DNA from: Acidimicrobiaceae bacterium
GTDB lineage: Bacteria > Actinomycetota > Acidimicrobiia > Acidimicrobiales > Acidimicrobiaceae
NCBI GenBank assembly: GCA_013044385.1
Contig: JABEUN010000003.1
Location: 1-50,027 of the forward strand
DNA length: 50,027 nucleotides
Direction of reading: 5' to 3'
Position 1 is the first letter of the stretch; the number at the start of each line of letters is the position of its first letter. Shown piece after piece: positions 1-50,027 of this stretch. The notes under the pieces are model-generated. The model was given only the letters and a program-made list of their open reading frames with translations, had not been told where the DNA came from and did not search any database. The position numbers and the translations under genes are program-made.

Positions 1-716
1 GACCGAACAAATCCAAAACCTCCCACCCCTCCTGCTCTCTTCAATATTTCCTACAGTGGAAAGGCGAGCAGGAGGAGTGGGAGGAGTAATCTCAACAACG
101 ATAACCAAGGGCAGAACTCACAGAGACAGTGGATCAGCTATCGGGGACCCCTCAATACCGGCGAGCGGCGACCGGAATTGGGAAACCTTAGCTTTGATTA
201 CCATGGAATCTCTTCATGGACGATCTAAGTATTTGTCCAACTCTCGAGATGCCATAGCTCCACTTACTTGGCGGCGGAATCTGCACAAGATTCAGGACAT
301 GACTATCTCCATGTTTGGAGGACTCCTCTGCGACAATCTGCGCCTGGGCGCATATGTCATGGATTGGTTGTAGTCCCTGTCGGTTGATTGATGTGAATCG
401 CTTCGATTGGTTCTGTTCGAGAGAAGTCCAACTCCTCGCTGACCTAGTTATCTGATGTCACTTGGCTACCAATGTTCAACAAACACGGGGCCCTCGAAGG
501 CGATCACACACTGCGTTCTAGGTTCTTACTTTTCACCGGCGGAACTGTTTAGAGTTCAAATGTTGTCGGTAGCTGGCCTACTTCTTTGTAGCTGCCTCTC
601 ACGGTTGATTGCGTTCATCGTCCCGTCGCATCCTCGACCAGATTGCCTCAGCGCCGATTCCTTCGATGTCGTGTGCTTGTTTCGAGATACTTGGCAGAGG
701 ATCGATGGGACTCGGA
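1..716. other. Left-edge region without a convincing gene
   Basis: Several short open frames exist on both strands, but none has a recognisable domain, a convincing ribosome site or coding character. The only clear structure is the long inverted repeat at 19-84. The ABC transporter gene on the minus strand ends at 717, so this stretch lies downstream of it. Missing permease or binding-protein genes of that transporter are not visible here. A decayed gene cannot be excluded. Confidence 0.5.
19..84. repeat. Long imperfect hairpin (19-bp arms)
   Basis: Arms at 19-37 and 66-84 are inverted copies with 18 of 19 positions matching. They are polypyrimidine on one side and polypurine on the other. 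Inside the 28-nt gap a second stem pairs 47-51 with 58-62, so the transcript could fold into one long two-part hairpin. There is no T-run next to it, so a classical terminator is not obvious. It may be a terminator, a repeat-family member or a processed RNA structure. Confidence 0.6.
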
Positions 717-2777
717 TTAAACGCTAGAACTTGTGCTGGACAATGTAACTGGTGTTTGAAGCGGGAAGTGGCAGGCGGCTTGATGGGCGACGTCGAAATC
801 AACCATCAACGGTTCCTGCTGAGCGCAGATTTCTTGTGCCCTTGTGCATCGAGTTCTAAAACGACACCCAGACGGTGGATTGATAGCAGAGGGCAACTCT
901 CCCTTGATGATTACTCGTTGCTTAGATCTTTCGAGCTCAGGTTTTGCCACTGGTACGGCGGCTAGCAGTGCCTGAGTGTACGGGTGAGCCGGTCGTTCGT
1001 AGATATCGTCGCCTCGTCCGATCTCGACCAACTTGCCAAGATACATGACGCCGACTCTGTCGGCGAGATACCTAACCACACTCAGGTCGTGAGAGATGAC
1101 TACGTATGTGAGGTCATGCAGTCCTTGTAGGTCCTTCATCAGATTTAGGACCTGGGAGCGAATCGATACGTCGAGTGCAGACACCGGTTCATCGGCGACT
1201 ATCAGCTTTGGATTCAGAGCCAATGCCCTTGCCAGGCCGATTCGCTGTCGCTGGCCACCGGAGAACTCGTGTGGATAGCGTTCCAGGGCCTTGTCAGATA
1301 GCCCAACCTCGTTAAGAAGTCGACGGACCGTCGCAGTCCGCTCCTCCCTGGTTCCGATCGAGTTAATCTCGAGGGGTTCTTTGAGAATGTTCTCGACCCG
1401 CATTCGAGGATCTAGCGATGCGTAGGGATCTTGGAACATCAACTGCAGATTTTTTCTTTGACTGCGCAGCTCTTTGTGGTTCAAGCTCGCAAGGTCGACG
1501 CCATCGAATTTGATCGATCCAGCCGTAGGCGCCTCGAGGGCGACCATCATCGATCCGGTTGTAGTTTTGCCGCAACCGGATTCACCAACGAGGCCGACGG
1601 TCTCGCCGCGATATACGGTCAAGCTGAGGTCTGTCACCGCCTTTAGTGTCCCAACTTTGCGTTGCAGTACTATCCCTTTGGTGACCGGAAATTCCTTCGA
1701 GACGTGCTCTAGTAGCATTAGCGGGCTATTTGACTCTCGGACTTCCTGAGAAGCATCCAGGCGCGCTTCGGCCTTGACCTTAATCACGGACTCTGGGATG
1801 ATGGCAGGTCCCTTGTTGCCCACCGGGTGGTAGCACGCAAAGCGGTGTTCATATCCAGCTGGAAGCGTGATTGGTGGGTCGTCAGCCCTGCATTCGTCGG
1901 TGGCATAGCGACACCTAGGGGCAAAGCGGCAACCAGTCTGGTCGATCGAGAGGTCTGGTGGGATTCCCGGTATTGAGTAGAGTCGTCCCTCAGTCTTTTC
2001 GTCGATTTCCGGAATTGACGAGAGAAGCGCTTCGGTATATGGATGGTGTGTGTTGGAAAAAAGGTCGGAAGTGGGCCCTTCTTCAGCTATTTTGCCAGCG
2101 TACATGACGATCACTCGGTCAGCACGTCCAGCAATTACACCCATGTCATGGGTGACTAGCAGCATGGCCATGTTTAATTTGGATTTGAGTTCGTCAAGTA
2201 GTGCGAGTATTTGGGCCTGAATCGTCACGTCCAGTGCAGTGGTTGGTTCATCTGCGATGAGTAATTTGGGTTCGCAGGAAAGTGCCATTGCAACCATAAC
2301 ACGCTGTCGAAGGCCCCCCGAGAGCTGGTGAGGAAAGTCACCCAGCCGTTCTTTTGGCTTCGGCATTCCCACTAGGTCCAGCACTTCCTCCGCCCTAGCA
2401 AGACCCTGAGCCTTATTGGCTCCTTTGTGAAGGCGAACGGCCTCAGCGATCTGCTCTCCGACTGTCAGACATGGGTTTAGAGAGGTCATCGGATCTTGGA
2501 AGATCATGCCGATCTCGTTGCCTCGGATATGGCGCATCTCTTTCTCGGATATGGTTGCGAGGTCCTTGCCTGCGAAGTTGATCGAGCCATTTGCGATGTA
2601 TCCTCCAGGAGGGAGAAGCCGCATAATGGACATACCGGTCATCGTCTTGCCGCATCCAGATTCACCGACCAGACCTAAGGTCTCACCGGGCTCAATTGAG
2701 AAACTGACGCCGTCTACGGCCTTGACCTCGCCTTTGCGGAGCCTTACGTAGGTGCGAAGGTCCTTGACTTCAATCAT
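717..2777 (-). CDS. Fused oligopeptide/dipeptide-type ABC ATPase (two nucleotide-binding domains)
   Basis: This 686-residue protein carries two complete ABC ATPase domains of the OppD and OppF type and would energise import of peptides, nickel or similar solutes at the membrane. Domain 1 has Walker A GESGCGKT at 38-45, signature LSGGLRQR at 152-159 and Walker B LLIADEP at 172-178. It is followed by the Cys-containing OppD-type C-terminal region (about 250-320). Domain 2 has Walker A at 398-405, signature FSGGQRQR at 505-512, Walker B near 525-531 and a second such tail. The ATG at 2777 is chosen because homology begins there (MIEVKDL); the open frame continues upstream to 3011 without family resemblance. 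No permease or solute-binding gene adjoins, so it is an orphan pair of ATPases. The substrate cannot be inferred. Confidence 0.93.
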
Positions 2778-3389
2778 GCTCAACTGTCTGCCCCCGGATG
2801 TTATGAACACTGTTTCCGAATTTTTAAAGAACGAACCACATGCAGCGCTGACGGCCCGATTATTCGGCTTCAGTGATCTTACTAGACATTTTCGACGCCT
2901 AATCGGTGGATGACTTTTGTAAAGCTTTGGCTTGCCACTGGTTTCTATCTGCAGTCGGGTTTCTTTTGGGCGCGAAGGTCGAAGCCAATATCCAAGTAAG
3001 TCCATCGGCAACGCTCAGCCAATTCCGAGGATTGTCGATTGGAATCTAATCAGTGGTTCGGAACTTTCCCCTTGGGTTCCACCCTCCCAACACTTGGGCC
3101 CAGCCATCCAGCCGGCTGGGCCCAAGTGTATTTAATGGGCGTTTCGGCGAATCCTGCTTACGGGGCAGCGCGGCCCCACAATTCTGCGGTGTTAGCCAGC
3201 GAACTATCGAGCCCGCCAGTGGCGTTTTTGTTGGTCCGACCCATAACTGTGCTTCGGTCTCAGAATGGACGTCCGACAGGACCTGAGTGGATGGCACTGG
3301 CCTTAACTGCATGCTTGCCTGAGCGGGTTTTTCTCGGTTTCACATAGGTGGTCAAATGTGGCGATAGACCTACTAGTGTCGTTCCGTTG
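2778..3389. other. Intergenic region upstream of the ABC ATPase and tRNA-Thr
   Basis: This stretch contains the 5' side of the ABC ATPase gene and the upstream side of tRNA-Thr. The one strong element is the 15-bp hairpin at 3091-3128. A weak stem CGCC/GGCG followed by five T residues lies near 3224-3239. The short frames on both strands overlap these palindromes and look non-coding. Confidence 0.5.
3091..3128. terminator. Perfect 15-bp hairpin, possible bidirectional terminator
   Basis: Positions 3091-3105 (CACTTGGGCCCAGCC) and 3114-3128 are perfect inverted copies around an 8-nt loop. An AT-rich stretch (TATTTAAT) follows on the plus strand. It sits between the ABC ATPase start region and tRNA-Thr. 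A factor-independent terminator protecting either unit is plausible, but no long T-run is present, so the role is inferred. Confidence 0.55.
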
Positions 3390-3465
3390 GCCGGTGTGGC
3401 GCAGTTGGTAGCGCAGGCGATTTGTAATCGTCAGGTCGTCGGTTCGAGTCCGACCACCGGCTCCA
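3390..3465 (+). tRNA. tRNA-Thr (anticodon TGT), CCA encoded
   Basis: A full cloverleaf can be drawn. Acceptor GCCGGTG at 3390-3396 pairs with CACCGGC at 3455-3461. The D arm has GCGC stems. The anticodon loop TTTGTAA at 3421-3427 has anticodon TGT, which reads ACA threonine codons. The variable loop is AGGTC, and T stem GTCGG/CCGAC flanks loop TTCGAGT. The discriminator is T and CCA is encoded at 3463-3465. It appears to be a single-gene unit. Confidence 0.97.
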
Positions 3466-3997
3466 CTCATTGATCGACGGTGCGTCAAGTACCTCCGCAG
3501 AGTTTGCTCTTGTCAACTCTCCATCAAAGTAGATCGCACAAGAGGAATCCGAATGTCACAGCCGCTCCGGATCGGCAACGCGTCCCCCTCTGGATACCGT
3601 TGAGAATACGTCCCATCGATGCGTTGGGTCCCGACAGTCGATATGAAAGACGTCTGTTTGCAGGCGTTTTGACGTTTGGTGTTTACTCAAGGACGAAAAC
3701 ACCCATCCACCGGTACCGCTCCTAGCTCTGGGGAGATGTGACGCAGATAGGTAGATGAGGATACGTTAGGGCATCTGGTCTGTCTGGCGGGGGTAGGACC
3801 ACCTGACGGGGAAGGACCTCTGCGAGGTCTTCGATAACAGATACGGTGCTTCGCAGCCACTGACTGCCGAAGGTACGCAGCGTGTGCTTTCCTGATGCGC
3901 AGCGAACTCTCCTCAACTCGGTGGAACTGTTGGATAGGTCCTAGTATGTCCGCTATTCGGCTTCGATATTTACGTTGGCCGAATTGAGTGTTCGGGG
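3466..3997. other. Intergenic region after tRNA-Thr
   Basis: Nothing convincing is visible between tRNA-Thr and the MFS gene. The frames present are short, have no recognisable domain and overlap each other on opposite strands. The promoter of the MFS gene should lie at the right end, but no clear -35/-10 pair could be assigned. Confidence 0.5.
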
Positions 3998-5188
3998 ATG
4001 GTTGGTTCGGTGGCTGGCGAGAAGATATCTATCAAGGTTGTTGCACTTGCGATCTCAGCGACAACCTCAGCGAGCCTTCCAGTTTTTCTGACCGGAGCAC
4101 TTTCCGTTCAGATCAGAGCTTCCCTCAGCCTTGGGCGTGCTGCCACTGGATTCCTGGTCGCAGTATTTTTCGGTTCCGCCACGGTCTCCTCGCTCACCAC
4201 GGGTGGTCTGTCGGAAAAGCGGAAGGCCGAGAGCGTTATGAAGTACGCCGCCTTCTTCAGTGCTGTGGGAATGTTGGGAATAGCCCTTTTTGCTCGCTCT
4301 TTCTTGACCTTTGCTCTCTTTCTGGTCATTTCAGGCCTTGCCAATGGAGTGATGCAGCCTGCAGTCAACACGTTCGTTGCTGGTGCGATACCAGCGACCC
4401 GGCAGGGACTGGCCTTCGGAGTAAAACAAGCAGCAATTCCAACAGCTACCATGCTTGCGGGTCTGGCTGTCCCTGCAGTCGCACTCACCATTGGTTGGCG
4501 TTATGGGTATGTCTTTGCCGCAGCTATCGCTGTCGTGGTGGCGGCGGTACTGCCGAAAGGTAAGTCCATTCGAAGTTCGACGAGTCCGACGAACTCTACG
4601 GCGGTTCCGATTTCGATTCCACCTCTGATAATGCTCGCGTTCGCCATGGCACTGGGTGCCGGCGCGGCTAATGCTATGGGTGCATATCTGGTGGAGAACG
4701 CAGTTCACTCTGGCATTGCTCCTGGTTCAGCGGGTCTCCTGGCAGCTCTGGGATCTGCATCCGGGCTCTCAGCCAGACTCGTATCTGGATATCTTGCAGA
4801 CAAGAGGTCTGGCGGCCATATACGCGTCGCTGCGATGATGGTGGGCATTGGGGCCATTGGATATCTGTTGTTCGCAACCCAGGATGCGATACTACTCATT
4901 CCCGCAACGTTGATAGGTTACGGGGCCGGATGGGGTTGGAATGGACTGTACAACTTTGCAGTGGTGAAGAATCACCCTGGTGCTGCCGGTCGGGCTACGG
5001 GCATCACCCAAAGCGGAGCATACGTTGGAAGCGTGATAGGACCGATTGGGTTCGGCCTCATCGTTCAGCACGTGTCGTTCCAGTTTGGCTGGACTCTTGC
5101 CGCAACTTCAGCCATTTTGTCGTCCGTTTTTATGTTATTTGGTCGGAAGATGTTGATTCGAGACAAGAACAGGGTGCTTCCAGGTTGA
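3998..5188 (+). CDS. MFS transporter
   Basis: This 396-residue, very hydrophobic protein has about twelve predicted membrane segments, as expected for a major facilitator superfamily permease. After the first helices the cytoplasmic loop reads GGLSEKRKAESVMKY, a variant of the MFS loop 2-3 signature. A matching loop (GYLADKRSGGHIR) lies in the second half. The central loop near residue 190 is short and serine-rich. Start ATG 3998 is the first good start; a weak GGGG lies just before it. The gene is monocistronic and convergent with the repeat-protein gene at 5588. The substrate is unknown. Drug or metabolite efflux and organic-acid uptake are equally possible. Confidence 0.85.
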   Translation: MVGSVAGEKISIKVVALAISATTSASLPVFLTGALSVQIRASLSLGRAATGFLVAVFFGSATVSSLTTGGLSEKRKAESVMKYAAFFSAVGMLGIALFARSFLTFALFLVISGLANGVMQPAVNTFVAGAIPATRQGLAFGVKQAAIPTATMLAGLAVPAVALTIGWRYGYVFAAAIAVVVAAVLPKGKSIRSSTSPTNSTAVPISIPPLIMLAFAMALGAGAANAMGAYLVENAVHSGIAPGSAGLLAALGSASGLSARLVSGYLADKRSGGHIRVAAMMVGIGAIGYLLFATQDAILLIPATLIGYGAGWGWNGLYNFAVVKNHPGAAGRATGITQSGAYVGSVIGPIGFGLIVQHVSFQFGWTLAATSAILSSVFMLFGRKMLIRDKNRVLPG

Positions 5189-5587
5189 GATCGTTGAAAT
5201 GCCGCGAAGTGGCTTGTTGCTAAGCCGTTTATCGGGTACCTGCCGCTTGATCGACCGAGGTGAAAGTATGAATCTGGCTACCTGTGAGAGATCTCGCACA
5301 GACATTCATTGATACGAGCTGAAGGCTGGTAAAGCCAAAAGCGTTGGCGGTTCGAGTCAAGTTGAGCCGGAGAAACTTCGCTTTAATGGGAGGCGCCCTT
5401 TCGAGTGGGGGGCAATCGAAAGGGCGCTATTGCGTTGCTAATTAGAGCTTGGCATAATGCGTCGAAATCCCGTCAGGTAGTAAAGTCACCACGTCTAGGG
5501 CCGAAAGTCCCAAGCCTGGACTGGTCGAGCCTTCTTTTGAATGGTGGCTAAAGGAGTGCGGCGGTTTTTCTCAACCCCCACGTTGCC
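5189..5587. other. Convergent intergenic region
   Basis: This lies between the 3' ends of the MFS gene and the minus-strand repeat-protein gene. The strong hairpin at 5393-5427 is the main feature. A GGTTCGAGTC match to a tRNA T-loop occurs at 5349-5358, but the flanks do not pair into a T arm. I see no protein gene and recognise no riboswitch class. Confidence 0.5.
5393..5427. terminator. 12-bp hairpin between convergent genes
   Basis: Perfect inverted arms GCGCCCTTTCGA (5393-5404) and TCGAAAGGGCGC (5416-5427) flank an 11-nt G-rich loop. The position between convergent genes fits a bidirectional terminator, although no long T-run follows on either strand. Confidence 0.55.
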
Positions 5588-6292
5588 TCAGGAGGCGAGC
5601 ACCATTGACACACTTCTTTGGACATCTTCGGAGTTTGGATAGGCGTCCAGGAGTCGATTTGTAAGTTCAGTGAAGCCGATTCTCCTGCTGCGCCAGTTAA
5701 TCATCGCAAGACCGAGAGCCCCCACTGCAATTTGATCAGGGAGTCTTGCTTCACAGACCCTGACGATGAGCTGACGATGGAAGTCCCAGGTGCCAATCAT
5801 TCCCGATGCGACCATTGGAACAAGGTTGGATGGATTTACCTCGTCGGGCACGCCGGTAGCAGAAGTCTCGTACCGACCATCCTCGATCGCTACTGAGACA
5901 AGATCTGCGGGCACTACGTGCTGGGAGAAGAGTGCGAGATGTCTCCAGCCCCCAGGAAGGTCCGCCATTGTCGTAGGAATGATACCGACCGGAATGACGT
6001 GGTGATTCTTCCATAGGCTGACGAAGATGTCCGCTGGTGTATTTCTATGGTTTGCAATCAAGGTCTGAATTCGTTCATCCATCCACCAGCTTTCCCACAC
6101 CCTGCGCACCATTGAAGGAGAGGTTCGCCTTGACTCAAGAAGCTTCATGGCTACGGCGAGCGCCTTGTTGCGACCGACCCAGATCTCCTCCAGTACCTGT
6201 TCGGAGGTGGTCGGATCGTTCAAAAGACTCTGGACCATCTCCCAGTCATCCCACCCACGCCGCCTAGCGAAGTCGATGATGTTGTTGGGCAT
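5588..6292 (-). CDS. Leucine-rich-variant (LRV/HEAT-like) repeat protein, function unknown
   Basis: This 234-residue protein is built from degenerate helical repeats such as LLNDPTTSEQVLEEI, LLESRRTSPSMVRRV and LIANHRNTPADIFVSL. The spacing resembles leucine-rich-variant or HEAT-like solenoids, which usually bind proteins. No catalytic motif, signal peptide or membrane segment is visible. The ATG at 6292 (MPNNIIDFARRRGW) is preferred because the upstream extension to 6448 is Pro/Gly/Cys-rich, unlike the repeats, and contains the hairpin at 6386-6419. The gene stands alone on the minus strand, downstream of the GGDEF gene. I assign no function. Confidence 0.65.
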   Translation of the reverse strand: MPNNIIDFARRRGWDDWEMVQSLLNDPTTSEQVLEEIWVGRNKALAVAMKLLESRRTSPSMVRRVWESWWMDERIQTLIANHRNTPADIFVSLWKNHHVIPVGIIPTTMADLPGGWRHLALFSQHVVPADLVSVAIEDGRYETSATGVPDEVNPSNLVPMVASGMIGTWDFHRQLIVRVCEARLPDQIAVGALGLAMINWRSRRIGFTELTNRLLDAYPNSEDVQRSVSMVLAS

Positions 6293-6385
6293 TTCGGAAT
6301 TCTGCTCTTCTGGTTCTAGTCCTAGATCCGCTTTGGCCCCCGGCCGTTGCCCTGCACCTTTGTGGTCAATTCCACAGAGGAAGGT

Positions 6386-6419
6386 GGGTGGCTGCACCGG
6401 GGCGGTGCACGATCCACCC
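6386..6419. promoter_or_regulatory. Two-part hairpin in the leader of the LRV-like gene
   Basis: An outer GGGTGG/CCACCC pairing (6386-6391 with 6414-6419) encloses an inner TGCACC/GGTGCA stem (6393-6398 with 6404-6409) with a 5-nt loop. It lies about 100 bases upstream of the chosen start. It could be a leader RNA structure or a protein-binding palindrome; the function is unknown. A separate TGTGG/CCACA palindrome occurs at 6361-6376. Confidence 0.4.
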
Positions 6420-6566
6420 CAAACGTCACTACATCTCAGCTGTGGCACTCGTTCCTCGCTTTGTAGACACTTCGTCGAACTGGCAGACCGAGATCTGCTA
6501 GAACAGTAACTTCAGTATCGACACGGAGAGTGAGTAGACTAAAGAAAAGCTTAGAAAAAGCTACTG

Positions 6567-6595
6567 GACGTGGTAATAAAGAGCACTACCACGTC
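6567..6595 (-). terminator. Terminator of the GGDEF gene
   Basis: Inverted arms GACGTGGTA (6567-6575) and TACCACGTC (6587-6595) form a perfect 9-bp stem with an 11-nt loop. Read on the minus strand, a TTTTT run follows a few bases after the stem. It lies about 50 bases beyond the stop of the diguanylate cyclase gene, so it probably terminates that transcript. Confidence 0.65.
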
Positions 6596-6646
6596 ATATA
6601 TGGACGAATCGCTGTGACATTAGTTCGGTGGGTGGTGTCGTTGGGT

Positions 6647-7687
6647 TTAGACCGCTCGTGTGGTAGGCCCAACTTGGCCTCGGTGCCTACGCTTCTCGTC
6701 GTACATAAGTTGATCCGCATTGGCGAGGAGTGTCTGAAGGTTGGAGTCAACTCCGTAGGTGCTTGCTGAACCAATCGATGCTGAGATGGAGCAGTAACCT
6801 AGTGACTCTTTCAATCTTCGCAGGAGGATGTCTGCTCCAATAGCATCGGTTTCAGGAGCGAGGATAGCGAACTCATCTCCTCCAAGTCGGGCGACGATGT
6901 CAGTCGTCCTGCACGTCTGTCGGAGGACTTGGGCCGCTTTGACTATCATCTCGTCACCTGCAGCGTGGCCCAGGCGATCGTTTATGGACTTGAGTCCATC
7001 GAGATCCATCATCATGATCGTCGTGTTGCCCGGATAGCGGATACGCCTGCGTTGTTCGATCGCCATCGCGTTTCTAAAGCCGGCACGGTTTGCCAAACCG
7101 GTTAGGGGGTCTTCGGCAGCTGCTGATTCGAATGTATCGGCACGGGATCTGAGGTTGGCGAGGTCGTTGGCGAGACTGTCGGCGGCGGAGGCGAATCTAG
7201 CGAGAACTGCGACCATCCCTGCGGTACCAGCCAAATCGACCTTCGGTTCTTTTAGAGATAGCAGAACAATTGCGTCGGACTCGTCGATCTGTGCCACTGC
7301 AACGGCCCGTACTGGGCTGAAGGTGAAACTACTATTTTCCACCACCGCGGCCTTTGCACCTTTCCAGTGCTTCACGAAGACACCAGTACCCATGCTGTAC
7401 TGGTCGGCGTCACTACTTGCGGCTCTTATGTTATGTAGCCCATTGCGGTTGCTGGAAGCTTCAGGCAGGAACTCGGGAGGAAGTGTCAGCTGATCACCGG
7501 GCTTAACCAGATCAGGGAAGGATCTGGCCAAGGCTACTTCCACTTTTCCACTGACGAATTTCACTCGCGCCACTGCGGTGGCCCCGGTTGCATTTCGCAC
7601 AGTATCGAATGCCTCGACAAGTCTCATGGCCATTGGGTCCACCGGGAGAAATGTACCGCTAGCGTCCGATGCCCTGAGCACTGTCAT
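6647..7687 (-). CDS. GGDEF-domain diguanylate cyclase
   Basis: This 346-residue cytoplasmic protein ends in a GGDEF domain that would make cyclic di-GMP from two GTP. Visible motifs are DPLTGLANR (193-201), MMDLDGLKSIND (227-238), an RTTD inhibitory-site motif (260-263) exactly five residues before GGDEF (269-273), and a C-terminal ADQLMYDEKR helix. The first 185 residues look like a GAF-type sensory domain (inference), with no membrane segment. ATG 7687 is preceded by a promoter-like pair whose -10 lies only six bases upstream, suggesting a leaderless transcript. The intact catalytic and I-site residues predict an active, product-inhibited cyclase. The signal is unknown. Confidence 0.93.
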   Translation of the reverse strand: MTVLRASDASGTFLPVDPMAMRLVEAFDTVRNATGATAVARVKFVSGKVEVALARSFPDLVKPGDQLTLPPEFLPEASSNRNGLHNIRAASSDADQYSMGTGVFVKHWKGAKAAVVENSSFTFSPVRAVAVAQIDESDAIVLLSLKEPKVDLAGTAGMVAVLARFASAADSLANDLANLRSRADTFESAAAEDPLTGLANRAGFRNAMAIEQRRRIRYPGNTTIMMMDLDGLKSINDRLGHAAGDEMIVKAAQVLRQTCRTTDIVARLGGDEFAILAPETDAIGADILLRRLKESLGYCSISASIGSASTYGVDSNLQTLLANADQLMYDEKRRHRGQVGPTTRAV

Positions 7688-7693
7688 GACATC

Positions 7694-7721
7694 AGTGTAA
7701 TTACCAGAATCGAATTACCAA
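7694..7721 (-). promoter_or_regulatory. Promoter of the GGDEF gene (leaderless)
   Basis: On the minus strand, -35 TTGGTA (7716-7721) and -10 TACACT (7694-7699) are separated by 16 bases, and the ATG follows six bases after the -10. Transcription would start at or next to the start codon. The sequence TGGTAATT is repeated directly (7699-7706 and 7713-7720, 14-base period) across the promoter and could be an operator. Confidence 0.55.
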
Positions 7722-7809
7722 TCGAATGTTGAACTTTGTGCTCCTTCGAATGATTCTCGATGAGCTGGTTGACTTCGAATGGCGGCCGAGTAGGCCACAT
7801 TAGGTGCAT

Positions 7810-8676
7810 ATGAGTAGCGAGGTTTCGGATAAGTTTGGGCGTTGTTCAGTGAGGAGGCGTAGGGAATTGGTGTTTCAGGATGATTCGCCACGATCGGTAG
7901 CGTCTCTAAAGTCGGTGACCGTGGTCAGAAGCGGGAGGACGTTGCTCGAAGTCGACAACTTGACGGTGACATCAGGTGATTTCTGGACCGTGCTCGGCCC
8001 AAATGGAGCTGGCAAGACTACGTTGCTCAGAATTCTCGGAGCTTTGGAGCGTCCGACTTCAGGGGTGATGCATGTACTTGGCGAACGAATCGGCCGCAAT
8101 GACCTTAGAGGGCTGAGACGGAGGGTAGGTACCGTGTCGCCGATGTTGACGGACCTCTTCAACCTGAACTTCTCACTTTTTGATACCGTGCTCACGGGTA
8201 CATCTGGAGACCTCAGTCCGATTTGGACGACTTACGGTGAGTCAGAGAGAGAACTAGTTTCAGATATGTTGCTGCAGGTAGGACTGTATGAGAGACGTCT
8301 GGATTCCGTTGGTCTTTTATCGGCTGGGGAACGACAGCGGCTATTTCTAGCTCGGGCCCTGGCGGCAAAGCCAGAACTTCTCTTATTGGACGAGCCTGCA
8401 TCGGGTCTAGATTTCGGAGCTCGTGAGGACCTGTTGGAACTCTTGGGACGCTTGATGGTTCAAAACGAGCATCTTCGGGCGATTGTCATGGTGACTCATC
8501 ATGTCGAAGAGATTCCGACGGTCGCTTCACACTGCGCGCTGATCTCGTCGGGTCGGCTGAATTTCGCCGGGAACATATCTGAGGTACTGACGGCCGAAGC
8601 CCTTTCTGAGACCTTCTCGCGAAATGTAGCGCTGCGCGCAGTGGGGGGTAGGTACTTTGCTATGGCAGAGTCTTGA
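7810..8676 (+). CDS. Orphan ABC transporter ATP-binding protein
   Basis: This single ABC ATPase of 288 residues has Walker A GPNGAGKT (63-70), signature LSAGERQR (170-177), Walker B LLLLDEP (190-196) and the H-loop histidine in MVTHHVEE. The segment VGTVSPML after Walker A lacks the usual Q-loop glutamine. This variant resembles the ModF/YlmA group, whose members often stand without their own permease. ATG 7810 is chosen; GTG 7804 is in frame and also possible. The first 30 residues are basic and not part of the fold. No permease adjoins, and the gene converges with the hexapeptide-repeat gene. The substrate, or whether it works as a transporter at all, is unknown. Confidence 0.85.
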   Translation: MSSEVSDKFGRCSVRRRRELVFQDDSPRSVASLKSVTVVRSGRTLLEVDNLTVTSGDFWTVLGPNGAGKTTLLRILGALERPTSGVMHVLGERIGRNDLRGLRRRVGTVSPMLTDLFNLNFSLFDTVLTGTSGDLSPIWTTYGESERELVSDMLLQVGLYERRLDSVGLLSAGERQRLFLARALAAKPELLLLDEPASGLDFGAREDLLELLGRLMVQNEHLRAIVMVTHHVEEIPTVASHCALISSGRLNFAGNISEVLTAEALSETFSRNVALRAVGGRYFAMAES

Positions 8677-8694
8677 GATACTTTTCCCCCAGGC

Positions 8695-9213
8695 TCAGTC
8701 GATCCTTTTGAGTTCCTCCCGGTATCGCTTCCCGTTTGCCACATACTGCGTCACTGCCTCATCGAAATCGCCCTTAGCGACCCTGTTCGGTATGATCTTT
8801 GCCGGAATTCCCAACGCCATTGCATAGCTAGGTACTTCGGAGTCGTTTGTGACTACCGCATTAGCACCCACGAGCGAGTGGGATCGCACAACGCACCTAT
8901 GAAGTACGACTGAACCCGACCCAACCAGCGAGTCCGATTCAATTGTGCACCCTTCGAGATGGACTATATGGCCGACTACGCATCGATCTCCTACGATCGT
9001 GGGCAGTTCGTCTGTGGCGTGTATTACGGTTCCGTCTTGAATGGACGTGTCGTTGCCAATGATGATCGTCCCGTAGTCTCCGCGAAGTACTGCGTTCGGC
9101 CAAATAGACGAGCCGCTTCCGATCGTCACATCTCCGATGACGACGGCCTCAGGATGAACGTATGCGTCCTCTGCAATCTTCGGAACTCTGTCACCTAATG
9201 CGTAAATTGCCAT
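8695..9213 (-). CDS. Gamma-carbonic-anhydrase-like hexapeptide-repeat protein
   Basis: This 172-residue protein has left-handed beta-helix hexapeptide repeats from about 20 to 140 and a C-terminal helix, as in gamma-carbonic anhydrases and the YrdA/PaaY group. These are cytoplasmic trimers with metal bound between subunits. His65 (GTVIHAT) and His82 (VVGH) match two metal ligands. At the third ligand, where the usual motif is LHGC, this protein has LEGC (Glu87), with His85 two residues earlier. Metal binding may therefore be shifted, and carbonic anhydrase activity is uncertain. A TGCTAATGT extended -10 lies six bases before ATG 9213. No operon partner is visible. Confidence 0.85.
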   Translation of the reverse strand: MAIYALGDRVPKIAEDAYVHPEAVVIGDVTIGSGSSIWPNAVLRGDYGTIIIGNDTSIQDGTVIHATDELPTIVGDRCVVGHIVHLEGCTIESDSLVGSGSVVLHRCVVRSHSLVGANAVVTNDSEVPSYAMALGIPAKIIPNRVAKGDFDEAVTQYVANGKRYREELKRID

Positions 9214-9219
9214 GCTATG

Positions 9220-9228
9220 ACATTAGCA
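9220..9228 (-). promoter_or_regulatory. Extended -10 element, leaderless promoter of the hexapeptide gene
   Basis: The minus strand reads TGC-TAATGT (9228 to 9220) and the ATG follows after six bases. This is an extended -10 (TGn plus hexamer) placed so that transcription would begin at the start codon. No good -35 is seen. Confidence 0.45.
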
Positions 9229-9261
9229 ACCTAGTCAGATCCCGTACATTCGGGCGGGGAT

Positions 9262-10635
9262 TCAGGCTTGCTCTCTGAAGCGGAGTGCCGCACGACCTGT
9301 GGCAAAGAATAGGGCCGCTACGAGGGCCGAGGAAGCAACGACTACGTCTCCTGACCTAACCGGTAGTGCGACAATGGTGGGGATTAGGGCACCTGCTACC
9401 CATGCAAGTTGGAAGCGCATCTCGTACCTTGCGAAGGTTCGACCGTGTTTTTCGGTGGAGATGTGATGCTGGACGATCGCGTCGAAAGAGAGTTTTCCCG
9501 CAGACGCCACGAAGCCCACTACCAAAGAGAGTGCGATCTCGGACGCGATCGTGGGCACTGTCGCTGCGCCCAGCGCTGCCACGGTCTCGATAGCTAGGGC
9601 GAGGAGGAGAAGCTGTTGCTCTGTAACGAATCGCCGAGCTCTGGGTGTCAGTGTCGTCGATAGTATGGCACCCGCTGCGCTGGCAAGAAGCGCTAGTCCA
9701 TAGACGTAGGCGTGAGAGTTTTCGCGCTTGAGGGTGAAGGCGAGCAGGAATGTGAAGAAACCAACACCGGCCCTTAGCACTGCCATAGCTGCCGACGCCA
9801 TCAGCACCACCGAGTCGCCATAAGTCGACCGCTGCTGAGGGGCTCTGTCTGTTACTCGGTCAGTCTGGGTTTCAGGTTCGATGATGTTGCTTTGCAGCTG
9901 TTCGACGAGTGAAACCTGGATATCGGGTAACGGCGGCTGATTAGCCAACCTCTTGGCGGATCTGGCCAAGGCACTTAGCTCTCCAACCATCAAGACGAGC
10001 GGTATGAGTTCTAGCCTGAGGAGCCAGGCCGCTCCGAGGTGAGGGATTTTGAGCACCGCCACCGCCACGGCTCCAGCAGCGATGCCGACCATTGCGCCCA
10101 AGAGGCTCAGCCGGGAATTAGCCCTCACCAATACAGCAGTTGGCCCAGGGCTGTCGCGCGAGTCTGTTCCTGTCGGCGGGGCCGCGTAACCGAGGAGTTC
10201 TGGTACCAGAGCTGCCTTTGCCACTAGGTAGAACTTCGATGAGATCAGTATCGCCAAGGCGAATGGGAAGATGAGAGGTGACGATATGTCTCTTGCCATC
10301 ATCAGTGCTGCCGCCATTCGGACTACGGCAGACATCAGTAGGACAACCCTCCGAGTTACCGATCCGCGGTCTAAGGCGGGAGAAAGGATCGGAGAGATAA
10401 TTGCAAACGGAGCGACGGTAAGCCCTAGATAAAGAGTTACCTTCGACTTAGCTGCGTCGGGGGAGATGGAAAAGAAGAGAGATCCCGCAAGAGCTACCGT
10501 AGTGAATGTGTCGGCAGCTACCGAGTACGCATGGATCCTGTAGAGAGATCCGAGGGGGGAGTCTCGTCCAAAGTAAGTGGAAAAGTACGCGGAAAGCTGA
10601 TCCTTTGTTGTCGAGATCCGACGCGTCTGATCCAC
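9262..10635 (-). CDS. MFS transporter
   Basis: This 457-residue membrane protein has about twelve hydrophobic segments separated by a long polar central loop (about 225-275, acidic and Gln/Thr-rich). That arrangement is typical of two six-helix MFS halves. The basic C-terminal end is cytoplasmic. The start appears to be GTG 10635, since no in-frame ATG precedes the first helix; a GAAGG lies directly before it, closer than usual. The gene is divergent from the MFS gene at 10741 and shares its roughly 100-base promoter region. The substrate is unknown. Lack of sequence resemblance to its neighbour argues against a recent duplication. Confidence 0.8.
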   Translation of the reverse strand: MDQTRRISTTKDQLSAYFSTYFGRDSPLGSLYRIHAYSVAADTFTTVALAGSLFFSISPDAAKSKVTLYLGLTVAPFAIISPILSPALDRGSVTRRVVLLMSAVVRMAAALMMARDISSPLIFPFALAILISSKFYLVAKAALVPELLGYAAPPTGTDSRDSPGPTAVLVRANSRLSLLGAMVGIAAGAVAVAVLKIPHLGAAWLLRLELIPLVLMVGELSALARSAKRLANQPPLPDIQVSLVEQLQSNIIEPETQTDRVTDRAPQQRSTYGDSVVLMASAAMAVLRAGVGFFTFLLAFTLKRENSHAYVYGLALLASAAGAILSTTLTPRARRFVTEQQLLLLALAIETVAALGAATVPTIASEIALSLVVGFVASAGKLSFDAIVQHHISTEKHGRTFARYEMRFQLAWVAGALIPTIVALPVRSGDVVVASSALVAALFFATGRAALRFREQA

Positions 10636-10682
10636 ACCTTCATGTTATGGGAAGTCAACGTTTGTTCTCCTTCTGCGAGCTG

Positions 10683-10697
10683 GGTTGCATCGCAACC
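10683..10697. promoter_or_regulatory. Palindrome in the divergent MFS promoter region
   Basis: Inverted arms GGTTGC and GCAACC flank ATC between the divergent MFS genes starting at 10635 and 10741. The position suits an operator for either or both genes, but the repeat is short and no regulator gene lies next to it. Confidence 0.35.
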
Positions 10698-10740
10698 ATC
10701 GCTGTTGACGGTGTAATCTTTGCTGAGCCTTAGGAGATCG

Positions 10741-11982
10741 ATGAGTTCCAGTGTTGTAGATTCGACCTCGGGTCAGCGCCCGAGGAGGACTCGGCGTGCT
10801 CGGACAACCATTGGCCTTGTTTCTGCATGTTCTGGAGTTGCACAGGGTTTCGGACGTTTCTCCTTTGCCGTAATGCTTCCCGAAATGGTCAGGACCTACC
10901 TCCACTCCTACTCGTTGGCAGGAAGTCTCGGCCTTGCAAACGTTGGGGCATACCTCATCGGTACCGCCTCAGTGTCAGGACTTGCGGCGCGAAGATCTAG
11001 TAGACATCTGATGTTGTTCGGTCTGGTGTTGAGCACCACTGGTATGTCACTAATGGCAATTTCACCGAGCCTGTTCCTCACATTTGTGGCGATGGTGCTA
11101 GCAGGAATCGGTGGCTCATTCATATGGGTGCCCGCTCCGGGAATGGCAGCAAAAGTTGCACCACCTCGACTGCGCGGATTGGCCATGGGTTTGGCTGCGG
11201 CGGGAATTGGTGTGGCTGTGACGGTATCAGCACAACTTGCTCGTTCACTCGCCAATTTGCCAGGTCAATCGCCCTGGAGGGTTCAGTGGGGAATTCAGGC
11301 GGCTTGTACCGTAATCGTGCTCGTCCTTGCGGTGGCATACCTGCCAAAAGAGCAGGTCGGAACTAGCGAGGTTCGTGGAAGAGCCAGAGACCTCACGCTT
11401 GCTCCCGGGTGGCGTTCGGTTACTCTCGCCTACACCGCCTATGGACTTTCATATGCCCTATTCTTCACGTTTTTCGTGGCAGAGATCGAAAAGCACTCCC
11501 ACTTAAGCACCTCTAGGGCATCTTTTGACTACGGGATCATCGGCCTGGTTTCCATCTTCGGCGGGGTATTTGCGGGAAGGGTATCTGACAGGGTGGGACG
11601 CGTCCCGGTGATGGCGACAGGATTCGTGATGATGGCGGGATCTTCTATTCTGGTGCTATACGGAGGAGGCTGGGCACAGCTTGTGGCGGCGGTGGCATTT
11701 GGACTTCCGATGTCGGGGGTGGCCAACGCTGTAGCGGCCTATGTAGGGGATCTGGTGCCGCCGCGTTCGTTCTCTGGCGCCTTCGGTTTGGTCACACTCT
11801 GTTTCGGTGTGACTCAGGCGATTGCAAATCAGCTCGGAGGAACATTGGCCACCCTTCTTGGCGGTTTTGCTGTGGACTTTAAAATCTCCCTCGTAGCAGC
11901 TATGGCCGGTGCTGTTTTGAGCCTCTCGGCGGGACACTTTGCCAAACGTGCACGTCGGGCTGGTTTGAATTCACAGACCTAG
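10741..11982 (+). CDS. YbfB/YjiJ-family MFS transporter
   Basis: This 413-residue permease has about twelve membrane segments. Its first helix reads GVAQGFGRFSFAVMLPEM, matching the GxGRFxxxxLLPxM hallmark of the YbfB/YjiJ branch of MFS. A typical MFS loop, GRVSDRVGRVPVMATG, occurs near residue 280. ATG 10741 is preferred over upstream TTG 10720 because AGGAG sits four bases before it. Its stop overlaps the 3' end of the convergent parA-like gene by twelve bases. Transport of a small metabolite is likely, but the substrate is not predictable. Carboxylate or aromatic-acid transport is a common guess for this branch. Confidence 0.85.
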   Translation: MSSSVVDSTSGQRPRRTRRARTTIGLVSACSGVAQGFGRFSFAVMLPEMVRTYLHSYSLAGSLGLANVGAYLIGTASVSGLAARRSSRHLMLFGLVLSTTGMSLMAISPSLFLTFVAMVLAGIGGSFIWVPAPGMAAKVAPPRLRGLAMGLAAAGIGVAVTVSAQLARSLANLPGQSPWRVQWGIQAACTVIVLVLAVAYLPKEQVGTSEVRGRARDLTLAPGWRSVTLAYTAYGLSYALFFTFFVAEIEKHSHLSTSRASFDYGIIGLVSIFGGVFAGRVSDRVGRVPVMATGFVMMAGSSILVLYGGGWAQLVAAVAFGLPMSGVANAVAAYVGDLVPPRSFSGAFGLVTLCFGVTQAIANQLGGTLATLLGGFAVDFKISLVAAMAGAVLSLSAGHFAKRARRAGLNSQT

Positions 11983-12723
11983 CTCGGTTGCTAGCTCGTG
12001 ATAGAGCTGCAAGTAGCTGTCGGCGGCCTTGGATTTAGGAGCCGCAAGCGATATCGGAGCCCTCCGATCCTGCATACGATCAAAGAGCGTAGAGCGACTG
12101 ATTTGGGTTTCCAGCACGAGACTTCCACTTGCTCGAGCCTCGTCAATGCTTTCCAGATCTACGTGTCTTCTTGGGTCTACCATCGTGAAAAGTACTCTGG
12201 TTCTGCGTTTTGTCAGGGTTGGAATTCGATCTTTTGCCTCTTCGAGTGCATGCAGGGAGAGCTTGGATGGAGTCATGACGAAAATGACAAGGTCTGAGGC
12301 CACCAAGGTCGCCTTGGCTAGTGGACCAGCCGACGGAGGTAGATCAACCACTATCAGTTCGTAATCAGTGGAACCGATATCGAATATCCTCTCGATGCCC
12401 TTAGAAGGACTCTTTAATGTGGCAAGATGCGCGTCGAGGTTCAAAGTCTCGACTCCATAGGGAATCAAGTCCAGTCCCTCATAATCGGTGCCGAATACGC
12501 TGGTTTTGAGGGCAGCCCGTGCAGTGGTCTTTCCGGATGCGACCTTGGTAATTGATCTACTGTCGGTTCGTACAGTCCTGAGCATCCAAGAGGCAGAGCC
12601 TTGGGGATCTAGATCGATCAGCAGGGTTCGATAACCCTGTCTTGAAGAGAGATACGCTACGTTTATCGCAGTTGTGGTCTTGCCGACGCCACCCTTCAGC
12701 GAGTAGCAGGTGAGTACCTTCAT
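11971..12723 (-). CDS. Orphan ParA-family ATPase
   Basis: This 250-residue protein has the deviant Walker A KGGVGKTT (10-17, with signature Lys10), the DLDPQGSAS switch region (37-45) and a Walker-B-like IVVDLPPSAG segment near 130. These are the ParA/MinD features of ATPases that form dynamic patterns on the nucleoid to place plasmids, chromosomes or protein cargos. No parB gene or parS-like cluster adjoins. Its ATG overlaps the stop of the CHAD gene by four bases, so the two are translationally coupled and probably act together. Its own 3' end overlaps the convergent MFS gene. I infer a cargo-positioning role with the CHAD protein as adaptor. Chromosome segregation is less likely. Confidence 0.9.
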   Translation of the reverse strand: MKVLTCYSLKGGVGKTTTAINVAYLSSRQGYRTLLIDLDPQGSASWMLRTVRTDSRSITKVASGKTTARAALKTSVFGTDYEGLDLIPYGVETLNLDAHLATLKSPSKGIERIFDIGSTDYELIVVDLPPSAGPLAKATLVASDLVIFVMTPSKLSLHALEEAKDRIPTLTKRRTRVLFTMVDPRRHVDLESIDEARASGSLVLETQISRSTLFDRMQDRRAPISLAAPKSKAADSYLQLYHELATELGL

Positions 12724-14243
12724 AGACCTCTCCTGTGTTTTGCTTTATTCCCGGAGTTGGGTTGCCGCTTGATGGAGCTGATTAGGGCTACCCAGTGCCT
12801 TGATGCGCTTGGTGAAATGAAATGTGCTAGAGCGGTCTCCACGCCGTCTGGGATTTCGAAGATGCTCTGGTCAACGGATTCGATCTTTAGCTGGTCGAGT
12901 AGGGCGGCCAAGGTCGCCCTGTCCTGTAATTTGCCGAGGTAGTCCTGCAAGACTTTCATGTCCGAGATTGACAACGAAGCTGCCTTCTGGTCGATGATCG
13001 AGGAGTAGGCCTCAAGCAGATACCTGAGCTGCTTGGCACTCTTCCTCAGTGCGTGGAGTCGTTCGGCATCGGTGTGGGTCCTACTGTCGCTGGCTAGTTT
13101 GACCATCCGGCGTCGGGATCCTTCGAGTTGAAAAGCGGCTCTTTCGCCAAGTGGGGGCTGATCGGTTGGATCGGAGATGATCAGCTGTAAGGCTAGAGAG
13201 GACCAATCCTCAAGCGTGGAGTTGAGAGATTCACCCTCCAAATAGCTCCTAAGTGCTTCTAGGGATGCCTGTCTCAGTTTGTTGATCTTTCCAACAACTT
13301 CTGGAGTGTTGAGCCAAGAGATGTGGGGGATCTCCTCGAGTGCCACGTCCAAATCCCGGAGATCTCCAGCCATCGCTGCTGCCTCTCCGAGCCTCCTCCG
13401 AAGGGGTCTGGCGACTTCGCCTCGAAGGTTCGATTCCGCCGCAGCGATCAACGATCTGGCCCTTCTCGTGGCCACCCTGAATTCATGTGCGAACTCGGTG
13501 TCTATGTCACGAAAGAGTCCGTCCAGGTTTCGCTTTGCAGCAGCTAGTAGGTAGGCGAGCAGCTTTCCTAGTGCTACTTCGTAGCCCATCGACCCGTCAA
13601 GTGGTACATGAAAACCGGCCGAATAGTCAAAGCGCCGCCTACCGCGTAGCCAAAGAATCGCCCTCCATAGGTCCACCGATGAGTCCATTGTCGCCAAGGA
13701 AGAACCGTACGCGGTCACCGCAACAAGGGCTCTGGCGAGGTCTGATTCGTATCCCCGTTTCGGCCTAAGTCTTATCCAAGTCTGGTGTAACTCACTGACA
13801 AGGTCTATCTCAATGGTTCCCACGTGCTTGTTCAGGTCATCGAAGATCAGCACCTCTGTGAAGCTGACTTCGAATTCGGCAACTCTCAGTATCGCCCGAC
13901 CGCTGGTCAATTTGGAGACCCTGTTGCCCAAACCAGTAGGTGAGATCGCAGAAGGCAGAGCGAAGTCAGAACCGGCATCTACATACAGAGTTCCTCTTTG
14001 GCCATACTCTCTGGGTGGAAGTAGGTAAATTTCAGCCTGGTTCGAGCCAGCGGTAACCCTCGACTCAAGGTCCATCCCCGTAGAAGCAATCCGCCAGTCC
14101 AGTGAGTCCCACAGACCCCTGATTTGCACAGTTTGAGGGCGGACCTCAATCCTGTGGTCCTTGAGTGACGCTGCTATCACTTGGATTATGTCCTCAGTGG
14201 AAGCGGCTATTGACAGTGACACGGGGGAGGCATTTGGGACCAC
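12720..14243 (-). CDS. CYTH-like/CHAD-domain protein (polyphosphate-associated)
   Basis: This 507-residue protein has two parts. The N-terminal 1-200 contains a remnant resembling CYTH proteins (SLDWRIASTGMDLES at 47-61), but it lacks the ExExK triphosphate-binding signature, so it is probably not an active triphosphatase. The C-terminal 225-480 is a CHAD domain: HEFRVATRRARS (253-264), RDLDVALE (296-303), LHALRKSAKQLRYLLEAY (396-413) and LGKLQDRATL (436-445). CHAD helices carry conserved His, Arg and Lys that bind polyphosphate, and CHAD proteins are known to target polyphosphate granules. GTG 14243 follows an extended -10 by six bases. It is the first gene of a two-gene unit with the overlapping ParA gene. 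Confidence 0.88.
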   Translation of the reverse strand: MVPNASPVSLSIAASTEDIIQVIAASLKDHRIEVRPQTVQIRGLWDSLDWRIASTGMDLESRVTAGSNQAEIYLLPPREYGQRGTLYVDAGSDFALPSAISPTGLGNRVSKLTSGRAILRVAEFEVSFTEVLIFDDLNKHVGTIEIDLVSELHQTWIRLRPKRGYESDLARALVAVTAYGSSLATMDSSVDLWRAILWLRGRRRFDYSAGFHVPLDGSMGYEVALGKLLAYLLAAAKRNLDGLFRDIDTEFAHEFRVATRRARSLIAAAESNLRGEVARPLRRRLGEAAAMAGDLRDLDVALEEIPHISWLNTPEVVGKINKLRQASLEALRSYLEGESLNSTLEDWSSLALQLIISDPTDQPPLGERAAFQLEGSRRRMVKLASDSRTHTDAERLHALRKSAKQLRYLLEAYSSIIDQKAASLSISDMKVLQDYLGKLQDRATLAALLDQLKIESVDQSIFEIPDGVETALAHFISPSASRHWVALISSIKRQPNSGNKAKHRRGL

Positions 14244-14249
14244 GCTGCC

Positions 14250-14258
14250 AAGCTAGCA
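14250..14258 (-). promoter_or_regulatory. Extended -10 of the CHAD-parA unit (leaderless)
   Basis: The minus strand reads TGC-TAGCTT (14258 to 14250), and the GTG start follows after six bases. This matches the extended -10 plus six or seven bases seen at other genes in the window, implying a leaderless mRNA. The -35 is not clear. Confidence 0.45.
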
Positions 14259-14268
14259 GACTCTTGCA

Positions 14269-14472
14269 GTGCGGCTGAGCCCGCTGGTCACAACTAGAAG
14301 TTACAATTGCGGAGCCGCTGTCCTAGAAAGGAAGTTTAGTTGTCCAAATTGCAAATCGACAGCCCAACGTAGGTCGAATTTCCAGAGGTACATCCAGCCA
14401 GCTTTTCAATACGCAGAAGGTTTCAAAAGGGTGTTTTTCAGGAGTTATGTAGCTTCTGCAATTCTGATGTGA
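14269..14472 (+). CDS. Possible small Cys-containing protein (doubtful)
   Basis: A 67-codon GTG frame contains YNCGAAVLERKFSCPNCKS, which resembles part of a zinc ribbon (CGxxV and CPxC). The first CxxC is incomplete because Ser replaces the first Cys, leaving only three candidate Cys ligands. There is no ribosome site. It may be a decayed zinc-ribbon gene or a chance frame in the region upstream of the phosphoesterase gene. Confidence 0.2.
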   Translation: MRLSPLVTTRSYNCGAAVLERKFSCPNCKSTAQRRSNFQRYIQPAFQYAEGFKRVFFRSYVASAILM

Positions 14473-14570
14473 GTGCCAGGACCATTTCCGAGTTCCAATT
14501 CGATCTCTGCGGTCAGCGCTGTCTGCAGGACAGTTTTGTTGGCTTGGGCTCAGACTCAATAGGAGGAATG

Positions 14571-15851
14571 ATGTTTAGTTTTATTCACTGTTCGGACCTG
14601 CACCTAGGTACACCGTTCGGCGGGCTTAGGAGGATTGGGTCAGAACTCACAGCCGGCCTACATAACGCGACCTTCGATGCATTCGACCGCCTATGCACTA
14701 CTGCAATCGAGACTCAAGTGGACTTCATGGTGATTGCTGGCGATGTTTATGACGGCATAAAGTATGGTCCGAAAACTGCTCGGTTCCTACGCGACCGTCT
14801 CGAGGAACTGGTCCAAGCTGGAGTGGCAGTCTATGTGTGTCTCGGAAACCACGATGATGTCGACGACCTTCTTGCCGGGATCGTACCCCTTCCTAGAGGA
14901 GTGCATGTGTTCTCTGGAGATGCACCGGAGACTTTCATCCATCAGACGAGGTCTGGTGAGTTGGTGGCTCTGCACGGTAGGAGCTTTCCAACTCGGATGG
15001 TCCGCTTCGACCTTGCCACCGGGTTTCCTATGGCAAGTGCCGGTTGTTATAACATCGGAGTCCTCCACTGCACTTTGGCGGGTTCAGTCGGCCATGAAAC
15101 TCAAGCCCCGGTTTCTACTCAGAAGCTCGCATCATTCGGGTTCGATTATTGGGCGCTTGGCCATATCCACACCAGATCCTTGACGGAGGTAGGCGAGTGT
15201 TTGATTAGCTACTCCGGGAATCTTCAGGGTCTGTCCATCAAGCCCAGTGAACGAGGGGATAAGGGAGCTCTGCTGGTCACCGTGGAGGGTGGGAGGCCTA
15301 TTGTCGAGTTCCTTCCGATCTCAAGATTCAAGTTTGACTACCTGACCGTTGAGGCGGCTTCGAACCAAAGTGAGGCTGAGACAGAAGATGTAGAAGACCG
15401 TGTATTTGGCGAACTTCTTCGCATTCAAGAGGATCTCAAGGCTGGAACAGTGCTGGTTTTGAGGATTGATCTGGTAGGTAGGTATCGAGGACGGGCATTG
15501 GAGGCAGATGAACTCAATATGGTGGCAGACAATCTGAATCTGTCGCTTCGTAGGGCGGGAATCGAAACCATTTACGTCGAATCCCTGAAGTCCTCGATGC
15601 TGCCAGAGTTGACAATCGAAGCATTGAGCAGCCTTGGAGGACTGCTCGAGGCGTTCGACGGTGCCAAGCGGGAACTTTCTGATCCAGATTTAGTGCAGGA
15701 ATATTTCAATGCAATGGTGCCGTCTGGAAAGAACGCGGCACCACCACTTTTGCGAACTGAGTTCGTGGATTCGATCGATCCTGTTCAGATCATTGCTGAG
15801 GTCAGCGATGAAGTTCTAGCCCTCCTCCTCGAGGGGGGTGGCGAGAGTTGA
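14571..15851 (+). CDS. YhaO/SbcD-like DNA exonuclease (metallophosphoesterase)
   Basis: This 426-residue calcineurin-like phosphoesterase belongs to the Mre11/SbcD superfamily, closest in layout to YhaO. Metal-site motifs are SDLHLG (8-13), GDVYDG (57-62), GNHDD (92-96), a histidine in LHCTLAG (near 163) and GHIHTR (near 200). These bind two metal ions for DNA-end or hairpin cleavage. The start is ATG 14571 with AGGAGG at 14561-14566; the open frame extends upstream to 14469 without homology. The last bases overlap the TTG start of the ATPase gene, so the two proteins should be made together as a nuclease-ATPase complex. The C-terminal 250-426 is probably the partner-binding region. Confidence 0.9.
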   Translation: MFSFIHCSDLHLGTPFGGLRRIGSELTAGLHNATFDAFDRLCTTAIETQVDFMVIAGDVYDGIKYGPKTARFLRDRLEELVQAGVAVYVCLGNHDDVDDLLAGIVPLPRGVHVFSGDAPETFIHQTRSGELVALHGRSFPTRMVRFDLATGFPMASAGCYNIGVLHCTLAGSVGHETQAPVSTQKLASFGFDYWALGHIHTRSLTEVGECLISYSGNLQGLSIKPSERGDKGALLVTVEGGRPIVEFLPISRFKFDYLTVEAASNQSEAETEDVEDRVFGELLRIQEDLKAGTVLVLRIDLVGRYRGRALEADELNMVADNLNLSLRRAGIETIYVESLKSSMLPELTIEALSSLGGLLEAFDGAKRELSDPDLVQEYFNAMVPSGKNAAPPLLRTEFVDSIDPVQIIAEVSDEVLALLLEGGGES

Positions 15852-18800
15852 GGATAAGTTCTATCGCACTTGGGTCCAGGGCGAACAACCTTAAAATTGA
15901 TGGCATCGGATCGAATCTGGCTGTGATCTTCGGGCCAAACGAAGCGGGAAAGACCACTCTAAGAAGGTTTGTCAACCAGACGCTATTCGGAACTGGAAAC
16001 TGGAAACCAAGCTACGTAGATGGGAGTTTGGGGCTCGATCTAGCTGGAATCCAGTACTTGATTGAACGGGATCGCAAGGGGCGCAGGATCTTACAGGTCG
16101 GGACCAACGAGCCTGTGTCGTCGAACACAAACACGGTGATTTCCGTGTTGAGCGGTTCCAATCCGCAGCTACTTGACCAGTTGGGCCAACTGTGCACGTT
16201 GGGCCTCAATGAGCTGGCCCTATTGAAGACGGCAACACCCTCCGAGGTGGAGTATCTTCTAGCGGGCCTGCTTGAGTCTGGTAATAGTAGTGGCAGCTTG
16301 AAGAGGCTAGAAGATCGACTGAAAAAGGAGTTCGAGGAGATCTACAAGCCCCGGGCTTCCTGTGCACTTTCAGATGCAGCTGGTCTTTACCGGGATCTCG
16401 ATGCGAGGAGTCGACGTGTCGAGGAGGGGTATAGGCGGTCCCAGGCGCTAACTGCCGAGGTGGCCGAACTAACTCAATCAACCGAACTACGCAACCGGCG
16501 AATAGTTCAGTTGAGACGACTGGACCTGCCATTCGACAAAGTAGTGGAGAGTTCCGAGGAGCTTTTACGCCGGCTGTCTGAGATACCTACCCACCTTTTC
16601 GACCTACCGCTACTACATCATGATTCGATCAAACTGATTGCTGGACTTGGACAGAAGTTGACAGCTACTTCTGAGACGTTGGAGAGCTGCTCTGCAGAGT
16701 TGAACAAGGCAGAATCCGAGATCGCCTTGACGAGATTCGGCGAGTCCGAGAGGGAAGCTTTCGGACTTATTGGTGCCGCCTTAGCTCTTGAGGTGGATGT
16801 GGCAGCAAAAGAGATCTCGGAGCTAAAGGGGGAGTCTCGAAAGCTCGAAGAGGCCATTTCGGAACGAGTCGTGGAGCTTGGCATCCCATTTCCTCCTTTC
16901 AGGCAGAGCGGTGTTGACGAGACGGGGGCGTTGTTACATATCGTCCAACTCGATAGGCGCGCGATCGAGTTGGAAGGATTTATCGATCAGACTGAAGCCG
17001 ACCTTCGAAGGCTCAACATGCCTAAGCGTTCCTCTCTGACTGAAGGAGAGGCGCGATCTTTTGAGCAGGAGTTCACGATATTGCGGACTTATACAGAGAC
17101 GGCCAAAGCTTTGGAAACCGCAAGGGACAGACTTTCAAGAGTGGATCTCGGGACACGAGTCGCAGCTGGCCAAGACCCACTCGCTCTGTTTATCGTCGTT
17201 ATCCTTTCAGTGACGGCATTGGCAGTCTCAGCAGTTGGAAAGAACTACATCTCGGCCCTACTTGACCTGCTCGTTGCATCCTTAGTCGCATTCATGTTGC
17301 TTCGAAACCGTAATACCGCAAGAAGTTCGCACCTAAGCCAGAATGCTGCCGGTGAGCAGGTGGAGGTAGTGCTGAGGGACTTCAAACGCTGCGAGGAGGC
17401 CCACGAAGCTTCCAAGGGCTCAGTAATCGGCTACTTTTCGGGGTCCTTGCCGGGCGATGTCCAGCTTGAGCAACGGGTGGCCAACCTGGGACGGAGACTA
17501 AGCGACTATGAGTCGGCCGTCCGGTCTGAACAAGAAGCGTCAGATGAGTCAACGAGCTTGATGAGAATGCTTGAGGAACTGCGGATCGAGCTGGAGCTTA
17601 TCCACGGTGAATCGGATGAAGTCATTCAGTCTCTGTTTGCAGTTCCGTACCTTCCGCTGAAAAATGGTGCGCTCGGTACTTTCTACAGGGCTTTGGCAAA
17701 TTTGGCCGATAGGGTCGAGCGATTGAATTCTCTCGAGCTAAGTCTGCAGGAGAGACGGGCGGTTTACAACGCTCTCGTCGACGAAAGAAGAGAGATCTGT
17801 GAATCGGTCTGTGCACTACTTGACATCACGCCACAGTCTGACAGGATAGCCGGACAACTTTCTGACCTGAGAGCCGAACTTGCAGCAGCCGAAAGGACCT
17901 TTAACCTCTATTCCATGCGCATCCCAGAACTAAAGGCGGCCCTGTCTTCCCAGCGAATGCTTTGGGAGGAGACTAGGGAGAGTCTTTGTGAAGCATTGCG
18001 GAGATTCGGAATTGACGATTCCAGCGAAAGTGTAGATCGAGTCGTTGCACAGTTTGGGTTCGACAGCGATGCACTGTTGGAGACACGACAAGCGCTCGGT
18101 ACACTGCAGTACTCCTTGGGTTCGCTCGTTTCGAATTTGGGAGGCGAGTTTGAAGATGACGATGAGGCAGCTTCACTACTGCACGTCGCAGAAGAACTCT
18201 CATCTTCATTCGCTGCCACGACGGGCCCGAGGATCGGAAGTTGTCGAGAAATTGCCACCTATGTCAGCTCCTTGGTTTCGAGTCTTGGATTAAGGGCCAG
18301 ACGTCTGCTTGAGTCACTAGAAGACGAAGTGAAGTCCGAAACAGAAAAGATCGTCTTGAAGAGAAATGAGATCGCCGAGCTGGAAGGAGGCGATCTCTTC
18401 AGTATTGCTGACGACATTGGCGATGCCGGTGAGAATATCAAGTACTTACTTTCGCGAGCAACGAAGCTGAAGGCCGGGATCACGCTGTTGGGCGCGGCCA
18501 AGAGAATCTACTCAAAAGAGCAACAACCAGTTGTTCTGCGGGCAGCTAGTGAATTCTTTTCAAGAGCTACAGCGGGGAGGTACATCGAGATACTTGTATC
18601 AGAAGAGTCAAAGTTCAAGGTCGTTGACCTGCGCGGGAGAGAGATGAACATCGAAGATCTCTCGTCGGGGACGGTCGACCTACTGATGATCTCTCTGAGG
18701 ATCTCGTACCTTTCGATACCTGAGTCGATTCAGAGCACTTGGCCGGTCATATTCGACGACGTAATGGTGAACATCGATTCCGAAAGGAGGGGTCAGGTAG

Positions 18801-18958
18801 CTAAAGCTATTCTTGAGGCTTCTAGATCCAGACAAATTCTCTATTTGACGTGCCACGGCGATCATCGAGACCAGCTAGTCCAAGGCGCATCTGAATTTTT
18901 ACAACAGGACCCGGAGTTCGGCTTTTCGCAATTCTCACTGGACAGAATCGAGCTTTAG
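15848..18958 (+). CDS. YhaN-like SbcC/Rad50-type ATPase
   Basis: This 1036-residue split ABC-type ATPase has Walker A GPNEAGKTT near 29-37 at the N-terminus. The C-terminal signature LSSGTVDLL (near 940) and Walker B VIFDDVMVN (near 976) complete the site. Long heptad-rich regions between them form coiled coils. Two hydrophobic segments at about 444-463 and 467-485 interrupt the coiled coil, as in YhaN and unlike SbcC, so the complex may be membrane-attached. It starts at TTG 15848, overlapping the upstream stop as TTGA, with a G-rich sequence just before. With the YhaO-like partner it should process DNA ends; a role in defence is possible but unproven. Confidence 0.88.
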   Translation: MRISSIALGSRANNLKIDGIGSNLAVIFGPNEAGKTTLRRFVNQTLFGTGNWKPSYVDGSLGLDLAGIQYLIERDRKGRRILQVGTNEPVSSNTNTVISVLSGSNPQLLDQLGQLCTLGLNELALLKTATPSEVEYLLAGLLESGNSSGSLKRLEDRLKKEFEEIYKPRASCALSDAAGLYRDLDARSRRVEEGYRRSQALTAEVAELTQSTELRNRRIVQLRRLDLPFDKVVESSEELLRRLSEIPTHLFDLPLLHHDSIKLIAGLGQKLTATSETLESCSAELNKAESEIALTRFGESEREAFGLIGAALALEVDVAAKEISELKGESRKLEEAISERVVELGIPFPPFRQSGVDETGALLHIVQLDRRAIELEGFIDQTEADLRRLNMPKRSSLTEGEARSFEQEFTILRTYTETAKALETARDRLSRVDLGTRVAAGQDPLALFIVVILSVTALAVSAVGKNYISALLDLLVASLVAFMLLRNRNTARSSHLSQNAAGEQVEVVLRDFKRCEEAHEASKGSVIGYFSGSLPGDVQLEQRVANLGRRLSDYESAVRSEQEASDESTSLMRMLEELRIELELIHGESDEVIQSLFAVPYLPLKNGALGTFYRALANLADRVERLNSLELSLQERRAVYNALVDERREICESVCALLDITPQSDRIAGQLSDLRAELAAAERTFNLYSMRIPELKAALSSQRMLWEETRESLCEALRRFGIDDSSESVDRVVAQFGFDSDALLETRQALGTLQYSLGSLVSNLGGEFEDDDEAASLLHVAEELSSSFAATTGPRIGSCREIATYVSSLVSSLGLRARRLLESLEDEVKSETEKIVLKRNEIAELEGGDLFSIADDIGDAGENIKYLLSRATKLKAGITLLGAAKRIYSKEQQPVVLRAASEFFSRATAGRYIEILVSEESKFKVVDLRGREMNIEDLSSGTVDLLMISLRISYLSIPESIQSTWPVIFDDVMVNIDSERRGQVAKAILEASRSRQILYLTCHGDHRDQLVQGASEFLQQDPEFGFSQFSLDRIEL

Positions 18959-19457
18959 TGTGGTGAGAAATGTGTTCCACCGAGTCGAATCGCATTCCCA
19001 TAGGCTGGACGCCACTTCGAAGTGCGACAAAACCAGGACATGGCCAATCGACAGCACAGAGCGGAGACCGACCGCAAAGGTTGTAATGACAGAAAGCGAT
19101 ACCGTTCAGATCAGTGTGCGTTTTACAGATCGTCATCGACAGAACGACGTCTCCCTTGCCTAGATCGCATTTGACTTGGCAGTTGACCAGTGCTTGCGCC
19201 TCTGGCGGTTTTCACAGGCCCTAGTTGGATATCTTTTCTTGAAACGTACCGTTCTACAAGGAGGTGGTAGGTGTTGGATTCGGGATGGTCGCTGTCGTGC
19301 GCACCGCTGGTGATGATGCCCGATGGTGGACCTGCGCGAGAAATGCGAAACTGAATCTAGGCCGACTAAGTGTTTGGCAGCTTGGATAGCTTTAGAAATT
19401 GAGCGGGTCGTACCACCTCGCCAGAGCGGAACTGTGCCTGAATGTTACACCACCCAA
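18959..19457. other. Convergent intergenic region between yhaN-like gene and thiD
   Basis: Apart from a 27-codon frame with a strong ribosome-binding sequence at 19271-19354, I see no gene. No strong hairpin terminator is evident for either flanking gene. Confidence 0.5.
19271..19354 (+). CDS. Possible 27-residue peptide with strong ribosome site
   Basis: AAGGAGGTGG (19259-19268) immediately precedes GTG 19271, which opens a 27-codon frame beginning MLDSGWSLS and ending at TGA 19352. The Shine-Dalgarno match is among the best in the window, yet the next genes are on the other strand. It may be a true small protein or the truncated start of a lost gene. No domain is recognisable. Confidence 0.25.
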   Translation: MLDSGWSLSCAPLVMMPDGGPAREMRN

Positions 19458-20276
19458 TCAGCTGGTCTCTGACCAGTTGAAGTGGTCGAGAGGGCCGCTA
19501 CCGCTTCCGATTGCCCAAAGAGCAGAGCCCTTTATGGATCGTTGCACATATGCCTTTCCTGCCTTGACAGCGCTCACAAGATCGAAACCCTTTGCCAAGT
19601 GTGCGGCGATGGCAGAAGAGAGTGTGCAGCCGGTCCCATGCAGGTTAGCAGTGGCGATCCTGGGAGCGCGGAGTTCCAACACGCTATTGCCGTCACATAA
19701 CAGGTCTACGCTCTCTTCACCGTCGAAATGGCCGCCTTTTAGCAGCACGAAGGTTGGTCCTGTGGATCGGATTGTGAAGGCAGCCTCGATCATCTCCTGT
19801 CGACTTGTGATGGTCGCTTTAAGTAGTACCTCGGCTTCGCGAAGGTTAGGCGTAAGCAGAAGGGTATTTGGGAAAAGTAGGTCGGCGTAGGCTCTGTCCA
19901 CCCCAGGGTTCATCAGCCTGTCGCCCGAGGCGGCCACCATTACAGGATCGACGACAAGTTTTTCAAGCTGACCTTCACTAGCGAGTCGAGCGACCAATGA
20001 GACATTTTCAAAGCTTCCGAGCATTCCAACCTTGGTCGCTCGCACGACGAAGTCGCTTGTGACGGCTGCAATCTGGGCCTCCACCATATCCGGCTGCAGA
20101 ATCTGGACTCGAGATACCCCTTTTGTATTCTGGGCCGTAACTGCTGTTACGGCAGTTGCTGCGTATACGCCAAGGGCTGAGAAGGTCTTTATGTCCGCCT
20201 GAATTCCCGCACCCGCACCCGAATCGGAGCCCGCGATCGCCAAACCCACTGGGGGGGTTTTAGAACTCGTGCCCAT
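19458..20276 (-). CDS. thiD: Hydroxymethylpyrimidine (phosphate) kinase ThiD
   Basis: This 272-residue ribokinase-fold enzyme phosphorylates hydroxymethylpyrimidine and its monophosphate to the pyrophosphate used in thiamine synthesis. Motifs are AIAGSDSGAGAGIQAD near the N-terminus (HMP binding), VVDPVMVAASG in the centre, and GTGCTLSSAIAAHLA, the anion-hole and catalytic-Asp-type region, here reading GTGC. Length and architecture are normal. ATG 20276 has AAGGAGG seven bases upstream. It lies 140 bases after thiG in the same direction, so it may be a separate unit or the distal gene of the thi operon. No thiE or thiC is in the window and no THI element precedes it. Confidence 0.93.
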   Translation of the reverse strand: MGTSSKTPPVGLAIAGSDSGAGAGIQADIKTFSALGVYAATAVTAVTAQNTKGVSRVQILQPDMVEAQIAAVTSDFVVRATKVGMLGSFENVSLVARLASEGQLEKLVVDPVMVAASGDRLMNPGVDRAYADLLFPNTLLLTPNLREAEVLLKATITSRQEMIEAAFTIRSTGPTFVLLKGGHFDGEESVDLLCDGNSVLELRAPRIATANLHGTGCTLSSAIAAHLAKGFDLVSAVKAGKAYVQRSIKGSALWAIGSGSGPLDHFNWSETS

Positions 20277-20415
20277 TTACAGCCTCCTTGCTGAAGTACC
20301 ATCCATTCTGACCGGACAGAAGAGGTTCAAGCACTTAAAAACTCATACATTCAGGAACCGCATTACTGCTTCATGATAGCTGATGTTTCGCCGTTCCTAA
20401 TAAGAAAGTTCCTGC

Positions 20416-21430
<1,015 letters not shown>

Positions 21431-21476
21431 ACTGGCCGCCTCGACTCCAAATGCCTGTTCCAACTACCAGCGGAAT

Positions 21477-22682
21477 TCAACCTTCGTTGACACCGGTTGC
21501 GAAACGTTCTGGGCTACAGGATACGAACCACGGCGGGACTTCATGTCCAACGATCGCCGCCGCTGTATATCTGGCGGTCAGCGGGGAAAGCAGAATTCCG
21601 TGCCTGAAGTGTCCGAAGTGTGCCCAGATTCGCGTGGTCAGCCTGCCGAGGACGGGTAGGTTGTCGCTGGTGCCGGGACGGAAGCCGACCGAGCTTTCGC
21701 GAAACTCGGCCTCTCGGACCGAGGGCACTAAGCGTGTGGCATCCTCAAGCATGTCAGATATTGCACCTATTCGCTGGCCGGAGTCGAATCCAACTTCTTC
21801 CATGGTTGCGCCTACTACTACTTCGCCATCTAATCTTGGCACCAGATAGACGTGCCTACCGTTGACGGAACCCCTGATCACGTGCTCTGGCGGGCCATAG
21901 TGCTGCTCAGCTCGTATCCTTAGAATCTGTCCCTTCACCGGCATAAGGTTCCTTGAGACCGATTCCGCACCGATCAGATCGCAGATGGTGGCTGACCAAG
22001 CCCCTGAGGCTATTAAGCAGCTGTCGAAGTAGAGGGGATCTTTAGTTGTGGCGCCACTTGGAACGTGAGCTGAATTCAGGTCAGACTGCTCGATAGATAA
22101 CCGGAGTTCGATCCCGTTCTCCCGCTCTGCAATGTTTTCGACTAGACCGTTGATCCAGTTCCCTCCGAGATTTTGGAATGCTCTTGTGAGTGCAGCTATC
22201 AGGTGACGATTATGAACTTGGTGGTCTCCTACGACCTTGAACACCCCAGCTAGATCGCTACCAAGGAGTGGTTCTACATCACGAACTTCGCTTCTCCGGA
22301 GCTCTCGGACGTCCATTCCGACTCCGGTCAAATAGCTAGCCGATCGTTCGAGATCGGCCATGTCGCCCTGATCTGCCGCTACAACGAGGGTTCCTGAGGT
22401 CCTGTAGTCGACCGAAAGTTTGGATATTTCTTCGAGCCCCAGATGAAATGGCTCCCAATAGATGGATGCCTCTAGCATCATCTCAGTCAGGATCGTCTCG
22501 CCGAAATTCGCCTCTGATGCGGGAGCGAGCATCCCTGCGGCTACATTAGACGCGCCTGCGCCAATTCTGGAGTCAATGATTGACACCCTCTCTCCAAGCT
22601 TCAGCAGCTCCAGGGCTACCGTGAGACCTGCGACACCGGCGCCTAAAACGGCGATGTCCCTTGGTGATCTATCGGACGGCAT
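21477..22682 (-). CDS. thiO: Glycine oxidase ThiO
   Basis: This 401-residue FAD-dependent D-amino-acid-oxidase-family enzyme oxidises glycine to the imine used by ThiG. The N-terminal Rossmann motif GAGVAGLTVALELLKLGERVSII binds FAD, and ASNVAAGMLAPASEA matches the ThiO segment after it. The C-terminal portion has GFRPGTSDNLPVLG and the final HFRHGILLSPLTA, typical of ThiO. ATG 22682 has GGAGGAGT directly upstream. As first gene of thiO-thiS-thiG it indicates aerobic thiazole synthesis. No TPP riboswitch could be seen in its 268-base upstream region. Confidence 0.93.
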   Translation of the reverse strand: MPSDRSPRDIAVLGAGVAGLTVALELLKLGERVSIIDSRIGAGASNVAAGMLAPASEANFGETILTEMMLEASIYWEPFHLGLEEISKLSVDYRTSGTLVVAADQGDMADLERSASYLTGVGMDVRELRRSEVRDVEPLLGSDLAGVFKVVGDHQVHNRHLIAALTRAFQNLGGNWINGLVENIAERENGIELRLSIEQSDLNSAHVPSGATTKDPLYFDSCLIASGAWSATICDLIGAESVSRNLMPVKGQILRIRAEQHYGPPEHVIRGSVNGRHVYLVPRLDGEVVVGATMEEVGFDSGQRIGAISDMLEDATRLVPSVREAEFRESSVGFRPGTSDNLPVLGRLTTRIWAHFGHFRHGILLSPLTARYTAAAIVGHEVPPWFVSCSPERFATGVNEG

Positions 22683-22879
22683 ACTCCTCCTTAGTGGTAC
22701 GAGCCTAGATCGATTTCAAATGATCGTCCAAAGGCGACGACGCAACTTGGAATGTAGATTTCCGCGGCTTTGACGGTCACGATGGATGGGCTTAAGAACT
22801 TCTGCTCTCAATGATTCAACTTCATCAGCGCTCTTGGCACCTTGTCCATGACGACTGCCGCAACTGAGTGGACCATAAT

Positions 22880-22899
22880 CTGAACTAAATTGAGTTCAG
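22880..22899. promoter_or_regulatory. 20-bp operator-like palindrome before the acyl-CoA ligase
   Basis: CTGAACT (22880-22886) and AGTTCAG (22893-22899) form a near-perfect 20-bp palindrome, 51 bases before the ligase ATG. A TAATCT -10-like hexamer overlaps its left side (22876-22881). The size fits a TetR or GntR family repressor of fatty-acid genes, but no such regulator gene is in the window. Confidence 0.55.
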
Positions 22900-22950
22900 A
22901 ATGATGTTTGCAGTTTGTTTGCACCCGACACGCGATCTTGAGGGGGATAC

Positions 22951-24579
22951 ATGAAGGGCACGATGCAAAGCTTCCAGCTCGGTATACGGTCGATTTTGGA
23001 CCACGGAGCTACTTCATTTCCGGACTCAAAGGTCTATACGTATTTGGGCGAAACTACCACTGTGCATACGTTCGCTGATATAGCTTCGAGGGCGGCCCAG
23101 CTTGCTGCGGCGCTATCGGAGGCGGGGATTGTAAACGCCGATAGGGTTGCAACCTTCTGCTTCAACCACAATCAACATCTCGAGGCCTACTACGCAGTAC
23201 CGGCTATGGGTGCGGTGCTACATACCCTAAACATCAGACTGTTCGAGGAGCAGCTCCGATTTGTAGTCAACGACGCTGAGGACCGGTTCATAATCTGCGA
23301 TGGCGCAGTACTCCCTCTGATTGCAAAGGTTCTGCCCGAGTGTCCTAGCGTTGAACTCATTATCGTGGTGGGGCCGGCTTCGGCGGACTCTCTGGGCCTG
23401 TTAGGTAATACTCCTTGGGTCGACTACGAGGCTTTCATAGCGGGCAAGCCCACCACTTTCGAGTGGCCCGAGGTAGACGAAGACCAAGCTGCGGCCATGT
23501 GCTACACCTCGGGTACAACTGGCAATCCAAAGGGAGTTGTATATTCCCATCGATCGTCGTGGCTTCACTCCATAGCAGCCGGGAGCGCCAATTCGCTCGG
23601 CCTAAACAGGAACGACAGGGCACTTGTGATCGTACCGATGTTTCATGCGAACGCGTGGGGCATACCGTATGCGGCGTTCTTTGCTGGAGCAGACATGATT
23701 ATGCCGACTCGCTTTTTGCAGGCGGAGCCCCTTGCAAAGATGATCTCTGATCTACACCCAACGCTGGCTTCGGGGGTCCCTACGATCTGGAACGACTTAC
23801 TGCACTACTCCGAGGCCCACCCGGTGGACATGTCGTCCATACGGCTGCTCTCCGCTGGCGGCTCCGCAGTGCCATCGGCACTGATCGAGGAGTATCGAGC
23901 AAAGTTCGGTGTGTGGATTGTGCAGGGTTGGGGCATGACCGAGACCTCGCCACTATGCACGTTGTCTATTCCGCCCCGCGACACTCCCGATGGCGAGTGG
24001 CTCAGATACCTGACAACTGCGGGCGCACCGGTCGCTGGTGTGGAGTTGAGGATTGTTGATGCCGAAGGTGTTGTTCAGCCGTGGGATGGAAGGTCACTTG
24101 GTGAAATACAGGTAAGGGGTCCTTGGATTACCGGGTCGTATTTCCATGTCGAAAATCTAGATAGCTTTTCCGATGGTTGGCTGAAGACAGGTGACATCGG
24201 TTCGATCGACGAGGAGGGCTATCTAAGGATCTCAGATCGAACCAAGGATGTGATCAAGTCGGGGGGCGAATGGGTCTCATCGGTGGAGCTAGAGAATGCG
24301 ATCATGGCCCATCCCTCTGTGTATGAAGCTGCGGTAATCGGTATTCCGGATCCGAAGTGGGACGAGCGTCCGCTTGCGTGCATTGTTCTCAAGCCTGGCG
24401 TACGGATAGATCCGCAGGAATTGAAGGACTTTCTTGCACAACGGGTGGCGAAGTGGTGGCTGCCAGAGAGGTGGTCTTTCATTGAACTGATCCCGAAGAC
24501 ATCAGTCGGTAAGTTTGACAAAAAGGTCCTCCGCCAGAGTTACGCAAAAGGTGAACTCCAGGTGACAGAGGTCGGTTAG
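22951..24579 (+). CDS. Medium/long-chain fatty acid-CoA ligase (acyl-CoA synthetase)
   Basis: This 542-residue AMP-forming ligase activates carboxylic acids to acyl-CoA in two steps. Motifs are the P-loop YTSGTTGNPKG near 185-195, GWGMTETSP near 327-335, the hinge YLRISDRTKDVIKSGGEW near 425-442 and the C-terminal PKTSVGKFDKK with the catalytic lysine. It resembles the FadD-like/methylmercaptopropionate-CoA ligase type subgroup. ATG 22951 follows AGGGGG with suitable spacing. Upstream lies the palindrome at 22880-22899, suggesting acyl-responsive control. It is monocistronic and convergent with the SDR gene. Chain length cannot be judged. Confidence 0.92.
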   Translation: MKGTMQSFQLGIRSILDHGATSFPDSKVYTYLGETTTVHTFADIASRAAQLAAALSEAGIVNADRVATFCFNHNQHLEAYYAVPAMGAVLHTLNIRLFEEQLRFVVNDAEDRFIICDGAVLPLIAKVLPECPSVELIIVVGPASADSLGLLGNTPWVDYEAFIAGKPTTFEWPEVDEDQAAAMCYTSGTTGNPKGVVYSHRSSWLHSIAAGSANSLGLNRNDRALVIVPMFHANAWGIPYAAFFAGADMIMPTRFLQAEPLAKMISDLHPTLASGVPTIWNDLLHYSEAHPVDMSSIRLLSAGGSAVPSALIEEYRAKFGVWIVQGWGMTETSPLCTLSIPPRDTPDGEWLRYLTTAGAPVAGVELRIVDAEGVVQPWDGRSLGEIQVRGPWITGSYFHVENLDSFSDGWLKTGDIGSIDEEGYLRISDRTKDVIKSGGEWVSSVELENAIMAHPSVYEAAVIGIPDPKWDERPLACIVLKPGVRIDPQELKDFLAQRVAKWWLPERWSFIELIPKTSVGKFDKKVLRQSYAKGELQVTEVG

Positions 24580-24618
24580 GTCGCCGATGCTGCAATCTGC
24601 AGAGGTTTATCTGGGCAT

Positions 24619-25374
24619 TTAGTGCCTGAGGGAGAATCCGCCGTCTAGGAGAAGGATCTGCCCAGTGATGTAGTCATTTTCGAGGAGGGCCAGAGCTGCC
24701 TTTGATACATCTTCTGGCTTTGCGGACCGCAGCATAGGGGCAGTCTTGGAGTAGTTCGTGCGAATCTGGTCCCAATCTGCGGTCCAAGGCGTGTCAACGA
24801 GGCCCGGAGCTATAGCGTTTACCCTCACCTTTGGGCCGAGCGTCGCCGCAAGAAGCAGTGTCATATGGTTCAGAGCCGCCTTGGAGCTTGCATAAGGTAT
24901 TGAAGATCCTGTCGGTCTTACTCCAGCCAAAGAAGTGATGTTGATCACTTTCCCATCTCCGGTGGACTCCAATGCGGCCCTCGCCTGTCTGATCAACTCC
25001 CAGGTCCCGAAGACGTTCACTTCGAATATCTCGCGCCACACTTCAAGGGTCGCTTGATCTGTGTCGGAGTGTGGTATGACCCTCGTTGTTCCAGCGTTAT
25101 TGATCAGTATGTCGAGTCTTTCATAACGTTCGAGTGTCTTGGTAACGAGCTCTTCTGCGAAGCCGTCTGCTGCTATGGATCCTTGGATATAGATCGAGTC
25201 GGCGAGTTCTGATGCGATCTGCTCGCCGCTCGCTGCGGACTTAGAGGAGTTGACGACCACTTTGACGCCACTTGCCGACAGTCGTCTCGCGATAGATTCA
25301 CCGATCCCCGAACTCGATCCAGTCACTATTGCCACCTGGCCAGTAAGTGCCACCGTCCCCCCCAATTCGAACAT
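24619..25374 (-). CDS. Short-chain dehydrogenase/reductase
   Basis: This 251-residue classical SDR has nucleotide motif TGSSSGIG (18-25), NNAG (92-95), catalytic Ser148, Tyr161 and Lys165 in the SxnYxxxK layout, and the C-terminal ITGQILLLDGGFS typical of FabG-like enzymes. It would reduce or oxidise a carbonyl substrate with NAD(P)H. 3-oxoacyl or acetoacetyl-CoA is plausible given the neighbours, but the substrate is not determined. ATG 25374 is the start. Its promoter region is shared divergently with the small helical gene and acetoacetyl-CoA synthetase. It overlaps no neighbour. Confidence 0.9.
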   Translation of the reverse strand: MFELGGTVALTGQVAIVTGSSSGIGESIARRLSASGVKVVVNSSKSAASGEQIASELADSIYIQGSIAADGFAEELVTKTLERYERLDILINNAGTTRVIPHSDTDQATLEVWREIFEVNVFGTWELIRQARAALESTGDGKVINITSLAGVRPTGSSIPYASSKAALNHMTLLLAATLGPKVRVNAIAPGLVDTPWTADWDQIRTNYSKTAPMLRSAKPEDVSKAALALLENDYITGQILLLDGGFSLRH

Positions 25375-25445
25375 TTGATTTAGGTAGTTGCTCCGGATTA
25401 GAGGCTGAACGATTAAAAATCGGGCCCATCTAGTTGCAGTGAAGC

Positions 25446-25451
25446 TAGCCT
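25446..25451 (+). promoter_or_regulatory. -10 element of the small helical protein/AACS unit (leaderless)
   Basis: TAGCCT lies seven bases before GTG 25459. The same hexamer and spacing occur before the nucleosidase gene at 49339. There is no Shine-Dalgarno sequence, so a leaderless start is likely. A -35 match is weak. Confidence 0.4.
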
Positions 25452-25458
25452 AGCAAGC

Positions 25459-25698
25459 GTGTCATTTGAGGAGCGACTTTCCGAGCTTTCTGGCACGGTC
25501 GAGGAGGTTCTCGATCGAGTCCGTCAACTCAGGTTTGACTATGTACGTACCATGGTCTCTGGGCGCAATCTCGATAGCTATGACAAGCGCTTTGAGCAGC
25601 GCCTCTCTCAGGTAGAAAGAGCGTTGCACAAGGCGGCCAGAATTCTCAGTGACTTCGAAGCTCTGGACGGAGATCCAGGTGTCGATGGAGTCAGCTGA
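25459..25698 (+). CDS. Small helical/coiled-coil protein of unknown function
   Basis: This 79-residue, highly charged protein is predicted to be almost entirely helical, with heptad-like spacing (RLSELSGTVEEVLDRVRQL and RFEQRLSQVERALHKAARIL). It has no Cys, signal peptide or membrane segment. GTG 25459 starts it; the stop is 23 bases before the acetoacetyl-CoA synthetase start, so the two are likely co-transcribed. I recognise no family. Because it shares a unit with a ketone-body/PHA enzyme, it could be a granule-associated or partner protein, but that is only a guess. Confidence 0.55.
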   Translation: MSFEERLSELSGTVEEVLDRVRQLRFDYVRTMVSGRNLDSYDKRFEQRLSQVERALHKAARILSDFEALDGDPGVDGVS

Positions 25699-25721
25699 CG
25701 CTGTTGTTTGGGAGTAGCGTT

Positions 25722-27728
25722 TTGATCGAAGGTGAAGTAGTCTGGCGTCCAGATCCTGAGACCGTTTTGGGAACTCAAATCGATCGCTTCAGAAGGTCAT
25801 TAGCGGCTGAAAAGAAGCTCGACTTCCCTGACTATGCCACTCTTCACGCCTACTCTGTCGATAACCCGGAGGACTTCTGGGATTACTGCTGGAGGTTCCT
25901 AGGTATTGTTGGCGACCGGCCGACGGGGCTGGATCAGCTAGACGGCTCGTTGACCGATGAACAGCGGAAGCTCGTAATGTCGACTAGGTCAGTTGAAGGC
26001 GCTCGGTTCTTTCCTTCTTCAATGATCAATTTCGCTGAGAATGCGCTTTCTGCACTGCTTGAAACTCAACAAGTGATATCGATCTCAGAGTCGATGGAAA
26101 CCGGTATCCGCAGTATGGGAGCCGAACAGCTTCGAAGCGAAGTGGCACGTGTCGCCGATGGCCTCAGGGAACTGGGAGTTCAAGCTGGAGACAGAGTGGC
26201 CGGTTACCTACCAAATCAGAGTGAGACCCTCGTAGCGTTTCTGGCAACTGCCTCAATTGGTGCAATCTGGTCTTGCTGCTCTCCTGACTTTGGTGTTGCA
26301 GCGGTCGTCGACAGGTTCAAGCAGATCGAACCGAAAGTGGTCATTTTTGTTACGGGCTATCGCTACGCAAACAAAGAGATTGACAGACGAGAAGCGGTAT
26401 CTGAGATTCTCAGGGCACTTCCCAGCCTGAAAGTGGCGGTAGCGGTCGACTATCTCGCTGGATACGGATTTAATGGCTGGTCGGGGATTCGCATCTTTAA
26501 GTGGTCTGAGTTGGGATCTAGCAATGCTGAGTTGACGTTCCATCGTGTCGAGTTCTCGACGCCACTGTGGATCCTTTTCTCCTCAGGTACTACAGGCCTG
26601 CCTAAGCCGATAGTACACTCCCACGGCGGGGCGACCATAGAGCTGACCAAAACGCTCGCACTCCAACATGATCTCGGTCCGGGACGAAAGTTCTTCTGGT
26701 TCACCACCACGGGCTGGATGATGTGGAACTACCTGATCGGCGGCTTGCTGGTGGGTGCGGACATAGTCCTTTTCGACGGGAGTCCCGGGTACCCCGATCT
26801 GTCAACTCTTTGGAGGCTGTGTTCGGATCTAGAGATCGACACGTTCGGGATCTCTGCTCCGTATGTGGCAAGTTGCATGAAGGCTGGACTCGACGTGGGG
26901 ACTAAGTTCAGTTTTCCCAAGTTAAGGGCCGTCGGTTCCACCGGTGCGCCATTGGCGCTGGAGGGGTTTTCGTACCTGATGGAGCAGCTAGGCACTGGAG
27001 TGCAGATCGTATCGGCGTCAGGTGGAACCGATGTCTGCACTGCATTTCTATCGTCTTCGCCCATGACCCCCACCTACGCCGGAAAACTGAGTTGTGCCAC
27101 GCTTGGGTCAGCTGTCGAATCGTACTCCCCTGAAGGTCACGGTGTGATCGGCGAAGTAGGGGAGTTAGTTCTTAGTAGACCGTTACCTTCGATGCCCGTC
27201 ATGTTCTGGGGCGATCCAGACGGCAGTCGCTTTCATAACGCGTACTTTGCCGACATACCGGGCGTGTGGCGGCATGGAGATTGGGTCAGGATGGATCCCG
27301 ACGGTTCGGCAGTGATCTTCGGTAGGTCGGACTCGACACTGAATAGGGACGGCGTCAGGATGGGAACGGCGGAGTTCTACGCGTCTTTGGAGTCGTTTCC
27401 TGAGGTTGTTGACTCACTAGTAATAGATACGTCGGGGCTCGGTCGCCAAGGAGAATTAATCGCCTTTTTGGTACTGGGAAGTGGAAGCGAGCTCAATGAA
27501 GAGCTCGTTCATCGACTCCGAGCGAAGATAAAAGAGGAGTTGTCACCGCGACACGTTCCGGACAGATTTATCGCGGTCTCTGAGATTCCTCGGACCATGA
27601 ACGGCAAGAAATTGGAAGTTCCGATCAGAAAACTGCTGCTTGGCGCTGAGTTGTCAGAAGTTGTGGTCTCGGGAAGTCTCGCGAATCCTGAAGCGGTCCA
27701 TGAAATTTTGAAAGCGATAAAAGGTTAG
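25722..27728 (+). CDS. Acetoacetyl-CoA synthetase
   Basis: This ligase of 668 residues has the N-terminal AACS/ACS-type cap (VVWRPDPETVLGTQIDRF), P-loop FSSGTTGLPKPIVHSHGG near 284-300, the TTGWMMWNYLIGGLL segment typical of AACS, and C-terminal PRTMNGKKLEVPIRKLL with catalytic lysine. It converts acetoacetate to acetoacetyl-CoA, linking ketone bodies or PHB breakdown to acetyl-CoA. TTG 25722 is preferred over TTG 25704 because GGGAG lies seven bases upstream. It follows a small helical gene and its stop overlaps the 3' end of the convergent XRE regulator by four bases. Neighbouring phasin and SDR genes support a polymer-metabolism context. Confidence 0.92.
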   Translation: MIEGEVVWRPDPETVLGTQIDRFRRSLAAEKKLDFPDYATLHAYSVDNPEDFWDYCWRFLGIVGDRPTGLDQLDGSLTDEQRKLVMSTRSVEGARFFPSSMINFAENALSALLETQQVISISESMETGIRSMGAEQLRSEVARVADGLRELGVQAGDRVAGYLPNQSETLVAFLATASIGAIWSCCSPDFGVAAVVDRFKQIEPKVVIFVTGYRYANKEIDRREAVSEILRALPSLKVAVAVDYLAGYGFNGWSGIRIFKWSELGSSNAELTFHRVEFSTPLWILFSSGTTGLPKPIVHSHGGATIELTKTLALQHDLGPGRKFFWFTTTGWMMWNYLIGGLLVGADIVLFDGSPGYPDLSTLWRLCSDLEIDTFGISAPYVASCMKAGLDVGTKFSFPKLRAVGSTGAPLALEGFSYLMEQLGTGVQIVSASGGTDVCTAFLSSSPMTPTYAGKLSCATLGSAVESYSPEGHGVIGEVGELVLSRPLPSMPVMFWGDPDGSRFHNAYFADIPGVWRHGDWVRMDPDGSAVIFGRSDSTLNRDGVRMGTAEFYASLESFPEVVDSLVIDTSGLGRQGELIAFLVLGSGSELNEELVHRLRAKIKEELSPRHVPDRFIAVSEIPRTMNGKKLEVPIRKLLLGAELSEVVVSGSLANPEAVHEILKAIKG

Positions 27729-28114
27729 GACTTTGCCTCTTTGAGGAAACTCGTGTACAGGGCACTTAGGGCCTGCTTCTGTGCCTGGGTTAGATCCGGA
27801 TCCGCCTGTATCGCCTCAAGTGTCGTGGTCTTTGTGGCCTCCTCGACGTAGGAAGTCTCAGTATCCTGTTCCGCTTCCAGCAGGCCAGCCTGTGAAAGTA
27901 GTGTCTCGGCGGAGAGATTTAGAGCTTTGGCGATGGATCGGATCACTCGAACCGATGGTTCGTGCAGCCCGCGTTCCACCTGTGATAAATACGGGTTGGA
28001 GATGTTGGTCCGTTCTGCCAACTCCCTCAAGGAGAGCTGGGCCAGCTTTCGCTGAGTCCTTATGAACTCTCCCATTACCTCAAATTGTGTTTTCCAAGGC
28101 TCTTCCTGGGACAA
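27725..28114 (-). CDS. XRE-family transcriptional regulator
   Basis: This 129-residue protein has a lambda-repressor-like helix-turn-helix at about 14-70 (SLRELAERTNISNPYLSQVERG). An acidic linker and a C-terminal helical segment (LTQAQKQALSALYTSFLKEA) may mediate dimerisation or ligand response. TTG 28114 has AGGAG five bases upstream. It lies between acetoacetyl-CoA synthetase (3' overlap) and the phasin-like gene, and is transcribed in the phasin direction after its terminators. I infer that it controls the phasin promoter, where repeats resembling operators are visible. Similar XRE genes sit next to phasin genes in other bacteria. Confidence 0.88.
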   Translation of the reverse strand: MSQEEPWKTQFEVMGEFIRTQRKLAQLSLRELAERTNISNPYLSQVERGLHEPSVRVIRSIAKALNLSAETLLSQAGLLEAEQDTETSYVEEATKTTTLEAIQADPDLTQAQKQALSALYTSFLKEAKS

Positions 28115-28163
28115 CCTCGCTCCTAGCTTGATTCAGTAAAAGGTATCTGCTCTGCATGGAATG

Positions 28164-28199
28164 TGCAAAGACCCCCGGAGTAATCCGGAGGTCTTTGCA
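28164..28199. terminator. 16-bp hairpin terminator, first of a pair
   Basis: The arms at 28164-28179 and 28184-28199 pair at 15 of 16 positions with a GTAA loop. It lies between the phasin stop and the XRE start. Together with the next hairpin it should end phasin transcription and insulate the regulator. Confidence 0.7.
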
Positions 28200-28203
28200 A
28201 AAC

Positions 28204-28238
28204 TAGACGGATCCAGAGGGGGGATCCGGATCCGTCTA
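28204..28238 (-). terminator. 11-bp hairpin terminator of the phasin gene
   Basis: Perfect arms TAGACGGATCC and GGATCCGTCTA flank a 13-nt loop. On the minus strand a GTTTTG follows. It lies about 35 bases after the phasin stop (28275), directly before the second hairpin at 28164-28199, giving a tandem terminator. Confidence 0.7.
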
Positions 28239-28274
28239 TTCTTGGCAGTTTGCGCCGCTACTGCGGCACTGCTG

Positions 28275-28550
28275 CTAAGCCTTGGGTGCTGACGCTGCCA
28301 CGAGGTTAAGGGCGAATTCCCTCTGGATTTCCAGCATCCGCGCTGCGTAACCGAAGGCGTTGTCGAGTACCTCAGTTGCCTTGGGCAACTTGTCTGCGAA
28401 CGGAAGTTCAGGAACCTCTGGCATTGCCGGTACGACGGCCTTCACTGACTCGGAATAACCTTTTACAACCTTGACTACAGAGTCCTGCGCAAGCTTGATC
28501 GTGTCGATCGACTGGTCTTGAATCGTCTTGAATGTCTCTGGAATTGCCAC
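28275..28550 (-). CDS. Phasin-like granule-associated protein
   Basis: This 91-residue protein is composed of amphipathic helices (ETFKTIQDQSIDTIKLAQDS and EVLDNAFGYAARMLEIQREFA) with a Pro-rich spacer PAMPEVPELPFADKLPKA. It has no Cys or catalytic motif. The composition is that of small actinobacterial phasins that coat polyhydroxyalkanoate granules. GTG 28550 has a perfect AGGAGG seven bases upstream, suggesting high expression. The upstream region has TATACT and regularly spaced repeats, and two terminators follow. A PHA synthase is not in the window, so the role is inferred. Confidence 0.7.
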   Translation of the reverse strand: MAIPETFKTIQDQSIDTIKLAQDSVVKVVKGYSESVKAVVPAMPEVPELPFADKLPKATEVLDNAFGYAARMLEIQREFALNLVAASAPKA

Positions 28551-28590
28551 TGTCTAACCTCCTAGTTCGCGCTCTCTGCTCGAATGTCTG

Positions 28591-28665
28591 ATGCTAAGTA
28601 TATCTAGCGAAATAGTGATTTGCGCACTTAATCTAGCAAAAATCTGGAAATGGTCTACTTAGCAT
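28591..28665 (-). promoter_or_regulatory. Phasin promoter with operator-like repeats
   Basis: ATGCTAAGTA (28591-28600) and TACTTAGCAT (28656-28665) are perfect 10-bp inverted copies. Between them TCTAGCGAA (28603-28611) and TCTAGCAAA (28632-28640) repeat directly 29 bases apart. A TATACT -10 (28597-28602, minus strand) overlaps the first arm. The arrangement suggests multiple regulator sites, perhaps for the XRE protein. Confidence 0.55.
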
Positions 28666-28724
28666 GCGAATCGGGAATCCTGTCCGCGCTCAAAGGCCGC
28701 TCTTTGACGAGCGAGATTGGCGGC

Positions 28725-29462
28725 CTACGATAGTTGCGGCATTGCACTGTTTGTGATCTCTACCTGGCTCAGCAGCAGTTCGAATATCTCGCTTTCAGCA
28801 AGTCCAGACTCTGCCAGGCTCTCCGCCTCGAGTATCAACTCTCGCCATGAGTTTCCAAGACTGGTCCCGTGTTTCAGTCTGATTGACTCGCGTATCTGTT
28901 TTACTACTCGAAATGCGGTCCACTCATACTCTGACAAGACCTCCAAGAGCCGGTCGGCTATCAAAGAGGTGTAACAAGGGAGCTCACCGTCGCTCGATAC
29001 CGCTAGAGTTAGCGGTCCTACAGACCGAGTCGCAACGTTGAAGAAGTCGCAGTTCTCGGGGTCATCTATGGAGCAGAACAGAATTCCAAGCTCATCTGTT
29101 ACTGTCCTGATTACTCTCACAAGGTCGCTCCGCACTCCAGCTGCGATGACTACGACAGCTCCGAGTAGATAGGCGCTGAGCTGTCCTGTGCTAAGAGGTT
29201 CATTTGTCGCATCTAGGGATAAAACCCTCACCGAGGCGCCCTTGTCTCTGAGGAGTTTGGACCGTCTTTCTGCCTCGGACCCATCTCCTATTACGACGCA
29301 CTTCCGTCCCGATAGCCTCAGAGAGATCATCATCGATGAAGACAAATCACGTGCGGATTTGGTTCCTTCGAGATCTCCAGCAAAGGAGAGGGCTGGCTGG
29401 GCGCGGGTGCTTTGGCGGTCTCTACTGTCGAGTTGGCAGAGCGCAGTATCGATTAGGTGCAT
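28725..29462 (-). CDS. Precorrin-2 dehydrogenase / sirohydrochlorin ferrochelatase (CysG N-terminal type)
   Basis: This 245-residue protein contains the siroheme synthase N-terminal domain from about residue 44: Rossmann segment KCVVIGDGSEAERRSKLLRDKGASVRV, the CSIDDPENCDFFNVA motif and the dimerisation and helical C-terminus. It oxidises precorrin-2 and may insert iron to form siroheme. ATG 29462 overlaps the sulfite reductase stop as TGATG, so translation is coupled. The 43-residue N-terminal extension is unusual. An internal start at 29333/29330 is the alternative but has no ribosome site. It forms an operon with the siroheme-dependent reductase, for which it supplies the cofactor. Confidence 0.88.
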   Translation of the reverse strand: MHLIDTALCQLDSRDRQSTRAQPALSFAGDLEGTKSARDLSSSMMISLRLSGRKCVVIGDGSEAERRSKLLRDKGASVRVLSLDATNEPLSTGQLSAYLLGAVVVIAAGVRSDLVRVIRTVTDELGILFCSIDDPENCDFFNVATRSVGPLTLAVSSDGELPCYTSLIADRLLEVLSEYEWTAFRVVKQIRESIRLKHGTSLGNSWRELILEAESLAESGLAESEIFELLLSQVEITNSAMPQLS

Positions 29463-31201
29463 CAGCTTTGCCCGCTTTTGCTCGGCTCTGTTTTGCGTGT
29501 CCGTCGCGGGGCTGGAGCATAACGTTTGGTTAGTTCCTGAACACCGATACGGTGGCAGAAGTCGCCGAATCCCTCGCCGGAAAGTCGAGTTTCGCTGTAA
29601 AGTCTGAGTGGTCCGGCAAGTGATTCTCGAAGTATGTCGAAAGCCACATCAGCGGCATAAAGTGTGCCTAGTCGTGTCCCTTTGCGGTTTGCGCCAAGGT
29701 AGACGTCGTAACTCCGTTTCGACCTTCCGACGATTCCGATCTCAGCGAGATAGGGCCGAGCACAACCATTTGGGCAGCCGGTCATCCGCAGCGAGATCTC
29801 GGAGTCTGATAGGGCGTGGAGCTTGAGTTCATGATCGATCTCCTTGGTGAGCGTGGGCAGGATTCTTTCGGATTCGGCCAACGCCAGACCACAAGTTGGA
29901 AGTGCTGGACAGGCAAATGAGTCTCTGGTCAGCGGTGAGAGGGATTCGGATAACTGCACGCCGTCAGAGTCAAGCCGTTGTCTGAGCTTCTCAAGCTGTT
30001 CCAGTTCGAGTCCGAATAGTACGAGGTCTTCCTTGGCAGTGAGGGAAATGAGCGGCCTGAAATCATGGACAACTCCTCTTAGAGCAGTGCGAAGCGCTAC
30101 TTGGGAGGTGTCCTTGATCCTTCCAGATGGAAGTTTCAGTCCGTAGTAGGGGCGTGATGGGGCAGACAAATTGAGGCCGAGGTGACTAGGTGAGTCCGAA
30201 AACTTCACTGAATCAAACTCCATAAACGGGACATTGGATCTGGCCTCAGCCTCCCGCCGAAACCATTCGATTCCGTGAGACTCAATTAGGTATTTGAGTC
30301 GTGCTCTTGAGCGATCAGACCTATCGCCGTAATCGCGCTGAATTGAAAGTACGATGTCGATCGTCTGCAGCAGGTGTTCTGTTCGAACCGTGCAAAGTGG
30401 CTCTGCGAGGCGAGCCAGAGAGCCTGGGTCTGCGTGGCCCTTGCCGAGGCCACCCCCAACGACAATGCCGACCTGACCCACACGAGCAGGATCCAGCACC
30501 ACACCGAGGTCGTGTGACATCAGATCAACACAGTTGTCGTCGGTGGTAGCGATTCCGATCTTGAACTTACGAGGAAGATAGGTGGTTCCGTAAATAGGGT
30601 CCGCCTCAGCCTGCTCGATCCTGTCTCCGTCGCTCCAGATCTCGAAGTAGGCGGACGAGGCGGGTTTGTATCGAGCGGAGATCTGGTCAGCTATCTCAGC
30701 CATTTGGAGATCAAGGCCATCGGAACGCGGAGCAGTACACGCAGTGACATTTCTAACCACGTCACCGCAGCCGGCGTAGGTGGTCAGAAGGGCATCATTT
30801 ACCGCCTTGATCACCGGTTTTAGGTCCCCCTTCGAAACGAAGTGGAACTGGATTCCCTGACGAGTCGTAATCCGTAGCGATTCGCCTGCGAGATCGGATG
30901 CGAGTTCGTCAAGGGCTAGATACTGTTCAGGAGTCAACCTTCCACCTGGTATAGCCGCTCGGACCATGCACATATGGGCAAGCTCGGACCCATTTTTGCG
31001 CAGCGTAGATCTTTTGTCCCGATCGTCTTGGGTGTAGACACCATGGAACTTGAGAATCTGCGCAGCATCGTTTGAAAAGGTGGGTGAATCGTCTTTGAGC
31101 TCTAATGCAATTGACGATCTAAGTCCATCGCTTTCGGCCTTCAGTATTTCGTTACCAGATACTTGACGGTCAGACTCAAATGAGCGGCTCTTGTTGTTCA
31201 T
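29462..31201 (-). CDS. Ferredoxin-type sulfite (or nitrite) reductase, siroheme-[4Fe-4S]
   Basis: This 579-residue reductase has two ferredoxin-like half domains and two siroheme domains. The cluster and siroheme ligands are visible as C-x5-C in FACPALPTCGLALAE (about 429-436) and C-x3-C in TGCPNGCARP (about 474-479). RITTRQGIQFHFV near 105 and NVTACTAPRSDG near 160 are also family motifs. It reduces sulfite to sulfide with six electrons; assimilatory nitrite reduction cannot be excluded from sequence alone. Coupling to siroheme synthase and the nearby TauE/SafE exporter favours sulfur. ATG 31201 is the start. Confidence 0.9.
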   Translation of the reverse strand: MNNKSRSFESDRQVSGNEILKAESDGLRSSIALELKDDSPTFSNDAAQILKFHGVYTQDDRDKRSTLRKNGSELAHMCMVRAAIPGGRLTPEQYLALDELASDLAGESLRITTRQGIQFHFVSKGDLKPVIKAVNDALLTTYAGCGDVVRNVTACTAPRSDGLDLQMAEIADQISARYKPASSAYFEIWSDGDRIEQAEADPIYGTTYLPRKFKIGIATTDDNCVDLMSHDLGVVLDPARVGQVGIVVGGGLGKGHADPGSLARLAEPLCTVRTEHLLQTIDIVLSIQRDYGDRSDRSRARLKYLIESHGIEWFRREAEARSNVPFMEFDSVKFSDSPSHLGLNLSAPSRPYYGLKLPSGRIKDTSQVALRTALRGVVHDFRPLISLTAKEDLVLFGLELEQLEKLRQRLDSDGVQLSESLSPLTRDSFACPALPTCGLALAESERILPTLTKEIDHELKLHALSDSEISLRMTGCPNGCARPYLAEIGIVGRSKRSYDVYLGANRKGTRLGTLYAADVAFDILRESLAGPLRLYSETRLSGEGFGDFCHRIGVQELTKRYAPAPRRTRKTEPSKSGQS

Positions 31202-31287
31202 TTCACGCAGATTCTCTTCACTTGCCGGTACCTTTTTCTTGTTGAAGGCATCCTAACCAGCTCGAAGTGGAATGTCGACTAATCCGA

Positions 31288-31340
31288 TCTGAATTTAGGT
31301 AAATCAGACTTGGCACGGTTGTGTCCCTGTTGGTTACAAT
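31288..31340 (+). promoter_or_regulatory. Operator-like palindrome and promoter of the AcuI/YhdH gene
   Basis: The imperfect 21-bp palindrome TCTGAATT...AAATCAGA (31288-31308) lies directly before a promoter-like pair, TTGGCA (31310-31315) and TACAAT (31335-31340, 19-base spacing). Transcription would start close to ATG 31360. The half-site ATCTGAA is shared with the operator before the acyl-CoA ligase. Confidence 0.45.
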
Positions 31341-31359
31341 CCCTGCTAGAACGGTTCGT

Positions 31360-32340
31360 ATGTTCAAAGCGCTGCTGGTGAATGAGGAGAACGGTACCTA
31401 CACTGCTGAGGTGACCGATCTAGATGAGTCTCTACTTCCCGAAGGTGATCTTTTGGTGAAGGTCGAGTATTCGACGCTGAACTACAAAGACGGGATGGTC
31501 ATCAAGGGGTTGGGTCGACTCGTCTCCAAATATCCGCACATTCCCGGTGTTGACCTAGTGGGTGAGGTGCTGGAGACCAATAGCGAACGCTTTGGAGTCG
31601 GTGACAAGGTTATTGTTACAGGCTTCCGAGTCGGTGAGATTCATTGGGGTGGATTTAGTCAGCTCGCCCGGGTCAGGTCGGAATGGGCGGTAAGACTTCC
31701 TGAGAATCTTTCTGGCCATGAGGCGATGGCGATAGGAACGGCTGGATTGTCTGCCATGTTCGGAATTCTCGCACTCGAGCGCCACGGTCTAGTTCCAGAC
31801 GAGAGGGAGGTGCTGATTACTGGTGCCGTCGGTGGCGTCGGTTCAGTAGCGGTCGCTACCTTAGCGAGCCTCGGATATCGTGTGGCTGCTTCCACCGGCC
31901 GTCCCGAGGAGTCTGACTACCTCAAGGGTCTAGGTGCCGCGACGATTGTGGCGAGAGAAGAACTGTCAACACCTGGTCAGCGTCCTCTTGAATCAGAGCG
32001 ATGGTCGGGCTGTATCGATGCAGTTGGAGGCGTCACCCTTGGAAGAGTTATATCTCAGCTGTGCAGAAACAGTTCGGTCGCCGCTGTCGGCCTTGCAGGT
32101 GGGGGTAAGTTCGAGGCCTCGGTGATGCCATTTCTACTCCGGGGAGTGAGCCTGTTAGGGATCGATTCGGTGAACGCACCGCTGGCACTTCGGGAGACCG
32201 CTTGGCGTCGTTTGGGGTCGGACCTGCCAAAACAACTGCTGGCTTCCATGACCTCCGAGGCGACCCTAGAAGACCTGCCAGAGATGGCTCAGCAGATCCT
32301 TGACGGTCACGTAAAAGGCAGAGTCGTAGTGAAGATCTAG
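31360..32340 (+). CDS. AcuI/YhdH-type acryloyl-CoA / quinone oxidoreductase (NADPH)
   Basis: This 326-residue medium-chain reductase without zinc ligands belongs to the YhdH/YhfP (AcuI) group. Features are STLNYKDGMVIKGLGRLVSKYPHIPGVDLVGEV at the N-terminus, HWGGFSQLARV, the nucleotide-binding segment VLITGAVGGVGSVAVATLASLGYRVAASTGR, and the C-terminal KGRVVVKI. AcuI enzymes reduce acryloyl-CoA to propionyl-CoA with NADPH. ATG 31360 begins the conserved domain (MFKALLV); GTG 31321 would add 13 residues and overlap the promoter. It is monocistronic, and its upstream operator resembles that of the acyl-CoA ligase. The substrate may be a 2-enoyl-CoA. Confidence 0.88.
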   Translation: MFKALLVNEENGTYTAEVTDLDESLLPEGDLLVKVEYSTLNYKDGMVIKGLGRLVSKYPHIPGVDLVGEVLETNSERFGVGDKVIVTGFRVGEIHWGGFSQLARVRSEWAVRLPENLSGHEAMAIGTAGLSAMFGILALERHGLVPDEREVLITGAVGGVGSVAVATLASLGYRVAASTGRPEESDYLKGLGAATIVAREELSTPGQRPLESERWSGCIDAVGGVTLGRVISQLCRNSSVAAVGLAGGGKFEASVMPFLLRGVSLLGIDSVNAPLALRETAWRRLGSDLPKQLLASMTSEATLEDLPEMAQQILDGHVKGRVVVKI

Positions 32341-32740
32341 CGGATTGCGACTCTGGTTTCGAGCCGTAGGTCTAAGCAAGCCGGCCCCATACCAGGTGTT
32401 GCCAACGCGTTTTCCAGTTGAGATCTTTGCAATCGATTCAGCGTGTCTAAGCATTCATGCGCGAATTCTGTGGGTCGAGAGACTACTCACCGATGGGATA
32501 ACTGGGTCGGTGGGAACACTGACACCGAAGTTTGCCAATTGAGGTTTACACATATCGCTGATTTGGTTGAAGGTTCGGAAATACCCCCGCTAGAGGTCTT
32601 ATCTTGGAAGTCAACGTACTCGTGGGTAAGAGTTTGGATAGGCGGTTCGGGGACAACATTTGCCCGCGTTTACTCCTAGGCGAACTCAATTCCGCGATCT
32701 AAGGAGTCGGCCGGATCGGTTACACCTCAGCTGTAGGTGA
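32341..32740. other. Convergent intergenic region
   Basis: No gene or strong terminator is visible between the AcuI-like gene and the dGTPase-like gene. There is a small stem CACCT/AGGTG at 32723-32739 next to the dGTPase stop. Confidence 0.5.
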
Positions 32741-33850
32741 TCAACGGGCGGCTGTGTCAATTCCCAGCGGAAGTCGGTCGCTGTGCCAACCGAGATGGGA
32801 AGTGGCCATTCGAATGGCGAAGCGATCGGTCATTCCAGCCACGAACTCTACCGATCGTCTATACGATGCTGGACTGCCAGCCACAATTGGCTCTAGTTCT
32901 TCTGTATCAATAGAGGTCCGTGTGGGTAACGCATTCGGCCTGTCTGCGTAGAATTCGACCAATGCACCCAACAGAGGCCGTACTGCCGTGACCTGATCTT
33001 TCGATGCCGGTCTTGCGTAGATGTAGCGGTAGTTGAAATCTCTGAACCGACTGAGGGCCTCGCCGCAATCTTTCGACATAGCAATATGACCAGACGAGAC
33101 GGTTGTGTTTACTAGGTCTGTAATAAATCTGTCCAGTTGGGTGGATCGACGCATTCCAACTACGTCGACTACCTCCTCTGGAAGCATCTGATATTCGACG
33201 ATCCCGGCGGATCTAGCGTCTTCGAAGTCGTGACAGACGTATGCGATTCGGTCGGCCCAAGAGACAACGAGGCCCTCGGCGGTAGAAGGTGATGGCCTGG
33301 ACCAGGAGTGGTTTCGGATGCCGTCTCGAGTCTCTTGGCAAAGATTAAGCGGTGCGAGCACGACAGATTCCCCCCAGACAGCGTGGTCGAACCCTTCTTC
33401 CAGGAACTCAGAGAAGGCATCTTCCGAAGCGTGTCCGAAGGGGCCGTGACCACAATCGTGACCTAATGCAATCGCTTCTGTGAGAGCGACATTGAGTCTC
33501 AACTGCTCGGCTATTGCTCGGGCGACCTGTGTCACCTCAAGGGCATGGGTCAGACGCGTCCGCATGTGGTCATCTGGGAAGACGAAGACCTGGGTCTTGC
33601 CTGCCAATCTTCGAAATGCAGTACTCCGATGAAGGATTCTGTCACGGTCTCGTTCAAAGCAGGTACGAACAGGATCGGGCTCCTCTTCAACCCTACGCCT
33701 TCCGGATCCGATGGCGAAGGTCGCACCGGCCGAGAGTCTTTCGAATTCAAGCTCCTCTCGCTCTGCTCTAGATGCAGGAGTTCGAAGTGATACCTTTAGC
33801 GGATCACCGTCCTTTGCGAAAACATATCCATCGTGGACTCGACCCGCCAT
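32741..33850 (-). CDS. dGTPase-like HD-domain triphosphohydrolase
   Basis: This 369-residue deoxyguanosinetriphosphate triphosphohydrolase-like protein shows the HD metal motif: RLTHALEVTQVARAIA, GHDCGHGPFGHASEDAF and SWADRIAYVCHDFEDA, plus FRRLAGKTQVF upstream. These bind a metal ion and hydrolyse dNTP to deoxynucleoside and triphosphate. Length fits the short actinobacterial branch. ATG 33850 is preferred; the open frame starts at 33919 but the extension has no homology. It lies alone on the minus strand, with no partner gene. Nucleotide specificity is not evident. Confidence 0.9.
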   Translation of the reverse strand: MAGRVHDGYVFAKDGDPLKVSLRTPASRAEREELEFERLSAGATFAIGSGRRRVEEEPDPVRTCFERDRDRILHRSTAFRRLAGKTQVFVFPDDHMRTRLTHALEVTQVARAIAEQLRLNVALTEAIALGHDCGHGPFGHASEDAFSEFLEEGFDHAVWGESVVLAPLNLCQETRDGIRNHSWSRPSPSTAEGLVVSWADRIAYVCHDFEDARSAGIVEYQMLPEEVVDVVGMRRSTQLDRFITDLVNTTVSSGHIAMSKDCGEALSRFRDFNYRYIYARPASKDQVTAVRPLLGALVEFYADRPNALPTRTSIDTEELEPIVAGSPASYRRSVEFVAGMTDRFAIRMATSHLGWHSDRLPLGIDTAAR

Positions 33851-34289
33851 GGTCGACGCCCAGATCTGATCTCGTGAATTAGTTTCCAACTTGCAGCTTC
33901 CACCTTTAAGCCAAAGCACAGGCCAGATGCCCGTTGATTCTTTGCTATTCGTAGGATAACTGCAACCTGTAACAGGGCTTACTTAGCGTGGACCTCTTGG
34001 TGGAGTTCTGTTTTAGAACGCGCTGCAGATTTTGTGCGATGGTGCTCGAGGATCGCTTAGCTGATCAGGCAGATAGAGGCTTGATGGTTTTGCACCCTGA
34101 AGTCGGCCTAGCAGTGAGTCCAAGCCAACCTTATGAAGATCGCTGATTGGTTCGGACGGGCTCACAGGGGTTGAGGCAGTTGCAGAACTAGTCAAATTTC
34201 CCTCGATCGGCGACTGTTGGCACTGTCAGCGCAATGTGGAGATCGGATCAGCACAACTGGGTCACGGTGCTGAGCTCCCAAAGCCAGCT
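33851..34289. other. Intergenic region without gene
   Basis: I see no gene, tRNA or strong hairpin between the dGTPase-like gene start and the TauE/SafE gene end. Short frames on both strands have no family features. Confidence 0.5.
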
Positions 34290-35039
34290 TCAACTCAGAA
34301 AGATCAACTTCAGTGCGACCAGTATGCCCACGCTTATGACAACTGCTCGCAAAATCTTCGGTGGAATCTTGCGGCCAAAATGAGCTCCAACTTGGGCACC
34401 CAATGTCGACGAGATCGCAATTAGTACGACAGGAATATACGCCACATGGGTGACGAATATGAAGAATATGGCTGCGATTCCGTTCACTAAACCTGCGAGA
34501 ACATTTTTAAGGCCATTCAGTCGCTGCAGAGAATCATCAAGTCCGATCGCCAAAAGAGCCATCAGTACTACACCCTGGGCCGCTCCGAAGTAACCGCCAT
34601 AGATTGCGGTCGCAAATACACCTCCATAAAGAACAGAGGACTCAACTCCCCGGCTACTGCGCTTTGCAAGACTCCGGGATATACGTGGTTGAACGGCCAT
34701 CAATGCGACTGCCATCAGAATCAGGTAGGGGACCACCTTCTGGAACGCGCCAGGATAGGTCACCAGCAGAAACGCACCGAATACCCCGCCGAAGATGGCC
34801 ACAATCCCTAATTTCACGACTCGGTCTCTCTGGCCGGCGAGCTCTCGCCGATACCCATAGGCGCCGCTTGCAGAGCCTGGAACGAGTCCCAAAGTGTTAG
34901 AGACATTTGCCACCAGAGGCGAGTATCCCAATGCGAGCAGTGTTGGGAAAGTGATCAGGGACCCAGATCCGACAATCGTGTTGACCATGCCTGCGCCGAA
35001 ACCGGCCAGAGCTATCAGCACGTCAGATGTGATTGACAT
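34290..35039 (-). CDS. TauE/SafE-family membrane protein (sulfite/sulfur-anion exporter)
   Basis: This 249-residue integral membrane protein with about eight hydrophobic segments belongs to the TSUP family. The conserved N-terminal AGFGAGMVNTIVGSGSLITFPTLLALGYSP and the second repeat YGGYFGAAQGVVLMALLAIGLDDSLQRLNGLKN are visible, giving the two-fold repeat expected. TSUP proteins move sulfite, sulfoacetate, thiosulfate or other organosulfur anions. ATG 35039 is used; an AGGAG lies rather far upstream (about 12 bases). Its nearness to sulfite reductase suggests sulfite handling, but the intervening genes weaken this. Confidence 0.88.
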   Translation of the reverse strand: MSITSDVLIALAGFGAGMVNTIVGSGSLITFPTLLALGYSPLVANVSNTLGLVPGSASGAYGYRRELAGQRDRVVKLGIVAIFGGVFGAFLLVTYPGAFQKVVPYLILMAVALMAVQPRISRSLAKRSSRGVESSVLYGGVFATAIYGGYFGAAQGVVLMALLAIGLDDSLQRLNGLKNVLAGLVNGIAAIFFIFVTHVAYIPVVLIAISSTLGAQVGAHFGRKIPPKILRAVVISVGILVALKLIFLS

Positions 35040-35736
35040 GACTACGAGGACTCCTGATAGTTAGTGACTCTTGGTAAGGAAGAGATTTTCGTACTTTTGG
35101 CCATGGGTTTCGAAGTGCAAGCGACTCTGTAAGTCTGTGCCGATATGTAGCGATTCAGACAGGGGAGTCAACCTTGACCACTGACCTTACACGCACGAGC
35201 GAGTTTCCGATCTGAATGCTGAGGCTGACATCGATTGGCGTTTGAACACCGCCAGTAAAGCTCTACTCCGATTGAATCAGGCTACCGCATTGGACCCACG
35301 GTGCTACAGATGAACTGCGGGAGTCTGGATGCGCTGGATCATATTGGAATCAGCTTGCTGTGGTCCATCACTTGGAGGATGACTTGGTGATCTCCGACAT
35401 CTGCCGAGCGGGGTCCGAGACTCACGATCCCCTGGACAAGCGTTCGATTGCCGGGGGATTCTACGGCCCAATCGACCCCGAGGGTTGGGAAACCGGATGC
35501 GGCCGCAATCCGTCCTTAGCCTGTCCATAGTCGTGGGTGTTGAATTTTAAATGGGTTGATTTGTCTCCGATTCGATTCGAGTAGGCCGAAATGTTACTGA
35601 TTGTTGGACCGACCTGGCGAGCTGAACTTTTGGGTTCAAACAACGAGCCAAGTGCGCGCGTATCAAAGGTCCGGACACTGGGACTTGTGGGTATGGTCGA
35701 TTGGCCGCCGCCGTTGGCCGAAATTGGTTTCAGTAT

Positions 35737-35755
35737 TGGGCCAACCCATGGCCCA
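35737..35755. repeat. Short hairpin TGGGCC/GGCCCA
   Basis: TGGGCC (35737-35742) and GGCCCA (35750-35755) pair across a 7-nt loop. The core resembles that of the hairpin near tRNA-Thr (3091-3128). No function is evident. Confidence 0.4.
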
Positions 35756-35908
35756 GAAATCAAAAGTGACATCTCAGCTCGCCGGGTCAAATAGCAAATG
35801 TCGCTCTCTAGCTGTCTTGACGACTTCGATACGCAACAAAAGCGATGGTCGGCGGGCTCAAACCGACTGACGGGTGCATGTAGTTAGAAGTTTGGATTAG
35901 CCGACGAC

Positions 35909-35925
35909 CTCACCCCTCTGGTGAG
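35909..35925. promoter_or_regulatory. Small hairpin CTCACC/GGTGAG
   Basis: A 6-bp stem (35909-35914 with 35920-35925) and a 5-nt loop lie about 70 bases before the possible leader peptide at 35995. It may be a leader structure or an operator. Confidence 0.35.
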
Positions 35926-35994
35926 TCTGTCGAACTTGGCAGGCAGTGTGCCGGATGTGCCTATGGATTTTCGATCCAATTCAGAGGGTGAATC

Positions 35995-36066
35995 ATGATT
36001 GTTGAAGATGGGTTAGCCTCATTAAATGGCTGCACAGAGATTGTCGTAGCCATCGTGGCTAGGTAG
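35995..36066 (+). CDS. Possible 23-residue leader peptide upstream of the enoyl-CoA hydratase-like gene
   Basis: ATG 35995 is preceded by AGAGGGTG at good spacing and opens 23 codons beginning MIVEDGLASLNG. The stop TAG (36064-36066) is 12 bases before the start of the next gene, whose own AGGGGG site overlaps that stop region. A coupled leader or small protein is possible. No regulatory codon run is evident. Confidence 0.35.
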   Translation: MIVEDGLASLNGCTEIVVAIVAR

Positions 36067-36078
36067 GGGGTTAGTGGG

Positions 36079-36852
36079 ATGGACTACGAGAACATTCTCT
36101 TGGACATTGACAGTGAATTCGCCAGGTTGACCCTGAATCGTCCCGAGAAACGAAATGCCCTCAGCTTGGATCACATGCAAGAGATAACGCACGCCCTTCG
36201 TGTAGTGGGTGAAAGTGAAGCTATTGGTTTGATTGTCGACGCAAATGGTCCCGTCTTTTCAGCTGGTCACGACTTTTCGGATATGGCCGGGTCTGATATT
36301 GGCTTTATGAGGAAGCTCATCTGGACCTGCACAGAGATGATGCGTACCATGACCGAGATTCCTCAGCCAATCGTCGCAAAGGTGCATGCTTTGGCTACCG
36401 CTGCTGGATGCCAGCTGGTGGCTACGGCAGATCTGGCTGTTGCGGCAGATACAGCTGGCTTTGCAACTCCGGGTGGAAAAGGCGGGTGGTTCTGCCATAC
36501 ACCGATGGTCGCGGTTGCTAGAAGTGTTGGCCGAAAGCGAGCGTTCGAGATGGGTGCAACAGGTGACATCATCGATGCTGAGACTGCATGTGCATGGGGT
36601 CTGATCAACTACTCCGTTGCTCCAGAGTCACTGGAGTCGGCCACCGTCTCTCTACTTGCGCGGGCAACCAGGGGCTCTTCATACTCCAAAGGAGTTGGCA
36701 AGCAGACGTTTTATCGTCAGATCGACTTGACAACAGACCAGGCTTACTCCCTTGCATCAGAGACCATGGCGGGCACATCTCAAAGTAGTGATGCCCAGGA
36801 GGGCATGGCAGCATTTCTCGAAAAGAGAAAGCCGAAATGGACCAATAGTTGA
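36079..36852 (+). CDS. Enoyl-CoA hydratase/isomerase-family protein, ECHDC3-like
   Basis: This 257-residue crotonase-fold protein has RPEKRNALS near 21-29 and oxyanion-hole segment FSAGHDFSDM (60-69). The segment ALATAAGCQLVATADLAVA (104-122) and FATPGGKGGWFCHTP (128-142) closely match the ECHDC3 subgroup. The two catalytic glutamates of classical hydratases are not conserved: Gln112 occupies the first and the FCHTP segment lacks the second. The reaction is therefore uncertain and hydratase activity doubtful. ATG 36079 follows an AGGGGG site. It precedes the basic-tailed phasin gene, suggesting a lipid or polymer context. Confidence 0.85.
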   Translation: MDYENILLDIDSEFARLTLNRPEKRNALSLDHMQEITHALRVVGESEAIGLIVDANGPVFSAGHDFSDMAGSDIGFMRKLIWTCTEMMRTMTEIPQPIVAKVHALATAAGCQLVATADLAVAADTAGFATPGGKGGWFCHTPMVAVARSVGRKRAFEMGATGDIIDAETACAWGLINYSVAPESLESATVSLLARATRGSSYSKGVGKQTFYRQIDLTTDQAYSLASETMAGTSQSSDAQEGMAAFLEKRKPKWTNS

Positions 36853-37016
36853 GTCAGATTGGAGTTATCCGGGCTGAGTAACCTGGCCCTACGGAGACTC
36901 GCTGTGCAGTCGGGCCCATTAGTCGTGTTCAATATAGGTGCGTTGGTAATACTTATTAGATTCGAATCGGAACCGTTTCCCAGATGCTACCCAGCTCGAT
37001 CGAGTAGTCTTTGTGC

Positions 37017-37769
37017 ATGGCACAACAGAAGGACTTCTTTCAAAAATTCGCTGATACTTGGAGCGCTACCACCAAGCTTTCACAAGCTCGTGGAGAAGAG
37101 CTCATGAAGGAGATACAGCGGGCAAGTGAAGTACAAAGGGAGCAGTTTCGCGCCCTATTCGAGGAGATCTTTGAGAAATCAAGGAAGAACTCCGAAGCCG
37201 TTGCGGATCTGGTTCGTAAAGAGGTTGCAAAGCAGATAAGGACGATCGGTCTAGTCAGGACCGAGGAACTCCAGAAGGCGTTTGAAAAATTCATAAAGCA
37301 GTACGAGTCGACCTTCGCTAAGGCGAAGCCTAAGCCTGAGTCGAAGAAGTCGGACTCAACTAAGGCCAAGGGTTCCGAATCGAAGGGTTCTGCTAACAAA
37401 AGCGGCAGCGCAAAGCCTGATGCTGCTCCTGCGGAGACAGTTGCAGAAGATGCTCATCCAGAAGTGTCAAATGCCGAGCCTACGACACCATCTGCTGCTT
37501 CATCAATGAGTGCGCGGACCGTCCCAGCCAGGGCCACCACACCTCGATCGACGACACCTCGTACAGCTTCAGCTCGATCGACGACCACGGCAACCAAGAG
37601 GGCGGCGACAAAGTCGACAGGCACTTCTAGTGCAGCAGCAGCGGCAGACAAAAAGCCGGCAACGCGGGCAAGACCCACCCGGTCTGCGCCGGCATCCGCA
37701 GCTGCGCCAAATCCGACTCCCACTCCCACTCCCACACCGACTCCCGGAGAGGCAAAGCCAACTGAATAA
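37017..37769 (+). CDS. Phasin-like protein with long basic, low-complexity tail (PhaF-like)
   Basis: This 250-residue protein has two parts. Residues 1-100 are a charged, amphipathic helical region (FFQKFADTWSATTKLSQARG, then long coiled-coil-like segments) resembling phasins. Residues 101-250 are a disordered Lys/Ala/Ser/Thr/Pro-rich tail ending in a PT dipeptide run (NPTPTPTPTPTPG). Such tails in PhaF-type phasins bind DNA and tether PHA granules to the nucleoid, so this could couple granules and chromosome. ATG 37017 is preferred to TTG 37011. The tail has a repetitive codon pattern. It lies 57 bases upstream of tlyA in the same direction. A histone-like protein is the alternative. Confidence 0.7.
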   Translation: MAQQKDFFQKFADTWSATTKLSQARGEELMKEIQRASEVQREQFRALFEEIFEKSRKNSEAVADLVRKEVAKQIRTIGLVRTEELQKAFEKFIKQYESTFAKAKPKPESKKSDSTKAKGSESKGSANKSGSAKPDAAPAETVAEDAHPEVSNAEPTTPSAASSMSARTVPARATTPRSTTPRTASARSTTTATKRAATKSTGTSSAAAAADKKPATRARPTRSAPASAAAPNPTPTPTPTPTPGEAKPTE

Positions 37770-37825
37770 GCAGCTTTCGGTTCACAAATTAGGATCTGCC
37801 GCAACTGGAATGGGGTTCGTAAGGG

Positions 37826-38662
37826 TTGGCTAGATCGGCCCAGAGGCTCGATCAGGCGATGGTCGATCAGGGTTTGGCGCCATCTAGAGCATCTGCTCAG
37901 TCACTGATTGAGAGCCATTCGGTCTTGGTGAACGGCTCGGTTGCCTTCAAAGCTTCGAGGGCAGTACTTCCAGCTGATCAACTATCTCTTGTCAAGCCTT
38001 CTCGATTTGTAGGAAGGGGAGGGGAGAAGCTCTTTGGCTTCTTCGACCAAGTTGGTTTGAGTCCTGCTGGAATGGTGTGTCTCGACGTCGGATCATCGAC
38101 GGGTGGATTCGTGGACTGCATGCTTCAGTTGGGCGCACTGCAGGTGACCGCCCTTGATATTGGTACCGCCCAACTGGACGACAGGCTTCGTCACGATCCA
38201 CGGGTTCTCTCGCTGGAGAAGACCGACGTCAGGGGTTTCGACCCCTCCAGCTGCGGACTTTCCGGATTTGATCTTGTCACGTGTGACCTCAGCTTTATCT
38301 CGGTCAGACTGGTCGCATCAGATCTGTATCGGCTCGCTGCTCTTTGCCAAGGCCAACTCGTCTGTCTGGTCAAGCCCCAATTCGAAGTTGGCCACAAAGA
38401 TGCCAGCGCGGCGAGGGGCGTTATTAGGGATCCGGAGCTTTGGAAGGCATCGGTCAGAGAAGCCGCAGACGAACTCGTCAGATGTGGCTTTCAAGTGCTT
38501 GATGTGCTCCCTTCGAGACTCAGGGGAACCTCTGGCAATCAAGAATTCTTCATCCTCGCATCCAGTTCGGAAGATATCAATTGGAGCCAGGAGATTCCGG
38601 AACTTGTGGACCTTGCAGTCGCTTCGGCAACTAAGGTCCCGCAGCTTAGGAATATTGGGTGA
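37826..38662 (+). CDS. tlyA: TlyA-family rRNA (cytidine-2'-O)-methyltransferase
   Basis: This 278-residue protein has an N-terminal S4 RNA-binding domain (RLDQAMVDQGLAPSRASAQSLIESHSVLVNG) and an RrmJ/FtsJ-type methyltransferase domain with SAM motif LDVGSSTGGFVDCMLQLGA and CDLSFISV. KPQFEVG is also typical. TlyA methylates 16S and 23S rRNA, which confers capreomycin sensitivity in mycobacteria. TTG 37826 is needed to include the S4 domain; ATG 37859 would truncate it. It heads the conserved tlyA-nadK-recN cluster, 29 bases before nadK. Confidence 0.92.
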   Translation: MARSAQRLDQAMVDQGLAPSRASAQSLIESHSVLVNGSVAFKASRAVLPADQLSLVKPSRFVGRGGEKLFGFFDQVGLSPAGMVCLDVGSSTGGFVDCMLQLGALQVTALDIGTAQLDDRLRHDPRVLSLEKTDVRGFDPSSCGLSGFDLVTCDLSFISVRLVASDLYRLAALCQGQLVCLVKPQFEVGHKDASAARGVIRDPELWKASVREAADELVRCGFQVLDVLPSRLRGTSGNQEFFILASSSEDINWSQEIPELVDLAVASATKVPQLRNIG

Positions 38663-38691
38663 TTTGGCTCAGGAGTTGCTAGGTTGACTCC

Positions 38692-39555
38692 GTGAGCACC
38701 GTCGGCTTCATTGTCCATCCGAATAGACCCGAAGCAGCTCAACTCGCTCTGGAATCGAAGCAACTGCTTGAGAGACTAGGACACGATGTGGTCGAGTTTG
38801 ACGCCTCCAAGGATGACGCTTTTGCCGACTGCGACCTGCTTTTGAGCTTAGGTGGAGACGGAACGATGCTCAGGGCTGTGGAGCTGGTCTCAGGGACCGA
38901 TACTCCGATACTTGGCGTAAATCTGGGCAGACTTGGATACCTTGCAGAGGTTGACCCTCGCGACCTTCATGCCGCTCTCAGGCGCTTCTTCGAGGGTGAC
39001 TATCACATCCAGCGCAGAATGACCGTCGCAGTCCAGCTGGAGAGAGAGTCAACTTCAGAAGTCAAAGGAAGTGGGACGGACCCTTCCCCGTTGGATCTTG
39101 GCATAGCACTGAATGAAGTCGTGGTGGAGAGGCTCCATTCGGGCCACGTGATCAGGGTGGAGGTCGCAATATCGGGGAGGAAGTTCATTCGTTATGACGC
39201 TGATGGCCTCATAGTTGCGACACCGACTGGATCGACTGCATACAGTCTGTCGGCTCGCGGGCCAATCGCATCCCCTGAGCTAGAAGCCCTCCTCCTTACC
39301 CCTATCTCGCCGCATATGCTTTTCGATAGGACGCTTGTGCTCGCACCGAGCGAGGTTGTCACCCTCCGTCTTTGTGATGGACCACCGGCATCAGTAATGG
39401 TCGATGGACAGAACATAATGAACATACACCCAGGCGATACCGTCGTTTGTCGACGTGCCAATCACAATGCGCATCTGGTTACATTTGAGAACCGCAGTTT
39501 CCACGAGATTCTCAAGGCAAAGTTCGGTTTGGACTCCAAGTCGATCGGAGGCTGA
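38692..39555 (+). CDS. nadK: NAD kinase
   Basis: This 287-residue ATP-NAD kinase phosphorylates NAD to NADP. The motif GGDGTML (54-60) and the NE-containing ALNEVVVERL motif are present, with PTGSTAYSLSARGPI for nucleotide binding. Length and layout are normal. GTG 38692 starts it. The gene is 29 bases after tlyA and three bases before recN, so the three are probably one transcript. Actinobacteria usually keep this order. Confidence 0.96.
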   Translation: MSTVGFIVHPNRPEAAQLALESKQLLERLGHDVVEFDASKDDAFADCDLLLSLGGDGTMLRAVELVSGTDTPILGVNLGRLGYLAEVDPRDLHAALRRFFEGDYHIQRRMTVAVQLERESTSEVKGSGTDPSPLDLGIALNEVVVERLHSGHVIRVEVAISGRKFIRYDADGLIVATPTGSTAYSLSARGPIASPELEALLLTPISPHMLFDRTLVLAPSEVVTLRLCDGPPASVMVDGQNIMNIHPGDTVVCRRANHNAHLVTFENRSFHEILKAKFGLDSKSIGG

Positions 39556-39558
39556 GGC

Positions 39559-41151
39559 GTGCTCCAGCTGCTGAGGGTTACAAATCTCGGAGTGATAGAG
39601 GAGGCCGAGATTGAACTTGGCCCTGGACTGATCGCGTTAACCGGTGAGACCGGTGCGGGCAAGACGATGGTGGTTTCGGCGATAGAACTACTTCTCGGCG
39701 GTCGGTCGACTCCAGAGATGATCCGGGAGAACTCACAGTCGGCGACTGTGTCGGGAGTCTTTGTCAACGAGGGCATCGAGACGATTCTGTCGAGGGAGAT
39801 CTCCCACAACGGCAGGAGCAGGGCATATCTCAATGGTCGGCTTACGAGTGTCTCCGAGCTCGTTGACTTCGCAGGTCCGTTGGTGGAGCTGTTTGGACAG
39901 GGTTTGGCTAATTCACTTCAGAGGCCCGCATCTCAACTCGAGATTCTCGATATGGCTGCGCAATTAGACACGAGCGAAATGAAGCTCATACAACAACGTG
40001 TGCGAGAGATATCCCGGCAGTTATCTGATCTTGAGCTTGGTGAGTCGATGAGACTTCAGAGGATAGACCTGCTTCGTTTTCAGGTTGACGAGATTGTTCG
40101 GGCGGATCTGGCCGATCCGGAGGAAGAGACTCAATTAGAGGCTCAAGCAGCGATCCTTTCGAATGCATCGGAGATAAAAGAGGCCGTCAATTCTGCTTTC
40201 AATCTTCTGTCTCATGAGGTCGAAGGGGGCGCCCGAGACCTGGTGGCAACGGCCAGTCACCTACTTGAGAAGATCGAGTTCATCACCGATCTCCGAAAGA
40301 GGCTGGAGTCAGTCGTGGCAGAACTGGACGACGTCCGTTCGGATCTGCGGGAAGTACTGTCGACCGTGAATGAGGATCCGGCACTGCTCGATACCATACG
40401 GTCGCGGATCAAGCTCCTGTCTGAGTTAAAGCGCAAGTACGGCCCATCGCTCGCCCAGGTGATCGGTCATTATGGTTCTGCAACAGCGGAACTGGCGCTG
40501 CTCACAGGCGCCTCTACAACCAAGGAGTCGCTCCAAGCTGCATTTGAGGAAGCAAATCGGGAACTTGAAGAGGTGTCTTCAAAAGTCCGAGCTGCCAGAA
40601 TTGATGCGGCCAAACAGATTTCTCTGAAGTTGAGCGAGCGACTGAAGCAGTTGAGCCTCCCCTCAGCGCGGTTCTTGATCGAGGTGGGAGAGCACGGAGA
40701 CGGTTCACCAATCTCATTTCTCTTCAGCGCCAATCCCGGGATGGCTCCCCACCCGATGGCCAAGGTCGCTTCCGGAGGTGAGATCTCAAGAGTTATGTTG
40801 GCTATATGCCTGGTGGCGAATCGTGGAGCGTCTACGATGGTATTTGACGAAATTGACGCCGGAATCGGTGGTGAGACTGCATTGCAAGTCGGTCGAGCGC
40901 TTTCTGAGCTTGGTATGGATCGCCAGGTAATAGTCGTCACTCACCTGCCGCAGGTAGCTGCCTTCGCCGATCAACAGATACGGATCCGTAAATCTATTGA
41001 TGGCCAGACCACCAGGACCGACCTGGAGACTATCGAGCAGGCGGAGCGGGCTGGCGAGATTGCTCGGATGCTTTCGGGTCATTCAAATTCTGAGGTAGCG
41101 ATCTCTCACGCAGTGGAGCTACTGAGCATTGCCAAGCGATCACGTGAGTGA
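39559..41151 (+). CDS. recN: DNA repair protein RecN
   Basis: This 530-residue SMC-like ATPase assists double-strand-break repair. Walker A GETGAGKT is at 29-36, a long coiled coil lies in the centre, the signature region ASGGEISRVMLAICL and Walker B MVFDEIDAGIGGETA are near 410-450, and a VTHLPQVAAFADQQ switch follows. GTG 39559 is preceded by GGAGG and TGAGG elements. It is the last gene of the tlyA-nadK-recN unit. The genes that follow recN in mycobacteria before pyrG are absent. Confidence 0.96.
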   Translation: MLQLLRVTNLGVIEEAEIELGPGLIALTGETGAGKTMVVSAIELLLGGRSTPEMIRENSQSATVSGVFVNEGIETILSREISHNGRSRAYLNGRLTSVSELVDFAGPLVELFGQGLANSLQRPASQLEILDMAAQLDTSEMKLIQQRVREISRQLSDLELGESMRLQRIDLLRFQVDEIVRADLADPEEETQLEAQAAILSNASEIKEAVNSAFNLLSHEVEGGARDLVATASHLLEKIEFITDLRKRLESVVAELDDVRSDLREVLSTVNEDPALLDTIRSRIKLLSELKRKYGPSLAQVIGHYGSATAELALLTGASTTKESLQAAFEEANRELEEVSSKVRAARIDAAKQISLKLSERLKQLSLPSARFLIEVGEHGDGSPISFLFSANPGMAPHPMAKVASGGEISRVMLAICLVANRGASTMVFDEIDAGIGGETALQVGRALSELGMDRQVIVVTHLPQVAAFADQQIRIRKSIDGQTTRTDLETIEQAERAGEIARMLSGHSNSEVAISHAVELLSIAKRSRE

Positions 41152-41242
41152 GGCGACCTGATGTTTAGTCGATCTTTTCTGTTCGGAAGGTAGCCCGGTG
41201 GGGTGGCTGTAGAGTTTTCTGGTTGTTTGAAGGGGTTTTGAA

Positions 41243-42931
41243 TTGGCGAAGCACATTTTCGTGACCGGTGGCGTGGCGAGTTCTCTGGGCAAAGGTATCA
41301 CCGCGTCATCTCTCGGTCGCCTTCTAAAGCAGCGTGGCCTGCGCGTAGTCATGCAGAAGCTTGACCCCTATATCAATGTCGATCCGGGAACGATGAATCC
41401 TTTTGAACATGGCGAGGTGTTTGTTACCGATGACGGTTCGGAGACCGATCTAGACCTCGGACACTACGAGAGGTTCGTCGATGTGTCATTGACAAGGCCA
41501 TCATCGGTTACAACCGGATCGATCTATCAAGCGGTCATCGCCAGAGAGCGTAAGGGCGACTATTTAGGAAAGACTGTTCAGGTTATCCCACACGTTACTG
41601 ATGAGATTAAAGCGAGGATTACCGCGCTCGCCACTGAGGATGTGGACGTAGTCATTACTGAGGTGGGGGGAACTGTAGGAGACATCGAGATTCTTCCATT
41701 TCTCGAGGCCATCCGGCAGTTTCGCAAAGACGTTGGCCGAAACAACGTCTGTTACATCCATCTGACCCTGGTTCCATACCTCGGCCCATCGGGCGAGCAG
41801 AAGACGAAACCAACTCAACACTCAGTAACGGAGTTGAGGTCTAGAGGAATCCAACCGGATGTCATCGTCTGCAGATCCGATAAGCCGCTTGCATCTGGTC
41901 TCAAGGAGAAGATTTCGATGCTCGCGGACGTAAGCGAGAGGGCCGTCGTCTCAGCGATTGACGTGGACAACATCTACCGCATACCTTCAGCGCTTCACGA
42001 GGAGGGATTAGACGAGTACGTACTCGAGCTTCTGCAGTTCGACAAAGATAACTACAGCCTGGACCTTTCGGTCTGGAACGCTATGGCGGCGCGTGCTTCT
42101 TTGAGCAAGAGGGTTGTTCGCATTGCAATAATTGGCAAGTACATCAACCTTACAGATGCGTACCTGTCAGTTGCGGAGGCCCTGAAGCACGGCGGACTCT
42201 TCTACGACACCAAGGTAGATATTGAACTGATCTCCGCCGAGCAGGTAACGCCGATGCTGGCCCAAAGTTCGCTAGGTCATCTCGACGGGATTGTGATTCC
42301 GGGAGGCTTCGGACCTAGGGGCATAGAGGGGAAGATCGCTTCGGCTACTTTTGCCCGCGAGTCCGGCCTTCCGTGTCTAGGAATCTGTCTTGGACTGCAG
42401 ACGATGGTCATAGATGTCGCAAGAAATCTCGCAGGCATGGAGGGTGCGCACTCCAGAGAGTTCAATGAGGAAACTCACTTCCCAGTCATAGATCTGATGG
42501 ATTCGCAGCGCGGTGTCGCCGATCTTGGTGGAACAATGAGGAAGGGTGCCTACTACGCCCGCCTGACTCCTGGCTCTCAAGTGGCTTCCATATACGGTGA
42601 AGAGATAGTTTCAGAGCGGCACAGACATCGTTTCGAGGTCAATCCGAGATACCGTAGCAGGTTGGAGGAGGCCGGACTGGTCTGCTCTGGTGTATCGCCA
42701 GATGGCTCTCTTGTTGAATTTATTGAGTTACCCGGTCATCCTTTTTGGGTCGGTACTCAAGCACATCCGGAGTTCAAGTCTCGCCCTGATCGTCCCCATC
42801 CGCTGTTTCGTGAGCTGGTTGCAGCGGCAATCGCGCACCGTGCCGATCGTGTGGCAGCAGAAGGAAAGGTTCAACCACTCGAGGTGAAAGAGAGCCAGGA
42901 CGGGGCTTTTGCGATCGGATCCAAGAAGTAA
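41243..42931 (+). CDS. pyrG: CTP synthase
   Basis: This 562-residue glutamine-dependent CTP synthase has the N-terminal synthetase domain beginning KHIFVTGGVASSLGKGITASSLGRLL, with MQKLDPYINVDPGTMNPFEHGEVFV, and a C-terminal glutamine amidotransferase with PGGFGPRG and nucleophile Cys in GICLGLQ (about 382). It makes CTP from UTP. TTG 41243 has AAGGGG seven bases upstream. Its stop TAA overlaps the ATG of the NUDIX gene (TAATG). The 40-residue tail beyond the amidotransferase is variable. No attenuator is evident upstream. Confidence 0.97.
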   Translation: MAKHIFVTGGVASSLGKGITASSLGRLLKQRGLRVVMQKLDPYINVDPGTMNPFEHGEVFVTDDGSETDLDLGHYERFVDVSLTRPSSVTTGSIYQAVIARERKGDYLGKTVQVIPHVTDEIKARITALATEDVDVVITEVGGTVGDIEILPFLEAIRQFRKDVGRNNVCYIHLTLVPYLGPSGEQKTKPTQHSVTELRSRGIQPDVIVCRSDKPLASGLKEKISMLADVSERAVVSAIDVDNIYRIPSALHEEGLDEYVLELLQFDKDNYSLDLSVWNAMAARASLSKRVVRIAIIGKYINLTDAYLSVAEALKHGGLFYDTKVDIELISAEQVTPMLAQSSLGHLDGIVIPGGFGPRGIEGKIASATFARESGLPCLGICLGLQTMVIDVARNLAGMEGAHSREFNEETHFPVIDLMDSQRGVADLGGTMRKGAYYARLTPGSQVASIYGEEIVSERHRHRFEVNPRYRSRLEEAGLVCSGVSPDGSLVEFIELPGHPFWVGTQAHPEFKSRPDRPHPLFRELVAAAIAHRADRVAAEGKVQPLEVKESQDGAFAIGSKK

Positions 42932-43533
42932 TGGCTGAACTCGTCTCTGATCGTCCAATTTGGCGCGGCGACTTTTTGTCTTTGTCCGAGATGACTTGGC
43001 AGGTAGACCAGGGAGATGAGGTCACCAGAGTGGTGGTCCACCATCCGGGCGCAGTTGTCGTCGTACCGGTTACGACCTCGGGACGGGTGATAGCGGTCAA
43101 ACAGTTCAGGGCCAGTGTAGGTGGGGATCTCTTGGAGCTGTGTGCTGGCAAAAGAGATGTCCAAGGCGAGGTCCCTATTGAGACCGCAAAGAGGGAACTC
43201 GAAGAGGAGCTTGGTCTTTTCGCCGACCACTGGGTGCAGATCGCACGTTTCCGAAATTCCCCCGGATTCTGCGATGAGGTGAGCTATCTATTCTTGGCCA
43301 TGGGTCTTACTGCCGGCTCAAGGGCACCGCAGAGCATCGAGGAACGCAACTCGAGTCTGGTCAGCTTCAAGCTGGAAGACAGCTTTTCAATGGTCACTTC
43401 GGGCGTGATTGATGACGCAAAAACAATCATTGGACTGCTGCAGACTCAGGCCTATCTTCAGAATGTGCCGATGCCATCCATTGTGGTGGACCAGAGTGGG
43501 CTGATCGAGACAATTGGTGCAGCCAGCGTCTGA
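42931..43533 (+). CDS. NUDIX hydrolase (ADP-ribose pyrophosphatase type)
   Basis: This 200-residue hydrolase has the Nudix box AGKRDVQGEVPIETAKRELEEELGL (box residues REL-EE-G present), preceded by PVTTSGRVIAVKQFR. ADP-ribose pyrophosphatases cleave ADP-ribose and other nucleoside diphosphate derivatives with Mg. Start ATG overlaps the pyrG stop as TAATG. It overlaps the xerD gene by up to 20 bases. The pyrG-NUDIX-xerD order is conserved in Actinobacteria. The exact substrate is not determined. Confidence 0.9.
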   Translation: MAELVSDRPIWRGDFLSLSEMTWQVDQGDEVTRVVVHHPGAVVVVPVTTSGRVIAVKQFRASVGGDLLELCAGKRDVQGEVPIETAKRELEEELGLFADHWVQIARFRNSPGFCDEVSYLFLAMGLTAGSRAPQSIEERNSSLVSFKLEDSFSMVTSGVIDDAKTIIGLLQTQAYLQNVPMPSIVVDQSGLIETIGAASV

Positions 43534-44467
43534 GGAACCGCGCGAACTGTCTGAACTCTCCTCAGGCTTTCTTGCCCATCTGGCGGTAAGCAAAGGTCGC
43601 GCAAGGGCGACACTCGAAGGCTACAGGTCTGATCTCATCGACTTCGAGGGCTGGCTCTTAGGTCTTGAATCAACGATTGAGTCGACCGAGAGGTCTGATA
43701 TCGAGCTCTACTTAGCTGACCACCTTGGTAGACACGATGCGAATTCCACTAGGCGAGCGTTGTCTGCGATTCGCGGCCTTTATGGATACCTCCTGAGTCG
43801 GGGCCAGCTCGACGATGATCCGACCGTACTGGTTCGAGCCCCGAAAGTCCCAATGAGACTTCCCAAGGCCCTCTCCGAAGAGGTAGTGAACCAGCTGCTC
43901 GAGTCGGTGTCTGGAAGTAGTCCACTCGATTTGAGGGACAGGTTGATGCTCGAAGTCCTGTACGGCTCTGGACTAAGAATTTCCGAGCTGGTCGGCATGA
44001 GCGCAACTGCTACCAAATTCGACGATGGTCTTTTTCAGGTGACAGGAAAGGGATCCAAACAGCGTATTGTCCCGATCTCGAATAGTGCACTGCAGTTTCT
44101 CTCCGAGTACCTACTGCGTGGCCGTTCCATCTTGGTGTCAAAGAGTAAGTCCGGTGATTCGAGTATGGGGATGTTGTTTGTCAATTCCAAGGGCGGTCCA
44201 CTGACAAGGCAGGGGGCGTGGCTGGCTCTCAAGGCTAGAGCTGCGGCAATTGGTATCGGGGCAGACTTCTCGCCCCATGCGCTCAGACACAGCTGTGCCA
44301 CCCATATGGTCGATCATGGCGCCGATTTAAGAGTGGTCCAGGAGCTTCTCGGACATGCAGATCTGCAGACCACGCAGATATATACCAAGGTGTCTTTGAC
44401 CAGAATGCTTGCAGTTCACAGTGAGTTCCATCCCCGCTCGCAGGCCCATGGGCTCAAAGGGGGCTAA
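43517..44467 (+). CDS. xerD: Tyrosine recombinase XerD
   Basis: This 316-residue tyrosine recombinase resolves chromosome dimers at dif with XerC. An N-terminal SAM-like core-binding domain (AVSKGRARATLEGYRSDLIDFEGWLL) precedes the catalytic domain. The latter shows YGSGLRISEL with Arg, GKGSKQRIVPI with Lys, HALRHSCATHMVDHG, GHADLQTTQIY with the nucleophilic Tyr, and the usual tail VHSEFHPRSQA. GTG 43517 is used; TTG 43514 is also possible. It overlaps the NUDIX gene. Its identity as XerD rather than XerC or another integrase rests on the conserved neighbourhood. Confidence 0.9.
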   Translation: MQPASEEPRELSELSSGFLAHLAVSKGRARATLEGYRSDLIDFEGWLLGLESTIESTERSDIELYLADHLGRHDANSTRRALSAIRGLYGYLLSRGQLDDDPTVLVRAPKVPMRLPKALSEEVVNQLLESVSGSSPLDLRDRLMLEVLYGSGLRISELVGMSATATKFDDGLFQVTGKGSKQRIVPISNSALQFLSEYLLRGRSILVSKSKSGDSSMGMLFVNSKGGPLTRQGAWLALKARAAAIGIGADFSPHALRHSCATHMVDHGADLRVVQELLGHADLQTTQIYTKVSLTRMLAVHSEFHPRSQAHGLKGG

Positions 44468-44478
44468 CTTGGATATCT

Positions 44479-44826
44479 ATGTCTTCAAAAAGCAAAATCA
44501 ATAGTTCTGCAAAGGAGGCTCTCCTGGCAGAAAAGGTCGATCTCGAGAAGAAGCTCGAGGAGATCGGCTATGGTGCCTCGGGGCTCGACTACGACGTAAA
44601 TTTCGCCGATTCGAGTCAGGTTACAGCTGAACGCGGTGAGGCAGAGGCGCTGGCAAATCAGATGAAGGAAGCGCTTGTGGAAGTTTTAGCCGCCCTAGCA
44701 AAGCTCGATGACGGTAGCTACGGCACCTGCGAGGTCTGTCACAATCCGATCGGCGAAGCCAGACTTGAGGCGATTCCAACCGCGAGGCTGTGCATGGACT
44801 GCGTGGCGAGCCGGAGTCGTCGTTAG
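44479..44826 (+). CDS. TraR/DksA-family zinc-finger protein
   Basis: This 115-residue protein has a helical N-terminus (ALLAEKVDLEKKLEEIG and AEALANQMKEALVEVLAALAKLDDGSYG) and a four-cysteine zinc finger at C84, C87, C105 and C108 (CEVC and CMDC). DksA relatives bind RNA polymerase and alter promoter kinetics, but this short actinobacterial type lacks clear proof of that role. ATG 44479. Its stop overlaps the GTG of the protease gene (TAGTG), giving translational coupling. Confidence 0.88.
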   Translation: MSSKSKINSSAKEALLAEKVDLEKKLEEIGYGASGLDYDVNFADSSQVTAERGEAEALANQMKEALVEVLAALAKLDDGSYGTCEVCHNPIGEARLEAIPTARLCMDCVASRSRR

Positions 44827-45566
44827 TGCCCAGCTTGCTTAGGAAGTACGGAATATATCTGCTACTTGTAGCGATTGCCCTCGCTGCGTACTTTCGCCAC
44901 GTCGTAAACATTGACTCGGGGATTATTCTCATTGCGTTGGTCCCCTCCGTGATCCTTCACGAGGTATCACACGGATACGTGGCACTTTACTTCGGTGACC
45001 GGACTGCCAAGAACGCCCACAGGTTGACGTTGAATCCAATTGCACATATCGACCCGCTTGGTTCACTAATTCTTCCGGCTGTGCTGACCATCGCGGGGAT
45101 AACGCCAATCGGCTATGCCAAGCCGGTGCCGGTGAATGTCGGTAATCTCCGAAAACCAAGGAACCAGGCGGTTTGGGTCTCACTTGCGGGTCCGGTGACG
45201 AACATCATCCTTGCGATAGTTCTGGGAGTGCTTGTGCACGCGAGGTTGAATCATGAAATCGCTTCGGCGACCGCCCAGTCAATTGGAACCGCCGGAGGGC
45301 CGGGTACGGGGTTTATCGACAGACTTATGGTTTACGGAGGTCTGGTGAACGTGAATCTTGCGGTATTCAACCTGATTCCGATCCCACCGCTGGATGGTTC
45401 GGCAGTACTTGAGCGATTTATACCTGACAGGTACCTTTCTGGCTACTACGACGCGAGACGCTTTCTGCTTCCCGTGGTGATAATGATCTTCCTGTTCTTC
45501 CCGATCGTTGCCACGAAGCTATTTACGCCATTTCAGAACATGTGGGCGGGAACTTTCATCCCTTGA
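44826..45566 (+). CDS. Site-2 protease family (M50) membrane metalloprotease
   Basis: This 246-residue membrane protein has HEVSH at 45-49 (HExxH zinc ligands) in the second hydrophobic segment and NLIPIPPLDGS near residue 200, the second conserved motif. These proteases cut within membranes, often activating regulators. The start is GTG 44826, coupled to the dksA-like stop; an upstream in-frame start at 44790 would overlap it more. The C-terminus shares an inverted repeat with trpS, and the stop codon lies in the hairpin. The substrate is unknown. The DUF-like short type without PDZ domain is usual in Actinobacteria. Confidence 0.9.
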   Translation: MPSLLRKYGIYLLLVAIALAAYFRHVVNIDSGIILIALVPSVILHEVSHGYVALYFGDRTAKNAHRLTLNPIAHIDPLGSLILPAVLTIAGITPIGYAKPVPVNVGNLRKPRNQAVWVSLAGPVTNIILAIVLGVLVHARLNHEIASATAQSIGTAGGPGTGFIDRLMVYGGLVNVNLAVFNLIPIPPLDGSAVLERFIPDRYLSGYYDARRFLLPVVIMIFLFFPIVATKLFTPFQNMWAGTFIP

Positions 45567-45593
45567 CCCCCGTACCGTTCTGAGTCAAGGGAT
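45558..45593. terminator. Bidirectional hairpin spanning both stop codons
   Basis: Perfect arms ATCCCTTGAC (45558-45567) and GTCAAGGGAT (45584-45593) flank a 16-nt loop. The M50 gene ends ATC-CCT-TGA in the left arm and trpS ends with the same three codons on the other strand in the right arm. This is probably a shared terminator for the convergent genes. Confidence 0.7.
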
Positions 45594-46577
45594 CGGCTTG
45601 AGGAATCCGATCGCACTCATTGCACTTTCGAGCGTCTTCTGTGCGACCTCCTGGGCCGCATCAGATCCAATTTTCAGCTGACGTCCCAGTTCAGACGGAT
45701 CCGTTAGGTATTCGTGATACCGCTTCCGGAACGGGGCAAGGTGGGATATGACGACCTCTGAAAGGTCCGACTTGAGTGACCCATAGGAGGTGTACTCAGA
45801 AGCTATCTCAGTCGGACTCCTCCCATCGATCGCCGAATAGATCTCGAGCAGGTTGTTCACTCCCGCCCGCTCCGGAATATTCGGCTCGTATTCGACCCGA
45901 CCTTCAGCGTCTGTCACCGCTTTTCTAAGCTTCTTCTGTATCGATTCTGGCTCCTCGAAGACGTAGATTAGGCCGGCGTCTGAGGCGGAGGACTTCGACA
46001 TCTTTCGAGTCGGGTCCTGGAGGTCCATCACCCTTGCGCCGATCGATGGGATCATGGGGGATGGCACGACAAAGACGTCGCCATAGGCGTTGTTGAAGCG
46101 TTGAGCTGCGGTACGGGCCAGTTCAAGGTGCTGCTTCTGGTCGTCGCCGACTGGTACCTTGTCGGCCTGGTAAAGCAGGATATCAGCTACCATCAGCGCC
46201 GGATAGGTAAAGAGTCCGGCCCTAACTTTCTCATCGCCTTTGCCTTTGTCTTTGAACTGTGTCATTCGGTTTAGTTCGCCGAAAGTAACCGTGCACTCCA
46301 TTAGCCAGCTGAGCTGGCAGTGCTGGGCTACGTGGCTCTGAAGGAAGGTCTTGGATTTGGACTGATCGAGACCGAGAGCGAATAGCCCCATGACTAGCTC
46401 CTGGGTCGATCTCCTCAGCGCCTCGGGATTGTGCTCCACGGTTATTGCATGTAGGTCCACGACTGTGTAGAAGCTCTCCGCTGTTTCCTGCTCTTCGACC
46501 CAGTTCTTGATCGCTCCCAGGTAGTTGCCGAGATGGATTTGACCTGACGGTTGAATTCCGGAGAGGATGCGAGTCAT
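45585..46577 (-). CDS. trpS: Tryptophanyl-tRNA synthetase
   Basis: This 330-residue class I aminoacyl-tRNA synthetase charges tRNA-Trp. The HIGH-like motif HLGN is at 15-18 (SGIQPSGQIHLGNYLGA), and KMSKS lies near 192 in LQDPTRKMSKSSAS. Standard length for bacterial TrpRS. ATG 46577 is preferred; TTG 46586 adds three residues. An extended -10 (TGG-TAGTTT) ends seven bases before the ATG, suggesting a leaderless transcript with no T-box or trp leader. It is convergent with the M50 protease gene, sharing the 45558-45593 hairpin. Confidence 0.96.
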   Translation of the reverse strand: MTRILSGIQPSGQIHLGNYLGAIKNWVEEQETAESFYTVVDLHAITVEHNPEALRRSTQELVMGLFALGLDQSKSKTFLQSHVAQHCQLSWLMECTVTFGELNRMTQFKDKGKGDEKVRAGLFTYPALMVADILLYQADKVPVGDDQKQHLELARTAAQRFNNAYGDVFVVPSPMIPSIGARVMDLQDPTRKMSKSSASDAGLIYVFEEPESIQKKLRKAVTDAEGRVEYEPNIPERAGVNNLLEIYSAIDGRSPTEIASEYTSYGSLKSDLSEVVISHLAPFRKRYHEYLTDPSELGRQLKIGSDAAQEVAQKTLESAMSAIGFLKPIP

Positions 46578-46584
46578 ACAGAGC

Positions 46585-46593
46585 AAACTACCA
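46585..46593 (-). promoter_or_regulatory. Extended -10 of trpS (leaderless)
   Basis: The minus strand reads TGG-TAGTTT (46593 to 46585), with the ATG seven bases on. There is no Shine-Dalgarno sequence in between. The -35 is weak. Confidence 0.45.
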
Positions 46594-46748
46594 GTCGGAC
46601 TGTAATGAGCTTGTCAGACTCGACGTAGATCCCCAAGGTGTGGTCTTCATTCTGCGATATCGGTTGCTGGCACTTACTGTCAGAGCACTTTGAGCTTTGT
46701 TGACAGATCCCATGTCTTTACTAGCCCAGGAGGCGTTCAGCGCATATA

Positions 46749-49184
46749 TCAAGTTGTGGTGGAGATCGGGGCGGTCTCGGAGTGTAAGAACTTCAGGGTC
46801 TGCAGTCCGAGCTGTTTGTCGATCTGATCGTCACGACAGGAACTATCGAAGATACAGTTAGGACAGCCGGTTGAACATTCGCACTCTTGGATCAGATCTA
46901 CCGCCCTTGAAAGCAGATCGTCTATCCGCGAAAAGGCAACTTTGGAGATACCGGTCCCGCCTTCGGTGAGATCAAAGATGCAGATGGTCGGTTGACTCTG
47001 ATTCTTAAGGGTCAGTGCGCCAGAATCCTTGCGATCGGCTATGTATAGCAGCGGTAGGACCTTGGATAAGGCGTGTTCTGCAGCGTGTGCGCCGGGATAT
47101 TGCGAGTCTTTGTCGTCATCATCTATGTTCACTGAGGTGATCTTGGGCAGTGTGATGGTGACCGCCTCGGTCGCATAGGACCTCGACGGTGTCTCGACCG
47201 AGTGCCTTTTTGGCTCCTCACGGTTCGGGCTGTACTCCTTGTAACCGATGACAGATTCGAGAATGATTGCACGACCCCATGTGAAGATGGTCCCAGCTCT
47301 TCCGACCGCTGACCGGCTAGGTGGATCTGGTAGTAGGTTCCTAAGTGAGGCTGCGACGGTAAAGTTTGCTGATCTCTCGACACTCACAGATATCCGCAAC
47401 CTCGAGTGGTCGACGTGATTGACCCTATAGGGAATGCCTTGGTGGTGGAATATGGCTCCTGGATGCGCCTCCCGCATTGCTCGACCAGCACCAAGTTTCT
47501 CTAGAGGCCGGCTCTTTGTGCCGTCGTAAGCCTCTAGTTGGTACTGAGCCTCGGCCGTTCCGCTCAAGCTCACCGAGAACTGAGGTCGGCCACGTCGGAC
47601 GTAGCGGGCTGTCCCGTCTTCTGAGCTTTCCAATGAGTCATCTTCGATCAAACTCTCCACGATCTGGGCAGTCTGTTGGCCGAAGTACTTCGAGTCAGAT
47701 TTCGCAAGTGGTAATTCGGATGCGGCGCATACGAGATGTTGGCTTATGGTCTGAGTGTGCTCGGTATTTACGATTGCTTCTTCAGAGGAACTCTCAAGTA
47801 GGTGACTCGGGTGTTTGAGCATATATCTAGAGATCGGATCGCTGCCAGCACAAATCACAACGGTCGCGTCCTGCCCCGATCTTCCGGCGCGTCCAGCACG
47901 CTGCCAGAAGCTCGCCACCGAGCTAGGTACACCGTTCATAACGACGGTATCGATGCCGCCTATGTCTACTCCTAGTTCAAGGGCGGATGTGGAAGAGACT
48001 CCGCGAAGTCGACCCTCCTTCAGCTCCGATTCGATTCTGCGTCTAGTTTCAGCGGAGTAACCCGCTCGATAAGCAGAGACTCGGTGCACACGGTCCGAGG
48101 ACGCTTTTGCTATCATCTCGGCCTGATGTCTAGTGTCGGAGAAGACGATTACCTGACGGTTGTATCTGACTAGTTGCCTGGTGAGCGAGGAGACCTGCGT
48201 CGTAGCGGAGTGACCAAGATCTTTTTTGGTGTCCCAGAACACGAACCAGCGTCCAGGTCGTGCGCTACCTCGAGAGTTGACCAGGTCGAAGTCGACCCCG
48301 CAGAGGGCCTCTGCATGCTCTTTCGGGTTGGCGATTGTAGCCGAGGCGAGAAAGAATTGTGGATCTGATCCGTAGTGTTCACAAAGTCGTCTCAGCCGCC
48401 GCACCAACATTGCCATATGGGTACCGACTGTTCCGCTGTAGTAGTGGGCCTCATCTATGACGACAACCTTGAGGTTTGAAAGGAACCTGGCCCAACTGGC
48501 ATTCCATCCCAAGTAGAGGTGGAGACCGTGCGGGTTTGTCACTACCACCCTCGAATCGCTTTTTATCAACTTGCGATCCGACTTGGATGTGTCGCCGTCG
48601 TAGGAGGCGGGCAGTGTTCCCAGTCCAAGCCGCTGATCTAATTCGATGAATGTGACCAGCTGGTCATTTGCTAGAGCCTTTGCCGGATAGACATAAAGTG
48701 CCGTAGAGTCCGGAACTTCAAGGATGACCTCAATGGTGGGAAGGTTGAAGGCCAGACTCTTTCCTGAAGCGGTCTGTGTAGCTAGGGCGACATTGTGGCC
48801 GCTGCGGAAGCTCTCGATCGCCTCAGCCTGGTGGCTATACAGCCGCATTCCAGATGATGACAGCCAAGCTTGTATGGCTGGGTGAAATGGTTTTGACAGT
48901 TCCCCGTAACGGGGCGGAAGGGGAGGGACGTAGACCTCATGTGTGATCTGTTCTGCGTAATTGGTGAGATTATCAATCTCGGGAAGGGCTACAGATCTTC
49001 GGGGACTCGAACTTTCTGGGCTTTCATCCACCACAGATGGGACCTCGGTGTCACCCTCATTCGGTCTGGCTTCTGTTGATCTTGACAACTCCTGCAGGCG
49101 ACGGATACGGCTCTGGAGGTCTGATACTGGCTCAGTTGGCCCGGAGGTCAAAGATGTCAATCCGTTCCTCTTTAGGTCTTCCAC
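46749..49184 (-). CDS. MrfA/YprA-like DEAD/DEAH-box helicase with C-terminal four-Cys domain
   Basis: This 811-residue superfamily 2 helicase has motif I TQTASGKS (136-143), DEAH (VVIDEAHYYSG), SATIANP, and motif VI QRAGRAGRSGQ. The C-terminal DUF1998-like region carries a four-Cys cluster in CECSTGCPNCIFDSSC. This matches MrfA/YprA helicases that repair mitomycin-type DNA damage, though no mrfB nuclease gene adjoins. GTG 49184 is the first start; the first 80 residues are low-complexity Ser/Pro/Glu-rich, so the exact start is uncertain. An 18-bp palindrome (49205-49222) lies about 20 bases upstream and may regulate it. Confidence 0.88.
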   Translation of the reverse strand: MEDLKRNGLTSLTSGPTEPVSDLQSRIRRLQELSRSTEARPNEGDTEVPSVVDESPESSSPRRSVALPEIDNLTNYAEQITHEVYVPPLPPRYGELSKPFHPAIQAWLSSSGMRLYSHQAEAIESFRSGHNVALATQTASGKSLAFNLPTIEVILEVPDSTALYVYPAKALANDQLVTFIELDQRLGLGTLPASYDGDTSKSDRKLIKSDSRVVVTNPHGLHLYLGWNASWARFLSNLKVVVIDEAHYYSGTVGTHMAMLVRRLRRLCEHYGSDPQFFLASATIANPKEHAEALCGVDFDLVNSRGSARPGRWFVFWDTKKDLGHSATTQVSSLTRQLVRYNRQVIVFSDTRHQAEMIAKASSDRVHRVSAYRAGYSAETRRRIESELKEGRLRGVSSTSALELGVDIGGIDTVVMNGVPSSVASFWQRAGRAGRSGQDATVVICAGSDPISRYMLKHPSHLLESSSEEAIVNTEHTQTISQHLVCAASELPLAKSDSKYFGQQTAQIVESLIEDDSLESSEDGTARYVRRGRPQFSVSLSGTAEAQYQLEAYDGTKSRPLEKLGAGRAMREAHPGAIFHHQGIPYRVNHVDHSRLRISVSVERSANFTVAASLRNLLPDPPSRSAVGRAGTIFTWGRAIILESVIGYKEYSPNREEPKRHSVETPSRSYATEAVTITLPKITSVNIDDDDKDSQYPGAHAAEHALSKVLPLLYIADRKDSGALTLKNQSQPTICIFDLTEGGTGISKVAFSRIDDLLSRAVDLIQECECSTGCPNCIFDSSCRDDQIDKQLGLQTLKFLHSETAPISTTT

Positions 49185-49204
49185 TCGATCTGGTAGTTGT
49201 GTCT

Positions 49205-49222
49205 CTTAGACGTCGGTCTAAG
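49205..49222. promoter_or_regulatory. 18-bp palindrome between helicase and nucleosidase genes
   Basis: CTTAGAC (49205-49211) and GTCTAAG (49216-49222) are perfect inverted copies around GTCG. It is about 20 bases before the helicase GTG and is operator-like. It does not match the usual actinobacterial LexA box. Confidence 0.5.
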
Positions 49223-49325
49223 TCCGACCTTCGGAGACGCTAGTGAGTCTCACCGTTTCCTCCGGTCGGTTCGATCCTATGACAGCGGGTCGATCATTCT
49301 TCGCAGAGGCAGTAGTGCGGCTGAA

Positions 49326-49331
49326 TAGCCT
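49326..49331 (+). promoter_or_regulatory. -10 element of the nucleosidase gene (leaderless)
   Basis: TAGCCT lies seven bases before ATG 49339, with no ribosome site. The same hexamer and spacing precede GTG 25459. The -35 could not be assigned. Confidence 0.4.
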
Positions 49332-49338
49332 ATTCTGC

Positions 49339-50027
49339 ATGGCGAGAGTCGGGGTAGTTTTTGCGATGAAGGAAGAGTTGTCTCATCTCCTGTCGATCTC
49401 TGACGCGCCGAATGAGCAAGAGGGTGTACTCGGACGGTTCTGGACCGTCGAGTTTGGACATGGTAGCGGCGCAAGTGAGCTGATTCTGGCCCTGAGTGGT
49501 ATCGGTAAGGTGCGTGCCGCGGCTCACACGACGGAGCTGATCACTAGATATTCACCCGATTGGATCCTCAGTGTCGGGCTTTCGGGCGCTATCTCCGATG
49601 AGGTGGGTCCTGGTGACGTAGTGGTAGTTACTGAGGTCTACCAGCACGACTTCGACTTAGGTCCGCTCTCTGAGTCCTTTCCCCAGCGAGCCATAAAAGC
49701 CAGCAGGTCCGAAAGTGTACTCGAAGCTGTATCTGCTTCTCCGTGTTGGAGTGGGCAATGGTGGCACGGTGCAGTGCAGGAGAGATTTCAAAGGAGCAGC
49801 AAGCTCCACAGCGGTACGGCGCTGAGCGGTGACAGGTTGATATCGAGCACATTAGACAGAGATACGCTCCAAGGCAGGTTCCCGACGGCTCTATGTGTCG
49901 ATATGGAACTCTATGCCGTAGGTCTTGTAGCCAAAGAGGCCGGGCTCCCATTCTCTGCGTTGCGGCTCGTCTCCGACCAGGCTGACGAGGATTTCGACAG
50001 TACAGAGGTGTTGGAGTTCTGCATCTC
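49339..50027 (+). CDS. 5'-methylthioadenosine/S-adenosylhomocysteine nucleosidase (partial, cut by window end)
   Basis: The frame from ATG 49339 runs open to the window edge, giving 229 residues of a purine-nucleoside-phosphorylase-fold protein. Conserved points are the AMKEE segment with Glu12, LSGIGKVRAAAHTTELI, SVGLSGAI with GDVVVV, VDMELYAV with Glu190 and RLVSDQAD with Asp213, which fit the MTA/SAH nucleosidase catalytic residues. It would release adenine from MTA or SAH. A futalosine hydrolase (menaquinone route) is a close alternative. The central segment 110-165 is divergent from typical MTAN. No ribosome site; a -10-like element directly upstream suggests a leaderless transcript. Confidence 0.85.
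   Translation, partial: MARVGVVFAMKEELSHLLSISDAPNEQEGVLGRFWTVEFGHGSGASELILALSGIGKVRAAAHTTELITRYSPDWILSVGLSGAISDEVGPGDVVVVTEVYQHDFDLGPLSESFPQRAIKASRSESVLEAVSASPCWSGQWWHGAVQERFQRSSKLHSGTALSGDRLISSTLDRDTLQGRFPTALCVDMELYAVGLVAKEAGLPFSALRLVSDQADEDFDSTEVLEFCI

Follow-up and report, generated by a model that had tools for sequence, protein, structure and literature searches.

A conserved CHAD-parA gene pair, a candidate module for positioning polyphosphate granules

The DNA analysed here, hereafter the window, is a stretch of 50,027 nucleotides from an Acidimicrobiaceae bacterium whose 2.8-Mb genome is 95% complete. On its reverse strand the gene for a CHAD protein, the sole one in that genome, lies directly upstream of a gene for a ParA-family ATPase. 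The CHAD gene ends in ...CTATGA and parA starts at the ATG inside that end; this overlap of four bases had been described in the initial annotation, and its coordinates proved to be exact. The same annotation had proposed that the CHAD protein is an adaptor on polyphosphate (polyP) granules, which ParA would distribute on the nucleoid. The features of the pair are the following.

12720..14243, minus strand: CHAD protein gene, 507 aa, GTG start, with a pseudo-CYTH domain, a linker and a CHAD domain (PF05235); proposed polyP-granule adaptor
13704..14222, minus strand: N-terminal domain of the CHAD protein, about residues 8-180; predicted CYTH/triphosphate-tunnel fold without the catalytic ExExK
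13587..13649, minus strand: linker of the CHAD protein, about residues 199-219, GRRRFDYSAGFHVPLDGSMGY, between pseudo-CYTH and CHAD; speculative ParA contact
12879..13601, minus strand: CHAD domain, residues 215-455; H253, R256, R260, R296, R407 and Y408 correspond to the polyP-binding residues of CtCHAD, the C. tepidum protein
12720..12723, minus strand: ATGA overlap, in which the CHAD stop codon overlaps the parA start codon
11971..12723, minus strand: parA, ParA-family ATPase of 250 aa, orphan (no ParB or parS)
12676..12696, minus strand: deviant Walker A motif KGGVGKT, ParA residues 10-16, with the signature lysine K10 that is invariant in the clade

The ParA matched the Pfam families AAA_31 and CbiA and has an intact KGGVGKT motif. 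In a tree, the clade to which it belongs was separate from the ParB-linked ParAs (support 100), and both K10 and K15 were invariant in 15 of 15 clade sequences. Its structural model (pLDDT 86.9) had its best fold matches in Soj/ParA (TM 0.85) and also aligned with McdA structures at a TM of about 0.8; models of BcsQ scored close to the window ParA in both sequence and fold, but Soj/ParA matched better. R185, which aligns with a conserved arginine of Soj, was kept in 14 of the 15 sequences, and we infer that it is the counterpart of R195 of Caulobacter ParA, a DNA-binding residue (PMC7229837). The second known DNA-binding arginine of ParA was not kept. With one arginine retained and the other lost, nucleoid binding by the clade ParA is no more than plausible.

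That this ParA is an orphan with no parB nearby, as had been noted at the outset, was borne out. The single ParB-family match in the host genome lies on another contig (C24), where it adjoins a second ParA of the chromosomal type, and a search of the window for parS-like 16-mers with up to three mismatches found none. A ParB homologue was present nearby at 0 of 170 clade-ParA loci, compared with 58 of 68 other ParA loci, counts that include overlapping copies of some loci and some flanks of only 1.5 kb. We therefore rejected a hidden parABS system at the locus. The search for a ParB or parS partner was one of two refutation tests of the positioning idea that were run, and the idea survived it.

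The CHAD domain matched PF05235 at 7e-36 (124.7 bits, against a Pfam cut-off of 25.6). The AlphaFold2 model of the whole protein (pLDDT 89.5) placed this domain closest to the C. tepidum CHAD with polyP, and the N-terminal half matched thiamine triphosphatase, class IV cyclases and full-length E. coli ygiF. The earlier description of the protein as CYTH-like thus holds by fold, the N-terminal half of the model matching CYTH/triphosphate-tunnel structures, but not by Pfam, which gave no CYTH match in the window protein or in any of 24 CHAD proteins. The ExExK motif is absent from the window protein; among full-length CHAD proteins, a set that does not include the Acidithiobacillus protein discussed below, it was present in 1 of 60 that are ParA-linked versus 19 of 30 that are unlinked (Fisher 6e-11). 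Judged from the model and the missing motif, the N-terminal domain keeps a CYTH fold and is probably catalytically dead.

H253, R256, R260, R296, R407 and Y408 were invariant in 24 of 24 linked CHAD proteins, and mutation of H253, R256, R260, R296 or R418/Y419 of CtCHAD weakens polyP binding (PMC6537752). Because these contact residues are invariant, polyP binding by the CHAD half of the pair is strongly supported. CtCHAD itself grouped with the ParA-linked subfamily, its group (support 96) holding 20 rows, 17 of them ParA-linked, so that the solved CHAD-polyP complex is that of a subfamily member. Most linked CHADs stood apart from the ppk-linked CHADs in the trees, although the deep order was weak in the last tree.

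Partners of the ParB/McdB type usually stimulate the ATPase of ParA through a basic, disordered peptide at their N-terminus. Such a peptide was found in none of the 24 linked CHADs, whose first 20 residues had a mean charge of -0.6, and it was discarded as the ParA contact. A basic C-terminal tail was likewise discarded, being not specific to linked CHADs; this tail may simply reflect a ribosome-binding site that lies within an overlapping gene. A Y-S-S-K-like linker occurred in 23 of 69 linked-type CHADs versus 2 of 37 others (both of the latter being of the linked type), and a P-K-x-x-R-A-L-G linker, carried by many ppk-linked CHADs, occurred in 15 of the 37 versus 0 of the 69. These counts do no more than suggest that linked and ppk-linked CHADs have different kinds of linker, and to assign the ParA contact to either the linker or the dead CYTH domain is speculative.

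The second refutation test concerned conservation, and here also the idea survived, the pair being kept in relatives and across phyla. We compared 103 distinct clade-ParA loci from Acidimicrobiia, other Actinomycetota, Gammaproteobacteria and Alphaproteobacteria. A CHAD gene lay directly upstream of parA at 74 of them, on the same strand in all 74; the two genes were within 30 bp of each other at 66 of these loci and shared the exact 4-bp overlap at 40, and a weak CHAD match was seen at two loci beyond the 74. Adjacent pairs outside the class of the host were found in Prauserella muralis (Actinomycetota, L089), Rhodothalassium salexigens (Alphaproteobacteria, L095) and, within the Gammaproteobacteria, Thiogranum (L096) and locus L087; clade ParA was present in 56 of 370 sampled gammaproteobacterial genomes. 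When 27 wider loci were examined, CHAD and ParA were the only recurrent genes and the surrounding genes varied, so that a larger conserved operon was rejected; a third frequent cluster among these loci turned out to be an antisense frame of ParA/CHAD. With CHAD at 74 of 103 loci and variable flanking genes, a chance neighbourhood was rejected as well. The coupling of CHAD and parA is far above chance, and the pairing is present in many bacteria of at least two phyla.

The association was also seen at the level of genomes. Among 40 relatives, CHAD-bearing genomes had a second ParA directly downstream of CHAD and CHAD-less genomes had only the chromosomal-type ParA, with the exception of three weak CHAD matches. 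In a sample of 296 genomes of the class, CHAD was present in 154, and high-scoring CHADs mostly did not adjoin ParA (27 of 30 examined); a profile of the linked ParA detected the clade ParA in 38 genomes, all 38 of which also had CHAD, adjacent in 24 and in trans in 14. This co-occurrence gave a Fisher value of 1e-12 for all carriers and 2e-5 for the trans cases alone, neither corrected for kinship. In five genomes of one family (f22) the trans CHAD fell within or beside the linked-type group, and in the acidobacterium Mor1 both genes were present and not adjacent. The two genes can also occur singly. Clade ParA was found without CHAD in Alcanivorax (L090), a member of the Chitinophagales (L091) and two further genomes (G571 and G353), and with only a broken CHAD in G473; in these genomes, another adaptor or another role of the ParA must exist. 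Conversely, a linked-type CHAD occurred without clade ParA in a few genomes (G071 and G263). In Microthrixaceae the CHAD-parA linkage is independent: the CHAD comes from a different branch and has an intact ExExK, and since this pair uses another kind of CHAD, the two genes came together on at least two occasions. Taken together, we are highly confident that CHAD-ParA is a real, specific and widespread module.

The only further gene that recurred beside the pair, in part of the Gammaproteobacteria, was ppk1. Counted by hand, 12 of the 44 gammaproteobacterial genomes that carry clade parA had ppk1 within 20 kb of it, and most carriers did not have it nearby; the probability of this proximity by chance, computed with 45 carriers, was about 1e-12. 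The genes are contiguous as ppk1-CHAD-parA at L087 and as ppk1-parA at L284. The mere presence of PPK1 was no guide, since almost every genome encodes it (37 of 38 carriers, the exception being the assembly G009, versus 265 of 296 genomes of the class). The link of the pair to polyP is strongly supported by these ppk1 neighbours.

On this basis we favour, with moderate confidence, a two-component positioning module whose cargo is the polyP granule as the best-supported function of CHAD and ParA. The CHAD domain would grip polyP chains at the granule surface, and the dead CYTH domain, the linker or both would dock onto ATP-bound ParA dimers coating the nucleoid non-specifically. Docking would trigger ATP hydrolysis and release of ParA, and the granules, following and depleting the resulting ParA gradient in the manner of a Brownian ratchet, as in the case of McdAB and carboxysomes, would stay spaced and be inherited by both daughters. 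The distribution of granules on the nucleoid by ParA, the ParA-CHAD contact, the stimulation of the ATPase, nucleoid binding and a granule-spacing phenotype are all inferred. The fuller proposal is that polyP positioning is widespread and ATP-driven and was assembled independently, with a dead CYTH-CHAD phosin replacing ParB/McdB and contacting ParA through the pseudo-CYTH domain or the linker, which would be a new ParA-activating interface; we regard this proposal as evenly poised.

One could instead envisage that ParA and CHAD act jointly on polyP but not in spacing, with ParA as an ATP-dependent switch of polyP metabolism that raises or lowers PPK1 activity or puts CHAD onto newly made polyP. 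BcsQ has a ParA fold and acts in cellulose secretion, and is not a DNA positioner; the closeness of BcsQ models to the window ParA, together with ppk1 lying beside parA, even as ppk1-parA without CHAD (G473/L284), speaks for such a switch. The ParA nevertheless keeps the full Soj/ParA-type fold and the signature lysine, its best match is Soj/ParA rather than BcsQ, and ppk1 is away from parA in most carriers, and we consider the switch a doubtful alternative. A role of ParA in chromosome segregation, with DNA as the cargo, CHAD coupling polyP to it as granules ride with the chromosome, and any effect on granules secondary, would fit the dependence of polyP granule position on chromosome segregation in Caulobacter, as cited in a recent review (PMC13052382), but it is improbable given that clade loci have no ParB near them, the window has no parS, and the only ParB of the host has a separate ParA.

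Two further explanations dispense with a joint function in positioning. The CHAD protein could be an active CYTH enzyme whose adenylyl cyclase or triphosphatase activity responds to polyP, a role put forward for ACAci of Acidithiobacillus, with ParA as a bystander. The interpretation given to the Acidithiobacillus locus in the literature (PMC6416229) and the CYTH fold of the model agree with this, whereas the loss of ExExK from 59 of the 60 linked proteins, the window protein among them, does not, and a bystander would not retain a 4-bp overlap across phyla; we find an active enzyme very unlikely. Alternatively, the adjacency could be conserved through a shared promoter or a selfish operon. 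Adjacency alone is indeed no proof of function; however, the surrounding genes vary, the two genes became linked more than once, and genomes share ParA and CHAD also where these are not neighbours, all of which makes conservation of this kind highly improbable.

The positioning of polyP granules by ParA appears to be a new reading of a pairing that is itself not entirely new. A conserved folD-ppk-parA-CHAD neighbourhood has been reported in Acidithiobacillus, where parA was described as a plasmid or chromosome partition gene and the CYTH-CHAD protein was tied to copper or cAMP (PMC10892726, PMC6416229). To this extent the initial statement that the pairing was not known from any described system must be amended, although the pairing was not read there as a positioning system, and we found no proposal of ParA-driven polyP positioning in the literature searched, which was not exhaustive. 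A 2025 review lists the component that spaces polyP granules and its ATP-dependence as unknown, the tether AlgP being the only one known (PMC13052382), and many ParA-family ATPases are called orphans for want of a known partner (PMC10241942). The pair offers a concrete two-gene candidate for the machinery behind the spacing and inheritance of polyP granules in a range of bacteria. If the proposal is true, polyP joins the list of ParA-family cargos, and a large CHAD subfamily, including the member in the solved CHAD-polyP structure, is explained. Carriers include the cultured Prauserella muralis and Rhodothalassium salexigens and, by the literature, Acidithiobacillus.

Of the known systems, ParABS shares with the window pair the ParA fold, the deviant Walker A motif and the best structural matches of the window ParA (Soj, ParA), but the pair has neither ParB nor parS and its ParA belongs to a separate clade. 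McdAB resembles it in that the gene for a ParA/MinD-family ATPase adjoins that of a cargo-binding partner, the cargo is organelle-like and there is no centromere; in contrast, the partner here is a CHAD protein without the basic N-terminal peptide rather than McdB, and the cargo would be polyP. AlgP of P. aeruginosa resembles the pair in the effect that is proposed, namely that granules on the nucleoid are held at a distance from one another, but is a histone H1-like tether and not an ATPase pair (PMC9239181, PMC13052382). The Acidithiobacillus cluster, likened by its reported gene neighbourhood alone, has the same pairing plus ppk and was published without the positioning idea or a survey. 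Phosins and other CHAD proteins (PptA, ReCHAD, CtCHAD and ygiF) share the CHAD domain with its polyP-binding residues, and CtCHAD belongs to the same subfamily. The canonical CHADs of the class adjoin ppk1, and those bearing CYTH usually keep ExExK; unlike these canonical phosins, the subfamily in the window adjoins parA and carries a CYTH domain that appears to be dead.

Deep members of the ParA clade to which the window's parA belongs had no CHAD gene adjoining them in two sphingomonads (loci L109 and L137), Alcanivorax (L090) and a member of the Chitinophagales (L091). In family f22, no CHAD gene adjoined the clade ParA at loci L080-L085 and L193, and the CHAD was located elsewhere in the genome; within this family, the Microthrixaceae genome G160 carried two copies of the clade ParA, one linked to a CHAD and one unlinked. 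A different neighbor was found at locus L284 of genome G473:

L284:2171-5189: ppk1, then clade parA, the end of ppk1 lying a few bases upstream of parA

Because the sole CHAD of G473 is a remnant carrying stop codons, the partner of ParA in this genome may be PPK1 or another protein.

An SbcD-like gene repeatedly adjoined the CHAD-parA pair in several members of the family to which the window's genome belongs. The window itself carries:

14469-18958, + strand: SbcD-like phosphoesterase, then SbcC/SMC-like ATPase, oriented divergently to the CHAD gene
6647-7687, - strand: GGDEF-type protein (motif in translation only), by this motif a putative diguanylate cyclase

The chromosomal-type ParA matches of G249, G280, G287, G240 and G292 (families f23/f34) each contained a single TGA, which probably reflects a match extending beyond the stop codon. 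The PPK1 search gave no match in any f23 genome listed.

Canonical CHADs from the class of the window's genome are frequently directly adjoined by ppk1 (L020-L055, L188, L191). G190, G108 and G224, among other genomes, carry two CHADs, one of the ppk1 type and one linked to parA, and this co-occurrence suggests a division of labour between the two.
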